64,000 nt of DNA from Candidatus Binataceae bacterium. GTDB lineage: Bacteria; Desulfobacterota; Binatia; Binatales; Binataceae. The translations under genes were made by a program, and so were the position numbers. Below the pieces are notes generated by a model, which ran no database searches, was not told where the DNA came from, and saw nothing but the letters and a program-made list of their open reading frames with translations. Where the stretch lies: NCBI GenBank assembly GCA_036495685.1, contig DASXMJ010000051.1, positions 1 through 64,000 of the forward strand. Reading direction: 5' to 3'. Each line of letters begins with the position of its first letter. Within the stretch, counting starts at the first letter, position 1. Below, one piece after another: positions 1 through 64,000 of the stretch.

Positions 1-233
1 GATAGTGGTTTTTTACTGTTTCCATGCGTAGGGAAGACGACATGCTGGCCGCCGGACGACAGCGTGTACCTCAGATCCGGATTTCTTACATATCAGCAGC
101 ATGCATCGGATGCACAAAGCTCAGTGTTTATTCCGTTTCGATCTTTGTGGGTGCGCTGAAAAGGATCGAACACCAAGCGAAAAGATTAGACAGCCTTCGT
201 TAAGTCGGCAAAAAACACCACTATTTGGCTGCG
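1..233. other. 5' window edge, no gene recognised
   Basis: No reading frame with recognisable protein content, no tRNA cloverleaf and no clear intrinsic terminator was seen. The stretch lies downstream of two small minus-strand membrane protein genes and may hold the 3' end of their transcript. Confidence 0.4.
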
Positions 234-458
234 TCAGCGTTTCTGAAAAACCCCCACGCCGATAAGAACAACTCCGAGTATGAGGAAGCCGCCGCTAAGA
301 GCTTGCGGCACCACATGAGTTGAGTGCTCGGTGCTCTGGAGCTTTAGATCGCCCAGCTTTGCCACGTCCTTGGTCTGCGAGGTGGTAAATTCGGGGATTG
401 CCAGTCCGACAATTCCCAGGAGAGCGAGAATCGCGCCGAACCAGGTGATGGATTTCAT
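234..458 (-). CDS. Small two-helix membrane protein
   Basis: The 74-residue product has an N-terminal hydrophobic segment (about residues 3-22), a short polar loop (about 25-50) and a second hydrophobic segment (about 52-70) ending in QKR. This suggests a two-pass inner-membrane protein with its loop outside the cytoplasm, resembling DUF3185-type small proteins. The ATG at 458 is preceded by GAGAAGG, which sits close to the start. It lies 31 bases downstream of another small membrane protein gene on the same strand, so the two are probably cotranscribed. No function can be assigned. Confidence 0.6.
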   Translation of the reverse strand: MKSITWFGAILALLGIVGLAIPEFTTSQTKDVAKLGDLKLQSTEHSTHVVPQALSGGFLILGVVLIGVGVFQKR

Positions 459-489
459 AGCCTTCTCGGCCGCAATCGTGTCAGGAGAC

Positions 490-687
490 TCATTTGAGGG
501 GAGGTATCCGAATACCCGCGACCTCGCCGATAATCCCCAGTGACTGTAGAACCCAGATTAGCAGAACAACAAAGACCACGATGTTGAGCAAGCTCTTAAT
601 CGCTGCTGCCATCGGAATGTAGGTATTGATCAACCACATGAGGAGACCTGCGATTACCAGTATGACGACAATGTCCACCAACGTCAT
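490..687 (-). CDS. Thivi_2564-like small membrane protein
   Basis: The 65-residue product is almost entirely hydrophobic, with two predicted transmembrane helices (about residues 3-24 and 33-53) around the motif LLMWLINTYIPM. That motif is typical of the small Thivi_2564 family of uncharacterised membrane proteins. I prefer the ATG at 687 over the GTG at 696 because AAGGAAG sits 8 bases upstream of the ATG but directly against the GTG. It is probably first in a two-gene unit with the next small membrane gene. Family resemblance is recognised from the motif; function is unknown. Confidence 0.65.
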   Translation of the reverse strand: MTLVDIVVILVIAGLLMWLINTYIPMAAAIKSLLNIVVFVVLLIWVLQSLGIIGEVAGIRIPPLK

Positions 688-833
688 GGCAGCCACTTCC
701 TTTGCTTTCTCTCTTTAATCGTAGCCGATCATTGAGGCACTCTTCACTTAAAATCGAGCCCAGCTCTCGCGAATGCCTCCAAAAGACCTTTTGTTCCGGC
801 GCAAGCCTGTATTAAAAGGACGTAAAGGCTTGT

Positions 834-878
834 ATGTTGCCGCGCGGCACTTTTAGAACCAGATGGACTCAGGACTAA
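834..878 (+). CDS. Possible 14-codon upstream ORF before ilvD
   Basis: A short ATG-TAA frame ends three bases before the ilvD start codon and has AAGG five bases upstream of its ATG. The peptide would be MLPRGTFRTRWTQD. It holds no run of Ile, Leu or Val codons, so it is not a branched-chain amino acid attenuator peptide. It may be chance or may couple translation to ilvD. Confidence 0.15.
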   Translation: MLPRGTFRTRWTQD

Positions 879-881
879 ACC

Positions 882-2564
882 ATGGCGAATTCAAATGAAT
901 CTCTGCGATCCCACAGCAGCACCCTCCTCGACGGGCCTTCGCGCGCTCCCGCGCGCGCGATGATGAAGGCGGTCGGATATACCGACGAAGACTTCTCCAA
1001 GCCACTCATTGGTGTCGCACACACCTGGATCGAAATCATGCCGTGCACTTATCATCTGCGCGACCTGGCCGAGCACGTTAAACGCGGCATTCGCGATGCG
1101 GGTGCAACGCCGGTCGAATTCAACACGATCGCGATATGCGACGGGATCTCGATGGGCACCCACGGTATGCGCGCCTCGCTCATTAGCCGCGAAGTAATCG
1201 CCGACTCGATCGAACTGACCAGCCTCGGCCATCTCTTTGACGGCATCGTGGCACTCTCCGGATGCGACAAAACGATTCCTGCCACAGTGATGGCGCTGCT
1301 GCGGCTCAATCTACCTGGGCTGATGATTTACGGCGGATCGATCCAACCTGGCCGCTACGGCGATCAGAACGTAACGATTCAGGATGTCTTCGAAGCCGTC
1401 GGCGCGCATTCCGCCGGCAAGATCACCGAACAGGAGCTGCGCAACCTCGAAAGCGTTGCCTGCCCCGGCGTGGGTGCCTGCGGCGGTCAGTTCACGGCGA
1501 ACACCATGTCGACCGCCTCGGAGATGCTGGGAATCTCGCCTGCCGGTGTCAATTCGATTCCGGCGACCGATCCAGAGAAACCCAAGGCCGCCTATCGGGC
1601 AGGGCAAATGGTGATGAATCTGCTCAGGAAAGGCGTCCGCCCAAAGGACCTTGTAACGCGACGCGCGATCGAAAATGCGATTGCCGCCGTAGCAATGACT
1701 GGAGGGTCGACCAACGCCGTACTTCATCTGCTCGCGATCGCCCACGAGGCAGGACGCAAGCTTTCCATCGACGACTTCGATCGCATCAGCTCACGTACCC
1801 CTCTGCTGGCCGACTTGAAACCCGGCGGACAGTTCATGGCGGCCGATATGCACGCCGCTGGTGGAATTCCGCTCATCATGAAGCGACTCAAGGAAGCGGG
1901 CCTGCTCCACGCCAACGAGCCTACGGTCACTGGGCGCACGATCGGCGAAGAAGCCGATGCAGCATCGGAGACCTCGGGTCAGGAGGTCGTGCACAGCGTC
2001 GAAGATCCGCTCAAGACCACCGGCGGGCTTGTTATCCTGCATGGTAACCTCGCGCCCGAGGGATGCGTGGTCAAGGTTGCCGGCCATGAGCGGGTGACCC
2101 ATCGCGGCCCCGCGCGCGTGTTCGACTCGGAAGATGATGCGTTCAAGGCGGTATCCAGGCGTCAGATCAAACCCGGCGACGTCGTTGTGATCCGCTATGA
2201 AGGGCCGAAGGGCGCTCCCGGAATGCCCGAGATGCTCGGCGTCACCGCTGCGCTCGTGGGCGAAGGCCTCGGTGACCAGGTTGCCCTACTCACGGACGGG
2301 CGCTTTTCGGGCGCCACCCACGGCCTGATGGCGGGACATGTCGCACCGGAGGCGGCGGTTGGCGGTCCGATCGCCGCTCTGCGTAACGGCGATATCATCA
2401 TTTTCGATGTCGCCAAGCGCCGGCTGGATGTGGAACTGAAAGCCACCGAAATCAAACAACGCCTGAAGAAGTGGAAGAAGCCAAAACCGCACTACACATC
2501 CGGCGTGATGGCCAAGTACGCGGAAGTCGTCTCGTCAGCCTCACGCGGCGCCGTAACGAATTGA
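882..2564 (+). CDS. ilvD: Dihydroxy-acid dehydratase
   Basis: IlvD dehydrates 2,3-dihydroxy-isovalerate and 2,3-dihydroxy-3-methylvalerate to the 2-keto acids that precede valine/leucine and isoleucine. The 560-residue length is normal. Visible signatures are SGCDKTIPA (about 126-134) and [17 protein letters not shown] (about 194-210). Cysteines at about 55, 128 and 200 are placed as in the [2Fe-2S] type of the family. The C-terminal half contains the conserved LTDGRFSG and the GHVAPEA segment. The gene stands alone; no other ilv or leu gene is nearby, so it may be regulated separately from the rest of the pathway. Confidence 0.96.
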
Positions 2565-2744
2565 CGCGTACCCGCGCGGCTTCTGCCCTGTAGCTTCTTG
2601 AGAGCGATTTCGAGGAACGGCACCGGTGAGCGGACGCTCAAAGGCTCCATCTGCCACTCCTGCGCAGCTGACGCCTGGAGAACTCTGGTGCGGCGCACCA
2701 TTTACAGGTTGTGCTCTCCGCGCTGTTTCACGGCTTCTTTGGGT

Positions 2745-2773
2745 TTGATAGCGTTCGCTAGCCGCGAGATAAT
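2745..2773 (+). promoter_or_regulatory. Sigma70-type promoter of the ABC exporter
   Basis: TTGATA (2745-2750) and GATAAT (2768-2773) are separated by exactly 17 bases, each matching the consensus at 5 of 6 positions. The predicted start point near 2780 would give a short leader of about 14 bases ahead of the ATG at 2794. Confidence 0.55.
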
Positions 2774-2793
2774 CATCGACTGAATCCATTCCC

Positions 2794-3795
2794 ATGAGTT
2801 CGACTTCCGCCGTCGATCCGATTGTTGGGCAGGTCGCAGAGCGCCCCGCCGCAGTCGAAGCGCGCTCGTTAGTCTTTCGCTATGGCGACCGCGCGGCGCT
2901 CAACGACGTAAGCTTTACCATTTCACGTGGCGAAATCTTCGGATTCCTGGGACCCAATGGCGGGGGGAAAACCACGCTCTTTCGGGTTCTTTCTACCCTC
3001 GTGCCTATCCAATCCGGCGCCGCCGCGATGCTCGGCTACGACCTCGCCGGGGACACGACCGCGGTTCGGCGAAAACTCGGCGTCGTGTTTCAGCATCCGA
3101 GTCTCGACCTTAAGCTCACGGTGGCCGAAAATCTGTCTCACCATGGTCATCTATATGGAATCCGGGGACACACGCTCCGCGACAAGAGCTCGGCCGCACT
3201 AGCCCGCCTGGGTCTTTCGGCTCGCGCCAACGATCTGGTCGAGACCCTCTCAGGCGGACTGCGCCGGCGCGTAGAACTCGCCAAGGCTCTGTTGCACGAC
3301 CCGAAACTCCTGCTTCTGGATGAGCCGAGTACGGGCCTGGACCCAGTAGCGCGCCGCGACTTCTCAAACTATCTGGCTAGTTTGCGCGAGCGCGATGGCG
3401 TTACGGTCGTATTAACTACGCACTATCTCGAAGAAGCCGAGCGCTGCGACCGGATCGCGATTCTCGATGACGGCCGCATGGTCGCGATGGCACCCCCTGG
3501 CGAGTTAAAGGCCAGCGTCGGCGGCGACGTACTCGTCGTTCACGCCGCCGCGCCCGAGCAATTACAGCGCAAAATACTGCAACGCTTGAAGCTCAAGAGT
3601 CAGATAGTCGACGGCACAATCAGGATCGAGCGGCCACGCGCTCATGAAATCGTCCGCGAGGTCATGGACGGCTTTTCGGACGAGATTGAATCGATCTCGT
3701 TGGGTAAGCCGACGCTTGAAGACGTCTTCGTCCATCTTACCGGCCATCGCTTTCTCACCGAGCCGGAACCCGCCGTCACGGCTCGTGAGTCTTGA
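2794..3795 (+). CDS. ABC-2 type exporter, ATP-binding subunit
   Basis: This is the nucleotide-binding subunit of a drug/lipid/polysaccharide-type ABC-2 exporter (DrrA/NodI-like), 333 residues. Walker A is GPNGGGKTT (about 54-62; a Gly replaces the usual Ala), the signature is LSGGLRRRVELAKA, and Walker B is LLLLDEPSTGLDP, followed by the H-loop TTHYLEEAE. The C-terminal 90 residues form the extra domain typical of DrrA-like subunits. The stop codon overlaps the start of the permease gene by 4 bases, so the two form a translationally coupled pair. The substrate cannot be deduced. Confidence 0.9.
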   Translation: MSSTSAVDPIVGQVAERPAAVEARSLVFRYGDRAALNDVSFTISRGEIFGFLGPNGGGKTTLFRVLSTLVPIQSGAAAMLGYDLAGDTTAVRRKLGVVFQHPSLDLKLTVAENLSHHGHLYGIRGHTLRDKSSAALARLGLSARANDLVETLSGGLRRRVELAKALLHDPKLLLLDEPSTGLDPVARRDFSNYLASLRERDGVTVVLTTHYLEEAERCDRIAILDDGRMVAMAPPGELKASVGGDVLVVHAAAPEQLQRKILQRLKLKSQIVDGTIRIERPRAHEIVREVMDGFSDEIESISLGKPTLEDVFVHLTGHRFLTEPEPAVTARES

Positions 3796-4577
3796 TGCTA
3801 GAAGCAGGTTTACAAGTAGGTACGCTGTGGTGGCGCGAAATTGCACGCTTCGTGCGGCAACGCAGCCGCGTGACCGGCGCCATCCTCCAGCCTCTGGTAT
3901 TCTGGTTGCTGCTCGGCGCGGGGTTGCGCGCCTCATTTCGTCCAAGCGGAATGCCCGAGGGTATCAATTACGCGCAGTACTTCTACCCCGGTGTGATCGT
4001 GCTGGTGCTCTTGTTCACCGCGATATTCGCTACCATCTCAACTGTCGAGGATCGGCGCGAGGGCTTCCTCCAGGGCGTGCTGGTGGCTCCCATTTCGCGC
4101 GCTTCAGTGGTGTTGGGCCAGGCGCTTGGCGGAACTACACTAGCTCTGTTACAGGGAATCATTTTTCTCCTGCTCGCGCCGCTGGCAGGAATTCATCTGA
4201 ACGCGGAAGCAGTCGTGGTAGCTACCGCGATGATGGCGATCATCGCATTCGCGCTCACCAACATCGGGCTCGTGATCGCGTGGCGCATCGAATCGACCCA
4301 GGGGTTTCACGCCATCATGAACCTGATCCTGATCCCGATTTGGTTGCTCTCAGGCGCGTTCTTCCCTGCCGACGGCGCGCCTCTGTGGCTACGCTGGACG
4401 ATGAAGCTTAATCCGCTGACTTATGGAATGACGGCGCTGCGACGGGGACTTTACCTAGCCGAACCCGGCGCGTTCTGTTCGTACACACACTTCAAGACAT
4501 CCGCTGCCATAGCAGTTGCCTTCGCTCTGGGGGCTTTCCTGCTTGCGAGCCGAGTCGCCCGCCGCGCGTCCGTATAG
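3792..4577 (+). CDS. ABC-2 type exporter, permease subunit
   Basis: The 261-residue inner-membrane protein has about six hydrophobic segments and the ABC2_membrane layout seen in DrrB/NodJ permeases, including PGVIVLVLLFTAIFAT and the conserved late segment IWLLSGAFFPADGAP. It is the membrane partner of the ATP-binding subunit just upstream, with which it overlaps by 4 bases (ATGA). A dimer of this protein with two ATPase subunits would form the exporter. The substrate is unknown. The 205 bases after the stop lead to a convergent NUDIX gene and show no clear terminator. Confidence 0.88.
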   Translation: MMLEAGLQVGTLWWREIARFVRQRSRVTGAILQPLVFWLLLGAGLRASFRPSGMPEGINYAQYFYPGVIVLVLLFTAIFATISTVEDRREGFLQGVLVAPISRASVVLGQALGGTTLALLQGIIFLLLAPLAGIHLNAEAVVVATAMMAIIAFALTNIGLVIAWRIESTQGFHAIMNLILIPIWLLSGAFFPADGAPLWLRWTMKLNPLTYGMTALRRGLYLAEPGAFCSYTHFKTSAAIAVAFALGAFLLASRVARRASV

Positions 4578-4782
4578 TCTGGTCGAAGGGACTTTTACTT
4601 CCACAGTTCTCGGAGGGGGAAGCAAAACTTCACCGGAAATGGCGGAGAGGGTGTCGCTGCCCTTTGGCGATCCGCGACCCTTTCGGAACCTATTGTCCCC
4701 GGGTTTCTCCTCCGACCGCTGGATGCTCGCGGATCACCGGGGAAAAATCAGGAGGTTCGCCTGGGCTGGTCGGCGAGCAGAC

Positions 4783-5439
4783 TCACACGCGGTCGAAGTA
4801 TGGCTCCACTCGTCCGTCGAAATGGAACTCGCGCGCGAGCTGGATCCATTTTCGATCCTTTCCGTGCAGTGGCTGCGGCAACGAATCGAGGGTAAAGAAG
4901 CCCAGGTCCTTCACTTCCAGCGGATGTCGTCGCAGCTCACCACCGACAATCCCGCAATAGAACAAGATCGCGTATATGTGCCGCCATGGGTCGCCGGTCT
5001 TCCGGCTGTCTATGAGCGCCATCAGACGCAGCGGCTCCACCCTCAACCCGACTTCCTCCATGGCCTCTTTCGCCACGTTCTCTGCAGCCGAAATGCCCAC
5101 CTCGCAAAAGCCGGTTGGAAACCACCATTTTCCGGAGGGCCGTTGGATCATCAGCACTTGATTGCGCTCGTTGAACGCCACGATTCCGCAGCCTACCGCC
5201 GGCGTAACGTAACCCTCATAGCCAGCGATCACCGCATCGCGCCATCCGCGCCGAATCGTCTCTGCATCTTCAACTGTCGCGTCGACCGCCGCTGCCTGCA
5301 TTCGTGCCGCATCCATCAGCAGCTCTTCGTATCGCTCCGCATCGAATCCTTCGGCCTTGAATGCGAGGCCGGTGCGAGCAACCGCATTCACGCGCTCGAT
5401 GAAGCGCGCGAGTTCCACCAGTAGGCGATCCTGGCTCAT
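4783..5439 (-). CDS. NUDIX hydrolase with N-terminal Nudix_hydro domain
   Basis: The 218-residue protein has an N-terminal helical region (about 5-50) with ARTGLAF and ERYEELL, typical of the Nudix_hydro N-terminal domain (PF12535 type). A NUDIX fold follows. The Nudix box is at about 110-131 (GFCEVGISAAE, then KEAMEEVG). The canonical Glu seven residues into the box is Ile here and the REUXEE Arg is Lys, variants also found among YjhB-like hydrolases. The likely substrate is a nucleoside diphosphate derivative such as ADP-ribose, but this is not certain. It lies 17 bases downstream of the crotonase-fold gene on the same strand. Confidence 0.8.
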   Translation of the reverse strand: MSQDRLLVELARFIERVNAVARTGLAFKAEGFDAERYEELLMDAARMQAAAVDATVEDAETIRRGWRDAVIAGYEGYVTPAVGCGIVAFNERNQVLMIQRPSGKWWFPTGFCEVGISAAENVAKEAMEEVGLRVEPLRLMALIDSRKTGDPWRHIYAILFYCGIVGGELRRHPLEVKDLGFFTLDSLPQPLHGKDRKWIQLAREFHFDGRVEPYFDRV

Positions 5440-5456
5440 AAGTTCAGGATATCGGT

Positions 5457-6296
5457 TTATTTCTTCCGATGCTCTGCGGTGCGGTAGTCCTGGAATTTTG
5501 CGTCGCGCTCGTCAAGCGCGCGTGTCACATTTTCGCGCATCTTCTTCATGTACTCGCGCGACGAAGGCTGATGGAAACACAGCGCCTGGATTTCCGTGGC
5601 GGAACGGATCGCGGCACGCGCGCCCATCACCTCCATCGCGCGATGGACCACGCGTTTGTTGAGCGCCTGCAAGTCGCGGGGAATCTTGGCGACCCGGCGC
5701 GCGACGTTGAGGACCGCCTCCTCCAATTGGTCGGCGGGAAAAGCGCGATTGGCGAACCCCATTTGCGCAGCTTCGATTCCGCTGATCGAATCACCCGTCA
5801 GCATCATTTCCATCGCGTTGCGCAGGCCCATCAGCCATGGATGGTACGCGCAGTCCGGCGATGACATCGCTCGTACCGGCGGGTAGCCGATTTGCGCATC
5901 CTCGGCCGTGTAAACCAGATCGCAGGCGGTCGCGAGCTCTGTCCCTCCCGCCAGACAATAGCCGTGCACTTGCGCGATGATCGGCGTGGCCATGTCCCAC
6001 ATCTCGAACCAGCCGTCAACCAGGTGCCGCGGCCAGACTCCTTCGCCTGGCGAGACCGTCCGGGGCAGCGGCTCGTTGGGCGATTGCGCCAGGTCGTAGC
6101 CGGCGCTGAAGCATTTGCCTTTGCCCTTGATGATAATAGCGCCGATGCTGGGATCGGCATCGGCTTTACGCAGCGCATCAAACAGTTCCCCGCGCAAAGC
6201 GTTGGAAAGCGCGTTGCGCTTGTCCGGCCGATTAAGCGCGATGCGCCGGATTCCCGGTTCAGGATCATCAACCTCAATAAAGCGGTATGCACTCAT
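5457..6296 (-). CDS. Enoyl-CoA hydratase/isomerase family protein
   Basis: This 279-residue protein has the crotonase fold. The CoA/oxyanion motifs KGKCFSAGYDL (about 59-69) and GYCLAGGTELA (about 112-122) are clear, and Glu120 matches the first catalytic glutamate of enoyl-CoA hydratase. The second catalytic glutamate (GQPEI in mitochondrial hydratase) is replaced in GYPPV (Pro140). A standard hydratase reaction is therefore doubtful; isomerase, hydrolase or decarboxylase chemistry on an acyl-CoA is possible. It sits between a phosphotransferase-family gene and a NUDIX gene, all minus strand and closely spaced. Confidence 0.85.
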   Translation of the reverse strand: MSAYRFIEVDDPEPGIRRIALNRPDKRNALSNALRGELFDALRKADADPSIGAIIIKGKGKCFSAGYDLAQSPNEPLPRTVSPGEGVWPRHLVDGWFEMWDMATPIIAQVHGYCLAGGTELATACDLVYTAEDAQIGYPPVRAMSSPDCAYHPWLMGLRNAMEMMLTGDSISGIEAAQMGFANRAFPADQLEEAVLNVARRVAKIPRDLQALNKRVVHRAMEVMGARAAIRSATEIQALCFHQPSSREYMKKMRENVTRALDERDAKFQDYRTAEHRKK

Positions 6297-6333
6297 GGCA
6301 ACCTCCCTGGCCAGCTCACTCGCAACCTAGGTA

Positions 6334-7413
6334 TCAACTTTTGCCAGCGCTGCAGACCTTCCAGGCTGCATCCGCGAGCGCGGGTACGCGTTCTTTCATC
6401 GCCACGAATAGGGGATCGTCGGTCTGCCCGCGCACGAAGCGCGAATAGCTCCCTTCCATGATTATCGCGAGCTTGAAGATTGCGAATGCCTCGTAAAAGG
6501 CGAAATCCGTCATTTTGCGTCCGGTGTTTGCTTCGTAGCGGTCAACCATTTCCTGCCGCGAAAGGAATCCAGGCTCGGTCGTGACCGCCGTGGTCACGCC
6601 CTTGCGCTCGGCACTGTCCGATGGCTCCAACCAATAGGAGAGCAGCCACCCGAGATCCGCCAGCGGATCTCCAATCGTCGACATTTCCCAATCGAACACT
6701 GCGATCACTTTGGCACCGGGAGCCTTGCCATCGAACATGACGTTGTCGAGCTTGAAGTCGCCGTGAACGATGGTCGCGGGCGGCGATTCGGGAATTCGCT
6801 TCTCCAACCATTCACGCACCTTGCTCATCACCGGCAGCGGGCGAATTGAGGTGGTTACCTGCAGCGCGCGATCGAGCTGATCGGTCCATCGCTTAAGCTG
6901 CCGCGGGAGGTACCCGTCGGGGCGTCCAAAGCCCTCGAGACCCGCCGCGCTCCAGTCGACCGCCTGCAACGCCGCAAGCAGGTCGATCATCGCTTCGCTG
7001 ACTGCGCGCCGCCGCTCCGGGGTGTTGGCAAAGGTTCGCGAGGTATCCGCGCGGATCACGTCGCCCTGCATATATTCCATTAGGTAGAAAGGGGCTCCGA
7101 TATAAGATGGGTCGTCACACGCGGCAAACACTCGCGGCACGGGCACCGGCGTATTCTGCAGAGCGCTCAGCACCCGATACTCCCGCATCATGTCGTGAGC
7201 GGTCGGCAGCAGCGGGCCCCGCGGCGGGCGCCGCAGCGCCCAGGAGCGACCGTCGAAATGCACCAGGTGCACCTCGTTGGAATGGCCAAACGAGATGTTC
7301 TCCGAGCGGAGCGCGGACGGGTCGCCAAGCTTGCGGTCGGCTACGAATCTGCGCAGCCCCACGAGATCGACGGTGGCATTCGGTCCGGTTTTTTCCTGCG
7401 AGACAGTGCTCAT
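6334..7413 (-). CDS. APH-type phosphotransferase family protein
   Basis: This is a 359-residue kinase-fold protein of the aminoglycoside-phosphotransferase superfamily, close to the ACAD10/ACAD11 N-terminal type that acts in hydroxyacyl metabolism. The catalytic loop HGDFKLDNVMFD and the metal-binding FDWEMSTIGDPLADLGWLL are present. A longer frame reaches 7572, but it would overlap the divergent promoter region. The ATG at 7413 (MSTVSQEKTG) starts just before the conserved fold. The following crotonase-fold gene suggests a role in acyl-CoA or hydroxy-acid breakdown rather than antibiotic resistance. Substrate unproven. Confidence 0.82.
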   Translation of the reverse strand: MSTVSQEKTGPNATVDLVGLRRFVADRKLGDPSALRSENISFGHSNEVHLVHFDGRSWALRRPPRGPLLPTAHDMMREYRVLSALQNTPVPVPRVFAACDDPSYIGAPFYLMEYMQGDVIRADTSRTFANTPERRRAVSEAMIDLLAALQAVDWSAAGLEGFGRPDGYLPRQLKRWTDQLDRALQVTTSIRPLPVMSKVREWLEKRIPESPPATIVHGDFKLDNVMFDGKAPGAKVIAVFDWEMSTIGDPLADLGWLLSYWLEPSDSAERKGVTTAVTTEPGFLSRQEMVDRYEANTGRKMTDFAFYEAFAIFKLAIIMEGSYSRFVRGQTDDPLFVAMKERVPALADAAWKVCSAGKS

Positions 7414-7543
7414 AACCGCTATTCTTTTTCCCACTTTTGGCGCCTGGTCAAGACCGATCGTCCTGTCAACAAAGCCCTTCCACGCGTGGTCCGCGAGGCG
7501 GACCTTGCGCGATGAAAGCGCGCGCCGGTAAAACCGATCTCTT

Positions 7544-8452
7544 ATGAACGCTTCGGTCGAAGGCATCCACACGAAGCGGCGCCGGGCTTCAGCTCTGTTC
7601 GCACTGGCGCGCCCGCGACAATGGCTTAAGAACGGGCTGGTCCTGGCGGCCCTCGTGTTCAGTCACCGGCTCTTCATCGCGCGCGATGCGGCGCTAGCCG
7701 GGGTTGGGTTTGTCGCTTTCTGTGCTCTTTCGAGTCTGGCCTACGTGCTCAACGATATTACCGATCGCGAAGCTGACCGTCTTAATCCTGAGAAGCGTGA
7801 TCGGCCGTTAGCCTGCGGTGATCTGAGCGCCTCTGAAGCAGCCTTATTCGCAGTCGCCCTCGCTCTCGTCTCGTTCATCTTGAGCCTGGCCCTCGGCCGC
7901 GCCTTCCTTGCGATCGCAGTGCTGTATATTGCACTGCAGTTCGCCTATTCGTTGTGGGCCAAGCAGTTCGTTGTGATCGACGTCGTCGCGGTAGCGATCG
8001 GATTCGTGCTGCGCGCGTTTGCTGGCGGAGCGGCCATCGATGCCGAGGTCTCTCCCTGGCTCGCTTTCATTACCTTCGTGCTCGCGTTGTTGCTAGTCCT
8101 GGGGCGGCGCAGGCATGAGCTCGTCGCGCTGGGCGATGGCGCAGCGGTGCATCGTGACGCGCTTTCCCAGTACAGCATCCGGCTGATCGATCAAATGATC
8201 GCGATCGTCGCCGGCGCGACACTGGTCAGCTACATGATCTACACCGCATCCGCCGAAGTCGAAGCCAAGCTCGGCACCCGACACTTGTATCTGACAGTGC
8301 CCTTCGTGGCCTTTGGAATTTTGCGTTATCTCTACTTGATCGATGAGCGCAACGAGGGCGGCGACCCCGCCCGATTGCTGACCCGCGATATGCCCTTGCT
8401 GCTCGCTGTGATCCTCTGGATCGCGGCTGACATCCTGCTGCTCTATTTCTAG
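7544..8452 (+). CDS. UbiA prenyltransferase, decaprenyl-phosphate phosphoribosyltransferase-like
   Basis: This is a polytopic inner-membrane protein of 302 residues with about eight hydrophobic helices. The start RPRQWLKNGLVLAALVFS and the motif NDITDREADRLNPEKRDRPL are characteristic of the branch containing decaprenyl-phosphate 5-phosphoribosyltransferase (Rv3806c type), which moves phosphoribose onto a polyprenyl phosphate. The second basic motif LGRRRHEL also matches that branch. Menaquinone or ubiquinone prenyltransferase is the main alternative. There is no Shine-Dalgarno before the ATG; a TAAAAC box lies 9 bases upstream. It converges on lptD with a gap of only 6 bases. Confidence 0.8.
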   Translation: MNASVEGIHTKRRRASALFALARPRQWLKNGLVLAALVFSHRLFIARDAALAGVGFVAFCALSSLAYVLNDITDREADRLNPEKRDRPLACGDLSASEAALFAVALALVSFILSLALGRAFLAIAVLYIALQFAYSLWAKQFVVIDVVAVAIGFVLRAFAGGAAIDAEVSPWLAFITFVLALLLVLGRRRHELVALGDGAAVHRDALSQYSIRLIDQMIAIVAGATLVSYMIYTASAEVEAKLGTRHLYLTVPFVAFGILRYLYLIDERNEGGDPARLLTRDMPLLLAVILWIAADILLLYF

Positions 8453-8458
8453 ACCAGC

Positions 8459-10981
8459 TCAGCGCGGCAACACGCCGAGCGGATTGCCTGCAAGTCCATA
8501 GGTCTGGAAGGGATTCCGGCCGAAGGGGCTCTGTCCGATCGAGCCCAGACCGCCCAGTGTCAGCTGGAACTGAACCTGCACTTCGTTGGGGTTGAAGGAG
8601 TCGGTCAGTCCCATGTCGGCCGACCAGCAATCACACGCTGATTTCAGTCGCGCGCCGTACTCCGCGTACTGTAGCTGATTGGTGGAAAAATTGTAGCTGG
8701 GCGCGATGTACACGCCGAGCATGTCACCCAGGTCGCTGTAAGCCCTAATCGTCGCGAACTGGCTGTTGTTTTCGGTAGTGGTCGGCAGCACCGCGGTTTT
8801 CGGGTTTACGTAGTTGTACGATAACTGCACAAAAGATCCTTGCAACTCTTTGCCCATGTAGACGTTGGAAACCTGGGACCACGGCGGTTGCAGCGTCAGG
8901 AACACGTTGGCGAAGGTGATGCCGGCGTGGTTGCGCGGATTGTAGTCCACCTGCGAGCCGAGCGCCGCAAAGGAGGTCGCGAAGACCGTCAGGTTGCTTT
9001 GAAAGTCCGAAACGCGGTCGCCGAACGGCCCCAAGTCATGCGAAACGTCGTAGGCTTGCATGAAGGTAGCCTGCGCCAGCTCGCGGACTTCCTGGCCGTG
9101 GCTGAATGCGGACGCGCCACCCGGCATGAAAGTCTCCGAGGGCGACGAGCCCTGGTTGGTCGGGCCAGGGGCTCCGGTCGATTCGTCGGTTTCGGTATCG
9201 GCGGGCAGGTCCGCTGACTGCGGCGCGATCTTCGCAAACAGCCTCGTGGTTACGCCGTAGGTAAACAGGCTGCGCGAGTTAACCCGATCGTATTGATCGA
9301 AGAGCGGCAGATTCCCCTGGTAGATGCGCGGCACGTACGCATACGTCGCAAAGGGTTCGATAGTGTTCTTGAGCTTCTCGACCAGAGTGCCATTTACGTC
9401 CCAAACCCGCTCAACCTCGCTCGCAACCCCGGTTGAAAGGGACGGAACTCCGATGCCCTGAAATCCACCTTGTGCCAGTGGTCCGACTGAAAGGCCGTTG
9501 TTGTAGAGGAGGACCCCCGGCTTCCCATTCGCCTTTGGTGGCAGTCCGGCGAACGGAAACCCTACGGGGGTAACGTTAATATTGTGTCCGGAGGTGTCGT
9601 ACATGTTTCCTTGCACGCCAACCGCCCCGTAGCCATAGAGGTAATCACCCAAGCGCCACGGTATGGTGAGCTTGGGAGTCGCTGCAAACCGCAGCCCGTC
9701 CAATCCTGATTCGCGGTAGAAATTGGTCCCCTGCGCATCGTAGTCGAGAAACGCCAGTCCGCCGGCGAGGTCTTGCCGCCCGCTCACGAGGAGCTTGGGC
9801 AGTTCCTGCAGCGCGAACGGACTTGCCTGAATCAAGTCCTGGTTCCAAGTGCCTTGCATCTGCGCGTAGCCATGGTCGAATTCGTCCAGCACTCCCCAAT
9901 GGGAGATAGCGTTGCGCAACGATCCCCAGTTGCTGCCGTAGCCGTTCGACAGGGTCCATACATTCATTTCCCGCAGATAAAAGTCGTCGCTGACTGAAAC
10001 CGTATCGGCATAGACCATCAGGTTGTCCGTGATGTGCTGGCGAGTCATGCCGATGATTCCGTAGCGATTGACCGGGATGAACGGGTCGTTGACCTGAGTG
10101 TCGACGATGTCGCCGTGGCGATTCGCGTTGCTCCGAATCGATTCGTTATAAAACGCGCCATTCACCCAAAAATAGTCGTCTGGCCCGTTGGTCAGACGGT
10201 ACTCCGCGAGACCGCCGACGCGTTGGCGGGTTTCAATATCAAGCGCGACGGTCGCATCCTGGGTTTTGTTGATCGCAAGGTAGTATGGCTGCAGCAACTG
10301 AAAGCCGCGCAAGCCCGATTGTCCCTGGCGCCCCGACAGGAAGCCGCTATGCCGATCGGTATCGGCGGGAAATGTCAGCGAGGGAACTTTGAAGGGCTGA
10401 TAACCGAGGATGTTAAACGAGGCACCCTTGGCGGTCCCGGTGTTGCCAATATCTACACTCATCTGGTCCCCGCTAATCGACCAGTCGGGCGCGCGTTGCT
10501 TCGAGGATGTGCAGGTCGTGAAAAACCCGCTCGTGATCTGATAATTCTGCCCCTGGAGCTTGACGATCTTCTTGCCGTCGAGGCGATAGGTGGATTTTCT
10601 AGCCTGAACCCGCGCGTTGTCCAGCTCCAAGATTTCGTTGGCGATGTCCAGCTTGGCCCTCGTGGCCCACATCTCCACGTCCGGATCGATCAGATGGACG
10701 TTGCCGGTCGCGATGGCGATACGCTGCTGGCGATAAAGCTTGATCTGATCGGCCTTGATGACGCTCCCGCCCTCGGTCATCACTGCGTCGCCGATGACGG
10801 TGAAAGTGTCTTCCTTGGAGTCGTAGATCGTTTCGTGACCGGTGACGTTGATGGGCTGCGAGCCTTCGGAGCGCGCCGTGGTGGTACCCCCCGGGAGCTT
10901 CACCGCGAGCGCGAAGCGCCCCAGGCCCAAAAGCATCGCGGCTACAACCGCGAGTGTGAATAATTTAGGCCGGCGCCTCAG
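8459..10981 (-). CDS. lptD: LPS-assembly protein LptD (OstA-like)
   Basis: LptD is the outer-membrane beta-barrel that inserts lipopolysaccharide into the outer leaflet. An LptA-like OstA domain (GHETIYDSKEDTFTVIGDAV, then LYRQQRIAIATGNVHL) precedes the barrel. Cysteines occur in FFTTCTSS and near the C-terminus in ACDCWSAD, as in LptD family disulfides. No ATG, GTG or TTG gives a full signal peptide. A CTG at 10981 would start with RRRPKLFTLAVVAAMLLGLG and an ALA cleavage site, and has a GGGAGGAGAGGG run upstream; the ATG at 10936 begins mid-hydrophobic segment. With CTG it is 840 residues and overlaps the folC end. It follows folC in the extended trp operon. Confidence 0.85.
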   Translation of the reverse strand: MRRRPKLFTLAVVAAMLLGLGRFALAVKLPGGTTTARSEGSQPINVTGHETIYDSKEDTFTVIGDAVMTEGGSVIKADQIKLYRQQRIAIATGNVHLIDPDVEMWATRAKLDIANEILELDNARVQARKSTYRLDGKKIVKLQGQNYQITSGFFTTCTSSKQRAPDWSISGDQMSVDIGNTGTAKGASFNILGYQPFKVPSLTFPADTDRHSGFLSGRQGQSGLRGFQLLQPYYLAINKTQDATVALDIETRQRVGGLAEYRLTNGPDDYFWVNGAFYNESIRSNANRHGDIVDTQVNDPFIPVNRYGIIGMTRQHITDNLMVYADTVSVSDDFYLREMNVWTLSNGYGSNWGSLRNAISHWGVLDEFDHGYAQMQGTWNQDLIQASPFALQELPKLLVSGRQDLAGGLAFLDYDAQGTNFYRESGLDGLRFAATPKLTIPWRLGDYLYGYGAVGVQGNMYDTSGHNINVTPVGFPFAGLPPKANGKPGVLLYNNGLSVGPLAQGGFQGIGVPSLSTGVASEVERVWDVNGTLVEKLKNTIEPFATYAYVPRIYQGNLPLFDQYDRVNSRSLFTYGVTTRLFAKIAPQSADLPADTETDESTGAPGPTNQGSSPSETFMPGGASAFSHGQEVRELAQATFMQAYDVSHDLGPFGDRVSDFQSNLTVFATSFAALGSQVDYNPRNHAGITFANVFLTLQPPWSQVSNVYMGKELQGSFVQLSYNYVNPKTAVLPTTTENNSQFATIRAYSDLGDMLGVYIAPSYNFSTNQLQYAEYGARLKSACDCWSADMGLTDSFNPNEVQVQFQLTLGGLGSIGQSPFGRNPFQTYGLAGNPLGVLPR

Positions 10982-12314
10982 GAAACAGCCCTCTCCTCCC
11001 AGTCCGGGCCAAGAAGTACGGGTAAATCTCGCCGATAAGATACACAGAACCGGTCGCCAGCACCACTTCGGAAGGAGGCGTTTCCTTAACAACCTGTTCA
11101 ATTGCCGCCAAGGGGTCGCGCTCGATCCGGGTTGGCACGTGTGCGGTGAATATTGGGAGGAGATGCTCGGGATCGAGCGGATTTTTGGGCTTGGCTTTGG
11201 CAAGCGTGACGTCGGCGACCCGCGGCGCCAGCATCGCCGCCATCCGCTCCCACTGCTTGCTGGCCAGGCAACCGAACACCAGATGCGGCCTGACGTCCGG
11301 ATTCAGCTCCACACTAATCGTCTCGAGCAGGGCCGAAATCGACAGCTCGTTGTGCGCGCAGTCCAAGATGACCAGCGGGTGGTGCGACACGATATCGAAG
11401 CGCCCCGGCCAACAGACTTCGCGAAGACCGCGCCGCACGGCATCCTCCGCGATCGGATGTCCCTGCGCCCGCAACTCCTCGATCGTGGCCAGCGCGATCG
11501 CGGCATTTTCGTGTTGAAACGGTCCGGCAAGGCCAAGCTCGACGTCCTTCAGCGAGAGCGCCAGGCCCTGGTAGTCAATGCGATGTTGCGGTGCGAGGGA
11601 TCGAAAGGTGTAGTCGCGATCGACCAGCCGGGTGGCACTGCGGCGCTGTGCGGCTATCGAGCTCAGCGTGGCGCGCGCCTCATGATCGCGCGCCCCGATT
11701 ACAACCGGCACCTCGGGCTTGATGATTCCACCCTTTTCCGCGGCGATCGCAGGAATCGTGTAGCCGAGATACTCCATGTGATCGAACCCAATGGGCGTGA
11801 TAACGCTCAGAATCGGTCTCACCACGTTGGTAGAGTCCAGCCTGCCACCCAGCCCGGTCTCGACTATCGCGATATCGACGTGTTCCTCGGCGAAGTAAAG
11901 GAACATCATGGCAACCGTAAACTCGAAGAACGTCAGGGCGAGCCCTGCCCGATCGTAGGCGTCGCGCAGCTTCTCGATGTACTCGAGCATTCGCCGTGCA
12001 GGCATTTCCGCCCCGTCGATGCGCGTGCGCTCCGCCAGATTCACCAGGTGCGGCTTGGTGTACAAACCGACCCGCATTCCCGCCGCACGCAGCACCGCGT
12101 CGAGCATCGCGGCCACCGAACCCTTCCCCTTGGTGCCAGCTATGTGCACTACGCGCAGTTTGCGATGCGGATTGCCAATCAGCGCAAGGGCGTTCTCCAT
12201 CCGCTCGAGCTTGTAAATTTCCCCGCGGGCCTCGAGGGAATAGAGCCAGTCAAGAGTCCTTGTAAGCCGCTCTTCCACTGCAAACTCGGAGTCTATCTCT
12301 GAGCCACTTGCCAC
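10965..12314 (-). CDS. folC: Bifunctional folylpolyglutamate/dihydrofolate synthase
   Basis: FolC adds glutamate to dihydropteroate (making dihydrofolate) and to reduced folates, using ATP. The 449-residue length is usual. The P-loop GTKGKGSVAAML, the early YSLEARGEIYKLERM and the Mur-ligase-like segments FEFTVAMMFLYFAEEHVD and ETGLGGRLDSTNVV are present, as is the C-terminal LVFGCLASKQW. It lies downstream of accD on the same strand after a 348-base gap, the accD-folC order common in proteobacteria. Its end overlaps the proposed lptD start. Confidence 0.95.
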   Translation of the reverse strand: MASGSEIDSEFAVEERLTRTLDWLYSLEARGEIYKLERMENALALIGNPHRKLRVVHIAGTKGKGSVAAMLDAVLRAAGMRVGLYTKPHLVNLAERTRIDGAEMPARRMLEYIEKLRDAYDRAGLALTFFEFTVAMMFLYFAEEHVDIAIVETGLGGRLDSTNVVRPILSVITPIGFDHMEYLGYTIPAIAAEKGGIIKPEVPVVIGARDHEARATLSSIAAQRRSATRLVDRDYTFRSLAPQHRIDYQGLALSLKDVELGLAGPFQHENAAIALATIEELRAQGHPIAEDAVRRGLREVCWPGRFDIVSHHPLVILDCAHNELSISALLETISVELNPDVRPHLVFGCLASKQWERMAAMLAPRVADVTLAKAKPKNPLDPEHLLPIFTAHVPTRIERDPLAAIEQVVKETPPSEVVLATGSVYLIGEIYPYFLARTGRRGLFPEAPA

Positions 12315-12662
12315 GAAAGGCGAGTGAAATCAGCGGCCCCCGGCTGTCGCGGCTCCGAATGTCCGCTCGGTCTGCACCTTTCTTCCTCAATTGCGCCAGA
12401 ACGAGAATGATTCAGAAAAACCTACGTCGGGGTCTTCTTTTTCGACGAGAGAAAGGCCGTCCCGGCCTCGCGAATACTGGCAAGCCACAGCGCGACGAGC
12501 TCACTTGCCGCCGCAGCCCGGCACTCGAAGGAGGTGACTGGACTTTTCACCGAGACTGGCTGTTGCCGATTTGCACCCTAAGCTGCGCCTGGGTCTGCTG
12601 GCAAAATCCCGCAATGCTCGACCCGCGGACGCCGGCCGCGGCGGGGAGTTCGCAGCAGCACC
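12315..12662. other. 348-base gap between accD and folC
   Basis: No convincing gene. A plus-strand frame across it (12308-12727) has no family features and overlaps both neighbours. On the minus strand there is a compact GC hairpin (12454-12468). A strong purine-rich ribosome-binding-like site on the plus strand (12529-12537) has no suitable start codon after it. folC may have its own promoter here, but I could not identify one. Confidence 0.4.
12448..12468 (-). terminator. Weak terminator-like hairpin after accD
   Basis: On the minus strand AGGCCG, a 3-base loop and CGGCCT form a short stem, followed by TTCTCTC. The U-tract is poor, so this may only attenuate read-through from accD into folC. 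Confidence 0.25.
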
Positions 12663-13535
12663 CTACTTTTTGGAACGCCTCGCAGAACGATGCCGCGTCA
12701 GCATTGGAAGCAGACGGCCTAACGTGAAACGCATCTGATGGCGCGGCACGATAGCGTCCAGCATGCCGTGCGCGAGCAGAAACTCCGCACGCTGAAAGTC
12801 TTCGGGCAGTTCCTGATTTACGGTCTGTTTGCTCACGCGCCGGCCGGCGAAACCGATCAGCGCGCCCGGCTCGGCGAGATTGAGGTCCCCGAGCATCGCA
12901 AACGATGCCGCGACGCCTCCGGTGGTCGGATCGCACATCACCGAGATGTAGGGTAACCGCGCGTCTCTAAGCCGTGCGATCGCCGCAGACACCTTCGCCA
13001 TCTGCATTAGCGACAGCGCACCTTCCTGCATCCTGGCCCCGCCCGAAGCGACAAAGACCACCACCGGGAGCCCCCTACGGGTGGCGAAATCGAAGAGCCG
13101 CGCCACTTTTTCGCCGACCACGACTCCCATGCTCCCGCCCATGAATTCGAAATCCATGACGCCGAGCGCCAGCGTGCGGTCTTCGATCGCTGCCGTGCCC
13201 ACTACTACCGCATCATTGCGTCCGCTCGATTCGCGCGCCTGGGCCATCCGTTTGGGATACGGTCGCGAATCGACAAACTTGAGTGGATCGCCAATCGCCA
13301 CGTTTTCGAACATCTCGCGCCATGATCCGCGGTCAACCGTGATCGCAAGGCGCTGGCTGACGGTCAGACGAAAATGGTGCGCGCACTTGGGACAGATATT
13401 GAGATTGCGTTCGACTTCCTTGCGAAACGAGATTTCCTTGCAGGTCGGACATTTGGTCCAGATGTTCTCGTCGCTGGCTACCGGCGGCGGCGCGGCATGC
13501 GCAGAGACGGCCGGAGGTTGGGTGCTTTGCGCCAT
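12663..13535 (-). CDS. accD: Acetyl-CoA carboxylase carboxyltransferase subunit beta
   Basis: AccD is the beta subunit of the carboxyltransferase that makes malonyl-CoA for fatty acid synthesis. The 290-residue protein has the N-terminal zinc ribbon CPTCKEISF...CPKCAHHF (Cys at about 29, 32, 48 and 51) and carboxyltransferase motifs such as GGSMGVVVGEK, FVASGGARMQEG and CDPTTGGVAASFA. It starts 16 bases after the trpA stop codon, so it is probably cotranscribed with the trp operon. The C-terminus is rich in Arg/Lys. Confidence 0.96.
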   Translation of the reverse strand: MAQSTQPPAVSAHAAPPPVASDENIWTKCPTCKEISFRKEVERNLNICPKCAHHFRLTVSQRLAITVDRGSWREMFENVAIGDPLKFVDSRPYPKRMAQARESSGRNDAVVVGTAAIEDRTLALGVMDFEFMGGSMGVVVGEKVARLFDFATRRGLPVVVFVASGGARMQEGALSLMQMAKVSAAIARLRDARLPYISVMCDPTTGGVAASFAMLGDLNLAEPGALIGFAGRRVSKQTVNQELPEDFQRAEFLLAHGMLDAIVPRHQMRFTLGRLLPMLTRHRSARRSKK

Positions 13536-13551
13536 TGCTCAATTCCTCCGT

Positions 13552-14400
13552 TTAACTAACCGCCGGCGCCGTTATGGTTCGGTGCGCGGCGCGCATCGCG
13601 TCTTTGAGCGAACCGACCAGCCCGCCAGCCGCGGCGACCGCATCGCCAGACGCCATCTGTTGCTCGATCAGGGTCGAGATGGCGCTGCCGACCACCACGG
13701 CATCCGCGAAGTTCGCGACCTTTGCCGCTTGTTGCGGCGTGGAAATTCCAAAGCCTACGCCGATAGGCAGGTCGCTCACCGTGCGCAGCTCCCGCACTTT
13801 GCTTTCCACGTCGCTGCCCACTTCGCTGCGCACCCCGGTCACTCCAGTCACCGAGACATAATACAAGAACCCGCTCGCCGACCGCGCGATTCGCCGGCTG
13901 CGCTCCAGCGGCGTGGTCGGTGCGAGCAGATAGATGAGGTCGAGGCCGTTGGCCCGCGCCGGCTTGAGCAACTCCGCACTCTCCTCGGGCGGCAGATCGA
14001 TCACCAGAATCGCATCTACGCCGGCGATGGCTGCGTCACGGCAGAACCGCTCGCATCCGTAGTGTAAATAAGGATTGAAGTAACCGAACAGGATGAGCGG
14101 GATCTGCGTCGCCTGCCTGAGCTCGGAGACCAGGGAGAGAATTGCGGGTAGCGAGGCGCCCGCTTCAAGCCCGCGGGCGATGGCGCGTTGATTCGCCGGT
14201 CCATCCGCCATCGGATCCGAGAACGGCACCCCAAGCTCTATCAAGTCAGCGCCGCGCGCCTCAAGTTCGAGGACCAGCCGGCGTGTGGTCGCGATATCCG
14301 GATCTCCCGCGACGATAAACGGAATAAGCGCCGCTTCGTTGCGAGCGCGCAACTCGAGGAACTTGCGCGCGATCCTTCCGCCGTGTGGCATCCTACGCAC
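13552..14400 (-). CDS. trpA: Tryptophan synthase alpha subunit
   Basis: TrpA cleaves indole-3-glycerol phosphate to indole and glyceraldehyde 3-phosphate and channels indole to TrpB. The 282-residue product carries [14 protein letters not shown], with the catalytic Glu and Asp, and [13 protein letters not shown] near the phosphate site. Its start overlaps the end of trpB by 8 bases, which points to translational coupling of the two subunits of the complex. It is the last trp gene of the operon; accD follows 16 bases later. Confidence 0.97.
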
Positions 14401-15598
14401 CCTCCCGCAGCGTCACGCCGCACGCGCGCGCGACCGTGTTCATGTCCTTGTCGCCTCGTCCCGAGAGGTTGACGATGATGATCCGTTCTTTGGGCAGGGT
14501 TGGAGCGAGCCTGGCGGCATGCGCGATCGCGTGCGAACTCTCCAGCGCGGGGATGATGCCCTCGGTCCCGCATAAGAGCTGAAAGGCCGCCACCGCTTCG
14601 GCGTCGGTTACCACCGCGTATTCGGCGCGCCCGCTCTCCTTGAGATATGCGAGTTCGGGTCCGACGCCGGGATAATCGAGGCCGGCGGCGACCGAGTGAG
14701 TCTCACGAATCTGGCCCAGTTCATCCTGCAAGAGCAGCGTCCGGTTTCCGTGCAACACGCCCGGGTGGCCCGCCGTAAGGGTCGCCGCGTGCTGCCAGCC
14801 GTTGAGCCCGAGGCCTCCAGCCTCTACGAAATACATGCGCACGTCACGGTCTTGCACGAAGGGGTGCATCAGCCCGATCGCGTTAGACCCGCCGTTAACG
14901 CAGGCGATCAGAACATCGGGCAGCCGTCCTTCCAGCTTGACAATCTGGCGGCGCGTCTCTTTGCCGATCACGGTCTGAAAATCGCGCACGATCATCGGGT
15001 AAGGATGAGGGCCCGCGGCGGAGCCGATCAAGTAGTAGCTATTGCGCACCGACGCGGTCCAGTCGCGCAGTGCCTCGCTCATCGCGTCCTTCAGACTCCT
15101 GCTCCCCGAGTCCACCGGCTGGACCTTGGCGCCGAGCAGCTTCATGCGAAACACGTTGAGCGCCTGCCGCTCGACGTCAATCGCGCCCATGAATACCTCG
15201 CATTGACGCCGGAACAGCGCCGCCATCGTTGCGGCGGCCACTCCGTGCTGTCCTGCTCCGGTTTCGGCGATGATGCGCTCCTTGCCCATCCTGACCGCGA
15301 GCAGCGCCTGGCCCAGCGCGTTGTTCGCCTTGTGTGCACCCGTGTGGCACAGGTCCTCGCGTTTCAGATAAATTTTCGCGCCGCCCAGTTTCGCCGTCAG
15401 GTTGGCGGCGAAGAACAGGGGCGTAGGGCGTCCCACATACTCGCGCGAATATTTTTCAAGCTCGGAACGAAATTTCGGATCGCGCCGCGCCTGCTGGTAG
15501 GCCTGGGCTAGTTCCAGCAGCGCGGGCATCAGCGTTTCGGCCACGTACCGCCCGCCGAATTCGCCGAAGTGTCCGCGGCTATCTGGTTGATTTTGCAT
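14393..15598 (-). CDS. trpB: Tryptophan synthase beta subunit
   Basis: TrpB is the PLP enzyme that joins indole and serine to give tryptophan. With the ATG at 15598 ([18 protein letters not shown]) it has 401 residues, a normal length; the longer frame to 15706 would run deep into trpF. The PLP lysine is Lys90 in [13 protein letters not shown], and the phosphate-binding loop is NGGSNAIG. The gene overlaps the end of trpF by 20 bases and the start of trpA by 8. Confidence 0.97.
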
Positions 15599-16190
15599 TG
15601 GCAACGAAACTCCTGAGCTTGAGATGGTCCTTGATGCCGGGTGTCGACTCCACGCCGCTGGCCGCGTCGACCCCGTATGGGCCAAGAGCGGCAGCCGCGG
15701 CGACATTGGCTGCGTTCAACCCGCCGGAAATGAAGACTCTTGAAAGATCGAGTTGCTTGAGCTCTTCGAGAGGGCGCGCGACTCCGCTGCCACCGTAGAG
15801 CGCGGAATTAAATGTATCCAACAAGACGTAGTCCGCGTGAGTCCGAGAAATTGCGACAAGTGCTTCACCGGTGCGTACCCGCAGCGCGCGAATCACCGGC
15901 AGCGTCCAACCGGACAGCGCGCCTTCTTCTTCGTCGCCATGGAACTGCAGCATGTCGAGACCGAGATCGTGTGCGCAGTCCCCTATCACCGAGCGCGCTT
16001 CGTTGACGAACACACCCACGACCTGGGCTCGATGTCCGATAACCTCGCGAATCGCGCGCGCACCGGCTCGGTCGAGATAGCGAGGACTCGGCCGATGAAA
16101 GTTCAACCCGATCAGATCCGCACCAGCCAGAATGGCGGCCTCGGCATCTTCTATGCAGGTCACGCCGCATATTTTGACCCGCACCGTCAT
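15579..16190 (-). CDS. trpF: Phosphoribosylanthranilate isomerase
   Basis: TrpF carries out the Amadori rearrangement of phosphoribosylanthranilate. The 203-residue TIM barrel begins VKICGVT, with the catalytic Cys, and contains GVFVNEA, LQFHGDE, the catalytic Asp in VLLDTF and the late phosphate-binding segment [10 protein letters not shown]. It overlaps trpC by 4 bases and trpB by 20. TrpF and TrpC are separate proteins here, not fused as in enteric bacteria. Confidence 0.96.
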
Positions 16191-16984
16191 CGCGAGTCTC
16201 TGCCTGGCAGGGAATCCAGCAACGCGGCCAGTTTCGCGCGCGGCTCTCCTCCGCGCAGCAGGCTCTCGCCGATCAAAAACGCTCGAGCACCCGCGCGGTC
16301 AAGTCGCACTATGTCCTCGGGAGCATCGATTCCGCTCTCCGAGATGATCAGTGCGTCGCTCCGCTGCCGCGAGAGCAGCCGTTCGGTGACCGCGATATCG
16401 GTAACGAAGCTATGCAGGTCACGATTGTTGATTCCGACCAGCGTAGCGCCGATCTTTCGGGCGGTCGCGAACTCTGCCTCGTTGTGCACTTCGACTAGCG
16501 CGGCCATCTTGAGCTCACGCGCCATGGCGGCAAGCTCACGCAGCACCGACCCGTCCAGCATAGCCGCAATCAGCAAGATACAGTCGGCACCCGCGGCGCG
16601 CGCCTCGTACACCTGATACGCATCGAACATGAAATCCTTGCGCAGCAGTGGCAGTTCGACCGCCGCGCGCACCGTCTGCAAATCTTCAAGTGTTCCTTTA
16701 AAATGCCTGTCGGTCAGGACCGAGATGCAGGCCGCGCCCGCCGCCGCGTACTCGCGCGCAACCGCGCCGGGGTTGAGCCCTGGGGAAATATCGCCTTTGC
16801 TGGGTGAGGCACGTTTGACTTCGGCGATTATCGCTGGCCGCCGCGCGCGCAGCGCAGCCTCGAAGTCGCGGGCAGCCGGCACGGCGGCTGCGGCGTTGCA
16901 AATCTCCGCAAATGACACGCGGTTTCGCGTGGCCATCAGTTCCTCGCGCTTGGCCGCGAAGATTTGCTCCAGGATAGAACTCAT
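16187..16984 (-). CDS. trpC: Indole-3-glycerol phosphate synthase
   Basis: TrpC closes the indole ring from the TrpF product. The 265-residue TIM barrel shows AEVKRASPSKGDI with the catalytic lysine, LLRKDFMFDAYQVYEARAAG, ALVEVHNEAEF, GINNRDL and SESGI, the complete family signature. It overlaps trpD and trpF by 4 bases each (ATGA), indicating coupled translation through this part of the operon. Confidence 0.97.
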   Translation of the reverse strand: MSSILEQIFAAKREELMATRNRVSFAEICNAAAAVPAARDFEAALRARRPAIIAEVKRASPSKGDISPGLNPGAVAREYAAAGAACISVLTDRHFKGTLEDLQTVRAAVELPLLRKDFMFDAYQVYEARAAGADCILLIAAMLDGSVLRELAAMARELKMAALVEVHNEAEFATARKIGATLVGINNRDLHSFVTDIAVTERLLSRQRSDALIISESGIDAPEDIVRLDRAGARAFLIGESLLRGGEPRAKLAALLDSLPGRDSR

Positions 16985-18009
16985 TGGCCGGTGGCGTAAC
17001 TCGCCTCCGCGAGCCTTTCGATGATCCTGAGCGCGTGGCCTGCTTCGATGAGCTTGCGCGCTTTAACCACCCCGCCGTGCAACGATTGCGCTTTTCCGCC
17101 CACGTAAAGCGCGGCGCCGGCGTTAAGCGCGAGCACATCTTGGGCGGGACCCGGTTCTCCCGCAAGAACTGCGCGCAGAATTCGGGCAGCGTGGGGCGCA
17201 TCGTTGGCCACCAGGGTGTCGCGGGCTACCCTTTTCATGCCGAACTCTTCGGGCGCGATCTCAAATTCCCGAACCGGTTCTGCACCCCGAATCTCCGCAA
17301 CCCGCGTGGCAGAGGACAGTGTAATCTCGTCCATACCATCACTTCCGTTCACCACCAGCGCGTGCGCGACCCCCAGAGCTGCCAGCGCCTCGGCCATCGG
17401 GCGAAATAATTCGGCATCTCCGACTCCCACCACCATGCAACGCGGCGTCGCCGGATTACAGAGCGGCCCAAGCAAATTGAAGATCGTGCGGGTTGCGAGC
17501 GCGCGGCGCAACGGCGCAAGCCGCGCCAGTACCGGATGATAGGCGGGAGCAAAAATGAAACAGAACGCCGCGCGGCGCAGACAGCACGCCAAGCCCGCCG
17601 GGTCGAGGTCGATCTTGACGAAGAACTGTTCCAGCACATCCGCGGCGCCGACGCGGCCGCTTATCGCGCGATTGCCGTGCTTGGCGACCGGGATGCCGGC
17701 GGCGGCGGCGACCAGGGCCGCGCCCGTTGAAATGTTGAAGCTGCCCGAACCATCGCCGCCCGTGCCCACGACGTCGACCAGATGCGTGCCATCGAGGTTG
17801 GTCGCGCGTGCGCGTGCGCGCATCGCGCGGGCTGCGCCTTTGAGCTCCGCCGCAGATTCACCCTTCAGCTTGAGCGCGACCAGAAATCCCGCGATCAGGG
17901 CCTCCGGCGCCTGCTCGTCGAGAATCTCGCCAAACGCGCGCTCGGCCGTGACTACATCAAGCGAACGACGCGCGAGCACATCCTCGAAGGCGGCAGGCAA
18001 GGCGTTCAC
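16981..18009 (-). CDS. trpD: Anthranilate phosphoribosyltransferase
   Basis: TrpD transfers phosphoribose from PRPP to anthranilate. The 342-residue protein has the PRPP motif [14 protein letters not shown], then [10 protein letters not shown] and [11 protein letters not shown]. There is no amidotransferase domain, so it is the stand-alone form. It overlaps trpG by 4 bases upstream and trpC by 4 bases downstream. Confidence 0.97.
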
Positions 18010-18596
18010 GTGGCAATCCGCCGCAGAAAGTTTTCCAGCACACGTTTGCCCTGAGGCGTGCCGATCGATTCCGGATGGAACTGCACGCCCTCGACTCTCA
18101 GGGTCTTATGGCGAAAGCCCATGATCTCGTTCTCTTCCGTGCGCGCGCTGATTTCCAGACAGTCCGGCACCGTATCCCACTCGACCAGCAGCGAATGATA
18201 CCGCATCGCATCGAACGGGCTCGGGATGGATTCAAAGATCGTCTTGCCGTCGTGCACCACCGGCGAGGTCTTGCCATGCATCAGCCGCGATGCACGCACG
18301 ACACGCCCACCGAACGCTTCCCCAATACACTGATGGCCCAGGCAGACACCGAGAATCGGCAGTTCCGCCGAAAGCTCGCGCAGAATCGCCAAGGAAACAC
18401 CGGCCTCCTTTGGCGTGCACGGCCCCGGCGAAATGACAATCGCGTCGGGCGACAGCGCACGTGCGCCCGCTACATCGATGTCATCGTTGCGCTTAACGAC
18501 TACAGCGGCGCCCAGCTCGCCAAGGTACTGAACCAGGTTGTAGGTAAACGAATCATAGTTATCGATCATCAGCAGTTTGGGTTTTAGTTCGCTCAT
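18006..18596 (-). CDS. trpG: Anthranilate synthase glutamine amidotransferase component
   Basis: TrpG supplies ammonia from glutamine to TrpE. The 196-residue class I amidotransferase has the nucleophile in [15 protein letters not shown] and the His-Glu pair in [27 protein letters not shown] is the usual N-terminus. It starts 15 bases after the trpE stop codon. The same fold also serves PabA, and a dual role in folate synthesis is possible because no pabA is visible in the window. Confidence 0.95.
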
Positions 18597-18611
18597 GGCC
18601 GCCTGCCTCGG

Positions 18612-20102
18612 TTACTTCTCGAACTCGCGCGCCGCCTGCAGGGCACGAACCACGGCACGCGCCTTGTTCACCGATTCCTCGAATTCGGCACCGGGATCCG
18701 AGTCCGCAACCACCCCGCCGCCCGCCTGGATGTACACGCGGTTGTTTTTGACCAGCAGGGTGCGGAGCGCGATCGCGGTGTCGGTGTTGCCCGTGTAGCT
18801 GAAGTAACCGACCGCGCCCGCATAAATGCCGCGGCGTACGCTCTCAACTTCGTCGATAATCTCCATGGCGCGGATTTTCGGCGCCCCCGACACGGTTCCC
18901 TGCGGGAAGGTGGCACGGAAAGCATCAAACGCATCGCAGTCGTCGCGCAGCCTCCCGACTACATTCGACACGATATGCATCACGTGCGAGTAACGCTCGA
19001 CGACCATGTACTCGGTAACTTTGACCGATCCGATTTCCGAGACGCGGCCCACGTCGTTGCGCCCGAGGTCAACCAGCATCACGTGCTCGGCCTGCTCCTT
19101 CGGATCCGCGAGCAGTTCCCGTTCCATCGCTTTGTCTTGGGCTTCATTCGCTCCGCGTGGTCGTGTCCCGGCGATCGGCCTGAGCGTGATATCGCGGCCC
19201 TCGACCCGCACCATGACCTCCGGCGAGGCGCCAACCAAAGTGTGATCGCCAAGCCGCAGGTAAAACATGTACGGTGACGGGTTGATGGTCCTGAGGCTCC
19301 GGTAGATGTTGAAGGGATGCGCTGTGAGCGGCGACTCAAAGCGCTGCGAAGGAACCACCTGAATAACATCACCGGCGGCGATGTACTCCTTGGCTGCCGT
19401 TACCATCGTCATGTACCCCTCGCGGGTCATGTTCGAAACGATGGTTGAATCGTTCGCGACCGCCGCTGCGCCCTCGAGCCGCGGCGGGACCGCCGGCGCA
19501 CGCAACCGTTGAATCAGCTCGTCGATCTTGGTCTCGGCGCCGCGATACGCCGCGCGCGTCGACGGGAAGTCCTCGACTGGGACGTTCGCGATTACCCTGA
19601 GCGTTTGCCGCACGTTGTCGAACATCAACATGGTCTCTGTGAACATCATGTAGAGGTCCGGCACGCCCAGATCATCCTCGACGGTCTGTGGAATCCGCTC
19701 GAAGCAGCGCACGACGTCGTAGGCGAGAAAGCCCACCGCGCCGCCGAAAAACGGCGGCAGTCCGGGAAGCTCGGGAGCGCGAAAGCGTTTCACCTCCGCA
19801 CCGAGTTCATCGAACGCGTTGCTAATCGAACGAACCTCGATGCCGCGGCCCGGCCGGATAAGGTCCATCCGGTTCCCGCGCGCGCGAATGACCATTGAGG
19901 GTTCCGAGCCCAAAAAGGTGTAGCGGCCCCACTTCTCTCCGCCGCGTACGCTTTCCAGGAGAAACGCGTAGTCGCCTCGCGCGACTTTCAAAAACGCCGA
20001 GACCGGGGTTTCCAGATCAGCAGCAATTTCGCGCGAGACCGGAATCAGGTTGTAACCCTGGCTGCGCAAGTCTTCGAATTCGCGCTCGGTCGGATACAGC
20101 AT
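18612..20102 (-). CDS. trpE: Anthranilate synthase component I
   Basis: TrpE converts chorismate to anthranilate using TrpG-derived ammonia. The ATG at 20102 (MLYPTEREFEDL) gives 496 residues and has GAGGGG 7 bases upstream; the longer frame to 20240 would start in the leader. Recognisable parts are LESVRGGEKWGRYTFLG in the N-terminal feedback-binding half, and IAGTRPRGANEAQD, LGRNDVGRV, VVGRLRDD and FPQGTVSGAPKIRAMEII in the catalytic half. It is the first enzyme gene behind the trp attenuator, so its expression should follow tryptophan supply. Confidence 0.97.
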   Translation of the reverse strand: MLYPTEREFEDLRSQGYNLIPVSREIAADLETPVSAFLKVARGDYAFLLESVRGGEKWGRYTFLGSEPSMVIRARGNRMDLIRPGRGIEVRSISNAFDELGAEVKRFRAPELPGLPPFFGGAVGFLAYDVVRCFERIPQTVEDDLGVPDLYMMFTETMLMFDNVRQTLRVIANVPVEDFPSTRAAYRGAETKIDELIQRLRAPAVPPRLEGAAAVANDSTIVSNMTREGYMTMVTAAKEYIAAGDVIQVVPSQRFESPLTAHPFNIYRSLRTINPSPYMFYLRLGDHTLVGASPEVMVRVEGRDITLRPIAGTRPRGANEAQDKAMERELLADPKEQAEHVMLVDLGRNDVGRVSEIGSVKVTEYMVVERYSHVMHIVSNVVGRLRDDCDAFDAFRATFPQGTVSGAPKIRAMEIIDEVESVRRGIYAGAVGYFSYTGNTDTAIALRTLLVKNNRVYIQAGGGVVADSDPGAEFEESVNKARAVVRALQAAREFEK

Positions 20103-20249
20103 CGTAGTGCCCCTCAACTCCGAAAGGTTTGCCGACCCACTCTCCGACGAGGCGTTCGACTTCTCCGCGGGCGAGGTCGGAAAGAAGGTTTTTTTTCCGG
20201 ACCGGGAATCTTCATGTGCCTGTCGTTCAGCTCCAAGCATTCGGTAACC

Positions 20250-20282
20250 AAAAAAAAGGCCGCAGGTTCTTCGCCTGCGGCC
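20250..20282 (-). terminator. trp attenuator terminator hairpin (segments 3:4)
   Basis: On the minus strand GGCCGCAGG (20282-20274) pairs perfectly with CCTGCGGCC (20266-20258) across a 7-base loop, followed directly by eight T residues (20257-20250). This is a strong intrinsic terminator 147 bases before trpE and downstream of a Trp-rich leader peptide. Confidence 0.88.
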
Positions 20283-20350
20283 GTTTGAACTTGGTTTCGT
20301 GTGTAGACTACAAAACCAGCGCGCAGGCGGGTGCGGCGACGTGCCAGCGC
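20272..20350 (-). promoter_or_regulatory. trp attenuator pairing segments 1, 2 and 3
   Basis: Folded by hand on the minus-strand RNA. Segment 1 (20350-20343, GCGCTGGC, spanning the last two Trp codons) pairs with GCCTGCGC (20328-20321) with one mismatch. Segment 2 (20329-20322, CGCCTGCG) instead pairs perfectly over 8 bp with CGCAGGCG (20279-20272), part of the terminator's 5' arm. Between them 20318-20311 and 20299-20292 form an 8-bp inner stem (one GU). A ribosome stalled at the Trp codons covers segment 1 and favours the antiterminator; one reaching the stop codon would cover segment 2 and leave the terminator to form. Confidence 0.8.
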
Positions 20351-20385
20351 CAAGCCCAAGCCTTCTGGTTCGTGCAGTTCTTCAT
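20308..20385 (-). CDS. trpL: trp operon leader peptide
   Basis: A 25-codon frame (ATG at 20385, TAG at 20310-20308) encodes MKNCTNQKAWAWRWH followed by VAAPACALVL. Trp is at positions 10, 12 and 14, an extraordinary density for a chance peptide. It lies directly ahead of a terminator hairpin and upstream of trpE, as in ribosome-mediated attenuation. There is no convincing Shine-Dalgarno (only AGAG 4 bases before the ATG), and the promoter predicts a start point about 3 bases before the ATG, so it may be translated from a leaderless RNA, as reported for rhizobial trpL. Confidence 0.85.
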   Translation of the reverse strand: MKNCTNQKAWAWRWHVAAPACALVL

Positions 20386-20394
20386 CGGCTCTAC

Positions 20395-20423
20395 ATGATC
20401 TACGCGCGTTCAGCCGATGTCAA
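20395..20423 (-). promoter_or_regulatory. Promoter of the trp operon
   Basis: On the minus strand a perfect TTGACA (20423-20418) is followed after exactly 17 bases by GATCAT (20400-20395), matching TATAAT at 4 of 6 positions. The leader ATG lies only 9 bases after this -10 box. Confidence 0.65.
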
Positions 20424-20570
20424 CCGTCTAGCTGCTCTCTGGCAGATCGATACGGTGGCCACATAGCCTTCCGCCTGATTATCGTGTGTGCAATCCATTG
20501 CAAAAAAGGGCTAGTTTGGGCGGCACAAAGACAAGCAGCCATTTTTCTGGGCCTCTTTCGGAGAAGCTGA

Positions 20571-21494
20571 ATGATTCCTTTTGCAGGTAACCCTCTCAAT
20601 CGAGCAAGCGAAAAACGCCTGGAGGCCAACTGGATCGAATCGAGGCTGCACGATCCATCCTCCCTGATATTCCCGATGTGGCGCCTGGAGCCGTTCCTGC
20701 TCGGACCTGAAAACTCGGCGCCGCCGATTCAACTGGGTCTGCTCAAGCCGGGACTGACGGATGCCCTGGCCGCCGACGGGGCTCCTTGCATCTTCCTGGG
20801 GCTCGACGGCGATCGCGCCGTGTTCGCGCTTGACATCTCCGCGGCCGACAACCCCGCCAAAGAGGGTCCGCTTGCCGGGCTGGGTTTCTTCCGCGACGCG
20901 CGGGCCGCCGGGCAGATGGTTTCCATCAAGGAGGCCGCGATCATCGCGCAGGCTAAGGCGCTCATCGACTGGCATCAGCGTCACGGGTTCTGTCCCAAGT
21001 GTGGGGCCCCGACCAGGCTGATGGATGCCGGCTATCGGCGCCTGTGTGACAAATGCAACTCCGAGCATTTCCCGCGCGTGGATCCGGTCGTAATCATGCT
21101 TGCGACCAATGGGGACGCATGCCTGGTCGGACGGGGCAAGCTGTTCCCGCAGGGGATGTTTTCGGCACTGGCCGGATTTATCGAACCCGGCGAGACCATC
21201 GAGGAGGCGGTGCGCCGCGAACTGATGGAAGAAGCATCGGTCAAAGTCGGCGAGGTCAGCTACTGGGCGACTCAGCCCTGGCCGTTTCCTTCGTCCTTGA
21301 TGATCGGATGCTTCGCCAAAGCCACAAGTCGCGACGTGAAAGTCGACCAGAGCGAGCTGGCCGAGGTCCGCTGGATCGAGCGGAAAGTCGCACGCGAGCT
21401 GATCGAAGGCAAACGCGTCGAGGGCATCATGGTGCCACCGCCAATCGCCATCGCCCATCACTTGATCAAAGCATTCGCGCTTGGCGAGCGATGA
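20571..21494 (+). CDS. nudC: NAD(+) diphosphatase / NADH pyrophosphatase
   Basis: NudC hydrolyses NAD(H) to NMN(H) and AMP and can remove NAD caps from RNA 5' ends. The 307-residue protein has the NudC zinc ribbon (CPKCGAPT and CDKCNSEHF; Cys at about 141, 144, 159 and 162). The Nudix box is GFIEPGETIEEAVRREL, continuing MEEA, at about 202-222. The NADH-pyrophosphatase-specific TQPWPFPSSLM follows at about 234-244. GGAGAAG lies 3-4 bases before the ATG. It is divergent from the trp operon. Confidence 0.94.
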   Translation: MIPFAGNPLNRASEKRLEANWIESRLHDPSSLIFPMWRLEPFLLGPENSAPPIQLGLLKPGLTDALAADGAPCIFLGLDGDRAVFALDISAADNPAKEGPLAGLGFFRDARAAGQMVSIKEAAIIAQAKALIDWHQRHGFCPKCGAPTRLMDAGYRRLCDKCNSEHFPRVDPVVIMLATNGDACLVGRGKLFPQGMFSALAGFIEPGETIEEAVRRELMEEASVKVGEVSYWATQPWPFPSSLMIGCFAKATSRDVKVDQSELAEVRWIERKVARELIEGKRVEGIMVPPPIAIAHHLIKAFALGER

Positions 21495-21531
21495 TGATCC
21501 TCAACATGGAGGGCGCCAAGCCCGCCGGGGG

Positions 21532-22140
21532 CTAGTGGCGGATATATTGCGCCTTGTAGGCGGCGCGAAGTTTGTCCTGCGCTTCTTCCGCTTCTTCCTG
21601 CGAGTCGTACGGACCAACCTTGACCCGATACCAGGTCTGCCCGTCGATATCCGTGGTCTCTGCCGCAGCCGGATAACCCAGGTCCTGGAGTCGACGGACC
21701 ATCTGATTTGCGCCGTCGCGATCCATCACCGCCTCGATTTGGATGGTGTACGGATGTTTGTGCGCCGAAGGGGCCGCAGGCGTCGAGGCGCTTGCGACCG
21801 CGCGCGTGTTTGCCGGCGCCGCCGCCCTGACGCTAGCGGCACTGGCGGCGCGTGAACTAGCCGCGATGGGGGGCAATGCAGAAGTATGAGGAGCGAGCAC
21901 GGGAGCCGCGGCCGGAACAGACGGGGGATTTAATGCCGCAAGCGGAGCGGTAGTCGGCGTCGGCGCCATCGCGGGCGGACTCGGCAACGGGAACATCGAC
22001 GAGACCTGCGACTGGTCTGGAGTGTTCTGTCTGGCGATCTCGTTTCCTGCCATCACGCCGAGAAAAAAGACCGCCCCCGAAAGCACGACCAGCCCGATCA
22101 GAATTACGAAAATTCCCCCTGCCCTGATCTCGAATCGCAT
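21532..22140 (-). CDS. SPOR-domain membrane protein
   Basis: The 202-residue protein has one N-terminal membrane helix (about 9-31), a long Ala/Pro-rich low-complexity linker (about 45-120) and a C-terminal SPOR domain (about 122-200: YTIQIEAVMDRDGANQMVRR...GYPAAAETTDIDGQTWYRVKV...YDSQEEAEEAQDKL). SPOR domains bind denuded septal peptidoglycan, so a role at the division site or in envelope maintenance is likely. It follows argS after 9 bases on the same strand, an arrangement often seen for SPOR genes. Confidence 0.88.
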   Translation of the reverse strand: MRFEIRAGGIFVILIGLVVLSGAVFFLGVMAGNEIARQNTPDQSQVSSMFPLPSPPAMAPTPTTAPLAALNPPSVPAAAPVLAPHTSALPPIAASSRAASAASVRAAAPANTRAVASASTPAAPSAHKHPYTIQIEAVMDRDGANQMVRRLQDLGYPAAAETTDIDGQTWYRVKVGPYDSQEEAEEAQDKLRAAYKAQYIRH

Positions 22141-22149
22141 CTCCCCACC

Positions 22150-23826
22150 TCACATCCGCTCCGGAGCGCCTACTCCGAGCAGTCCCAACCCAGCGGCGAT
22201 CGCCGTTTTGAGCAGCCGCGCGAGAAAGAGCCGGGCGACGCTCAAGTCGGGATCCGTGCCAATTATACGATTCGTAGGCTTGTTATAATAGCGATGGAAT
22301 TCTCCGGCGAGCTCTAGAAGATAGAAGGGGATCCGATGCGGTTCGAGGAGCTCGGCTGCTGCCGTCATCACCGCCGGTAGCCCGATCGCCCGTTTCGCGA
22401 GTTCGATCTCCTCGCCCGTGAGCAGCTCGAGCTTGATCGACTCGGAATCGCCTGGGAGTTCGAAGCCGGCCTTGTCCGCCTCCCGAAAAATGCTCGACAG
22501 CCGCGCGTGCGCATACTGCACGTAAAAGACCGGGTTCTCGGGCGCCTGCTTGCGTGCGAGGTCGAGATCGAAGTCGAGATGGCTGTCCGACTTGCGGAAC
22601 AAAAAGAAAAATCGCACGACGTCCGCCCCGACTTCATCGATCAATTCGTCGAGGGTGACATAGGTCGCCTTGCGGGTGGACATCTTGACCTTCTCGCCGC
22701 CGCGCGTGAGCGTCACAAACTGGTAAATGATGACGCGTACCGGAGTGACGTCATGCCCGAGCGCTTTGACGGCGGCGACCACCTGTTGATGTTCCGCGAT
22801 ATGGTCGGCACCGAACACGTCGATTATCAGGTCATAGCCGGCCTCAAGCTTTTGGATATGGTACGCGATGTCCGGAGTGCGGTAGGTGGGCTGGCGCTCA
22901 GGACCGGACCGTACCAGTACCTCGTCTTTGGGCAGGCCGAGGGGAGCGCCACGCAGCCACAGGGCGCCGTCACGTTCAACCAGCAATTCGCGATCGGCGA
23001 GCCCGCGTAAAACCTCGTCGACTTTGCCCGCCTTCATGAGGTCGAGCTCGTTCGCGAAGACGTTGAAGGTGATTCCGAGCCGCGCGCAGGTCTTATTGAT
23101 GTCGGCAAAGATTGCCTTGACCGCCGCAGCGCGGAATACGTCGATGTCGGGCACATCAGCCAGCTCGTCCCCGTTCGCCGCGATTAGCTGTTGCGCAATC
23201 TCGCGAATGTATTCGCCCTGGTAGCCGTCCTCGGGCAGTTTCGCCTCGCGGCGGAGCTCTTGCAGGTAGCGCGCTCGTACCGATTCCCCGAGCAGCTTCA
23301 TCTGCCGGCCACCGTCGTTGAAATAATACTCGCGGGTAACTTGGAAGCCGGCCGCCTCGTACAGCCTCGCAATCGTGTCGCCGAGCACCGCATTGCGCCC
23401 GTGGCCGACGGTCAAGGGCCCGGTCGGATTGGCCGAGAGATATTCGACCTGCACTCGATGGTTCGCTCCCGGGCGCAGTTCCCAGCGGCGCGGCCGGAAG
23501 TAGTTTGCCGCTTCGCTCATCGCCCGGCGCATCTGCTTGTGCCAGTAGTGCGGAGCCATGCGGAAATTGATGAACCCGGGGCCTGCCACCGTAATTTCCG
23601 CGACGTCGGCAGGAAGTTCCACGCTGTCGCGAATTATCTCGGCGACTGCGCGCGGCGGCTTGCCCTCGGTGCGCGCCATGGCAAGCGCCACGTTCGATGC
23701 AAGGTCGCCGTGCGCGGCGTCCTTGGGTGCTTCGACTCCAATCGTATACGGAGTTGATGCGAGTTTACCTTCGGCGCACGCGCGATCGATGGCGGCGCTC
23801 AGAATCGAGACTACGATTTCGTTCAT
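22150..23826 (-). CDS. argS: Arginyl-tRNA synthetase
   Basis: ArgS charges tRNA-Arg. The 558-residue class I enzyme has the HIGH-type motif in SANPTGPLTVGHGRNAVLGD, the KMSK-type motif as KVKMSTRKATYVTLDEL, and the C-terminal anticodon-binding DALR domain with YAHARLSSIFR. The N-terminal Arg-tRNA D-loop-recognition domain (about 1-90) includes PKDAAHGDLASNVA. It ends 9 bases before the SPOR gene and is divergent from an SDR gene. Confidence 0.96.
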   Translation of the reverse strand: MNEIVVSILSAAIDRACAEGKLASTPYTIGVEAPKDAAHGDLASNVALAMARTEGKPPRAVAEIIRDSVELPADVAEITVAGPGFINFRMAPHYWHKQMRRAMSEAANYFRPRRWELRPGANHRVQVEYLSANPTGPLTVGHGRNAVLGDTIARLYEAAGFQVTREYYFNDGGRQMKLLGESVRARYLQELRREAKLPEDGYQGEYIREIAQQLIAANGDELADVPDIDVFRAAAVKAIFADINKTCARLGITFNVFANELDLMKAGKVDEVLRGLADRELLVERDGALWLRGAPLGLPKDEVLVRSGPERQPTYRTPDIAYHIQKLEAGYDLIIDVFGADHIAEHQQVVAAVKALGHDVTPVRVIIYQFVTLTRGGEKVKMSTRKATYVTLDELIDEVGADVVRFFFLFRKSDSHLDFDLDLARKQAPENPVFYVQYAHARLSSIFREADKAGFELPGDSESIKLELLTGEEIELAKRAIGLPAVMTAAAELLEPHRIPFYLLELAGEFHRYYNKPTNRIIGTDPDLSVARLFLARLLKTAIAAGLGLLGVGAPERM

Positions 23827-24036
23827 GTGAGGCGGCCCAAGCTTAATAATCGTGCCAGATAGCGGACCAGCTGTTAAGGCAGAAGTGCAGTTACCGTTAC
23901 CTGCCGTGGTTCGTTCGTTTTGCGCGGGGGAGAAAAGAGGCGTGGCTCTTTACTTATCTCGGCAAAAAGGACCGCGAGCGGGTGAGTGTTTTGCTGCTCT
24001 TGACCTAGAGGCAATCTCAATGGAAGCCTGCACTCC

Positions 24037-24819
24037 ATGGACCTGGGACTCGGAGGCAAAACTGCAATCATAACCGGGGGCAGCAAGGGAATCGGCCGCG
24101 CCGCCGCGTTGCGCTTCGTGCAAGAGGGTGCGTCGGTCCTGGTCTGCGCGCGTGGCCGGGACGCCCTCGAAGAAACCGCCGGGGCCGCGCGCAAAGCTGT
24201 GGAAGGCGCGCGCGTCTTCACTGTGCCGGCAGACCTGACGCGGGCCGATGACATTCGGCGTGTGGTCGCCGAGGGCGTCCGCACGTTCGGACGGGTTGAT
24301 ATTCTGGTCAACAATGCCGGCAGCGCGCGTCCAGGAGAGTTCCTGAAGCTCGGCGACGAGGTCTGGCAGGACGACTTCCAACTCAAGTTCTTCGGCTACG
24401 TGCGGATGGCGCGCGAGGTCATGCCGCACATGGCGCGCGAGCGCAGCGGCGTCATCGTCAATGTTATTGGCACGGGCGGTCTGCGGCCGACTGCCGGCTA
24501 CATGGTCGGCGGGGCGGCAAACGCGGCGCTCAATCACTTCACCAAAGCGCTGGCCGACGAAGGTTCGAAACATGGCGTGCGCGTGGTCGGTATCAATCCG
24601 GGTCCGATTCTGACCGAACGCCTCCAGCTTTTCACCGAGCGCAGCGCGGGCGGACGCAACCTCGATGAAATCTACGCGCGGATGACGCCGCTTAAGCGCC
24701 CCGGCCAGCCGGAGGAGGTGGGCGATCTGATCGCGTTCCTCTCCTCCCCGCGTGCCGCCTTCATCCATGGCGCGAACATCACCATCGATGGCGGTGCGAA
24801 TCCGGGGCTGATCGGATAG
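24037..24819 (+). CDS. SDR family oxidoreductase
   Basis: The 260-residue Rossmann-fold enzyme has the cofactor loop GGSKGIGRAAALRF (TGxxxGxG type, about 12-25), VNNAGSARPGEF, and a C-terminal GxNITIDGG ending (GANITIDGGANPGLIG). The usual catalytic YxxxK is not obvious: the region reads TAGYMVGGAANAALNHFTK, so the Tyr is at the expected place but the Lys is replaced by an Ala/Asn stretch. Such SDRs are often annotated as hydroxyacid or keto-acyl reductases; the substrate is unknown. Shine-Dalgarno support is weak (GGAAG 10 bases upstream). Confidence 0.83.
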   Translation: MDLGLGGKTAIITGGSKGIGRAAALRFVQEGASVLVCARGRDALEETAGAARKAVEGARVFTVPADLTRADDIRRVVAEGVRTFGRVDILVNNAGSARPGEFLKLGDEVWQDDFQLKFFGYVRMAREVMPHMARERSGVIVNVIGTGGLRPTAGYMVGGAANAALNHFTKALADEGSKHGVRVVGINPGPILTERLQLFTERSAGGRNLDEIYARMTPLKRPGQPEEVGDLIAFLSSPRAAFIHGANITIDGGANPGLIG

Positions 24820-24827
24820 GACCGCAA

Positions 24828-25274
24828 CTAGTCTTTCTTCTTGAACCACTCGGGATCATTCGACAGGGTCGGGTGGCCGTTGCCGAGTTGGATCAAGACG
24901 CCGTGGCTTGAGCGCGGCGAGATGAAGGCCTCGTACGAGGTGGGAGACCATTCGATTTCGTCAACCACCCGAACGCCCTGCGCCTTCAGTTCCGCGACCT
25001 TCCCTTTCATGTCGGGAACCTTGAAGGTGAGATGATGCATACCTTCACCCCGCTGCTCGAGAAACTTGTGGAGGAAAGAGTTCGCGCCTAGGGGTTCGAG
25101 TAATTCCACCGTGAGACCGTTTAGATCGAATTCGGCTAACCGGTAGCCAGCCCGCTCGCTTTCCGCTTCGTACATGAACCGCGCCCCGAGAATTCCCTCA
25201 AAGAATTTCCGCGCTTCCCCAACGCTTCTTACCGCAATACCTATGTGATCGAGTGTGCCAACCGGCTCTGCCAT
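24828..25274 (-). CDS. Methylmalonyl-CoA epimerase-like VOC protein
   Basis: The 148-residue vicinal-oxygen-chelate protein has LDHIGIAV at the start, TVELLEPLGANSFLHKFLEQ and GEGMHHLTFKV in the middle, and GVLIQLGNG at the end, a layout typical of methylmalonyl-CoA epimerase, which interconverts the 2R and 2S forms in propionate metabolism. Metal ligands His10, Glu57 and His80 or His81 are in place, but the C-terminal glutamate usual in GVLIEL is Gln129. No mutase gene is nearby, so another VOC activity cannot be excluded. An AGGAGG ribosome-binding site precedes the ATG. Confidence 0.75.
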   Translation of the reverse strand: MAEPVGTLDHIGIAVRSVGEARKFFEGILGARFMYEAESERAGYRLAEFDLNGLTVELLEPLGANSFLHKFLEQRGEGMHHLTFKVPDMKGKVAELKAQGVRVVDEIEWSPTSYEAFISPRSSHGVLIQLGNGHPTLSNDPEWFKKKD

Positions 25275-25379
25275 CGCGATCTCCTCCTAACTTCGCGATG
25301 GTAGCTGATTAGCTCGCCGGGAAGCACCCAGCAGATTCTCCCAAGAGGGGGCAGGGGACGGGCATTTGCCTCTGAAACG

Positions 25380-25441
25380 GTGGCGGGGGCCGCGCGCTTT
25401 TTGGGGGACCACCGCCCGGTCTCCCCGCCACGAGGAGGCTG
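25380..25441. repeat. 9-bp inverted repeat with GC-rich interior
   Basis: GTGGCGGGG (25380-25388) and CCCCGCCAC (25433-25441) are exact inverted copies 44 bases apart, in the 259-base gap between the epimerase-like gene and the YIP1-like gene. The RNA could fold into a stable hairpin. I could not match it to SRP RNA, 6S RNA or RNase P RNA. Confidence 0.4.
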
Positions 25442-25498
25442 CAGGACCCACTCACTGCCAATGAGACGTTCGAGACCCGGGGGAAGTTGCAGGGCGTT

Positions 25499-25525
25499 CT
25501 GACAGGACGTTTGGTTGAGTAGACT
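25499..25525 (+). promoter_or_regulatory. Possible promoter of the YIP1-like gene
   Basis: CTGACA (25499-25504) and TAGACT (25520-25525) are 15 bases apart. The -10 box is only 8 bases before the GTG start codon, which would make the transcript essentially leaderless. Confidence 0.35.
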
Positions 25526-25533
25526 GCAGAGCT

Positions 25534-26178
25534 GTGATCGAATCCCTCAAGCCCTTTTTCTCGCTGTGGATTGCGCCGCGTGAAACCATCCGGCGTCTGG
25601 TCGATACTGATCCGACTCGCTACGTAATCGGGCTGGCGATGCTCCGTGGGGCACTGGGAAGGCTCGAGATTGCCTGGTTCAGCGCCTTGTCGCAGCGGAC
25701 CCCCGTGAGCCCGTTGTGGCCCGTGGGCGTCGCCTTCGGAGTAGTCCTCGGCGCTATCCTCGGAGTTATCGGTCTATACGCTGGGGCGTGGCTAGTCGGC
25801 ATCTTTTGTCGCATTCTCGGCGGCGTCTCATCTGCAATCGAGATGCGCGCGGCGTTGGCGTGGTCGCACGTTCCCGGAATCACCGCGGCCAGTGTCAGCA
25901 TCGCTTTGGTTTTATTCGGCGCCGTAAATCCGCTCGAGTTCAAACATAGCCGACTGCCGGTGATGACCGGTTCGACGATCGAGCTGATGATCGTCAACGC
26001 GGTGCTTATAGGCTGGGGTGTAGCCGTGCAGCTTAACTGCATCGGCGAGGTAAATCGTTTCTCTGCGTGGCGCGCGCTCGCGGCGATTCTGCTGATGATC
26101 GCGACCCTGACGGTTTTGATCCTGCTCGTCGCGTATTTCACGGGCGGCTTGTCACACAGCGCCGTGGCGATAGCTTGA
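25534..26178 (+). CDS. YIP1-family-like integral membrane protein
   Basis: The 214-residue protein starts with a short cytoplasmic segment (FFSLWIAPRETIRRLVDTDP), typical of bacterial YIP1-domain proteins, followed by about five hydrophobic helices. The motif RAALAWSHVPGI in a loop between helices is also characteristic. The start is GTG. Bacterial members have no well-defined function. No ribosome-binding site is evident; see the promoter entry just upstream. The 285 bases after its stop show no recognised feature. Confidence 0.7.
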   Translation: MIESLKPFFSLWIAPRETIRRLVDTDPTRYVIGLAMLRGALGRLEIAWFSALSQRTPVSPLWPVGVAFGVVLGAILGVIGLYAGAWLVGIFCRILGGVSSAIEMRAALAWSHVPGITAASVSIALVLFGAVNPLEFKHSRLPVMTGSTIELMIVNAVLIGWGVAVQLNCIGEVNRFSAWRALAAILLMIATLTVLILLVAYFTGGLSHSAVAIA

Positions 26179-26463
26179 TGAGGTGAACCGTTAACCTGCC
26201 TTCAACGAAGTGGAAATCGCGAAAATAGAACTCTCCTCTGCCTCAGATAATAGGTTCCCGAGTGGACGTTGCACCTTGCCGCGCCGACGTTCAGTTCTGA
26301 AGAGCTGGCTGCGCTGATTTAGTCTTATTGAGTCCTCTGCACGTGGCGACAGTTTCTCGCAAGGCTTTTGGCCGCGTTTTCTCAGACGTTAAGTGCCACG
26401 ACTTTGCCCTAGACCGCATCGCAGACGGGGGTCAACTAGCGCCGGGGCGCGACCCGCAATCGA

Positions 26464-28638
26464 TCAATCGATTCGCAGTCTCTCTGCCAGTCTGCTCGCG
26501 CGCCGACGTTCGTCCTGATTGCGCACCGCCTGCTGCAACGCGGCTTTCGTTCCAACCAGCACGCAAACTCGTTCCGCCCGCGTCATGGCAGTGTAAAGAA
26601 GGTTGCGCCGCAGCATCAGGTAATGGCTTGGATGGACCGGGACGATCACGGCCGGATACTGACTTCCCTGACTTTTGTGCACCGAGATGGCATAGCCGAG
26701 CCCCAACTCGTCCAACTCCGACTGGTCGTAATCAGCATGACCTTCCTCAAAGGCGACGGTGACGCGCCCGCGCTCCACGTCGACCGACCCCACCCGGCCT
26801 ATCGAGCCGTTGAAAATTCCCTTCTCATAGTCATTTCGAAGCTGGATTACCCGATCACCCTCGCGAATCTCGCGCTCGCCCGCACGAATTCCTCGTCCTG
26901 CTGGGTTCAGGAGTTGTTGGAGTTCGCGGTTGAGCATTTGCGTGCCCAAGGGTCCGCGATTCATGGGAGTCAGCACCTGTATGTCGCCGGGTCCGCGGAC
27001 GCCGAATTTGCCGATCAGCCGTTCGTGCACGAGCTGTTTGATGGTGGCAAGGACCTCGTCAGGAGCAGCGCGTTCGATAAAAAAGAAATCGCCGTCGGGA
27101 TCGTTGGAGACATCGGGGAAATAGCCGCGGTTCAGTCCATGCGCATTCGCGATGATGCGGCTCTCGCGCGCCTGCCGATATACTTCGCGAAGCTGTACTA
27201 CCGGGACCAGATCGGAGGCGATCACATCCTTGAGCACGCTGCCCGGTCCGACCGAGGGCAACTGGTCGCGATCTCCCACCAACACCAGCGAGCAGTTGGG
27301 CACCAGCGCCGAGAGCAGGCTCGAGGCGAGCTCGAGATCCATCATCGAGGCCTCATCGACGATCAGGTAATTGGTGCGCAATGGGAAATTTTCATCGCGC
27401 ACGAAGCCCAGCGTCTCCGGCGAGTACTCGAGCAATCGATGAATCGTCCGTGCGTCGCGCCCGGTTGTATCCTGGAGGCGGCGTGCCGCGCGTCCGGTCG
27501 GAGCGGCCAAAGTCGGCTTGAGGCCCGCTTCGGATAGCGCCACCAGTAACGACCGCAGAATGGTCGTCTTGCCGGTTCCAGGCCCCCCGGTAATCACCGT
27601 CACGGCGCTCGACAAGGCAGTCTTAAGCGCTCGCATTTGCTCGGTGGAGAGGGTGAAGCTCCCGCCGCCCTTCTCCGCTTTCTTGAGCGCTCGCTCCGCG
27701 ACCTGCGGAGACATCGGTCGTCCGGCGCTGAGCGCGCGCACGCGCCGGCCCACGTTCACTTCCGCGGCATGCAACTCGGCCAGATAGACCGCCACATGCT
27801 CGTCGGCCTTTTCCACGACCACCTCGCCGCCCGCGACCAGTTCCTCGAGTGCGCGAGACACCCAGTCTGCACCGATCTCGAGCTCGGACTGGAATTGCCA
27901 TTCGAGATACTCGCGCGGCGCGTAGACGTGTCCTTCATCGGCCATCCGTTCGAGCAGAAACAGAATCGCCGCGCGCGCCCGCTCGATCGAATTTTTGGGG
28001 ATTCCGAGCTTGGCAGCTACCAAGTCTGCGGTGCGGAACCCGATTCCGTGGATGGTACGAGCCAGCACGTAGGGGTCCCGCCGGACTACCTCGAGCGAGG
28101 AGCTCCCGAAGCGCTTGTGGATGCGCCGGGCGTGGCCCGCCCCGATTCCGTGGCCGCGCAAAAACACGACGAGCTCGCGCAGTCCTGACGAATCCTTCCA
28201 TGCTGCCGCAATCCGGCTTGCGACCACGGGACCGACTCCGCTGACTTCGCGCATCCGCTCGGGGGCATTATCGAGAACTTCTCTCAAATCGTCGCCGAAA
28301 TACTCGGCGATTCTCCGGGCCAGGGACGGCCCCACACCGTGAATCTCCGCTGCCAGGTATCGCTCCAGCGCGAACGCGCCGGCGGGCCGCAGGGTCTCGT
28401 AGTCTTCGACTTTGAACTGTTCGCCGAACCTGGGATGTTTTTCGAAGCGGCCGCGCACGCGAATTGCTGAGCCGATTTCCAGCCCGGCCAGGCTCCCCAC
28501 GATAGTCACGGTCCTAGAGTCGTCGCGCTCAGCATAGGTCCTGACCACCGCGACCGCATAGCCGTTCTCTTCGTTAACGTACAGGACATGGTCGAGCGTG
28601 CCCTCAACCATCGTCTCGACCTGTGGGGTACCGGTCAT
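26464..28638 (-). CDS. recD2: ATP-dependent RecD2 DNA helicase
   Basis: RecD2 is a 5'-to-3' SF1B helicase that works in repair without RecBC. With the ATG at 28638 (MTGTPQVETMVEGTLDHV) it has 724 residues, a normal RecD2 length; the longer frame to 29007 adds low-complexity sequence. Domains in order are an N-terminal OB-like part, tandem helix-hairpin-helix segments (GVGPVVASRIAAA, GIGAGHARRIHKRFG), Walker A TGGPGTGKTTIL (about 351-362), DEASMMDLELA, and a C-terminal UvrD-like motif YAISVHKSQGSQYPAVIVP. It lies downstream of a lipoprotein gene and transporters on the same strand. Confidence 0.92.
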   Translation of the reverse strand: MTGTPQVETMVEGTLDHVLYVNEENGYAVAVVRTYAERDDSRTVTIVGSLAGLEIGSAIRVRGRFEKHPRFGEQFKVEDYETLRPAGAFALERYLAAEIHGVGPSLARRIAEYFGDDLREVLDNAPERMREVSGVGPVVASRIAAAWKDSSGLRELVVFLRGHGIGAGHARRIHKRFGSSSLEVVRRDPYVLARTIHGIGFRTADLVAAKLGIPKNSIERARAAILFLLERMADEGHVYAPREYLEWQFQSELEIGADWVSRALEELVAGGEVVVEKADEHVAVYLAELHAAEVNVGRRVRALSAGRPMSPQVAERALKKAEKGGGSFTLSTEQMRALKTALSSAVTVITGGPGTGKTTILRSLLVALSEAGLKPTLAAPTGRAARRLQDTTGRDARTIHRLLEYSPETLGFVRDENFPLRTNYLIVDEASMMDLELASSLLSALVPNCSLVLVGDRDQLPSVGPGSVLKDVIASDLVPVVQLREVYRQARESRIIANAHGLNRGYFPDVSNDPDGDFFFIERAAPDEVLATIKQLVHERLIGKFGVRGPGDIQVLTPMNRGPLGTQMLNRELQQLLNPAGRGIRAGEREIREGDRVIQLRNDYEKGIFNGSIGRVGSVDVERGRVTVAFEEGHADYDQSELDELGLGYAISVHKSQGSQYPAVIVPVHPSHYLMLRRNLLYTAMTRAERVCVLVGTKAALQQAVRNQDERRRASRLAERLRID

Positions 28639-28846
28639 AGCCCAAGAATTGCGCTCCCGCGAAAGCGCGTAAAGTAGCGCAGCCGCAAATGCTAACAGTC
28701 GCGCGAACGCTGATTTGGGTTCATCAGTCGAACTGAGCAAAGGTCGAAAAAGAGCGTTGCGTGCGGCGGGCGCAGCAGGTGGCTGCTCTGGCGAGCAGGC
28801 GACGTCGAGAGCGCCCGGAGACCTTGGGCCCCGCGGCTCCTGTGTG

Positions 28847-29554
28847 TCAGGGTTCCGCGGAGGCGGCGGGGTGAATCGGCGCGATGCCAAGACCGCTGCG
28901 CAGATTCTCGACCGCTTGATCGACGCCGTCGCTCGCCAATTCACTGGCGAGCACCCATTGTCCTTTGTTCTCCAGGAAGGTCGGCAGATTAAAGAAGTTG
29001 GTCCCAAGCGGCTGCTGAGTTTTCGAAAATTTCGCGCTCCACACCACCTGCTTGCTCTTCATGTCCAAGAGCTTGAGCGAGAAAGCCACGGATGCGGGTT
29101 TGTCGGCCGCATATTCAGCGCCGACTCGCTCCACGTAGCGCTCGACGCTTCCGTACAACACCGCGTCGGCGCCGGTCGCCTGCCCAACCTGGATCGCGGC
29201 GTCGTCGAGGTTGGCACCGGACTGGGTTTGTTGCACCGCCTGCATCACCGCCCCTTGCGGCAACAGCTTCCAGGTTCCCGAGGCCAGACGATAAATGTCT
29301 GCGGTAATCGTGTCCGCCGCTCCCGGCGCAAGCGGATCTCCGCCAAAAGGAACCGCCGCAACTATCGGCATGATCGCGAGGTTGTTCACCTCAACCTGCC
29401 GGATCGACCGCACGGCATGGCTGCTCAAATCCTTGGACTGAAATTGCTGTACGATTTTGGCGTCAGGTGCGCTGGAACCGCCGGGCGTGACCGAGCAGGC
29501 GCACAGCACGAGAGCTATCGCGCAAATGATCGTCAGCGCTGCGGCTCTGTTCAT
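28847..29554 (-). CDS. Putative lipoprotein, GNA1162/LpoB-like
   Basis: Starting at the ATG at 29554 (MNRAAALTIICAIALVLCAC), the 235-residue product has a signal peptide ending in a lipobox-like LCAC with Cys20 as the lipid site. The mature part has VNNLAIMPIVAAVPFGGD, ADIYRLASGTWKLLPQ and GQATGADAVLYGSVERYVERVG, a pattern seen in GNA1162/DUF799 and LpoB-like outer-membrane lipoproteins that form ABC-like alpha/beta domains. A longer frame starts at 29602 but adds only polar residues before the signal peptide. Exact role unknown; envelope assembly is a reasonable guess. Confidence 0.7.
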   Translation of the reverse strand: MNRAAALTIICAIALVLCACSVTPGGSSAPDAKIVQQFQSKDLSSHAVRSIRQVEVNNLAIMPIVAAVPFGGDPLAPGAADTITADIYRLASGTWKLLPQGAVMQAVQQTQSGANLDDAAIQVGQATGADAVLYGSVERYVERVGAEYAADKPASVAFSLKLLDMKSKQVVWSAKFSKTQQPLGTNFFNLPTFLENKGQWVLASELASDGVDQAVENLRSGLGIAPIHPAASAEP

Positions 29555-29603
29555 CCCTAACTGCTTGCCACCATCCTCGGTCGACTCTGCAAACTTCATC
29601 ATA

Positions 29604-30998
29604 TTAGACCTGCACCGTCATCCATTTGCCGGTCTGAAAACGCCAGCTTTTGATCGATGATCGCACGATGTAGTCGACCAGGAGCGACCACCAGATCCAG
29701 ACGATCGGCCCGTGATGCCACGCGATCAGGATGGTCACGAACAACCGCACCCCATAGAATCCGGCCAGCGAACCGAACATCGGAAATTGCGAGTCCCCCG
29801 CTCCGCGCAGCGCCCCCGTGATCGTCCAGTCTATTGCCATCAGCGGCTGCGCGGCGCCCAGCGCGTACATGAAAGCGACCGTATAGGCAATGACTTGCGG
29901 ATCGTCGATGAACATTGCCGCGATCTGGCGCGCGAACACGATGAACAGCAGGCCCATGCCACTCATCAGCAGGATCGCAAGCCGCGTCGAGACCCATCCT
30001 GCCTTGCGCGCAAACTCGGGATCCTCCGCGCCCAGCCCCTGTCCAACCAGGGTTGCCGAAGCGGATGAAAATCCAAACCCGGGCAGGAACGAAAGCGCGA
30101 GAATCCTCACTCCGATGAAGTAGGCTGCCACTTGTTTCTCCCCATAGGACGCGACAAACGCGACGTACGCCACGAACCCGAACTGGATAACCAGTTGCTC
30201 GATGGCGGCGGGATTGCCCACCCGCAGAATTCGCCACCCCATGTTCCAGTCAGGCCACAACCGCTCCCATTTGAAGTTGAGCAGCATCCCATCGAGCGAC
30301 AGCGCCCAGAAGAACAGCACACCGCCCACCGCAATCGCGATTAAAGTCGCGAACGCGGAGCCGTCGACGCCCAGCGCGGGCAATCCCAATTTCCCGAAGA
30401 TCAACACGTAATTCAGAACGATCGCGAGCACGTCGATGATCCCGCCGATCCAGAGTGGCGTGCGAGTATCTCCGGCGCCGCGCAGCGCCGAGGCACACAT
30501 CAGGAAGATGCCCTGAAACGGTTCGGACAGCATGACCACTTGCAGATAACGTGCGCCCATCGCGGCCATCCGTCCCTTGACCCTGAACAACGTCATCAAC
30601 TGGGGGGCGAACACGATCACCGGAATTGCGATTAGGGTGGAGACCAGCACTCCGAAAATCACCGATTGTTTGAGTACCTCTTCGGCGTCGTCGCGCTCGT
30701 TCGCGCCCGTGTAGCGCGCGACCAGCGCGATGGTTCCGGTTCCGACCGCCGCGATTCCCGCGCGCACCGCTCCGAGAATCTGAGTCGCCAACCCGACAGC
30801 CCCGACCGCCTCCGCTCCCAGTCGCCCCACCATAAGCATCGCAGCCAGTCCCAGAATCGAGTCGAGCGCGAAGGACAGAATAACCGGCCACGCGAGGGAC
30901 CAGACCTCCCAGCGCATCCCCTCGACCGCAGGCAGGACTATCGCGGCTCCCGCTAGTCCGCCGCCGCTGTCGGGAACCGACTCCAGCAACTCCGACAT
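29604..30998 (-). CDS. MATE family efflux transporter
   Basis: The 464-residue membrane protein has two repeated six-helix halves, as expected for multidrug and toxic compound extrusion antiporters. Recognisable MATE segments are LAWPVILSFALDSILGLAAMLMVGRLGAEAVGAVGLA-like sequence in helices 1-2 and FGFSSASATLVGQGLGAED in the second half. It exports cationic or lipophilic compounds using a sodium or proton gradient; the real substrate is unknown. It lies between an APC permease and a lipoprotein gene, all minus strand with gaps under 60 bases. Confidence 0.9.
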   Translation of the reverse strand: MSELLESVPDSGGGLAGAAIVLPAVEGMRWEVWSLAWPVILSFALDSILGLAAMLMVGRLGAEAVGAVGLATQILGAVRAGIAAVGTGTIALVARYTGANERDDAEEVLKQSVIFGVLVSTLIAIPVIVFAPQLMTLFRVKGRMAAMGARYLQVVMLSEPFQGIFLMCASALRGAGDTRTPLWIGGIIDVLAIVLNYVLIFGKLGLPALGVDGSAFATLIAIAVGGVLFFWALSLDGMLLNFKWERLWPDWNMGWRILRVGNPAAIEQLVIQFGFVAYVAFVASYGEKQVAAYFIGVRILALSFLPGFGFSSASATLVGQGLGAEDPEFARKAGWVSTRLAILLMSGMGLLFIVFARQIAAMFIDDPQVIAYTVAFMYALGAAQPLMAIDWTITGALRGAGDSQFPMFGSLAGFYGVRLFVTILIAWHHGPIVWIWWSLLVDYIVRSSIKSWRFQTGKWMTVQV

Positions 30999-31034
30999 GA
31001 TTGTGAGCAGTTACGCCAGCAGCGGCACGCGCAG

Positions 31035-33098
31035 TCAAGGGAGTGTCGGTTCCGGCACGCTCGGCTTCGTCGATGGGACCGGTTGCGGTTCTGGAGGTGT
31101 CACGCGCACGGGCAGAATGACTAGGCTAAGGCCCTCGATCTGCAAATAACGTTGGACTTCGAGGGTAGTGTGCAGATGCAGAAACCGCCCGAGGTAGCCA
31201 TCGACTTCCGCCGAGAAGATAAGCTTGCCCGCGAAAAACACCAAATGCGGATGTTGGTGAGTAAGCTCGCAGCAGAGCCTGACGACTTCCAGCACCACAT
31301 CGGGCCCGATCGCGAATTTGAAGGAAGCGTGTAGACCCAGGTCGCTCGCGAATTGACAGTATTCTTTTAGATCGTCCGCGACACGCTGCTCCAGCTCGTT
31401 GATTTCCTTAGGCCCCTTCAGCAGTGCGGAATCCACCTCCCCCACGCCAATAAACACGACATTCTCGAATTCGTTCGGGAAAAGACGAGTCAGCGTGAGC
31501 AGCGTGGCGAGACCGAGCCCGTTGAATCCGTCGACCAGGATGCCCGCGGTTGGAGCTCCAGGATCGGGTTCCTTCGCGGGCTCGCGCCTGGCCTCGTAGA
31601 GCAGCGGAGTGACATCGGCCTCCAATTGTCTGAGAGCCGCCGCGAATCGATTGTAATCGCGTCGCACCAGAAAGCAGGCGCTGACAAGCGCGCCGGTTAT
31701 CAGCACCGTCACCCACCCGCCCTCGTCGAATTTGAGCGTGAGAGTGAGTATCAGGATCGAAAAAGTGAAGATGCACCCCAGACCGTTGATCGCGAGCTTG
31801 CGCTTCCAACGCGACTCGGAGTCGCGCACCCGCCACCAATGAACGCTCATACCCAGCTGTGAGAGCGTGAAGGTGATAAATACGTTGATCGCGTACAGAA
31901 TCACCAAGAGGCCCACCCGCGCCTCGGTACCAATCAGAATCAGGATCGCCGCACCACCCATCGCGATCACGCCGTCTTGGGTCACCAGCCGCCCACTCAG
32001 GTGCGCAAGCCGCCTGGGGAGCCATCTATCTGTGGCCATTGTCGCCAGGACCCGCGGCCCGTCGATAAACCCCGTTTGCGCCGCGACGAAGAGCAGAGCG
32101 CCTTCGGTCAAAAGCGTAAGCGTGACGATCGGACCGCCGACCGAGATCCCGCCCAGCGTCCATTCTGCGGTGGCCTTCTGGAACATCACTGCATTGAGCG
32201 TCATGCCCTCGGTCTTCTGTACGCTCTCGAGCAGGTAGCCGACGAGGATTCCACCCGCGATAAACGCCAGCGAGAACGCCATGTACAGCATCGTGCGCTT
32301 GGCCGTGACAGTCCGCGGCTCACGCAAAATCGGCAGCCCGTTGCTGACCGCTTCGATCCCGGTGTAGGTTCCCGCGCCCATGCTGTACGCGCGGAAAAAA
32401 ATCACCGCCATCGCAATCAAGCCGAGTGTATCGATCCCTCCGCGTGTCTCGTGCACCGCCGCGCCGAAGATTGCTGGCAATTTGGTTGCCCGGCTCAGGA
32501 ATATGTAGCCCAGGAGCCACACGTGCATAACCACAAAGGCAAGGAAGACGGGCAGCAGCGAGATGACCGATTCTTTGATCCCACGCAGGTTCATACCGAT
32601 CATGAACAGAACCACCAGGAGACACACCCAGAACCTGAGCCACAGGATCGAGACCGGCATGAAACTAAAGATGGCGTCCGCCCCGCTGGCTATCGAAACC
32701 GAAATGGTCAGCACGTAGTCGATGACCAGTGCGCATCCGGACAGCACTCCCGCAGCAGGACCCAGAAGCTTGGTGGCAACCAGGTAACCGCCGCCCCCGC
32801 TGGGGAACAAATCGATGGTCTGCGAGTACGACGCCGAGATCACGAACACGGTGAGCGCGGTCAGCAAGGCCAGGAAGATCGCCAGGTACTGGTGGGGCCC
32901 CAGCGCGAGAAACGCCTCTTGCGGTCCATAGCACGACGAGCTCAGGCCGTCGGACCCCAGGCCTACCCAGGCCAGAAATGCGATCAACGAGAGGCTTCTG
33001 AAAGTCCCGGGGTCCCGGACATCACGCGGCGGGCCAATGATCCGTTCGCTAAGGGTGGCAGCCCCGCCGGAAGTGGTTTTGCGCGGTTGCGATTCCAT
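31035..33098 (-). CDS. APC family permease with C-terminal soluble domain
   Basis: The 687-residue protein begins with an amino acid/polyamine/organocation transporter core of about 12 helices (about 30-480), including SSCYGPQEAFLALG, FPSGGGGYLVATKLLGPAAG and GAGTYTGIEAVSNGLPIL. Roughly 200 C-terminal residues are soluble, with the alternating strand/helix pattern of a USP-like fold (GILVDGFNGLGLATLLTL, FENVVFIGVGEVD, LSLVILPVRV) and a Pro-rich tail. The soluble part probably regulates transport. Transported solute unknown; amino acids or potassium are possibilities. It is followed by the MATE gene 36 bases on. Confidence 0.83.
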   Translation of the reverse strand: MESQPRKTTSGGAATLSERIIGPPRDVRDPGTFRSLSLIAFLAWVGLGSDGLSSSCYGPQEAFLALGPHQYLAIFLALLTALTVFVISASYSQTIDLFPSGGGGYLVATKLLGPAAGVLSGCALVIDYVLTISVSIASGADAIFSFMPVSILWLRFWVCLLVVLFMIGMNLRGIKESVISLLPVFLAFVVMHVWLLGYIFLSRATKLPAIFGAAVHETRGGIDTLGLIAMAVIFFRAYSMGAGTYTGIEAVSNGLPILREPRTVTAKRTMLYMAFSLAFIAGGILVGYLLESVQKTEGMTLNAVMFQKATAEWTLGGISVGGPIVTLTLLTEGALLFVAAQTGFIDGPRVLATMATDRWLPRRLAHLSGRLVTQDGVIAMGGAAILILIGTEARVGLLVILYAINVFITFTLSQLGMSVHWWRVRDSESRWKRKLAINGLGCIFTFSILILTLTLKFDEGGWVTVLITGALVSACFLVRRDYNRFAAALRQLEADVTPLLYEARREPAKEPDPGAPTAGILVDGFNGLGLATLLTLTRLFPNEFENVVFIGVGEVDSALLKGPKEINELEQRVADDLKEYCQFASDLGLHASFKFAIGPDVVLEVVRLCCELTHQHPHLVFFAGKLIFSAEVDGYLGRFLHLHTTLEVQRYLQIEGLSLVILPVRVTPPEPQPVPSTKPSVPEPTLP

Positions 33099-33179
33099 CG
33101 CGGGTGAATTCCGGATGTCCGAACTGCCAAACTAGGCGAAACGCGAAGGTGCGCGCAAAATCGAGCGCACGACGATCCA

Positions 33180-34082
33180 TCACACAGAGTACTTGGCGCG
33201 TTCAAGTCCGAGCTGGTAGCGCGCCGCGTCGATCAGGTTCTGCATCAAGGCTACGACCGTCGTCGGACCGGTTCCACCAGGATTGAGGGTTATCCAGCCC
33301 GCCACTTCTTTGACCGCCTCAAAGTCCACGTCGCCCGCAAACCGACCCGGCCGCACCCGCCTAAATCCGACGTCGATCACGCAGCCCCCCGGTTTCACCA
33401 TGTCCGCGGTTATCAACCACGGACGTCCCACCTCGGCTCCAACGCAGCTCACCAGCAGATCGGCTTCGCGACAGACCCCAGCCAGATCCCGCGTATGCCG
33501 ATGACACCAGGTCACGGTGGCGTTGCGCAGCCTGCCCCCCAGGATCAAAGCAGCCGGCTTTCCGGCAATATCGCTTCTTCCGATCACGACCGCACGGGCA
33601 CCATCGACCGGCACCTTAAAAAAGTCGAGCAGCGAGAGGATCCCGCGCGGCGTACAGGGAATGAAGCGACCCCATGAGCCGCGGTAGAAGCCGCTAACAC
33701 TCGATGCGCCGACGGCATCGACATCCTTGAGCGCATCCAGTGCATCGAATAGTCGAAACTGATCGACCGTACCGGGAAGAGGGAGCTGAATCAGGATGCC
33801 GGTAGTCTTGGCATCGGAATTGAGTTGCCCAATCACCTGTAGCAGTGAATCCGTGGTGCAGTCCGCCGGATCGATTGCGATCACCTGGCTGTGAAAGCCT
33901 AAGTCCGCGGCCATCCGCTCCTTGTTGCGAATGTATTGGCGCGACGCGGGGTCATTTCCGACAAGGATAGCCGCAAGCGACGGAACGCATCGGTGGCGCT
34001 CGCGCAGCTCCTTGGCGTGGGCGAGCAGCTCAGGCATGAGCCTCTCCCGCAACGCTCGTCCATCAATGATCACGGCACTCAT
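33180..34082 (-). CDS. folD: Methylenetetrahydrofolate dehydrogenase/cyclohydrolase
   Basis: FolD oxidises 5,10-methylene-tetrahydrofolate to methenyl- and then 10-formyl-tetrahydrofolate. The 300-residue length is usual. GNDPASRQYIRNKERMAADLG carries the catalytic Lys; GILIQLPLPG and the NADP-binding VIGRSDIAGKPAALILGGRLRNATVTWCH are also present, as is the C-terminal LNPGGTGPTTVVALMQN. It is divergent from gcvT across 129 bases, which is sensible because the glycine cleavage system makes its substrate. A TATAGT box lies 14 bases before the ATG. Confidence 0.96.
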   Translation of the reverse strand: MSAVIIDGRALRERLMPELLAHAKELRERHRCVPSLAAILVGNDPASRQYIRNKERMAADLGFHSQVIAIDPADCTTDSLLQVIGQLNSDAKTTGILIQLPLPGTVDQFRLFDALDALKDVDAVGASSVSGFYRGSWGRFIPCTPRGILSLLDFFKVPVDGARAVVIGRSDIAGKPAALILGGRLRNATVTWCHRHTRDLAGVCREADLLVSCVGAEVGRPWLITADMVKPGGCVIDVGFRRVRPGRFAGDVDFEAVKEVAGWITLNPGGTGPTTVVALMQNLIDAARYQLGLERAKYSV

Positions 34083-34096
34083 TGTGCTTCACTCGA

Positions 34097-34123
34097 ACTA
34101 TAGCACGCTTGAAAGTGGGGCAA
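34097..34123 (-). promoter_or_regulatory. Possible folD promoter
   Basis: TTGCCC (34123-34118) and TATAGT (34102-34097) on the minus strand with a 15-base spacer; the -10 box matches 5 of 6 positions and lies 14 bases from the start codon. Confidence 0.4.
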
Positions 34124-34193
34124 GGCGTTGTGGATAGCGTCCCGCGTTTGTGGGCATCCACTTGCGATTTGTCTCGTTGAGGTTTTTTCGGTT

Positions 34194-34202
34194 TGTTAGA
34201 AT
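34194..34202 (+). promoter_or_regulatory. Extended -10 promoter of the gcv operon
   Basis: TGTTAGAAT is an extended -10 element (TGn plus TAGAAT, 5 of 6). No good -35 is visible at 17 bases. The gcvT ATG is 9 bases after the box and has no Shine-Dalgarno, which suggests a leaderless message. Confidence 0.45.
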
Positions 34203-34211
34203 CAGCTAAAC

Positions 34212-35339
34212 ATGGACGCTCTCAAGCGTACCCCGCTGTTCGCCCTCCACCAGAAACTCGCTGCCCGCATGACAGTTTTCGGTGGTTTCGAGATGCCCGT
34301 CAGCTACGCGGGGATCATCTCCGAGCATCTGGCCGTCCGCTCCGCGGCAGGGGTTTTCGATCTGAGCCACATGGGCGAGTTCGAAGTCCGCGGGCCGCAT
34401 GCCCCGGAACTGCTCGAGCGTGCGTTCACCAACTCGGCAGCTCGTCTGCACGATGGGCAGGCGCAATATACGATCATGTGCGCCGAAGACGGCGGCACGA
34501 TCGACGATCTGATCGTCTATCGGCGGGCTGCGGACGACTACCTGCTCTGCGTCAATGCCTCGAACATTGCGCCTGACTGGGAATGGCTCTCACAACTTAA
34601 TCGCGCCGTCGGCTCCGGCCTTAGAGATGTCAGCGAGCAGACCGCACTGGTCGCGGTACAGGGCCCGAAAGCACCTGGAATACTCACCACGCTGGCGGAT
34701 TTTCCGATTGCGGAAGTCGCGCGGTTCGGGTTCCGCGAAGGACGAGTGGCGGGAGCGCGATGCATTGCTGCGCGCACCGGCTATACGGGTGAAGACGGTT
34801 TCGAGCTTTTCGTCTCGTCGGATGAGGGAGAAAAAGTTTTCGGCGCGGTTCTAGATGCTGGCAGGACTGCCGGACTGGCACCGTGTGGACTTGGCGCACG
34901 CGACACCTTGCGGTTGGAAGCCGGCCTTCCCCTTTATGGTCATGAACTGGACCGCGCGACTTCCCCGGTGGAAGCGGGTTTGAATGCTTTCATCAGGTTC
35001 GGCCGGCCGTTCGTGGGAGAGGCCGCGCTTCGGACGCAGCGCGACCATGGCCCTCGCAAGCGGCTCGTCGGCATCGAAACCGACGATGCGCGCAGCATTG
35101 CACGCCGGGGATATCGGGTTTTCCGCGCAGGCCGCGAAATGGGAATTGTCACCAGTGGCACGATGGGTCCAAGCGTCGGGCGGCCGGTAGCAATGGCCTA
35201 CCTGAGCGCCGGTGCGATGTCTCCTTCCACGCCCGTCGACGCAACAGGTGTAGAGGTTGAAATACGCAATCGGCAGACGCCCGCGACCATCGTCAAGCTT
35301 CCATTCTATCGGCGACCACGCGCGAGCAGAGATCTATGA
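34212..35339 (+). CDS. gcvT: Glycine cleavage system T protein (aminomethyltransferase)
   Basis: GcvT releases ammonia from the aminomethyl-lipoyl H protein and passes the one-carbon unit to tetrahydrofolate. The 375-residue protein has LSHMGEFEVRG near the start, QAQYTIMCAEDGGTIDDLIVYR, TGYTGEDGFELFV, LRLEAGLPLYGHELD and the C-terminal TSGTMGPSVGRPVAMAYL, the full set of GcvT landmarks. It is first in a gcvT-gcvPA-gcvPB cluster. Its stop codon overlaps by 4 bases a 20-codon ORF rather than gcvH. Confidence 0.96.
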   Translation: MDALKRTPLFALHQKLAARMTVFGGFEMPVSYAGIISEHLAVRSAAGVFDLSHMGEFEVRGPHAPELLERAFTNSAARLHDGQAQYTIMCAEDGGTIDDLIVYRRAADDYLLCVNASNIAPDWEWLSQLNRAVGSGLRDVSEQTALVAVQGPKAPGILTTLADFPIAEVARFGFREGRVAGARCIAARTGYTGEDGFELFVSSDEGEKVFGAVLDAGRTAGLAPCGLGARDTLRLEAGLPLYGHELDRATSPVEAGLNAFIRFGRPFVGEAALRTQRDHGPRKRLVGIETDDARSIARRGYRVFRAGREMGIVTSGTMGPSVGRPVAMAYLSAGAMSPSTPVDATGVEVEIRNRQTPATIVKLPFYRRPRASRDL

Positions 35340-35398
35340 GCGCATCGACCTCGAATTCAAAAGCAACGGACTGGGAGGAGGGAGTTTCTAACCAATGA
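35336..35398 (+). CDS. 20-codon ORF linking gcvT and gcvPA
   Basis: The frame reads MSASTSNSKATDWEEGVSNQ. It begins in an ATGA overlap with the gcvT stop and ends in an ATGA overlap with the gcvPA start, filling exactly the place where gcvH often sits. The gcvPA ribosome-binding site (GGAGGAGGGAG) lies inside it. It could be a translational coupling peptide, a remnant or chance. It shows no lipoyl-attachment motif and cannot itself be GcvH. Confidence 0.35.
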   Translation: MSASTSNSKATDWEEGVSNQ

Positions 35399-36744
35399 GA
35401 TTCATTCCGCACACCGCGGCTCAAGTCGCCGCGATGTTAGAAACCATCGGAGTAGCAAACGTTACGGATCTGATAAGCCATGTGCCGGCCGGGCTCCGCG
35501 AACTGGCGGAGATCAAACTCGACCCGGGCCGGAGCGAAGCTGAAGTGGTTTCCGAATTGCGCGCGCTTGCCGCGCGCAACCAGGGCGCCTCCGACTACAC
35601 CAGCTTTCTGGGCGGGGGTTACAACCGCCACTACATTCCCGCGGCCGTACGCGCGGTGGCTTCGCGCGCCGAGTTCGCCACCAGCTACACGCCCTACCAA
35701 GCTGAAGCGAGCCAGGGTACGACCCAAGCCATCTTCGAGTTCCAGACCTTGATTACCCAGCTGACCGCCATGGACGTCGCCAACGCCAGCATGTATGACG
35801 GCGCGTCGGCGACGGCCGAGGCGGTCTTGATGGCGCGACGGCTCAAGCCCAAGCGCAAGACCATCGCAGTCTCGCGCGCGTTGTGGCCCGACTACCGCGA
35901 GACCATCCGCACCTATCTTAGCGCGCTGAGCGGCATCGAGTTCCTGGAGCTGCCGTTCGACAACCACACCGGCATGGTTGATCTGGGCGCCTTGGCCGAT
36001 ATCGCCGGCGAAGAATTGTTGTGCGTCGTGCTCGGATACCCCAACGTGTTCGGCGTCATTGAACCGCTCCGCACCGCGACTGAAATCGCTCATCGCGCCG
36101 GCGCACTGGTCGTGTCCGCCACCGCCGAGCCACTCTCGCTTGGCTTGCTCAAGGCGCCGGGTGAGCTGGGCGCGGATATCGTCGCAGGCGAAGGCCAGAG
36201 TTTCGGGCTTGCGGTCGAGTTCGGTGGCCCCGGCGTTGGCTTCCTGGCGGCGCGCACCGAACATCTGCGGCAAATGCCGGGGCGGCTGGTGGGGCAAACT
36301 CGCGATCGTGACGGTCGCCGCGCCTTCTGCCTGACCCTTGCCACCCGAGAGCAGCATATTCGGCGCGAGCGCGCGACTTCGAATATCTGCACCAACCATT
36401 CGCTCTGCGCGCTCGCCGCGACTGTGTACCTGTCGCTGCTGGGACGGCAGGGACTACGCGAGTTGGCGGAGCGCAATGTCGAGCTCGCGCACGAGGCCAT
36501 TGACGCGCTCGCAGCACGTGGCCTGCGGCGGAGATTCAGCGGTCCCGTCTTTAACGAGTTTGCGCTCTCGCTGCCCCACCCATCGAATGCCCTGGCCTGG
36601 GCCGAGCAGCGAAGAATCCTGGCCGGAATCGCGCTCCAACCCTACTACCCGGAGCTCGGCGACAGCATTCTCATCTCGGTCACCGAAATGAATCGCAGCG
36701 CGGAGCTGCGCAGGTTGGCAGACGTGTTGGCCGAGGGGCGGTGA
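35395..36744 (+). CDS. gcvPA: Glycine dehydrogenase (decarboxylating) subunit 1
   Basis: This is the N-terminal half of the split P protein, 449 residues. It begins FIPHTAAQVAAMLETIGV and contains GGGYNRHYIPAAVRAV, FATSYTPYQAEASQGT, ANASMYDGASATAEAVLMA and REQHIRRERATSNICTNHSLCALAATVY, all typical of GcvPA. It pairs with GcvPB to decarboxylate glycine onto lipoylated H protein. A strong GGAGGAGGGAG ribosome-binding site precedes it. The stop codon overlaps the gcvPB start region. Confidence 0.96.
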   Translation: MRFIPHTAAQVAAMLETIGVANVTDLISHVPAGLRELAEIKLDPGRSEAEVVSELRALAARNQGASDYTSFLGGGYNRHYIPAAVRAVASRAEFATSYTPYQAEASQGTTQAIFEFQTLITQLTAMDVANASMYDGASATAEAVLMARRLKPKRKTIAVSRALWPDYRETIRTYLSALSGIEFLELPFDNHTGMVDLGALADIAGEELLCVVLGYPNVFGVIEPLRTATEIAHRAGALVVSATAEPLSLGLLKAPGELGADIVAGEGQSFGLAVEFGGPGVGFLAARTEHLRQMPGRLVGQTRDRDGRRAFCLTLATREQHIRRERATSNICTNHSLCALAATVYLSLLGRQGLRELAERNVELAHEAIDALAARGLRRRFSGPVFNEFALSLPHPSNALAWAEQRRILAGIALQPYYPELGDSILISVTEMNRSAELRRLADVLAEGR

Positions 36745-38273
36745 TGGCGACGGCGGGCAGGATTACACCAATCGTAGCAATGAAGCCGAAGACGGAACCC
36801 ACCAGAGCGACCCAACCGACCGAGGTTCCTTTGATCTTTGAACTTTCCACCGAGGACAGGCGCGGCACCGACCTGGGTGCGCGAACCGCAGGCAGCAGGT
36901 CGGGCGCCGAAATCCTCGGTAGCGAGCTCTGCCGAACCGATCTGGTGGGATTTCCCGAACTCAGCGAACCGCAGGTCCTGCGCCACTTCCTGCGCTTGTC
37001 GCAGACCAACTTCGCGCAGGCGTTGCAGTTTTATCCACTCGGGTCGTGCACGATGAAATACAACCCGGTGGTGAATGACGAAATGGCGGCACTCGAGGGC
37101 TTCGCCTCAATACATCCGCTCACGCCCGCTCATCTCGCGCAGGGCGCGTTGGAGTTGATGGCCCGGCTCGAAGCAGCCCTCGCCGAGATTACCGGCATGG
37201 ATGCGATCTCGCTGCATCCGGCGGCAGGCGCGCAGGGCGAACTCACCGGACTGCTGGTCATGCGTGCGTACCATCGCAAGCGCGGCGAGAATCGGCACAA
37301 GGTCATCATCCCCGACACGGCGCACGGGACTAATCCGGCCAGCTGCACGCTTGCCGGGTTCGAGGTCCTAGTGGCGCGATCCAACTCGCGCGGCTTTCTC
37401 GACGCGGACGAGGTGAGGCGGCTGGCCGGCCCCGATGTTGCCGCCATGATGGTTACCAATCCGAATACGCTTGGTCTGTTCGAACCCGAGATTTGCGAAA
37501 TCGCGCATCTTCTCCACGAGCAGGGCGCGCTCCTCTACATGGACGGCGCCAACATGAACGCGCTGATGGGGGTTGCAAAGCCCGGCCATATGGGCGCGGA
37601 CGTCGTGCAACTGAACCTGCACAAGACCTTTTCGACTCCACATGGTGGCGGTGGCCCGGGAGCTGGGCCGATCGGGGTGAAGCAGATGCTGGCGCCGTTT
37701 CTTCCCGGCCCGCGCCTCAAGCACACGGAGCGCGGATGGGTTTTCGATGAGTCGCGGCCCGACTCGATTGGCCGGCTGCGCTCATTTCATGGAAATTTCG
37801 GGATGTTGGTGCGCGCCTACTCGTACATTCTCTCCCTGGGCGGGGACGGGCTGGCCGATGCGAGCCGCAATGCGATCCTCGCCGCCAACTACGTTCGCAA
37901 GCGGCTGGAACACTGCTTTCCGAGCGCGTCGCCGCAACCGTCGATGCACGAGTGCGTGCTCGAGCATGACCTCGAAAGCCGCACCGGTGTATCCACTCTC
38001 GAAATCGCAAAACGCCTGCTCGACTTCGGAATCCACCCGCCGACCATCTATTTTCCCCTGGTTGTAAAGGGCGCCCTGATGATCGAACCCACCGAAACCG
38101 AAAGCAAAGAGGTACTGGACCACTTCATCTCCGCCATGGAGCGCATCCATGACGAGGCCCTCAACGATCCGCAAACCGTAAAGAAGGCTCCCCACACGCT
38201 ACGCCTGTCACGCGTCGATGAAGCGGAGGCAGCTCGTCGTCCCATCCTGCGCTGGCAAGCAAAGCCGGATTGA
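36744..38273 (+). CDS. gcvPB: Glycine dehydrogenase (decarboxylating) subunit 2
   Basis: This is the PLP-carrying C-terminal half of the split P protein, about 509 residues. The PLP lysine lies in NLHKTFSTPHGGGGPGAG; PLGSCTMKYNP and HGTNPASCTLAGFEV are also clear. I prefer the ATG at 36744, which has GAGGGG 5 bases upstream, over the GTG at 36741; an ATG at 36780 also exists but lacks a ribosome-binding site. About 25 extra residues precede the usual PLIFELS start. It is the last gene of the cluster; gcvH and lpd are not present in the window. Confidence 0.96.
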   Translation: MATAGRITPIVAMKPKTEPTRATQPTEVPLIFELSTEDRRGTDLGARTAGSRSGAEILGSELCRTDLVGFPELSEPQVLRHFLRLSQTNFAQALQFYPLGSCTMKYNPVVNDEMAALEGFASIHPLTPAHLAQGALELMARLEAALAEITGMDAISLHPAAGAQGELTGLLVMRAYHRKRGENRHKVIIPDTAHGTNPASCTLAGFEVLVARSNSRGFLDADEVRRLAGPDVAAMMVTNPNTLGLFEPEICEIAHLLHEQGALLYMDGANMNALMGVAKPGHMGADVVQLNLHKTFSTPHGGGGPGAGPIGVKQMLAPFLPGPRLKHTERGWVFDESRPDSIGRLRSFHGNFGMLVRAYSYILSLGGDGLADASRNAILAANYVRKRLEHCFPSASPQPSMHECVLEHDLESRTGVSTLEIAKRLLDFGIHPPTIYFPLVVKGALMIEPTETESKEVLDHFISAMERIHDEALNDPQTVKKAPHTLRLSRVDEAEAARRPILRWQAKPD

Positions 38274-38354
38274 GAGCGTTCCCCGTCCGCATTCTTTCTC
38301 GGCGACGGGAGGATTTTCGGCGGACGCACCCGGGTGCGCGCGGGTGGGGTCTGG

Positions 38355-38963
38355 CTAGTTCGTTGCGGAGACCAGCCGAAGCGCCCGCTGATAGTCCTCC
38401 GGAGTATTGAGGTTTACGAAACTGAGCAGATCAGGATCGAGCGCGCGCAATTCCTGCTCCCCTACTTTGCGCACCGACACGGCTTCCACAATTTGTGCGA
38501 GGCGCGCCTCGCCCATCGCGATCATCGAATTGATGGCGACAACGCAGCGCTTCCGGTAAACGGCATGTAGCGGCTGGACGAGCCCGGCGATTTCGGGTAC
38601 CACCGCGTCGTACTGCTCGAGCATCCCGCAGAGCGATGACGCGATGTCGGCACGCAGGAAGGGTGAATCGCACGCGCACACAAAAGCGTAGTCATTTCGA
38701 ATCGCCGCCAGGCCCAGCGCAAGCGCAGGGAGCGGTCCCTCATACTCGCGCTCATCCCGAACGATTCGGACGTCACCCAAGCGCGCTGCTTGGGCCAAGC
38801 CCGCCGGAGAGGTCACCAGTACGATTTCGGGAAAGCTTTGATGCAGTTCGGCAACTATGCGCTCGAGCAAGGTGGTCGCGCCGAATTTGAGCTCGGCCTT
38901 GGGACGGCCCATCCGGGAGCTGCGTCCTCCTGCGAGCACTATCGCGGAGAATTCCTCGTGCAC
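38355..38963 (-). CDS. mobA: Molybdenum cofactor guanylyltransferase
   Basis: MobA attaches GMP to molybdopterin to make the guanine dinucleotide form of the cofactor. The 202-residue protein has the nucleotidyltransferase start IVLAGGRSSRMGRPKAEL with the Lys, VRDEREYEGPLPALALGL, and the metal site VCACDSPFLRADI. It lies 30 bases downstream of a GNAT-like gene on the same strand and converges on gcvPB. No molybdoenzyme gene is in the window. Confidence 0.9.
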   Translation of the reverse strand: MHEEFSAIVLAGGRSSRMGRPKAELKFGATTLLERIVAELHQSFPEIVLVTSPAGLAQAARLGDVRIVRDEREYEGPLPALALGLAAIRNDYAFVCACDSPFLRADIASSLCGMLEQYDAVVPEIAGLVQPLHAVYRKRCVVAINSMIAMGEARLAQIVEAVSVRKVGEQELRALDPDLLSFVNLNTPEDYQRALRLVSATN

Positions 38964-38993
38964 TGCCGACGCCCAAATGGAAAAACTAAAGCG

Positions 38994-39719
38994 CTACATG
39001 AAGTAGGGCTGGGCGAGCTTCTCGAACTCGCCGTACATGAGCCAAACTTTCACGTTATAAGCGTGGGGATGTGCGATCGGTCTGTTCCCGACCGCCTTGA
39101 GTCCGAACTGCCGGTACAGATGGTACAGCGCTTCCACCGGGTTTGTGATGATCAGTTTCGGGCGGCGCGAAAAGAGAAATAGTTTGGCCGTCTCCGACAT
39201 CATCTTGACCAGTCCCTTGCCCTGGTAGTTAGGCTCAATGACCATCCCGCCAAACTCCCACACGTCGCCGGGATCAAGCCCCTTGAACAGCGATGCCGGA
39301 TAAAGATGCCCCAACGTCAGAGGGGCATCAGCGAGGCAGCGCGCCCAGAACGCGCCGATTAATCGGGGCCGCTTCTTGTCCTCACCCGGCCGGATCTCGT
39401 AGAGGCCAAAGTGGAGCGCGAGCGGCCACAGGATCATGTGCACCCGCTTCTCCTCGACATTCAGGTTCTTCCATGTTCGACGATGTAGCGCCGCGAGCTC
39501 CCTGAATCCGGTTTGCGTTCCGACTGGCCGGACCTCGAGACGCGCGCGAAGCGCGGGTGAAACGAATGGACCTGGTACGGTCGGCGTCCTCATAGCGCGC
39601 TGCGGCGGTGAGATCATAGCTTGGTTGCTTTGGCGGACTGGTTCCCGGTGCGGTTCACTCAATCCAGTGGAATTCGGTTGAGTATCGCCCTCACGGTGGC
39701 GCTCTTTTTCACAAGACAT
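38994..39719 (-). CDS. GNAT-like acyltransferase family protein
   Basis: The protein is up to 241 residues. The conserved part (from RLEVRPVGTQTGFREL) has the acyl-CoA-binding motif GGMVIEPNYQGKGLVKMMSE and a following YRQFGLKAVG strand, as in GNAT and N-acyl-amino-acid-synthase-like proteins. The start is unclear: ATGs at 39719, 39617 and 39593 all lack a ribosome-binding site, and the last one would give a compact 199-residue protein. Placement before mobA may be incidental. Substrate unknown. Confidence 0.55.
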   Translation of the reverse strand: MSCEKERHREGDTQPNSTGLSEPHREPVRQSNQAMISPPQRAMRTPTVPGPFVSPALRARLEVRPVGTQTGFRELAALHRRTWKNLNVEEKRVHMILWPLALHFGLYEIRPGEDKKRPRLIGAFWARCLADAPLTLGHLYPASLFKGLDPGDVWEFGGMVIEPNYQGKGLVKMMSETAKLFLFSRRPKLIITNPVEALYHLYRQFGLKAVGNRPIAHPHAYNVKVWLMYGEFEKLAQPYFM

Positions 39720-39805
39720 TGGTCTGTGATCGGGACGGTGTCACTGCTCCGCTGACATGGTGAGCTAATTCCGCCGGTAATGGAAATCTCATGATTCAAC
39801 GATAT

Positions 39806-39827
39806 CTCGCGCGCACCGAAGCGCGAG
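39806..39827. repeat. 7-bp hairpin between GNAT-like gene and aldehyde dehydrogenase
   Basis: CTCGCGC (39806-39812) and GCGCGAG (39821-39827) are exact inverted copies with an 8-base loop. A direct repeat GCACCGA also occurs here. No adjacent T-run, so it is not a clear terminator. Confidence 0.3.
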
Positions 39828-39903
39828 CACCGAGCGACTTTTTGTAGTCCGGCAAGTGCAGTTCAGGCGCCGGGGCGGGCCGGCCGCCAAAGCCACGACG
39901 GCT

Positions 39904-39938
39904 AAAGAAAAGGGGCGCCCCGGTTTGGAGTGCCCCTT
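39904..39938 (-). terminator. Terminator after aldehyde dehydrogenase
   Basis: On the minus strand AAGGGGC (39938-39932) pairs with GCCCCTT (39916-39910), followed by TTCTTT (39909-39904). It lies 22 bases after the aldehyde dehydrogenase stop codon, so it is well placed as an intrinsic terminator. Confidence 0.65.
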
Positions 39939-39960
39939 CTCAGGTTGACGGAATAGAGTC

Positions 39961-41469
39961 CTACAGTTTCACGTAGACCGACTTTATCTGCGTGTACAAC
40001 TCGATCGCGTGCTTGCCGAGCTCGCGGCCAAAGCCTGATTGCTTGTACCCGCCGAACGGCGACATCGGATCGATCTGTCCATAGGTGTTGACCCAGACGG
40101 TTCCCGCTTTCAGTGAGCGTGCGATCTTGTGTGCGCGGCTGATGTCTTTGGTCCAGACCGCCGCGGCCAGACCATAGGTCGTGTCGTTGCCCTGGAACAC
40201 CGCGTCGCCCTCGTCCTTGAATTTGATCGCGGCCGCCACCGGGCCGAAGATCTCCTCGCGCGCAATCTGCATGGAATTTTTCACGTCAGTGAACACGGTA
40301 GGTTGCACGAAATACCCGCGCTCCTGCTTGCCCGCTTCGCCGCCGACCTTGGCCTTCGCGCCTTCCTTCTTGCCGATATCCAGGTAGCCCAGTACCCGCT
40401 CGTGCTGTTCCTTCGATACCAGCGGACCCATGCGGGTGCTCGTATCGAGCGGATTGCCGAGGGTGATGCTCTGCGCCATCTGGGACAGCGTATCGGTGAA
40501 CTGATCGTACATTGACTCCTGCACGAACACGCGGGACCCGGCACAGCACACCTGCCCCTGGTTCATGAAGATTCCGAGCATCGAGCCGAATGCGGCTGCC
40601 TGCATGTCGGCGTCGGGGAAAATGATGTTCGGTGACTTACCGCCCAGCTCCAGCGACACGCGCTTGAGGTTGCCCGTGGAAGCTTTGAGGATAAGCTTGC
40701 CAACTTCGGTCGAACCGGTGAACGCGACCTTGTCGATGTCGGGATGCTCGGCGATCGAGCTTCCCGCGCCAGGGCCGAACCCGGTGATGATCTGAACCAC
40801 GCTCTCGGGTAATCCGGATTGCAGGATGAGCTCGCCCAGCCGCAGTGCCGTGAGTGGCGTCTGCTCGGCGGGTTTCAGGATGACGACGTTGCCGCAGGCG
40901 AGCGCGGGTGCGATCTTCCAGGCCGCCATCAATAGGGGGAAATTCCACGGGATGATCTGTCCACAGATTCCAACCGGCTCGCGCAGCGTGAAGTTGAACA
41001 TCCCGGGTTCCGAGGGGTTGGTCTCGCCGTAGATTTTGCTGGCCCACCCTGCGTAGTAGCGGAAGGTCTCCGCCGCGCCGGGAATGTCGATGTTCTTGGA
41101 CTCGAAGATCGGTTTGCCGTTGTCGAGCGTCTCGAGCTCGGCAAGTTCCTCGGCGTGTTGATCGATCAGCTCCGCTATCTTGAGCAGAATGTGGGTGCGG
41201 CCGTGGGGGTTCATCGAGGGCCATTTGCCCTGCTCGAAAGCCTTACGAGCATGCTTTACCGCCTCATCGACGTCCGCCTTGTCGCCCTCCGCAACGAGGC
41301 ACAGCACTTCCTCGTTGGCGGGGTTAAGGGTCTCAAAAGTCTTGCCCGACTTGGACGACACCCACTTGCCGCCGATCAGGAGTTTCTTCGGACCGCTTTT
41401 CAGAAATTCGAGCACGCCGCTCGACTTGGCGCCGCGAGCGGCACTCTCGACAGAAGGTGTTGCTCCCAT
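39961..41469 (-). CDS. Aldehyde dehydrogenase family protein
   Basis: This is a 502-residue NAD(P)-dependent aldehyde dehydrogenase of the ALDH1/2-like class. Visible signatures are IIPWNFPLLMAAWKIAPALA, GSTEVGKLIL, the general base in LELGGKSPNIIF, the nucleophile Cys in NQGQVCCAGSRVFV (about 300-313), and EIFGPVAAAIKF. GAGGAG lies 9 bases before the ATG. It forms a single-gene unit with its own terminator. It could oxidise the aldehyde made by the thiamine-diphosphate decarboxylase 20 kb away, but that link is speculative. Confidence 0.92.
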   Translation of the reverse strand: MGATPSVESAARGAKSSGVLEFLKSGPKKLLIGGKWVSSKSGKTFETLNPANEEVLCLVAEGDKADVDEAVKHARKAFEQGKWPSMNPHGRTHILLKIAELIDQHAEELAELETLDNGKPIFESKNIDIPGAAETFRYYAGWASKIYGETNPSEPGMFNFTLREPVGICGQIIPWNFPLLMAAWKIAPALACGNVVILKPAEQTPLTALRLGELILQSGLPESVVQIITGFGPGAGSSIAEHPDIDKVAFTGSTEVGKLILKASTGNLKRVSLELGGKSPNIIFPDADMQAAAFGSMLGIFMNQGQVCCAGSRVFVQESMYDQFTDTLSQMAQSITLGNPLDTSTRMGPLVSKEQHERVLGYLDIGKKEGAKAKVGGEAGKQERGYFVQPTVFTDVKNSMQIAREEIFGPVAAAIKFKDEGDAVFQGNDTTYGLAAAVWTKDISRAHKIARSLKAGTVWVNTYGQIDPMSPFGGYKQSGFGRELGKHAIELYTQIKSVYVKL

Positions 41470-41610
41470 AGAACAATCTCCTCAAGAAAAAATGGTTGTG
41501 GCCTGGCCTCACTCGCTCGGGTGTCCGCCGCGAAAAGAAAGACGAACGATCGAACGCCTGCTCAACAGAAAAATGTTAATGAATCGCGCCCGAATGAGCA
41601 AAGCGCGATT

Positions 41611-41639
41611 TTGCCAGCATGGGTCCGGGCGGCTATTCT
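41611..41639 (+). promoter_or_regulatory. Probable mutS operon promoter
   Basis: TTGCCA (41611-41616) and TATTCT (41634-41639) with a 17-base spacer; the -35 matches 5 of 6 and the -10 matches 4 of 6. An ATG at 41619 lies inside the spacer, which argues that translation begins downstream at the GTG at 41655. Confidence 0.5.
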
Positions 41640-41654
41640 GGCTCGCAACCCCCA

Positions 41655-44231
41655 GTGACTTTCAAACAGACACCGCTCATCGTGCAGTATTTGTCGGTCA
41701 AGCAGCGCGTGCCTGACGCCATCCTGTTTTTCCGGCTCGGCGACTTTTACGAGATGTTCTTTGAAGATGCGGAAGTCGGAGCTCGCGTCCTCGACATCCA
41801 GCTCACCTCGCGCTCCAAAGACGGGGTTCCGCTGTGCGGCGTTCCCTATCACGCCTCCGAACCCTACATCGCCAAGCTAATCAAGGCGGGCCATAAGGTC
41901 GCCATCTGCGAACAGGGCGCTCTGGACGGCAAAGCCCGCGGGATCATGCCGCGCCAGATCGTGCGGGTGATCACGCCCGGCACGGTCGGTGAAGAAACCG
42001 TCCTTATCGCGGGCGAGAAAAGCTACCTCGCCGCGATCACGCCCGATGGCGCCGAGGGGTTCGGGGTTGCCGTGCTGGATGTGTCCACCGGCGAGTTTTT
42101 GATGACCCGCCTCGCTCACCTCCGGGCGCTGCAAGAGGAACTCGCCCGCCTGGCCCCCCGCGAAATCCTGCTGGTCGGGACCCATCCCGAACTTAAACCA
42201 CTACTTGAAGACTGGTCGTCCGTCAGCGCCCTGGAACGTGGCGCGGATCCGCTCGAAGACCGTGGCGCGCTGACACGGCGGTTTGGCGAGGAAGCGGTCA
42301 CCGGCTTGGACGACGTGATGGCGGCAGCGGCCGCCGCAGCACTGCGCTACGTCGAGGAGAACTTTGGACGTGACCTGGCCCATTTGAACGCACCGGTCTT
42401 TTATCGCGCCGCGGGATACATGATGGTCGACGAGACCACCCGACGGCACCTGGAACTGGTCGCGGCGAGCGACGGCTCGCGTCGTGGTTCTTTGCTCTCG
42501 ATTCTCGATGAGACCGTAACCGCTGCGGGCGCGCGTACTTTGGCAACCTGGATCACCTATCCGCTGCTCGCCCTCGATGAAATCGGCGCGCGCCACGATG
42601 CTATCGAGGAGCTGTTCGATGCCGACCTCGGCGGCACCGTCAGCGATGCGCTCAAGCAAATCGGCGACCTGGAGCGGCTGGCGGGACGAGTGGGGGCAAT
42701 GCGTGCCTCGCCCCGCGACTGCCTGCGGCTTGCGCAAGCGCTCGGGGCGGTCGCGACCCTGCGCCAGTGGCTGGCCGATCGCAGGAGCGCTTTTATCCAA
42801 CATCTTGCGGCGCGAATTTCACCGAATCCGGAGCTGGTAGAAGAAATCGACGCGACTATCAGCGAGGAACCTCCCGTCAATCCCCGCGAAGGAAACGTAA
42901 TCCGGCGCGGGTTTAGCGCCGAGGTGGATGAACTCCGCGGCCTCGCCTCGGGAGCACGCGAGGTAATTGCGAAGCTCGAAGCGAGCGAGCGTGAACGGAC
43001 CGGAATTTCCTCCCTCAAAGTCCGCTACAACAACGTATTCGGCTACTACATCGAGATCACCAAGGCGCACCTCGAACGCGCGCCGTCGGACTATGAGCGC
43101 AAACAGACGCTGGTCGGCGCCGAGCGCTTCACCACCCCGGGTCTCAAAGAACTCGAGCGCAAGATTCTCTCCGCCGAATCGGGCCTGAAGGAATTGGAGT
43201 TGCAGCTATTCACCAAGCTTGTGCGCGACTTGCAGGCCGAAAGCTTGACGATTCTGCAGACCGCGCGGGCGGTCGGAGAATTCGATGCGCTCGCCTCGCT
43301 GGCCAAGGTTGCCCGGCGGCGCGGCTACGTGCGGCCCGCGATGAACTCCACCCGCCGCATCCGGATTCGCGATGGACGCCACCCGGTGCTGGAGGCTGGC
43401 ATGCGCACGGGCGAATTCGTCCCCAACGACCTTGAGGCCGACCCGGATTCCCGACAACTCCTGCTCATCACCGGGCCGAACATGGCGGGCAAGTCGACCT
43501 ACCTGCGCCAGGTCGCCCTGATCGTGATCATGGCGCACATGGGCAGTTTCGTTCCCGCGACCAAGGCCTCGATCGGAGTTGTCGACCGGGTGATGACCCG
43601 CATCGGGGCACGCGATGAACTGCGCCGCGGCGAATCCACCTTCATGGTGGAGATGAGCGAGACCGCACGCCTGCTCAGCGGACTGACCGAACGCAGTCTG
43701 CTACTGCTGGACGAAGTGGGTCGCGGGACCAGTACCTTCGATGGGCTGGCGATCGCATGGGCGGTTGCGGAGTATCTGCACGACTCGACCCGCGCCAAGG
43801 TGCTGTTCGCGACCCATTTCCACGAGTTGACCGACCTTGCACGCGAGCGTCCGCGCGTGAAGAATCTCAGCATGGCGGTGCGCGAATGGGGCGGGGAGGT
43901 GCTGTTCCTTCGCCGGGTCATCGAGCAGCCGGCCTCGCGCAGCTACGGAATCGAAGTGGCGCGGCTCGCGGGTCTTCCCGACTCGATTATCGGCCGTGCC
44001 AGAGAGATTCTTTTCAACCTCGAGCAAGGCGAATTCGACGATTCGGGCCAGGCCCGATTGGCGCACGCCCATCATCATGAGAGACTCAGCCAGCAGATGA
44101 GCCTCTTCTCTCCGGGCGAGAGCCGCGTCGTCGATGAACTGCGCGGACTTGACATCGATCGCATCACTCCGGTCGAAGCTCTGGCCACCCTCGCGGCGTT
44201 TAAAACCCGTATCAAAAAGGATTCGACCTGA
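41655..44231 (+). CDS. mutS: DNA mismatch repair protein MutS
   Basis: MutS recognises mismatches and starts repair with MutL. From the GTG at 41655 (VTFKQTPLIVQYLSVKQ) it has 858 residues, a normal length; the ATG at 41619 adds 12 residues but sits within a probable promoter. The mismatch-contacting FxE lies in FRLGDFYEMFF, Walker A is TGPNMAGKSTYLRQ (about 605-618), then DELRRGESTFMVEMSETA, LLLDEVGRGTSTFDGLAIAW and ATHFHELTDLA. It heads a dense seven-gene plus-strand run ending with scpB. Confidence 0.95.
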   Translation: MTFKQTPLIVQYLSVKQRVPDAILFFRLGDFYEMFFEDAEVGARVLDIQLTSRSKDGVPLCGVPYHASEPYIAKLIKAGHKVAICEQGALDGKARGIMPRQIVRVITPGTVGEETVLIAGEKSYLAAITPDGAEGFGVAVLDVSTGEFLMTRLAHLRALQEELARLAPREILLVGTHPELKPLLEDWSSVSALERGADPLEDRGALTRRFGEEAVTGLDDVMAAAAAAALRYVEENFGRDLAHLNAPVFYRAAGYMMVDETTRRHLELVAASDGSRRGSLLSILDETVTAAGARTLATWITYPLLALDEIGARHDAIEELFDADLGGTVSDALKQIGDLERLAGRVGAMRASPRDCLRLAQALGAVATLRQWLADRRSAFIQHLAARISPNPELVEEIDATISEEPPVNPREGNVIRRGFSAEVDELRGLASGAREVIAKLEASERERTGISSLKVRYNNVFGYYIEITKAHLERAPSDYERKQTLVGAERFTTPGLKELERKILSAESGLKELELQLFTKLVRDLQAESLTILQTARAVGEFDALASLAKVARRRGYVRPAMNSTRRIRIRDGRHPVLEAGMRTGEFVPNDLEADPDSRQLLLITGPNMAGKSTYLRQVALIVIMAHMGSFVPATKASIGVVDRVMTRIGARDELRRGESTFMVEMSETARLLSGLTERSLLLLDEVGRGTSTFDGLAIAWAVAEYLHDSTRAKVLFATHFHELTDLARERPRVKNLSMAVREWGGEVLFLRRVIEQPASRSYGIEVARLAGLPDSIIGRAREILFNLEQGEFDDSGQARLAHAHHHERLSQQMSLFSPGESRVVDELRGLDIDRITPVEALATLAAFKTRIKKDST

Positions 44232-44252
44232 ACCTCGCATAAAACTTTCGTC

Positions 44253-45575
44253 ATGAGTGGAGTGGGCAAGGCGGTGGGACGGATAATGGTGGCGAGCACG
44301 ACCGTCGTGCTGTGCGCACTCGGTGCCACCTCGTCGGCCCCGACCCCAGCGGTAGCGCTCGCCTTCGCCCGTGTCGAGCAACACGGCGGCGCGGTCGAGC
44401 TCCACTTTGGCTTCCGTGGGCCGGCGCCAAGCTGGAGCCTGCGCACGCATCACAGCGAATTAATACTCGACCTTTCCGCCACCACCACGGAATTGCCTCC
44501 CCGCCCGCTGTTCGGTCAGGAAGTCGCACCGATCACGACCGTGCGCATCCGCGACATCGGAAGCGGGCAGGCCCAGATCGCGATCGACGTGGAGGGGAAA
44601 ACCGACTATGCAATCGCGCGCTTGCAGCGCGAAATCGTGCTGAGGTTCGCCGCGGCCGGAACAATACCCAATCTCGCGGCTCCCATCCTGGTGCGCAACG
44701 ATAACGATCGTTCCGCGCCTCCCCCGACCACCCAACCGCACGCCCCTGAGCTCCAACCAGCGGCCCAGAAAGTCGCATCCGCCTTGCCCTCGCAAGAAAA
44801 GCGACCGATCTCTGCGCCCACCAGGCCGCAAGGCCAGCTCGCCCTGGCGACCGAGGGTAGCGGGACCGCGATTGAATATCCGCTGGTAATGATCGATCCG
44901 GGGCACGGCGGGTATGACCCCGGCACCAGTTCCGCGTCGGGGGTCCAGGAAAAGGATCTCGCGCTGGCGATTGCAAGGCGGCTTGAGCACGCGCTTTCCG
45001 AGCGCGGGTTGCGGGCGGAGATGACAAGAACGAACGACGTCTTCGTGCCGCTTCCGGAGCGCACCGCAATTGCCAATCGTGCAGGCGCCGATCTATTCGT
45101 CTCGATTCACCTGAATTGGAGCCCCAACACGATGACCAGCGGCATCGAGGTCTACTACCTGAACAACACCACCGATCGGGCGACCATTCGTCTCGCGCGG
45201 ATGGAAAACGCAGGTGCGCCGGCCACCTATGGCGCCGGCACCGGACCCAACCTAAACTACATCCTGACCGACCTGCGTCAGCAGTATAAGGCCAACGAGG
45301 CGGCCTCATTGGCGCGCATGGTCGATGCGCAGGCGGTCGCAACCCTCGACGCGGGACTGGGAACCAACGTGAATGCGCTCGGCGCCAAGATGGGACCGTT
45401 TTACGTGCTGGTAGGCGCCCATATGCCGGCAGTGCTAGTCGAAACCGGATTCCTTTCAAACCTCGGCGAGGCGCAACGCCTCGAATCGGCCTCTTACCAG
45501 GAAGTACTCGCCGACGGTATCGCTACCGCGATCACTCACTACTTCAATGCCGACGTCGCGGTAGGCAACTTGTGA
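44253..45575 (+). CDS. N-acetylmuramoyl-L-alanine amidase with AMIN domain
   Basis: This 440-residue periplasmic AmiC-like enzyme cleaves the amide bond between MurNAc and the stem peptide for daughter-cell separation. An N-terminal hydrophobic segment (about 8-35) acts as signal peptide, an AMIN domain (about 38-150) targets the envelope, a Pro/Ala/Gln-rich linker follows, and the zinc Amidase_3 domain (about 210-435) carries MIDPGHGGYDPGT, FVSIHLNW and VETGFLSN with the catalytic Glu. It begins 21 bases after mutS and overlaps glnD by 4 bases. Confidence 0.93.
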   Translation: MSGVGKAVGRIMVASTTVVLCALGATSSAPTPAVALAFARVEQHGGAVELHFGFRGPAPSWSLRTHHSELILDLSATTTELPPRPLFGQEVAPITTVRIRDIGSGQAQIAIDVEGKTDYAIARLQREIVLRFAAAGTIPNLAAPILVRNDNDRSAPPPTTQPHAPELQPAAQKVASALPSQEKRPISAPTRPQGQLALATEGSGTAIEYPLVMIDPGHGGYDPGTSSASGVQEKDLALAIARRLEHALSERGLRAEMTRTNDVFVPLPERTAIANRAGADLFVSIHLNWSPNTMTSGIEVYYLNNTTDRATIRLARMENAGAPATYGAGTGPNLNYILTDLRQQYKANEAASLARMVDAQAVATLDAGLGTNVNALGAKMGPFYVLVGAHMPAVLVETGFLSNLGEAQRLESASYQEVLADGIATAITHYFNADVAVGNL

Positions 45576-48319
45576 GCGCGAGCACCCCTTCCCTGTCCCC
45601 CGAGTCAGCCTCGGCTCTCAATCGCCTCCGTGGCGAGGATGCGCTGGTTCAGGCATTTGAAGCCATCCGAACTCCCGGAGCGACCGCGCGTCTGTACCTG
45701 GAAGCGGTCCGCGAGGAGCTTAGGCAGCTCCACATGGGTGGTGCCTCCGGTTCCGAGATCGTCCGCCTGTACACTGCATCGGTCGACGATCTGCTGCGCG
45801 CACTGTTCCGTTACGCCGATGCCGAGTATAGTCGCCGCTTTCCCAAGCTTAATCAGCGCATCACCATCGTGGCGCGCGGCGGTTACGGCCGCGCCGAATT
45901 GAATCCCCAATCCGATATCGACCTACTCTTTTTGCATGACTACAAACGCGGTCCGTATGCAGAGGTGGTCACCGAACTTATCCTGCATGCGCTCTGGGAC
46001 GCGCGCTTGACCGTGGGACACGGCCTGCGCACGGCGCGTGAATGCGTCCGCCTGGCCAACGAGGATCTCAAGGAGAAGACCGCGCTGATAGATGCGCGGT
46101 TCCTGGGTGGGGACGAAAAGCTCTACACCGAGCTCGACAAACTGATGGTGGCCGAGGTTCTTAACCGCAACCAGCAGAAATTCTTCAAGGCCAAGCTCGA
46201 GGAAAGCCGCGAGCGACATGCCCACTTTGGCGACTCGATTTATCTGCTCGAACCTCAGCTCAAGGAGGGTGAAGGCGGTCTCCGCGATCTGCACACCGCC
46301 ATGTGGCTGGCGGCCGTGAAATACAAGGTTCACTCGCTGGGCGAGCTGGTCCAGAAGGCAGTCATCACCGACCAGGAGGTGACCGAAGTCCGCGCGGCGC
46401 GCGATTTTCTCTGGCGGGTTCGCAACTCGCTGCACTTTCTCACTGGACGACACTTCGACCAGCTCACCTTCGAGATGCAGGAACGAATCGAGTCACTCAT
46501 GGGCTTGAAGCCGGTCGAGGGTCAACCGGCGGGATCCGCCCTGATGAAGACCTACTATCAGCACGCCACCACCATCTATCAGTTCGCGGAAGGGCTGATC
46601 GCGCGGGTCGTCGAAGGACCACCGAGCGGTCGGTTTTTCCGGCGCTCTCCGCTGCGGCAGATCCGTCCCGGGGTAGTGATTCAGCAGAACCTGCTGACCA
46701 TCGGCGATCCCGAGCTGTTCGACCGCGATCCGCTCAACCTGATCGCCATCTATGCCGATTACCAGGCGCAAGGCGTCAAGTTGTCGGGCAGCGCCTATCA
46801 GCTGGTGCGCGACAAACTGGGCCTGATCGACGAGGCCGCGCGCAATAGTCCCGCCACCGGCGCTGCGCTGATGAAGATCCTCGCCGGGCGCGAGCGCGTC
46901 GCCGATACGCTCGAGGCTATGCATCGCTCCGGGGTGCTCGGTGCGATCATTCCCGAGTTCGGAAATTTATACGCGCGGGTACTCCACGATCTGTATCACA
47001 TCTATACGGTGGACCGTCACTCGCTAGTCGCGGTGCGCGAGCTCGAGCGCTTGCGAACCGGCGAATTTAAGGTTGCGACCCCGCTCCTGACCGAAGTGGC
47101 GCGCCAACTCGACTGTCTGCCGCTGGTGTTCCTGGCCCTCCTGCTCCACGACATCGGCAAGGGCCATGGTCACGACCATCACGAGCGCGGCGCAACGCTA
47201 ACCGCGGACGTGTCGCGCCGCCTGGGTCTCGACCCCGAAGAGATCGACCTGGTGGTGTTCCTGGTCCGCAACCATCTGATGATGTCACAGGTTGCGCAAA
47301 AGGGTGACATCGACGACGAGCGCACGGTCGATGATTTTGCGCGGACCGTGGGTTCGATCGATCGGCTGAAGGCGCTCTATCTGCTGACCTATGCGGACAT
47401 GCGCGCGGTCGCACCCAATGTCTACAACAACTGGCGCGACATGCTGCTCAGCGATCTGTACATGCGCGCGCTGAAATTGATGGAACAGGGCAATCGCGAG
47501 GCGGTCGACCCCGCGCGCCGCCTGACTACGGTCAAGAGCACCGTCCGCGAGCAGCTTACTCCGACCGGCGCGCCACAGGCGGAAATCGAAGCGTTTCTCG
47601 CCGAGATGCCGGAGCGCTACTTCTTCACGGTCCCGGAATCCGACATCGTGATGCATTTCGATCTCACGCGCGCGCTCGGAGATCACCCGCTGGTTGCGCG
47701 CATTCGTCATTTTCCGGACCTGGAGTTCAGCGAATTCACGGTCGTCACGCCCGACCAGCCGGGCCTCTTTTCCATGATCGCGGGCGTGCTTACCGCCAAC
47801 AACCTCAACATCCTGTCAGCGCGGATCACGACCCGCGCCTCGGGAGTCGCGCTCGATGTGTTCCGTGTATCGCACCTGATGGGCGCCGGCGCGATGGCGA
47901 TGGAGGAAGATCGCTGGGACCGCGTCCAGCGCGACCTGGAACAGGTGATCATGCGCCAGCAGGAGATCGGCGCGCTGGTCGCGTCGGCCCACCACGTCCG
48001 CACCGCCAAGAGCAAGTTCGTGCGTCGCGTGCGGACCGAGGTCACCGTCGACAACCGCACCTCCGAACAATTCACGGTGGTCGATGTGTTCACGCAAGAT
48101 CGGGTCGGCCTGCTATTCACGATCACGCACACGCTGTTCAAGCTCGGCTTTCTGATTCACCTGGCGCGGATTTCGACCAACGCCGACCAAGCCCTCGACG
48201 TGTTTTACATCAGCGACCGCAACGGCGAAAAAGTTACCGACCTGGCGCGGTTGCGGGAGTTGCGCGACACGCTGCTGGAAAAACTGGAGCAGCATCCTGC
48301 CGAAGGTAGCATCGCTTGA
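45572..48319 (+). CDS. glnD: [Protein-PII] uridylyltransferase/uridylyl-removing enzyme
   Basis: GlnD adds or removes UMP on PII signal proteins in response to glutamine, controlling nitrogen assimilation. The 915-residue product has the nucleotidyltransferase motif GGYGRAELNPQSDIDLLFLH, an HD domain (LHDIGKGHGHDHHERGA), and two C-terminal ACT domains (VVTPDQPGLFSMIAGVLT and VFTQDRVGLLFTITHTLF). It starts with GTG in a GTGA overlap with the amidase gene and ends in a TTGA overlap with the recombinase gene. No glnB or glnA is in the window. Confidence 0.95.
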   Translation: MSASTPSLSPESASALNRLRGEDALVQAFEAIRTPGATARLYLEAVREELRQLHMGGASGSEIVRLYTASVDDLLRALFRYADAEYSRRFPKLNQRITIVARGGYGRAELNPQSDIDLLFLHDYKRGPYAEVVTELILHALWDARLTVGHGLRTARECVRLANEDLKEKTALIDARFLGGDEKLYTELDKLMVAEVLNRNQQKFFKAKLEESRERHAHFGDSIYLLEPQLKEGEGGLRDLHTAMWLAAVKYKVHSLGELVQKAVITDQEVTEVRAARDFLWRVRNSLHFLTGRHFDQLTFEMQERIESLMGLKPVEGQPAGSALMKTYYQHATTIYQFAEGLIARVVEGPPSGRFFRRSPLRQIRPGVVIQQNLLTIGDPELFDRDPLNLIAIYADYQAQGVKLSGSAYQLVRDKLGLIDEAARNSPATGAALMKILAGRERVADTLEAMHRSGVLGAIIPEFGNLYARVLHDLYHIYTVDRHSLVAVRELERLRTGEFKVATPLLTEVARQLDCLPLVFLALLLHDIGKGHGHDHHERGATLTADVSRRLGLDPEEIDLVVFLVRNHLMMSQVAQKGDIDDERTVDDFARTVGSIDRLKALYLLTYADMRAVAPNVYNNWRDMLLSDLYMRALKLMEQGNREAVDPARRLTTVKSTVREQLTPTGAPQAEIEAFLAEMPERYFFTVPESDIVMHFDLTRALGDHPLVARIRHFPDLEFSEFTVVTPDQPGLFSMIAGVLTANNLNILSARITTRASGVALDVFRVSHLMGAGAMAMEEDRWDRVQRDLEQVIMRQQEIGALVASAHHVRTAKSKFVRRVRTEVTVDNRTSEQFTVVDVFTQDRVGLLFTITHTLFKLGFLIHLARISTNADQALDVFYISDRNGEKVTDLARLRELRDTLLEKLEQHPAEGSIA

Positions 48320-49296
48320 GCACGCGCAGGACCCCGCAAACCAACTGGGACGCGCTCATCGACGCCCACCTGGTGCGGCTGCGCGTGGAGCGCGGGCTCA
48401 GCGCCCACTCGCTCGAGGCATACTCGCGCGACTTGCGAAGCCTTCAGGAGTTCTGCCGAGTGCACGGGATCGAGCCGCCCCAGTTCGACGGTGGCGTCCT
48501 CACGCGATACCTGGAATCGCTGGCCGACCGGGGCTTTGCGCCGACCAGTCAGCGGCGCCATCTCTCGGCGGTACGCGGACTCGCGCGCGAGATGGTCGAT
48601 CGCGGCGTAATCACCCGTGACCCGCTCCTGTCAGGAAAGCTAACCACCTTGAGCCGCAAGCTGCCGCGGACCCTGTCGCGCCGCGACATCGAGACGCTAC
48701 TCGAGACGATCGATACCTCGATGATCCGCGGCCTCCGTGACCGCGCGATGCTGGAGCTCGCCTACAGTTCGGGCCTGCGCGTGTCGGAACTGGTCGGGGT
48801 GCAGGTGCCCCACGTCAATTTGCGTGCCGGACTGGTGATCGTCCCCGGCAAGGGCGGCAAGGAACGAATGGTTCCCCTGGGCCGGTCTGCGGCAGACGCA
48901 ATCGCCGAATACCTCAAGCGTCGCGAGGAGGAGTTGCGTTGCGCCACAACCAACAACAGCCCCCGCGACTCGCTGAAGCCAGCTCGCAGGACCAAAGCGC
49001 TGTTCATCACCCGCCTGGGCGGGCCGATGACGCGACAGGGATTCTTCAAGGCGCTCAAAGCGTGGGCAGCCACCGACCGCAGGCTCAGCTGGATGAGCCC
49101 GCACACACTGCGCCATTCATTTGCGACCCACCTGCTTGAAGGCGGCGCCGACCTGCGCGCGGTGCAGGAGATGCTCGGCCACAGCGATATCTCGACCACA
49201 CAGATCTACACACACCTGTCCAGGAGCCACCTGCGCAAGGTTCACCGCACCTATCACCCCCGCGCGACCCGCGCGACCGCCATGGACGCCGACTGA
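48316..49296 (+). CDS. Tyrosine recombinase XerC/XerD
   Basis: Xer recombinases resolve chromosome dimers at dif. The 326-residue protein has an N-terminal SAM-like core-binding domain (about 10-100) and a catalytic domain with Arg155 (GLRVSEL), a Lys in [13 protein letters not shown], His263/Arg266 ([17 protein letters not shown]), His289 (LGHSDI) and the nucleophile Tyr298 (TTQIYTHLS). A basic insertion lies at about 205-228. It starts with TTG, overlapping glnD by 4 bases. XerC and XerD cannot be told apart here; the scpAB neighbours support a chromosome-segregation role. Confidence 0.92.
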
Positions 49297-49298
49297 AA

Positions 49299-49946
49299 TT
49301 GGAAAAGCTTGCTGACTTCATTCCCTCCCTGCTCATCGCCGCGTTGCCGATCCTGTTCGCGATCATCGCGCACGAGGTGATGCACGGGGTTATCGCGCTG
49401 CGACTGGGCGACGACACCGCGCTTCGCGCCGGACGCCTGACTCTGAACCCAATTTCACATATCGATCCCTTCGGCACGATCGTCCTGCCGGTCATCCTGA
49501 TGTTTCTGCATCTTCCTGTGTTTGGTTATGCGAAACCGGTCCCGGTCAATTTTTCGCGACTGAGAAGTGGACGAACCGGAATGATGGAGGTGGCCGCGGC
49601 CGGACCGCTGACTAATTTCGCCCTGGCCATTGCGAGCGCGCTCGCGCTGCGCGGCATCTTGCGGTTTGCCGGTGGGCCGTGGCAGGCGCCAATCGTGGTG
49701 CCGCTGGCCTACATGATGAAGTACTCGGTCCTGGTCAACATCGCTCTGGGGGTATTCAACCTGTTTCCGCTCCTTCCGCTCGACGGCGGACGAGTGCTCA
49801 CCGGCCTGCTTCCCCTGCCCGCCGCCCGCGCCTTCGCCCGGACGGAACCCTATGGATTTCTGATCCTGCTGGTGCTGCTATATACGGACTCGGTGGAAGC
49901 CGTGATCAACCCGATCATCAATACGCTGGCCCGGATGCTGCTATGA
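49299..49946 (+). CDS. Site-2 protease family (M50) membrane metalloprotease
   Basis: The 215-residue polytopic protein has the zinc motif HEVMH in [17 protein letters not shown] (about 22-38) and the second metal motif [17 protein letters not shown] (about 151-167), the hallmarks of the compact YdiL/SpoIVFB-like M50 group. Such enzymes cut substrates within the membrane, but many short members have unknown targets. The start is TTG two bases after the recombinase gene's stop codon. It overlaps scpA by 4 bases (ATGA). Confidence 0.88.
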
Positions 49947-50704
49947 GCGAGACGCAACCCCGGCCCGAAGCTGAAGCGACCCCGCGCTTCAAGCTGCCTA
50001 TCTACGAAGGCCCGCTCGACCTTCTGCTGCACCTGCTGAAGCGGGCGGAACTCGATCCCCACGAGGTAACCGCGCGCATCATCACCGAACAATACCTCGC
50101 CCATCTGGAATTGCTCGATCAATTGAACCTCGATGTCGCCGGCGAGTACCTGGTGATGGCCGCGACGCTGCTGCTGATCAAGTCGTTCTCACTTCTGCCC
50201 CATCCCGAGCTGGCGGATACCGAGGACGCCGAGGGACTCAAGCGCGATCTGGTCGAACGGCTTCTGGAATATCAACGCTATCGCGAAGCCGGAGAGAAAC
50301 TCGGCGGTCGCGCGATCCTGGGTCGCGATGTTTTTGCGGCGCCGGGCGAGCCGGCATCCGAAGCTGATGGCAACCCACCGCGCCTCACCGTGGCGCTGTT
50401 CGACCTGGTCGAGGCCATGGGTGCGGTTCTAAAGCGCCTCGCCGACAAGACCCCGCGCGGTATCACATTGCGCGACATCCCGATTGCCGAGTGCATCCCA
50501 ACCATCCTGACCCGCTTGGAACAACACGCGCGCGTCGAATTTACCGAGTTGTTTGAGGACTTACGCGATCGCCCGCGCATCATCGCCACGTTCATGGCGT
50601 TGCTCGAACTGATGCGCCGCGGCGAAGTTGGCGCGTGGCAGGAAGTTCGCTTCGGCCCGATCATGCTGGAACGTCGCGTTCAACAAGTCGGGCAAGCCAC
50701 ATGA
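49943..50704 (+). CDS. scpA: Segregation and condensation protein A
   Basis: ScpA is the kleisin that bridges SMC heads in the SMC-ScpAB condensin. The ATG at 49943 ([20 protein letters not shown]) gives 253 residues; the same frame is open further upstream but only as a shadow of the protease gene. YEGPLDLLLHLLKRAELDPHE and LNLDVAGEYLVMAATLLLIKS are typical of the N-terminal SMC-neck-binding part, and the C-terminal winged helix holds TFMALLELMRRGEV. It overlaps the M50 gene by 4 bases. Confidence 0.95.
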   Translation: MSETQPRPEAEATPRFKLPIYEGPLDLLLHLLKRAELDPHEVTARIITEQYLAHLELLDQLNLDVAGEYLVMAATLLLIKSFSLLPHPELADTEDAEGLKRDLVERLLEYQRYREAGEKLGGRAILGRDVFAAPGEPASEADGNPPRLTVALFDLVEAMGAVLKRLADKTPRGITLRDIPIAECIPTILTRLEQHARVEFTELFEDLRDRPRIIATFMALLELMRRGEVGAWQEVRFGPIMLERRVQQVGQAT

Positions 50705-50842
50705 TTCGCTCCTCCCGAAACGAGTCGTGTCCCCGGGGCGGTCTCCAGCCTCTCCATTGCAGAGCGGGTGTCCGGGAGGGGATTTTCGGCGCGCAAGCTC
50801 GGTGCAGGGTTAGGGTACCGGGCGAGTTTTAAAGGAACACCG

Positions 50843-51520
50843 GTGGAAGAGGAACGCCTCAAATCGATTCTCGAAAGTCTTCTATTCGCTGCCGGCGAGC
50901 CGGTTTCCCTGGCGCGCCTGCAGGCTGCGCTCGACGATCCGCCCCGTGGCGAAATCCAGCAGGCGCTCACCGCGATGAGCGCTGAGTACGCTGCGCAAAA
51001 TCGCGGCCTCAGGCTCGAGGAAGTCGCGGGTGGCTACCAACTGCGCACCTTGAAGGAACACGCCCCCTACGTTCGCAAGCTGCTCGCCGCGAGGCCGCCG
51101 CGCCTCAGCCGGCCTTTGCTGGAGACCGTCGCGATCATCGCCTACCGCCAACCGATAACGCGTCCCGAACTGGAACACCTCCGCGGCGTCGATTCCGGTG
51201 GGGTACTCGAAACTCTGCTGGAGCGACGCCTGATCAAGATAGCCGGTCGTAAGGAAGCGCCGGGAAGGCCCATCATCTACGCAACGACGCCGGAATTTCT
51301 GGAGACCTTCGGACTTAAAGACCTCGAGGGCCTGCCCGACCTGAAGGAATTCCAGGAAATCCACCGCGCTGTCGAACAGGCTGAGGCAGGTCCGGTAGAA
51401 AGCATCGAGACCCATCCCCCGGACGCGGAGCAGCCGGCAGAATGTGCGAATCCTCCAAGCAACCTCGATCTCGAAACCAGCGAAGCACTTCCCGTTCAAA
51501 AACCCGACCCGGGGAAATAG
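50843..51520 (+). CDS. scpB: Segregation and condensation protein B
   Basis: ScpB dimerises and binds ScpA in the condensin complex. I chose the GTG at 50843 (VEEERLKSILESLLFAAGEP) because AAAGGA lies 6 bases upstream and the protein then starts at the usual family position, with 225 residues. A start at 50768 would add 25 residues. Two winged-helix domains include LLFAAGEPVSLARL and RPLLETVAIIAYRQPITRPELEHLRGVDSGGVL. The C-terminal 45 residues are acidic and unstructured. It converges on dnaB. Confidence 0.94.
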   Translation: MEEERLKSILESLLFAAGEPVSLARLQAALDDPPRGEIQQALTAMSAEYAAQNRGLRLEEVAGGYQLRTLKEHAPYVRKLLAARPPRLSRPLLETVAIIAYRQPITRPELEHLRGVDSGGVLETLLERRLIKIAGRKEAPGRPIIYATTPEFLETFGLKDLEGLPDLKEFQEIHRAVEQAEAGPVESIETHPPDAEQPAECANPPSNLDLETSEALPVQKPDPGK

Positions 51521-51655
51521 TGAGAGCTGTCCTGGTGGAGCACGATGGCGGAGTGGGTCGCGTCGTCTCACGCGCATGCGATGAGATTGGGCTTGGGGCA
51601 GAATGATGCGTGCCAATCCGGCCGGGCGACAACCCCGGTCTGGGACCTTGCGATA

Positions 51656-53035
51656 CTACCCGCCGGTATCCTCGAACGCTCCCACGTCGGGCGTGTAGTT
51701 CTCAAATCTTGTGTACTGGCTTAGGTAGGTCAGCTTGGCGGTGTCGGTGGGACCGTTACGCTGCTTGGCCACGATAACTTCGGCAACGCCCGGCTCTTTG
51801 GTGTCACGATGGTACATCTCGTCGCGATAGATAAAGCCGATTACGTCGGCGTCCTGCTCGATGGCGCCCGATTCGCGCAGGTCGGCGAGCAGGGGTCGAC
51901 GGTCGGGTCGCGTCTCGACCTGCCGGTTTAGCTGCGAAAGCGCGAGCACCGGCACTCCCAACTCCTTGGCAAGCGCCTTGAACGATCGCGAGATTTCCGA
52001 GATTTCCTTCTCGCGCGATTCGCCCGGCCGTGACGCGCGCATCAACTGCAGGTAGTCCACCACGATGAGTCCGAGATTACACGATCGGTCGCGCTTGAGC
52101 CGGCGGCACTTGGCCTTGAGTTGAATCGGCGTGATGTCGGTCGAATCATCGATGAGGATGGTGGCCTGGCTTAGGCGGTCGGCAGCGCTTATCAGCTTCG
52201 GAAAATCGTCGTGCTTTAGGTAGCCGGTCCGGACCTTGGCGCTGTCCACCCGCGCGTCGGCGCACAGCATGCGCAAGGAGAGCTGCTCCTTGGCCATTTC
52301 GAGGGAAAAGAAGGCGACTCCGACCGGCGGATCTGCATACATGGCCGCGTGCGCGGCGATGTTCAGGGCCATCGCGGTTTTCCCCATCGACGGTCGTGCG
52401 GCGAGAATAATCAGCTCCGATGGTTGCAACCCCGCGGTTATCCGATCTAGGTCGATGAAGCCGGTCGGCACCCCCGTGACCAGTTCCTTGCGCTCGTACA
52501 ACCGCTCGATCAGTGCGATCGACATCGGGGTGATTTCTTTCATCGAGTGAAACGAGGGCCGGATTCGCCGTTCCGCAATTTCAAAAACACGATGCTCGGC
52601 CTCGTCCAGGTACTCGTCGACGTTGGGCGGGCCCTCGTACGCGCCGGCCGCGATTTCTGTGGAGACCGATGCCAGGCTGCGCAGGATGGCTTTCTCGCGC
52701 ACCATTCTCGCGTAGTAGGTGATGTTGGAGGCGGTCGGAACGATGGAGGCTAGCTCGGCGATGTAGGTAGGACCACCGATCGATTCCAGCTTGCCGTTTT
52801 TCTTAAGCCAGTCTTTCAGCGTGATCGCGTCGACCGGCGACGGCAGATCCGTGAGTTCGATCATCGCGCGATAAATTTCGCGGTGTGAGTCGCGGTAGAA
52901 ATCCTCGGGAATCAGAATCTCGAGCGCGTGGTTGATCGCTTCGTTGTCGAGCAGGATCGCTCCGAGCACACACTGCTCCGCTTCGAGATTTTGAGGGGGA
53001 ACGCGCCTTAGAATGTCGTCCGCAACAGCCGCCAC
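51656..53035 (-). CDS. dnaB: Replicative DNA helicase
   Basis: DnaB is the hexameric helicase at the replication fork. The 459-residue protein has the N-terminal DnaB domain (PPQNLEAEQCVLGAILLDNEA) and the RecA-like motor with Walker A ARPSMGKTAMALN (about 218-230), FFSLEMAKEQL, and VVDYLQLM (Walker B). The later ALAKELGVPVLALSQLNRQVE and DLRESGAIEQDADV are diagnostic. The start is GTG with GGAAGG upstream. No intein is seen. Confidence 0.96.
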   Translation of the reverse strand: MAAVADDILRRVPPQNLEAEQCVLGAILLDNEAINHALEILIPEDFYRDSHREIYRAMIELTDLPSPVDAITLKDWLKKNGKLESIGGPTYIAELASIVPTASNITYYARMVREKAILRSLASVSTEIAAGAYEGPPNVDEYLDEAEHRVFEIAERRIRPSFHSMKEITPMSIALIERLYERKELVTGVPTGFIDLDRITAGLQPSELIILAARPSMGKTAMALNIAAHAAMYADPPVGVAFFSLEMAKEQLSLRMLCADARVDSAKVRTGYLKHDDFPKLISAADRLSQATILIDDSTDITPIQLKAKCRRLKRDRSCNLGLIVVDYLQLMRASRPGESREKEISEISRSFKALAKELGVPVLALSQLNRQVETRPDRRPLLADLRESGAIEQDADVIGFIYRDEMYHRDTKEPGVAEVIVAKQRNGPTDTAKLTYLSQYTRFENYTPDVGAFEDTGG

Positions 53036-53155
53036 CGTACCACCACCTTCCGGACCCGCACGTCGATTTCAGAAGGTCGGGATTATTCGCAAACCACGGG
53101 TCGCCTTCAAGAGTCTTTTATCAATTGACATCTTATCCCAACCGTTTTGAACAGG

Positions 53156-53164
53156 ATATCCACA
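53156..53164 (+). promoter_or_regulatory. DnaA-box-like 9-mer upstream of dnaB
   Basis: ATATCCACA differs from the DnaA box TTATCCACA at one position. It is a single site in the 131-base gap between the dnaB and rhomboid genes, so it may be chance or a DnaA-linked control site. Confidence 0.2.
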
Positions 53165-53166
53165 GG

Positions 53167-53883
53167 TCATCGAACCCGCCGACGAGACGGTTCTCTCCGT
53201 GCCAGCAGTGGTCCGAGCGCGATGCCGAACAGGAATCCACCGATATGCGCCCACCAGGCAACCCCTCCCGCAGGAGCCCCCTGTGACCCGCCCATCAGGC
53301 CCGCGTAGAGTTGCACCGCGAACCAAAGCAGCAGGTAGATGACCGCGGGAACCTCGATCACCTGAATAAAAATGAACACCGGCAGGATGGTTGTGATACG
53401 GCCACGCGGATAGAAGATGAAATAGGCGCCCAATACCCCCGCGATCGCCCCCGATGCGCCGATAACTGGAATCTCCGATTGGGGGGCGATCGAAATGGTC
53501 GCCACCGCGGCGGCAATTCCGGCCGCGAGGTAGAAACCCAAAAATCGTAGGCTTCCCAGGCGCCATTCGACGCCGGCCCCAAAAATGAACAGGTAGAGCA
53601 TATTGCCTGCGACGTGCAGAACTCCGCCGTGCACAAACATGGAGGTGACGAGCGTCAGCATGGGTCGCAGGCCCGCGCTCGGTGCGTCCGGCCCCGCTCC
53701 CCAGTGAAATACATCGAGCGACGCGCCGACCTGGGCGGGAATCATCGCATAGCGCCGCACAAAACCTTCGACTTGCCCACCGAGCGAGAATTCGTAGGCA
53801 AACACCGCCAGGTTCGCGAGAATTAGCAGCGTGTTGATCGGCGTGAAGCGGCGTTTCGTCGAGCTGTCACGCAGAGGGATCAT
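53167..53883 (-). CDS. Rhomboid family intramembrane serine protease
   Basis: The 238-residue six- or seven-helix protease has the oxyanion Asn94 in HVAGNMLYLFIFG, the catalytic Ser144 in GASGAIAGVLGAY and His213 in WWAHIGGFLFG. The loop with EWRLGSLRFLGFYL is the usual L1-adjacent segment. Such proteases release membrane-tethered proteins; the target is unknown. It begins IPLRDSSTKRRFTPINTLL, common for this bacterial group, and is the gene directly upstream of dnaB on the same strand. Confidence 0.93.
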   Translation of the reverse strand: MIPLRDSSTKRRFTPINTLLILANLAVFAYEFSLGGQVEGFVRRYAMIPAQVGASLDVFHWGAGPDAPSAGLRPMLTLVTSMFVHGGVLHVAGNMLYLFIFGAGVEWRLGSLRFLGFYLAAGIAAAVATISIAPQSEIPVIGASGAIAGVLGAYFIFYPRGRITTILPVFIFIQVIEVPAVIYLLLWFAVQLYAGLMGGSQGAPAGGVAWWAHIGGFLFGIALGPLLARREPSRRRVR

Positions 53884-54078
53884 CCACCAGCACCCATCGC
53901 AGCACCGCGCCGTATGCTAGCGGTTAGTGATAGCGATGCGCGAGACGTGCGCTTGAGCAGCGGCAACTTGTATGCGAGATAGGAAGACGGCCTCACGTCG
54001 TGGGGCTTACCTGCGCATCCGGCGCATTGGCCGCCGGCAATCGTGCGCGGTACGGGCAATCATTCAGGAGGTATTGCG

Positions 54079-54798
54079 ATGGAAATCGTCTCGCAGGAAG
54101 TCAGCGTCGGGAGCGAGAAAATGCCTTGTCATCTGGCACGTCCGGCGTCGGGCGGTCCCTATCCGAGTCTAGTCGTCGTGATGGAGGCATTTGGGCTCAA
54201 CGATCACATCAAGAACATCACCGGGCGTTTCGCGGCTGAAGGCTTCGTGGCAATTGCCCCGAATCTCTACTTCCGCCAACCCAACAACGTGGTCGCGTAC
54301 AACGATCTGCCGGGCGCCTTTCGCCTGATGGGATCGCTCAACGACGATCAGGTCGTCGCGGACATGACCGGAGCGATCAACTACCTAAAGACCCTCAAGG
54401 AGGCAAAGCCAGCGTTTGGCACGGTGGGATTCTGCATGGGAGGACGGGTCTGTTTCCTTACTGCCTGCCGCAATGCCGACGTGAAAGCAACCGCGCCCTA
54501 CTACGGCGGCGGGATGGTGAGCTCTCGGCAGCCCAGCGAAAAACCGCCAATCGCCTACGTGGAAGGTCTCAAAGCCCCGGTGCTCGCGTTCTTTGGCGGC
54601 AAGGATGCGTTCATACCGCTGACCGAGGTCGACAAGTTCCGCGACGCGCTGAAGAATTCAGGGAAGACCGCGGACGTGGTCCTGTATGCCGACGCCGACC
54701 ACGGTTTCATGTGCGACGATCGCCCGTCGCATCATCCGCAGCACGCCAAGGAAGCCTTTGCCAAGACCATCGCGTTCTTCAAGCAGAACCTTGGCTGA
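54079..54798 (+). CDS. Dienelactone hydrolase family protein
   Basis: The 239-residue alpha/beta hydrolase has Glu36 in VVMEAFGLNDHIKN, the nucleophile Cys119 in GFCMGGRVCF, and the Asp/His pair near FFGGKDAFIPL and ADADHGFMCDDRPS, the carboxymethylenebutenolidase arrangement. It may open lactones from aromatic breakdown or act on other esters. The ATG at 54079 has AGGAGGT upstream; the longer frame from 54043 has none. It is followed after 15 bases by a small lipoprotein-like gene. Confidence 0.9.
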   Translation: MEIVSQEVSVGSEKMPCHLARPASGGPYPSLVVVMEAFGLNDHIKNITGRFAAEGFVAIAPNLYFRQPNNVVAYNDLPGAFRLMGSLNDDQVVADMTGAINYLKTLKEAKPAFGTVGFCMGGRVCFLTACRNADVKATAPYYGGGMVSSRQPSEKPPIAYVEGLKAPVLAFFGGKDAFIPLTEVDKFRDALKNSGKTADVVLYADADHGFMCDDRPSHHPQHAKEAFAKTIAFFKQNLG

Positions 54799-54813
54799 GC
54801 GGATCGTTGGCGC

Positions 54814-55278
54814 ATGACCGATAGCACGCGGGCCGGCGCTCTTGGCCGGCCCGTTTTCTATCTGATGCTGGCCGGGACGCTGGCGCTGGTCGCCGCCTGC
54901 TACTCGACCAGTTATCGGAAGGAAATGGCGGCCACCGTCGACCTGCTAAGCGGGCTCGCCGAGAAACTGGCTGATTACTGCGGTGCGGGTTTCAAGGTGG
55001 ACGACCGCCAGATTTCCTCGGAGGAGATGGGCGAGTTCTACTATGCACTCAACAAGGCCGAGGCCTTTAGGGCAATGCGGCGCAGCCGAGCCCAACGACT
55101 ATCCTATCGTGATTTCAGCACCCTGCTTGAGCAGTACGCCGCGTTCGTCCATTCTGCAGACGAATACCGGCTCGGCGGTCACGTCGACCCCGTGGAGCTC
55201 GCCGCTCTGATCGCGCAACGCGATGCGGTCAGGAAGACCGCATCGCGAGTGCGTGGGGACCTGGCCTCAGAAAAATAG
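54814..55278 (+). CDS. Uncharacterised possible lipoprotein
   Basis: The 154-residue product has a hydrophobic N-terminal segment (about 13-28) ending in LVAAC, a good lipobox with Cys29 as the lipid site, followed by a mainly helical charged region (about 32-150). I do not recognise a family. It lies 15 bases downstream of the dienelactone hydrolase gene, so the two are probably cotranscribed, and its stop is one base from the convergent nitroreductase stop. Confidence 0.6.
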   Translation: MTDSTRAGALGRPVFYLMLAGTLALVAACYSTSYRKEMAATVDLLSGLAEKLADYCGAGFKVDDRQISSEEMGEFYYALNKAEAFRAMRRSRAQRLSYRDFSTLLEQYAAFVHSADEYRLGGHVDPVELAALIAQRDAVRKTASRVRGDLASEK

Positions 55279-55279
55279 C

Positions 55280-55960
55280 TTACCCCTTCCAGCGATTGCC
55301 GTAGCGGTCGAGGCAGACCACCTCGCCGACCGGACGACGCCGGATAGGGCCGAACTTGTCGCGCGGGTAGCCGATGGGCAGCAGCGCGTAGGTCTGTACC
55401 TCGGCAGGCAACCCAACGATCGCCTTAACCTCGTCTTCGTAGAACATGTGGATGGTGGTCAGCACCGTACCCAGTCCGAAAGCGCGGCAGGCGAGGATGA
55501 TATTCTGCACCGCCGGATAAATGCTCGATCCCCCCATCCGCGCCAGGTTGCGCATCGCCGCTGCCGCCTCCGGCGGCAGCTTCGCCGGCTGCCCGCCGAC
55601 CTGTCCTGGCTGCAGGCAGGCCAGCAGCAGCACCGGCGCCTCGGCCATGTGATCGATCAAGTAGGTGGCCGACGCCATCAGCTTGTCGTACTGCTTCTGC
55701 TCCATGTGCGCGGGCTTGACCCGGTCGGCGTACAAGGCCATCAGGATTCCGCCTCCCTTGCGATAGACCTCGCCAAGCTTCCGGCGTTGGTCGGGGTCCT
55801 TGACCACCACGAACAGCCAGGTTTGTTCGTTACTCCCCGACGGCGCTCGAATTCCCGCCTCGAGAATCTTGGTGATCACTTCGTCCGGCACGGGATCCGG
55901 TTTAAACCTGCGTAGCGCTCTTGCGGTGTTGATCGCTTCAAAAAGTCCGAACTCTGCCAT
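55280..55960 (-). CDS. Nitroreductase family protein
   Basis: The 226-residue FMN enzyme has the start AINTARALRRFKPDPVPDEVITKILEAG with APSGSNEQTWLFVVV, the classic FMN-binding opening, and the C-terminal ILACRAFGLGTVLTTIH and PIGYPRDKFGPIRRRPVGEVV. The ATG at 55960 (MAEFGLFEAIN) has GGAG 8 bases upstream; the longer frame to 56074 would run into the upstream terminator. NAD(P)H-dependent reduction of nitro, quinone or dehalogenation substrates is possible. A terminator separates it from the VOC gene. Confidence 0.9.
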   Translation of the reverse strand: MAEFGLFEAINTARALRRFKPDPVPDEVITKILEAGIRAPSGSNEQTWLFVVVKDPDQRRKLGEVYRKGGGILMALYADRVKPAHMEQKQYDKLMASATYLIDHMAEAPVLLLACLQPGQVGGQPAKLPPEAAAAMRNLARMGGSSIYPAVQNIILACRAFGLGTVLTTIHMFYEDEVKAIVGLPAEVQTYALLPIGYPRDKFGPIRRRPVGEVVCLDRYGNRWKG

Positions 55961-56014
55961 GGGAACACTCCAATCTTGGTTTCGGGCGGCATGAGTATCA
56001 GCGATCGCCCCCGG

Positions 56015-56050
56015 AAAAAAAAGAGCGGCCGGCAGCAACCTCCGACCGCT
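56015..56050 (-). terminator. Intrinsic terminator after the VOC gene
   Basis: On the minus strand AGCGGTCGG (56050-56042) pairs with CCGGCCGCT (56032-56024; one GU) over a 9-base loop, followed by C and eight T residues (56022-56015). It lies 33 bases after the VOC stop and ahead of the nitroreductase start. Confidence 0.85.
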
Positions 56051-56083
56051 TTGGCAAGCCTCGATGAGAGCCACGCGCCGCGT

Positions 56084-56653
56084 CTATACGGGCGTCCGTT
56101 GCGCGGCCTTAGGCTGCTGCGGACCCATCAGCATCTGGTGAACCTTCTTGGCGTCCTCCGGATCGGTGACCATCGGCCCGGGCTGGTCATGATGCTTCAT
56201 GATCTTGTCGTCGGCGGTAAACTCGCGCATGGTCGCGCAATACTCCAGCAGCAGCCCGTTGGGATCGCGGAAGTAAATCGAGCGGCACCATTCGTGGTCG
56301 ACCACTGGCGTCACATCGACCCCGCGCTCCTTTAACATCGCGCGCTTTTCTTCCAGCGCCTTCATGTCGTCGCACCAGAAGGCAAAGTGATAGAACGCGC
56401 CCGGCAGGCCCTGCGCGCTGTTGATATCGGTCGCCCACTCCGCGGGAAGTCCCGGGACCTTCTCCGGGCACATGAAGGCGACCAGCGAACCGTCGCCCGT
56501 GTTGAGAAAGACGTGTTTGATCTTGCCCTCTTTACCGGTCTCGATAATGTCCGCCCAGGCGACTTCCCAACCGAGCTTCTTGGTGTAGAACTCAATGGTG
56601 CGATCGATGTCGAGTGTGGCCAATCCCAAATGATGCACTCCGGTTCGCTTCAT
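56084..56653 (-). CDS. VOC family (glyoxalase/bleomycin resistance/dioxygenase) protein
   Basis: The 189-residue protein has the repeated VOC beta-alpha-beta units: VHHLGLATLDIDRTIEFYTKKLG at the start with a metal His, FLNTGDGSLVAFMCPE, AFYHFAFWCDDMKALEEKRAML with a second His, and YFRDPNGLLLEYCA with the C-terminal Glu. Metal ligands are therefore complete. Activity could be dioxygenase, lyase or epimerase. A ribosome-binding site AGGAGG lies 8 bases upstream and overlaps a palindrome. A strong terminator follows. Confidence 0.86.
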   Translation of the reverse strand: MKRTGVHHLGLATLDIDRTIEFYTKKLGWEVAWADIIETGKEGKIKHVFLNTGDGSLVAFMCPEKVPGLPAEWATDINSAQGLPGAFYHFAFWCDDMKALEEKRAMLKERGVDVTPVVDHEWCRSIYFRDPNGLLLEYCATMREFTADDKIMKHHDQPGPMVTDPEDAKKVHQMLMGPQQPKAAQRTPV

Positions 56654-56665
56654 CGCGGAACCCTC

Positions 56666-56681
56666 CTGAACGGTAGTTCAG
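56666..56681. promoter_or_regulatory. 16-bp palindrome at the VOC gene ribosome-binding site
   Basis: CTGAAC-GGTA-GTTCAG is a perfect inverted repeat abutting the AGGAGG of the VOC gene. Its size and position fit an operator for a dimeric repressor or a translation-controlling hairpin. No regulator gene is adjacent. Confidence 0.4.
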
Positions 56682-56759
56682 ACCGTGTGCTCACCATTTA
56701 AGTCTCGCACCCGGTGTTTGTCAAAACATCTGACCGATCCTTCAAGCACACCCGCAACT

Positions 56760-59501
56760 CTAGTGATTCAGCTGAGGCGCGGGCTGCCCCAGCTCTTGTC
56801 CGAGCGTCTGCATCTCTGCGCCGAACGCGGTCCAGTTCCCCGCCCGCAAAGCATCCATGGCACGATTGTAGTGCTGCGAAGCAGACTGGAGATTGGCCCC
56901 CGCCGGCGCGCCCGCCACCGTAGCGGGCGCCACGGCCATGGCGAGCACCGGCGCTGCAGGGGCCGGTGCTGCGATAAACAGCGCCTGCAGGGTAGCCTCG
57001 AGCGTCTCGCCCATTACCACGCGATCGCTGTACGACGCGATCACTCTCTGCAATTCGGGAAGTTGTCCATTCTCCGCACGAATATAGAGCGGCTCGACGT
57101 ATAGCAGCGAGTCCTGGATCGGAATGACGATAAGGTTTCCGAAGACTACCTTGGAGCCCATCTGGTTCCACAGCGACAACTGCCGAGAGATTTCGGGGTT
57201 CTGGTTGATACGCGCCTGGATCTGATAGGGCCCGTAAAACAATCGATCTTTGGAAAATGCGTATTCGAAGAGATGGCCGTAGTCGTCCCCGTCGCAGCGC
57301 GCTGCGAGCCACGAGATCATATTGTCACGCCCCTGCGGCACCATCGGCAGCATCAGGATGTATTCGGCGGTGGTCTCTCTCGGCAGCCGCATGATTACGT
57401 AGTAAGGCTGCATCGCGATGACCTGGTCGCCGTAGTTCTCACGCGGAAATCCCCACAGATCCTCGCGGTTGTAAAACACCTGGGGGTCGGTCATGTGGTA
57501 GGTGCGATAGATGTCCGCCTGGATCAGAAACAGATCTTCCGGATAGCGAATGTGCTGGCGCAGGTCGCCGGGCATCTGCGACATGGGCTTGAACAGGGCC
57601 GGGAAAATCCGCTCCCAGGTCTGAATCACCGGATCCTCGGGGTCGGCCACGTAAAATTCGGTGGTGCCGCTGTATGCGTCGACGACCACCTTCACCGAGT
57701 TGCGGATATAGTTGATCTGATCGGCATTGCGTTGTGAATAAGGATAATGATCGCTGGTGGTGTAGGCGTCGACGATCCAGGCTATGTGTCCATCGCGAAT
57801 GATTGGATACGGATCACGATCGAGCACGAGGAACGGCGCGATATACGAGATGCGCTGGGTGATGTTGCGCCGGAACATGATCCTGCTCTTCGGCACGATG
57901 TTTTCTGTAACCAGCAGGTTGATGTCTCTGTAGAAGATGCTGAACAGCAGGCGTCTTAAGAATCCCGACACCAGCACCCCGCCCTCGCCCGAGTAGAAAC
58001 CGAAGACATTCTGCGCTCCCTTCGGATAGTTGAACTCGGGCGTCGCCGCATTGACGATCGCGTAATTGTCTGGTTGTTCGCCGAAATATATCCCCGGCTG
58101 ATCGATCTTGAAGCCAACGTTGGAAACTGGCGGGATGTCCTTGATGAAAAAGATGGGCAGTCCTTCGGAGTCTTTGGCGTTGACCGGACCCATCGCGACC
58201 CCCACCCCATGAGTAAATTTCAGATGCTGATTAACCCAGGTTTGCGCGTTTTCGGGGAGCTGGTCGATGTTCATCTCGCGCGCCGAGAGCATGACCTCCG
58301 TGTAGTTGCCGTTGATCGTGTAGCGATCGATGTCGACGTCCTTGAAGTCGTAATACAGGCGGATTTCCTGGAGTTGCCGGTAGGTCGCAATTAGCGGTCG
58401 TGGATCCCACAGACGAATGTTCTTGATGGTGGGCGCGTCCTGCTCGACACTGGCCATGGTGAGCGTTCCCAACCCCCCAAACTGCTTCACATCCACGCCG
58501 TCGAGCTTGTAGGCACGGCGCGTCATCGCAATGTTGCGCTCGATGTACGGGCGCTCGATGCGCAGTTCGTCGGGCTTGACCCACAATCGCTCGATGACCG
58601 GCTGCGCAAAATTCAGCAGGAGGGAAGGTCCGAACGATATGATCGCCGCGACCACGAGCCGGGCCAGCCCGCGCTCGGTCAGGTTGGCAAAACAAACCAC
58701 CGCGGCGAGCAGCGAGAACACTACCAGCAGCCACAGTCCGGGCTGCCACAAAATCGCATCCACGTAGCGGAGACCGAAGACCACCCCGTTGGTGTGAAGC
58801 AGCAGATTGAAGCGCGCCAGCCAGAACCCGAAAGCGCGCTGGAGAAAGAACAGCCCCAGCAGGACCGACGCGTGTGCGGCTACCGCGGGCGCAATCCTGG
58901 GCGGCGTCTCCCGGAAATCAAGCGCCCCACGCGACCAATAGACCGCCGCCGCGACCGCCCCCGCCAGGAAAATGACCAGAAGCGCTGCGTCCCGCAGTTC
59001 TTCAAGCAACGGCAGCGCGAAGACGTAGAACCCCACGTCGTGGCCAAACGCGCTTTCCTTCACGCCGAAAGGAACGTGATAAAACCCCTTCAGATACACG
59101 TCCCAGCTTGCGGCTTCGCCCTGCGCCACGAATATGGCGAGTACCGCGGAACCCGCGATGACAATCGCCCGCCACGGCACCCGGTCGCCCAGCGTGCGGA
59201 TCAACTCCGGCAGATTGACCTCGGCGCCCTCGCCGGGTCGCCGAACCACCCGCAAGCGTTCGCGGTCCCGGCTTAAGGCGACGGCCGCCAGTCCGCTGAC
59301 CACGATCGTGGCGAACGCGAAGACCCAAACGGCCGCGAAGATAGCAACTTCCGCCTTGATGGTCGTTGCAAAGACGCTTCCATAGCCGAGTGCGCGAAAC
59401 CACAGCAGATCGACAAAGAACTGGTCGGTAATCGAGAGCAGAATGCCGCCCACCAGGACGACGACCGCCACCAGGCCCAGAAGGATTGTCCGTGGTCGCA
59501 T
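56760..59501 (-). CDS. UPF0182 family membrane protein
   Basis: The 913-residue protein matches the UPF0182 layout: about seven N-terminal hydrophobic helices (first 290 residues) with FLQRAFGFWLARFNLLLHTNG and GLRYVDAILWQPGLWLLVVF, then a large extracytoplasmic domain with IERNIAMTRRAYKLDGV, NIRLWDPRPLIATYRQLQEI, YDFKDVDIDRY and MPGDLRQHIRYPEDLFLIQA, and a Pro/Ala-rich tail before a terminal helix. The function of UPF0182 is unknown. A DUF1232-like gene ends 9 bases upstream on the same strand. Confidence 0.92.
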   Translation of the reverse strand: MRPRTILLGLVAVVVLVGGILLSITDQFFVDLLWFRALGYGSVFATTIKAEVAIFAAVWVFAFATIVVSGLAAVALSRDRERLRVVRRPGEGAEVNLPELIRTLGDRVPWRAIVIAGSAVLAIFVAQGEAASWDVYLKGFYHVPFGVKESAFGHDVGFYVFALPLLEELRDAALLVIFLAGAVAAAVYWSRGALDFRETPPRIAPAVAAHASVLLGLFFLQRAFGFWLARFNLLLHTNGVVFGLRYVDAILWQPGLWLLVVFSLLAAVVCFANLTERGLARLVVAAIISFGPSLLLNFAQPVIERLWVKPDELRIERPYIERNIAMTRRAYKLDGVDVKQFGGLGTLTMASVEQDAPTIKNIRLWDPRPLIATYRQLQEIRLYYDFKDVDIDRYTINGNYTEVMLSAREMNIDQLPENAQTWVNQHLKFTHGVGVAMGPVNAKDSEGLPIFFIKDIPPVSNVGFKIDQPGIYFGEQPDNYAIVNAATPEFNYPKGAQNVFGFYSGEGGVLVSGFLRRLLFSIFYRDINLLVTENIVPKSRIMFRRNITQRISYIAPFLVLDRDPYPIIRDGHIAWIVDAYTTSDHYPYSQRNADQINYIRNSVKVVVDAYSGTTEFYVADPEDPVIQTWERIFPALFKPMSQMPGDLRQHIRYPEDLFLIQADIYRTYHMTDPQVFYNREDLWGFPRENYGDQVIAMQPYYVIMRLPRETTAEYILMLPMVPQGRDNMISWLAARCDGDDYGHLFEYAFSKDRLFYGPYQIQARINQNPEISRQLSLWNQMGSKVVFGNLIVIPIQDSLLYVEPLYIRAENGQLPELQRVIASYSDRVVMGETLEATLQALFIAAPAPAAPVLAMAVAPATVAGAPAGANLQSASQHYNRAMDALRAGNWTAFGAEMQTLGQELGQPAPQLNH

Positions 59502-59510
59502 CAGGGTGAG

Positions 59511-59825
59511 CTACTGTCCGCGTGCGATCCTGCTCACATGTTCGCGCACGACTTCGGGCGGACTGAGCCAGACCAGGATCTTGAAGGCGAGGACTCCGAC
59601 CACAAGCCAGCCGATCTCACCGAGAATGGGAACCAGGTCCAGCTCCATTGCCGGCGGCGACATCATGAGGAGCAACGCGAGCACCGGTACCAACTTTGCC
59701 AGCAGCGGGACCCGCGGATCCTTCATCAGCCGCCAGAAAACGCGAACGAACTGCGGCAGGTACCCGACCAGCCGGCTCAGCTGAAGCGGCGGGAGAAAGT
59801 GCATGCGCAAGAATTGCCAGAACAT
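59511..59825 (-). CDS. DUF1232-like small membrane protein
   Basis: The 104-residue protein has a short amphipathic start, then RLMKDPRVPLLAKLVPVLALLLMMSP, a Pro-containing loop and a second hydrophobic segment, ending in LSPPEVVREHVSRI. The KDPRVPLLAKL...LSP spacing followed by a second helix is typical of DUF1232 and related small membrane proteins. Its stop lies 9 bases before the UPF0182 start, so the two are probably cotranscribed. Function unknown. Confidence 0.72.
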   Translation of the reverse strand: MFWQFLRMHFLPPLQLSRLVGYLPQFVRVFWRLMKDPRVPLLAKLVPVLALLLMMSPPAMELDLVPILGEIGWLVVGVLAFKILVWLSPPEVVREHVSRIARGQ

Positions 59826-59939
59826 CGAGACTTCCCGGTGAAACTAATCTAGCACACGGCCCGCCGAATGTTGCCACCTTCCAACGGTGGTTTGTCTTCG
59901 CTCGTGGTAAGCTCAGGTGGGAGGAAGGAGGGCGGCGGA

Positions 59940-61634
59940 TTGAAACGACACATGGCGCTGGGCGACTTCCTGGTCGCTTACCTTCGTAAAATCGGGGTTG
60001 ATCATATTTTTGGGATTCCCGGCGACCTGGCCCTCAAGTTGTTCTTTGCGCTGGGCCGCCAACACGGGATACGGATCATCACCCTGTCGCACGAGCCGGG
60101 GGTCGGGTTTGCCGCCGACGGCTACGCGCGGGCGACCGGAAAGATCGGCGTGGCGTGCGTGACCTACGGCGCTGGGGGTCACAACATGGTCAACCCGGTG
60201 GCCGGCTCGTTCTCCGAACGGGTCCCGATTCTGGTTTTCTCCGGCGGTCCCGGAGAAGAGGAACGCAAACTCGGGACTCTCATTCACCACCAGGCCCGCG
60301 AGATCGAATCGCAGCATCGGATTTTCCAGGAAGTGACCTGCGCGTCGCGGGTCCTAACCGATCCGCGGCGCGCCGCTCACGAGCTGCACGAAGTAGTCAA
60401 CGCCATCTGGGCGGAGCAGCGTCCCGGTTATGTCGAGATTCATCGCGACATGGTCGATCAGATCATCGAGGTGCCCGACGAGCTGATCGACTGGGACGGG
60501 CATTTGCACACGCGCGAATCCGATGCGCGTAAGGTCAAAGAGGCGGCGCGCGAAACCGCCGCGATGTTCGGTGAGAGCCGCCATCCGATCACGGTCGCGG
60601 GCATCGAGATTCATCGCTACAAGGCGTCCCATGAACTCATCGAGCTGGCCGAGAAGATGGGCGCCCCGGTCTGCACCACCGTGCTCGGCAAGGGCGCCTT
60701 TCCGATGGACCATCCGCTCTACCTGGGCGTTCACATCGGGTCGATCAGCCCGCCACCGATCGTGGCGCGAATGGACGAGGCTGATTTCGTCCTGAACCTC
60801 GGATGCCTCAAGACCGACATGAATTTTGGCAATCGCCCGCCGCGGGACATTCAGGGCAAGACGGTGTGGGCAGTCGACCGGCGCGTCGATGTGAAGTACC
60901 ACACCTATACGGAGGTGGGTGTGCGCGACTTCGTGCGGGCCCTGCTCAAGGAGAATCTCCGGCACCATCGCGAAGCGGTAAATTACGCCGACAATTTGCG
61001 CGAGGTGCCGGCACGGGACGATGGTCAGATCCGGGTGGGGCAGATCCTGCTGGCGGTGAACGAATTCCTCGCCGATCACCGCCGTTACATGGTGGTCACC
61101 GAATCGGGCGATATGCTGTTTGGCGGGCTCGACGTGCGGGTGCCGCATGACGGCACCTACCTGGCGCAGGGGTTCTACGCTTCCATGGGTTTCGCGGTTC
61201 CCGCTGCGCTCGGCGCCCAACTCGGATCCGGGTTGCGTCCGCTGATTCTCTGCGGCGACGGCGGCTTTCAGATGACCGGCCCCGAGATTTCGCACGCCGC
61301 TATTCTGGGACTCAATCCGATCGTCCTGCTGATTAACAACGGGGGATGGGGGATCTTCCGGCCGGTGGTCGAACGCCGCGAGCTGCTCGAGATACCGCCG
61401 TGGCCCTATGCCAATCTCGCGCGTGATTGGGGCGGGAGTGGCTTCGAGGCCAACACCTTGTCGCAGCTGCGACGCGCGTTGACGGCGGCCGACAAGTCGC
61501 AGGGCTTCGTGATCATTGACGTACGCGTGGACCGCGACGATCTTTCCCCGGTCACCGTCAAGTACATCAAAGCCGCTGCCAAGCGTTCGCAGGCGCCGCG
61601 CCTGCGCAGCGCGCCGAAAGGTGCCGGCCAATGA
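59940..61634 (+). CDS. Thiamine-diphosphate-dependent 2-keto acid decarboxylase-like enzyme
   Basis: The 564-residue ThDP enzyme has the catalytic Glu in LSHEPGVGFAADGYARATG, the ThDP/Mg motif LCGDGGFQMTGPEISHAAIL ending in LLINN, and GVDHIFGIPGDLALKLFF near the start. The overall layout fits pyruvate/phenylpyruvate/indolepyruvate decarboxylase or benzoylformate decarboxylase more than acetolactate synthase. I chose the TTG at 59940, which has GGAGG 8 bases upstream; the ATG at 59952 is four codons later. It overlaps the next gene, an acyl-CoA synthetase, by 4 bases. Confidence 0.85.
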   Translation: MKRHMALGDFLVAYLRKIGVDHIFGIPGDLALKLFFALGRQHGIRIITLSHEPGVGFAADGYARATGKIGVACVTYGAGGHNMVNPVAGSFSERVPILVFSGGPGEEERKLGTLIHHQAREIESQHRIFQEVTCASRVLTDPRRAAHELHEVVNAIWAEQRPGYVEIHRDMVDQIIEVPDELIDWDGHLHTRESDARKVKEAARETAAMFGESRHPITVAGIEIHRYKASHELIELAEKMGAPVCTTVLGKGAFPMDHPLYLGVHIGSISPPPIVARMDEADFVLNLGCLKTDMNFGNRPPRDIQGKTVWAVDRRVDVKYHTYTEVGVRDFVRALLKENLRHHREAVNYADNLREVPARDDGQIRVGQILLAVNEFLADHRRYMVVTESGDMLFGGLDVRVPHDGTYLAQGFYASMGFAVPAALGAQLGSGLRPLILCGDGGFQMTGPEISHAAILGLNPIVLLINNGGWGIFRPVVERRELLEIPPWPYANLARDWGGSGFEANTLSQLRRALTAADKSQGFVIIDVRVDRDDLSPVTVKYIKAAAKRSQAPRLRSAPKGAGQ

Positions 61635-63235
61635 CCGGAACACGACCGCGTCATTTCGATTGGGCGGTGCCGGAGCATTTCAACTTTGGCGCCACCATCG
61701 ACCACTACGCGGAAGATCCGCATCGGGTTGCCCTACTCTGCGAGGACCAGGAGGGCCGGCGCGCCCGGCTGACCTTTGCTGATCTACGCTCCCAGTCCAA
61801 TCGCATCGCAAACCTCCTCCACGGAGTCGGACTCCGGCGTGGTGATGCGGTGCTGCTGGTCCTGCCGCGGATCTCGCTGTGGCAGGCGGCATATATTGGC
61901 GCGCTCAAGGCCGGCGCCCTGGTGATTCCGTGCACCTCGATGCTGCGTGAAAGAGATCTCGTCTATCGAGCGAACCACTCCGGCGCGCGGGCAATAATCG
62001 CCGGCGTGGAAAGCGCCGCGATGGTCGGAGAACTGCGCAACCAGTGTCCCACCCTCGTTCACTACCTGATCGCCGGCAGCGCGCGCACAGGATGGCTGGG
62101 ATTGCCGGAACTGATGCAGACGGCATCTCCGACCCATGGAGCGGTCAGAACGCGATCCTACGAACCCGCGATTTGCTACTACACTTCCGGCACCACCAAA
62201 GAGCCCAAAGCCGTTCTGCACAGTCACGCCTACACCTGGAGTCATCAATACACCGGCAGGGACTGGCTCGATGTTAAGCCGGGCGACCTGCACTGGACTA
62301 CTTCCGATACCGGGTGGGCCAAGGCCGCCTATGGCGTCTTGTTCGGTCCCTGGATGAACGGCGTGACAACCTTCATGTACAACGGTCGCTTCGAACCGAA
62401 AAAAGAACTCGATCTGCTGAGCCGTTACCGGATTACGAGCTTCTGCGCTCCGCCTACTGAGTACCGCATGCTCATCAAGGAAGATTTGCAGCAGCAGCAA
62501 TTTCCTACATTACGTAGCTGCACCGGCGCGGGTGAACCGCTCAATCCAGAAGTCATCGAAGTATGGAAGAAAGAGCTGGGGTTGACGATCCGCGATGGCT
62601 ATGGACAGACCGAAACTATCATTCTGGTTGCGAATCTGCCTGACACCCAGACCAAGCCCGGTTCGATGGGTCTGCCGTTTGCCGGCCAGGAGGTTTGCGT
62701 AGTCGACGATGCGCTCAACGAAGCCGCGGTGGACCAGGTCGGCCAGATAGCGGTCCGGGTCAAACCGAACCGCCCGCCTTCGTTGTTCCTCGAGTACTGG
62801 AAAAATCCCGAGGAAACCGCCGCGGTGTTCCAGGGCGACTACTATCTTACCGGCGACCATGCCACGCGTGACAGCGACGGTTACCTGTGGTTCGTGGGGC
62901 GCGCCGATGACGTGATCATTTCGGCCGGGTACCGAATCGGTCCGTTCGAAGTTGAGAGCGCCCTGCTGGAGCACCCGCAAGTTCTCGAGTCCGCGGTGGT
63001 TGCCAGCCCGGATCCCGACCGCGGCGCGATTGTCAAGGCATTCGTTCGCCTGAGACCGGGGGCGCCGCGAGACGCCGCACTGGTTCGCGAGTTGCAGGAA
63101 CACGTTAAACGCACGACTGCACCATACAAGTACCCGCGCGAGATCGAGTTCATGGATGAACTACCCAAGACGGTGAGCGGCAAGATTCGCAGGGTCGAGC
63201 TTCGCAAACGCGAAGAAGAACGCAAGCGTCACTAG
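61631..63235 (+). CDS. AMP-binding acyl-CoA synthetase
   Basis: The 534-residue adenylate-forming ligase has the P-loop YYTSGTTKEPKAVLHSH, the FTSDTGW-like WTTSDTGWAKAAYGVLFGP, the A5 motif DGYGQTETII, and the C-terminal A8/A10 motifs YLTGDHATRDSDGYLWFVGR and PKTVSGKIRR with the catalytic Lys. It is close to medium-chain or aryl acyl-CoA synthetases. It overlaps the decarboxylase gene by 4 bases (ATGA), suggesting one pathway in which a 2-keto acid product or a related acid is activated to a CoA thioester. Confidence 0.9.
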   Translation: MTGTRPRHFDWAVPEHFNFGATIDHYAEDPHRVALLCEDQEGRRARLTFADLRSQSNRIANLLHGVGLRRGDAVLLVLPRISLWQAAYIGALKAGALVIPCTSMLRERDLVYRANHSGARAIIAGVESAAMVGELRNQCPTLVHYLIAGSARTGWLGLPELMQTASPTHGAVRTRSYEPAICYYTSGTTKEPKAVLHSHAYTWSHQYTGRDWLDVKPGDLHWTTSDTGWAKAAYGVLFGPWMNGVTTFMYNGRFEPKKELDLLSRYRITSFCAPPTEYRMLIKEDLQQQQFPTLRSCTGAGEPLNPEVIEVWKKELGLTIRDGYGQTETIILVANLPDTQTKPGSMGLPFAGQEVCVVDDALNEAAVDQVGQIAVRVKPNRPPSLFLEYWKNPEETAAVFQGDYYLTGDHATRDSDGYLWFVGRADDVIISAGYRIGPFEVESALLEHPQVLESAVVASPDPDRGAIVKAFVRLRPGAPRDAALVRELQEHVKRTTAPYKYPREIEFMDELPKTVSGKIRRVELRKREEERKRH

Positions 63236-63375
63236 ACTCCCCTCTTCGTCACGCGTCGCATCAACCTTCCCAAATGAGGGCATTCGCCAGCCGCGCGAGC
63301 TGACTGGCAAAGCGGTAGACGACTGATACGACCATTGCTCAGTTCGCCGTTCACACTATGCTCTCTGAATATTCA

Positions 63376-63420
63376 AGAGACCGTCAAATAACACTATCGC
63401 CCATTTCACCGATAGTCTCT
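63376..63420. repeat. Nested inverted repeats upstream of the glycosyltransferase
   Basis: ACTATCG (63393-63399) pairs with CGATAGT (63410-63416), and the flanking AGAGAC (63376-63381) pairs with GTCTCT (63415-63420), sharing two bases. The pair could form a bulged hairpin or an operator. No T-run follows. Confidence 0.4.
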
Positions 63421-63474
63421 AAATTGTGACTACGCGCTTCCTGCAGGCCCCGGTTCGGTTGATGAGGAAACGGC

Positions 63475-64000
63475 GTGGAAGAGAACCGGCAGAACGAGGA
63501 TAGCCCCGCACCCGACACGCGACGCCGCATTTGTGTCGTCAGCGAAACCTATTATCCGCAAGTTAACGGCGTCACCCTTACTCTGAACCATCTCGTGAAG
63601 GGATTGCAGGAGCTGGGACACCGCGTCTCAATCGTACGTCCCCAACAACACGGGTCTGACAGCCGTGGCCTTGACCCGAGCGTCACGGTGGTCGCCGGTC
63701 TGCCGCTCCCGGGATATAAGGGTTTGCAATTCGGCCTGCCTGCCGGGGCGTTGTTGCAACAGGTGTGGATGCGAAATCGCCCGGACGTGGTCTACGTTGC
63801 CACCGAAGGTCCGCTGGGTTGGTCGGCCGTCGGTGTCGCGCGCCGCCTGGCCATTCCGGTGTTCAGCGGCTTTCACACCAATTTCCACAGTTATTCGCGG
63901 TACTACGGCGTCGGGTATCTACACAGCATAGTGCTCCGCTACCTGCGCTGGTTTCACAACCGGACCCGGGGAACGCTGGTCCCGAGTTCCGACCTCCGAG
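63475..64000 (+). CDS. Glycosyltransferase family 4-like protein (3' end outside window)
   Basis: The start is GTG at 63475 with GAGGA 6 bases upstream; an in-frame stop at 63463 rules out earlier starts. The 175 residues seen begin RRICVVSETYYPQVNGVTLTLNHL, continue LVKGLQELGHRVSIVRPQQ, and include YVATEGPLGWSAVGVARRL and SGFHTNFHSYSRYYGVGYL. This is the N-terminal acceptor domain of PimB/MgtA-like GT4 enzymes, which add hexoses to lipids. The donor-binding half lies beyond the window. Confidence 0.85.
   Translation, partial: MEENRQNEDSPAPDTRRRICVVSETYYPQVNGVTLTLNHLVKGLQELGHRVSIVRPQQHGSDSRGLDPSVTVVAGLPLPGYKGLQFGLPAGALLQQVWMRNRPDVVYVATEGPLGWSAVGVARRLAIPVFSGFHTNFHSYSRYYGVGYLHSIVLRYLRWFHNRTRGTLVPSSDLR

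Follow-up and report, generated by a model that had tools for sequence, protein, structure and literature searches.

A putative ribosome-mediated attenuator of the trp operon in Candidatus Binataceae and an apparent copy with exchanged sensing codons

Upstream of the trpEGDCFBA cluster in the window (the whole 64-kb stretch of DNA analyzed here) lies an element, directly readable in the sequence at positions 20385-20250 of the minus strand, which very probably regulates the trp operon by ribosome-mediated transcription attenuation. Every sequence feature tested places it among the ribosome-mediated trp attenuators: the mechanism is known and the lineage is new. The 40 aligned examples from the family, with their clear covariation, would extend this type of regulation to an uncultured phylum. 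Two aspects are new besides the content of the initial annotation of this DNA, namely that the leaders are predicted to be leaderless and that one copy has swapped codons.

Leader and alternative hairpins upstream of trpE

The first structural gene proposed to be controlled by the element is trpE (18612-20102, minus strand; TIGR00564, 572.8 bits for a cutoff of 517.7). The rest of the apparent operon (13552-18596, minus strand), read from translations, comprises trpG, whose identity was also checked by profile search, and genes which we take, from knowledge of such sequences, to be trpD, trpC, trpF, trpB, and trpA. The start of trpE was placed at the ATG at 20102, which has a Shine-Dalgarno-like GAGGGG, because relatives align from there. 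The longest trpE ORF starts 46 codons too early, at 20240 (20102-20240, minus strand). As the nudC-like neighbour gene is divergent to the trp cluster, the leader region is intergenic.

The leader ORF, trpL (20385-20308, minus strand), consists of 25 codons (MKNCTNQKAWAWRWHVAAPACALVL), from an ATG at 20385-20383 to a TAG at 20310-20308, and is devoid of Shine-Dalgarno sequence. Its Trp codons occupy positions 10 (20358-20356), 12 (20352-20350), and 14 (20346-20344), spaced as W-A-W-R-W. The intrinsic terminator (20282-20250, minus strand) sits between this leader and trpE. Its arms, GGCCGCAGG (20282-20274) and CCTGCGGCC (20266-20258), form a 9-bp stem with a 7-nt loop (20273-20267), followed by eight T (20257-20250), hence eight U in the RNA. 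Segment 3, CGCAGGCG (20279-20272), is common to the terminator and to a competing antiterminator, in which it forms eight perfect pairs with segment 2, CGCCTGCG (20329-20322). The latter is the 5' arm of the antiterminator and lies inside the leader codons for a conserved ACA. Between both arms, an inner stem-loop (20318-20292) pairs 20318-20311 with 20299-20292 (eight pairs, one of them G-U) and holds the trpL stop codon in its loop. Finally, segment 1, AACCAG (20370-20365; consensus ACCGG), pairs with CTGGTT (20319-20314) to form the 1:2 helix.

The initial annotation had described a 25-codon leader with Trp codons at these three positions, a 9-bp terminator hairpin with eight U, and an 8-bp perfect competing pairing supported by an 8-bp inner stem, all of which direct reading confirmed, the G-U pair of the inner stem included. 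It had also stated that a 1:2 pairing covers the Trp codons: the pairing does exist, but segment 1 is located directly 5' of these codons, which fall, in the predicted fold, inside the domain that the pairing closes. Folding of the region, proposed there as a check, yielded a structure more stable than shuffles (z = -2.75). A leader with at least three Trp in five codons together with a strong terminator did not arise in any of 2000 dinucleotide-shuffled versions of the region, and no second leader and terminator of this kind was detected when both strands of the 64-kb window were scanned.

Conservation in the family and predicted leaderless mRNA

By TrpE, MAGs of Candidatus Binataceae are the closest named relatives (up to 87% identity), in agreement with the earlier view that the lineage (Candidatus Binataceae, Binatota) is outside the groups in which trpL is best described. 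Each of the 41 family genomes has a TrpE-like match, and upstream DNA could be read for 40 trpE loci in 39 of them, two divergent-type loci included. All 40 loci carry an aligned Trp-codon leader and a terminator. Leaders display clustered Trp codons, typically as ...W(R)W...ACAPVL. Spacing among the last Trp codon, segment 2, the stop codon, and the terminator is near-constant across the family: segment 2 begins, in most loci, 13-20 nt after the position at which the last Trp codon before it starts (17 nt in the window), and the stop codon falls at leader nt 72-84. A model of the element, itself derived from these loci, detects it in 39 of the 41 family genomes at E <= 2.6e-13.

Loci L120 and L121 (TrpE 54% and 63% identical to that of the window, respectively) represent a second, divergent type of TrpE, and each has its own Trp leader. 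These loci belong to genomes G021 and G022, and G021 holds both TrpE types.

In the window, a -35 box TTGACA (20423-20418, minus strand) is separated by a 17-nt spacer from a -10-like hexamer GATCAT (20400-20395, minus strand), a weak -10 box whose 3' end is 9 nt upstream of the leader ATG, and the transcript is predicted to start about 0-4 nt before this ATG. A TTGAC box is present at about equal distance in the family: in 39 of the 40 loci it begins 35-44 nt upstream of the start codon of the leader, and in one locus 51 nt upstream, a distribution whose tightness is favoured by the leader starts of L014, L017, and L019 having been shifted to another start codon close by in the same frame prior to counting. 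A Shine-Dalgarno-like 4-mer is absent in 36 of the 40 family leaders. Because of this TTGAC spacing, the usual promoter geometry, and the near lack of Shine-Dalgarno sites, the Binataceae trpL mRNA is predicted to be leaderless or nearly so.

Such a predicted layout matches that of rnTrpL in Sinorhizobium meliloti, an RNA which starts with the trpL ATG and is thus leaderless, and for which, as for the peptide peTrpL, action in trans has been reported (PMC7298713). The leader RNA or peptide of Binataceae might likewise work mainly in trans, with attenuation as its source, and the conserved C-terminus of the peptide, ACAPVL, could be read in this way. However, ACAPVL conservation is accounted for by the pairing of segment 2 and of the inner stem as RNA, and we regard a main role in trans as very unlikely compared with attenuation of the operon.

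Covariation of the competing helices

In the alignment of the 40 family sequences (A1), the terminator helix shows standard pairs in 96.5% of cells and six double-change pairs. The 2:3 helix of the antiterminator is paired in 85.3% of cells and the inner stem in 77.8%; jointly, they are 81.7% paired with 11 double-change pairs, six of which are in the inner stem. When the antiterminator partner was slid by 1-3 columns, pairing fell to 32-44%. The 1:2 helix, which joins ACCGG to CCGGU, is weaker than the others, with 71.7% of cells paired, and has double changes at all six of its pairs. Helix pairing exceeds shuffled values; shuffles ignore relatedness, whereas the slid control retains it. Short or imperfect 2:3 helices occur in a few relatives (L030, L113, L114, and L121). 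The search for Trp codons and alternative hairpins in close relatives, which the initial annotation had suggested, recovered a Trp-codon leader and a terminator at all 40 loci, with compensatory changes in the terminator, antiterminator, and 1:2 helices, and at the sequence level this supports its reading of the element as a ribosome-mediated trp attenuator.

These results bear on another explanation, namely that of a constitutive intrinsic terminator preceded by chance by a Trp-rich ORF. A strong terminator hairpin is by itself common, and the region is intergenic given the divergent nudC-like neighbour. Nevertheless, the 2:3 covariation contradicts this explanation, as do the conservation of the leader and of the alternative helix with compensatory changes in 40 loci, the absence of comparable arrangements among the 2000 shuffles, and the placement of the terminator between the promoter and trpE. 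We therefore give it scarcely any credit and retain attenuation.

No Rfam family matched the element at gathering thresholds, and the five matches obtained at E up to 10 were weak and unrelated, with no trp leader among them. Rfam-based annotation would therefore miss the element, as anticipated when it was first judged to be probably unannotated. TRAP-like RNAs, T-box RNAs, and repressors control trp operons in other bacteria, but the chance that one of these systems alone operates at this site is negligible, as Rfam (T-box included) gives no match and as neither conserved Trp codons in frame nor spacing on the scale of a ribosome has a part in such systems, although a repressor may act besides the attenuator. 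Finally, we found no report of trp attenuation in Binatota or Deltaproteobacteria in the open literature, which is weak evidence as most subscription papers fall outside this scope.

Proposed mechanism

Under the attenuation model, the promoter would start the transcript at the trpL ATG or a few bases from it, and the first ribosome would load onto a leaderless or near-leaderless mRNA. When Trp-tRNA is scarce, this ribosome would stall at codons 10-14, covering segment 1 while segment 2 stays free for pairing with segment 3, the two enclosing the inner stem. The 2:3 pairing would then block the terminator, and RNA polymerase would proceed to trpE. Under an ample supply of Trp, the ribosome would get to the stop codon in the inner loop, covering segment 2 and the inner stem; segment 3 would then pair with segment 4 and transcription would terminate. 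We infer ribosome stalling, coupling, the response to tryptophan, and read-through of the trp leader from the features described above.

Fold simulations were performed with the ribosome at various positions. With the ribosome at W10, W12, or W14, nascent RNA preceding the 3' arm of the terminator forms the 2:3 and inner-stem hairpin (-31.5, -27.4, and -27.4 kcal/mol, respectively). Once the ribosome is placed at the stop codon, the 2:3 hairpin is lost and the complete RNA (-36.7) forms the terminator, this last structure being taken from a run with codon positions 2 nt off. At equilibrium, the terminator remains the preferred structure of the complete RNA when a ribosome sits on the Trp codons (-32.0 versus -27.4 kcal/mol for W14). 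Antitermination must therefore be kinetic, as is generally assumed for ribosome-mediated attenuators.

Distribution beyond the family

A second family of the class, f2, has a Trp-containing leader and a terminator in all 12 trpE loci fetched, 11 of which are found full length by the element model (E from 7.8e-9 to 1e-4); two further f2 loci come from genome G132. In most f2 loci with a clear start codon, the -35 box precedes this codon by 35-37 nt. The predicted leaderless or near-leaderless trp leader mRNA appears to be conserved in two families, Binataceae and f2, which would make it possible to compare how such leaders are translated and coupled to transcription. In the other families sampled from the class, no convincing leader was found among 47 readable loci.

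A phylum-wide search with model R1 returned many generic GC-rich terminators, with partial matches at model positions 59-141 or 106-137, and fetched matches were kept only if Trp or Leu codons were present together with a fitting gene. Trp-rich leaders (WWW, WWWWW) and terminators were read by eye at six loci of the wider phylum. From knowledge of such sequences, we take the genes that follow to be trpE (L228), TrpB-like (L225 and L238), aroF-like (L226), and iorA-like, that is, indolepyruvate oxidoreductase-like (L230 and L235). Full-length weak matches at L221-L224, L263-L265, L269, L270, and L272-L274 were rejected, having no fitting leader. L220 (G001:C47:14477-14614, minus strand) is similar in sequence to the inner stem and terminator, which make up the 3' half of the element, but lacks a sensible leader and downstream gene, and is possibly a decayed copy.

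An Asn-codon copy and Leu leaders

Family genome G040 holds a second full-length element, L219, detected by the element model with E = 1.6e-18 (L219 471-608, that is, G040:C280:1670-1807, plus strand). Its leader, MMLDHDNRNANGNRCRCTRACAPVS, has four Asn codons at the positions of the trpL Trp codons. Promoter spacing, segment 2, and the inner stem are kept, the terminator is perfect, and segments 2 and 3 pair as TGCCTGCG with CGCAGGCG. The gene that follows encodes an aspartate--tRNA(Asn) ligase (NF003483, 458.6 bits for a cutoff of 353). Close homologues of this ligase were detected neither beyond G040 in 145 class genomes nor in 395 phylum genomes, the latter sample being without positive control. 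L219 is a single instance, on a 5.3-kb contig of a MAG, and is apparently an Asn-sensing attenuator. We consider it reasonably likely, on sequence grounds, that the Binataceae trp attenuator is modular, with exchangeable sensing codons, and that L219, in front of an accessory ligase, senses charged tRNA-Asn, which would represent a natural codon swap on a predicted leaderless mRNA.

Leu-rich leader ORFs (LLLSLAL), of which MFRTLLPGLLLSLALTRAHAGCVAERV is an example, are located upstream of leuA at each of the 23 Binataceae loci examined (L275-L304), including that of the window's own genome (L279). A simple scan found a terminator in only some of these loci; in L279, inspection by eye shows a GCCCCGGGCGG...CCGCCCGGGGC hairpin and, after it, a run rich in T. 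Leu-containing leaders before leuA are also present in class families f10 (L236 and L268) and f16 (L271). Because both the Asn-codon copy and the leuA leaders were found, codon-sensing attenuation as a general regulatory mode in this group is suggested.

Comparison with known systems

In the Escherichia coli trp attenuator, ribosomes stalling at Trp codons set the choice among pairings of four segments (1:2, 2:3, and 3:4), and the Binataceae element would follow the same logic. Compared with the E. coli trp leader as represented in Rfam, the window leader is longer, differs in sequence, has an extra inner stem, and lacks a Shine-Dalgarno site, and the element is not a member of that Rfam family by score. 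Outside Proteobacteria and Firmicutes, a parallel for RNA-based regulation of amino-acid genes is provided by the actinobacterial leader attenuators found by comparative genomics (PMC1262725), which belong to a different phylum and have different sequences. In the element as in trpL/rnTrpL of the alphaproteobacterium S. meliloti, a leader with Trp codons is found before trpE along with an antiterminator and a terminator that exclude each other. The S. meliloti RNA starts at the trpL ATG (PMC7298713), and a start at or near this codon is predicted here. By contrast, the S. meliloti leader has 14 amino acids with consecutive Trp codons and precedes trpE(G), while that of the window has 25 codons with spaced W-A-W-R-W, precedes separate trpE and trpG within one trpEGDCFBA cluster, and is associated with an inner stem that carries the stop codon in its loop.
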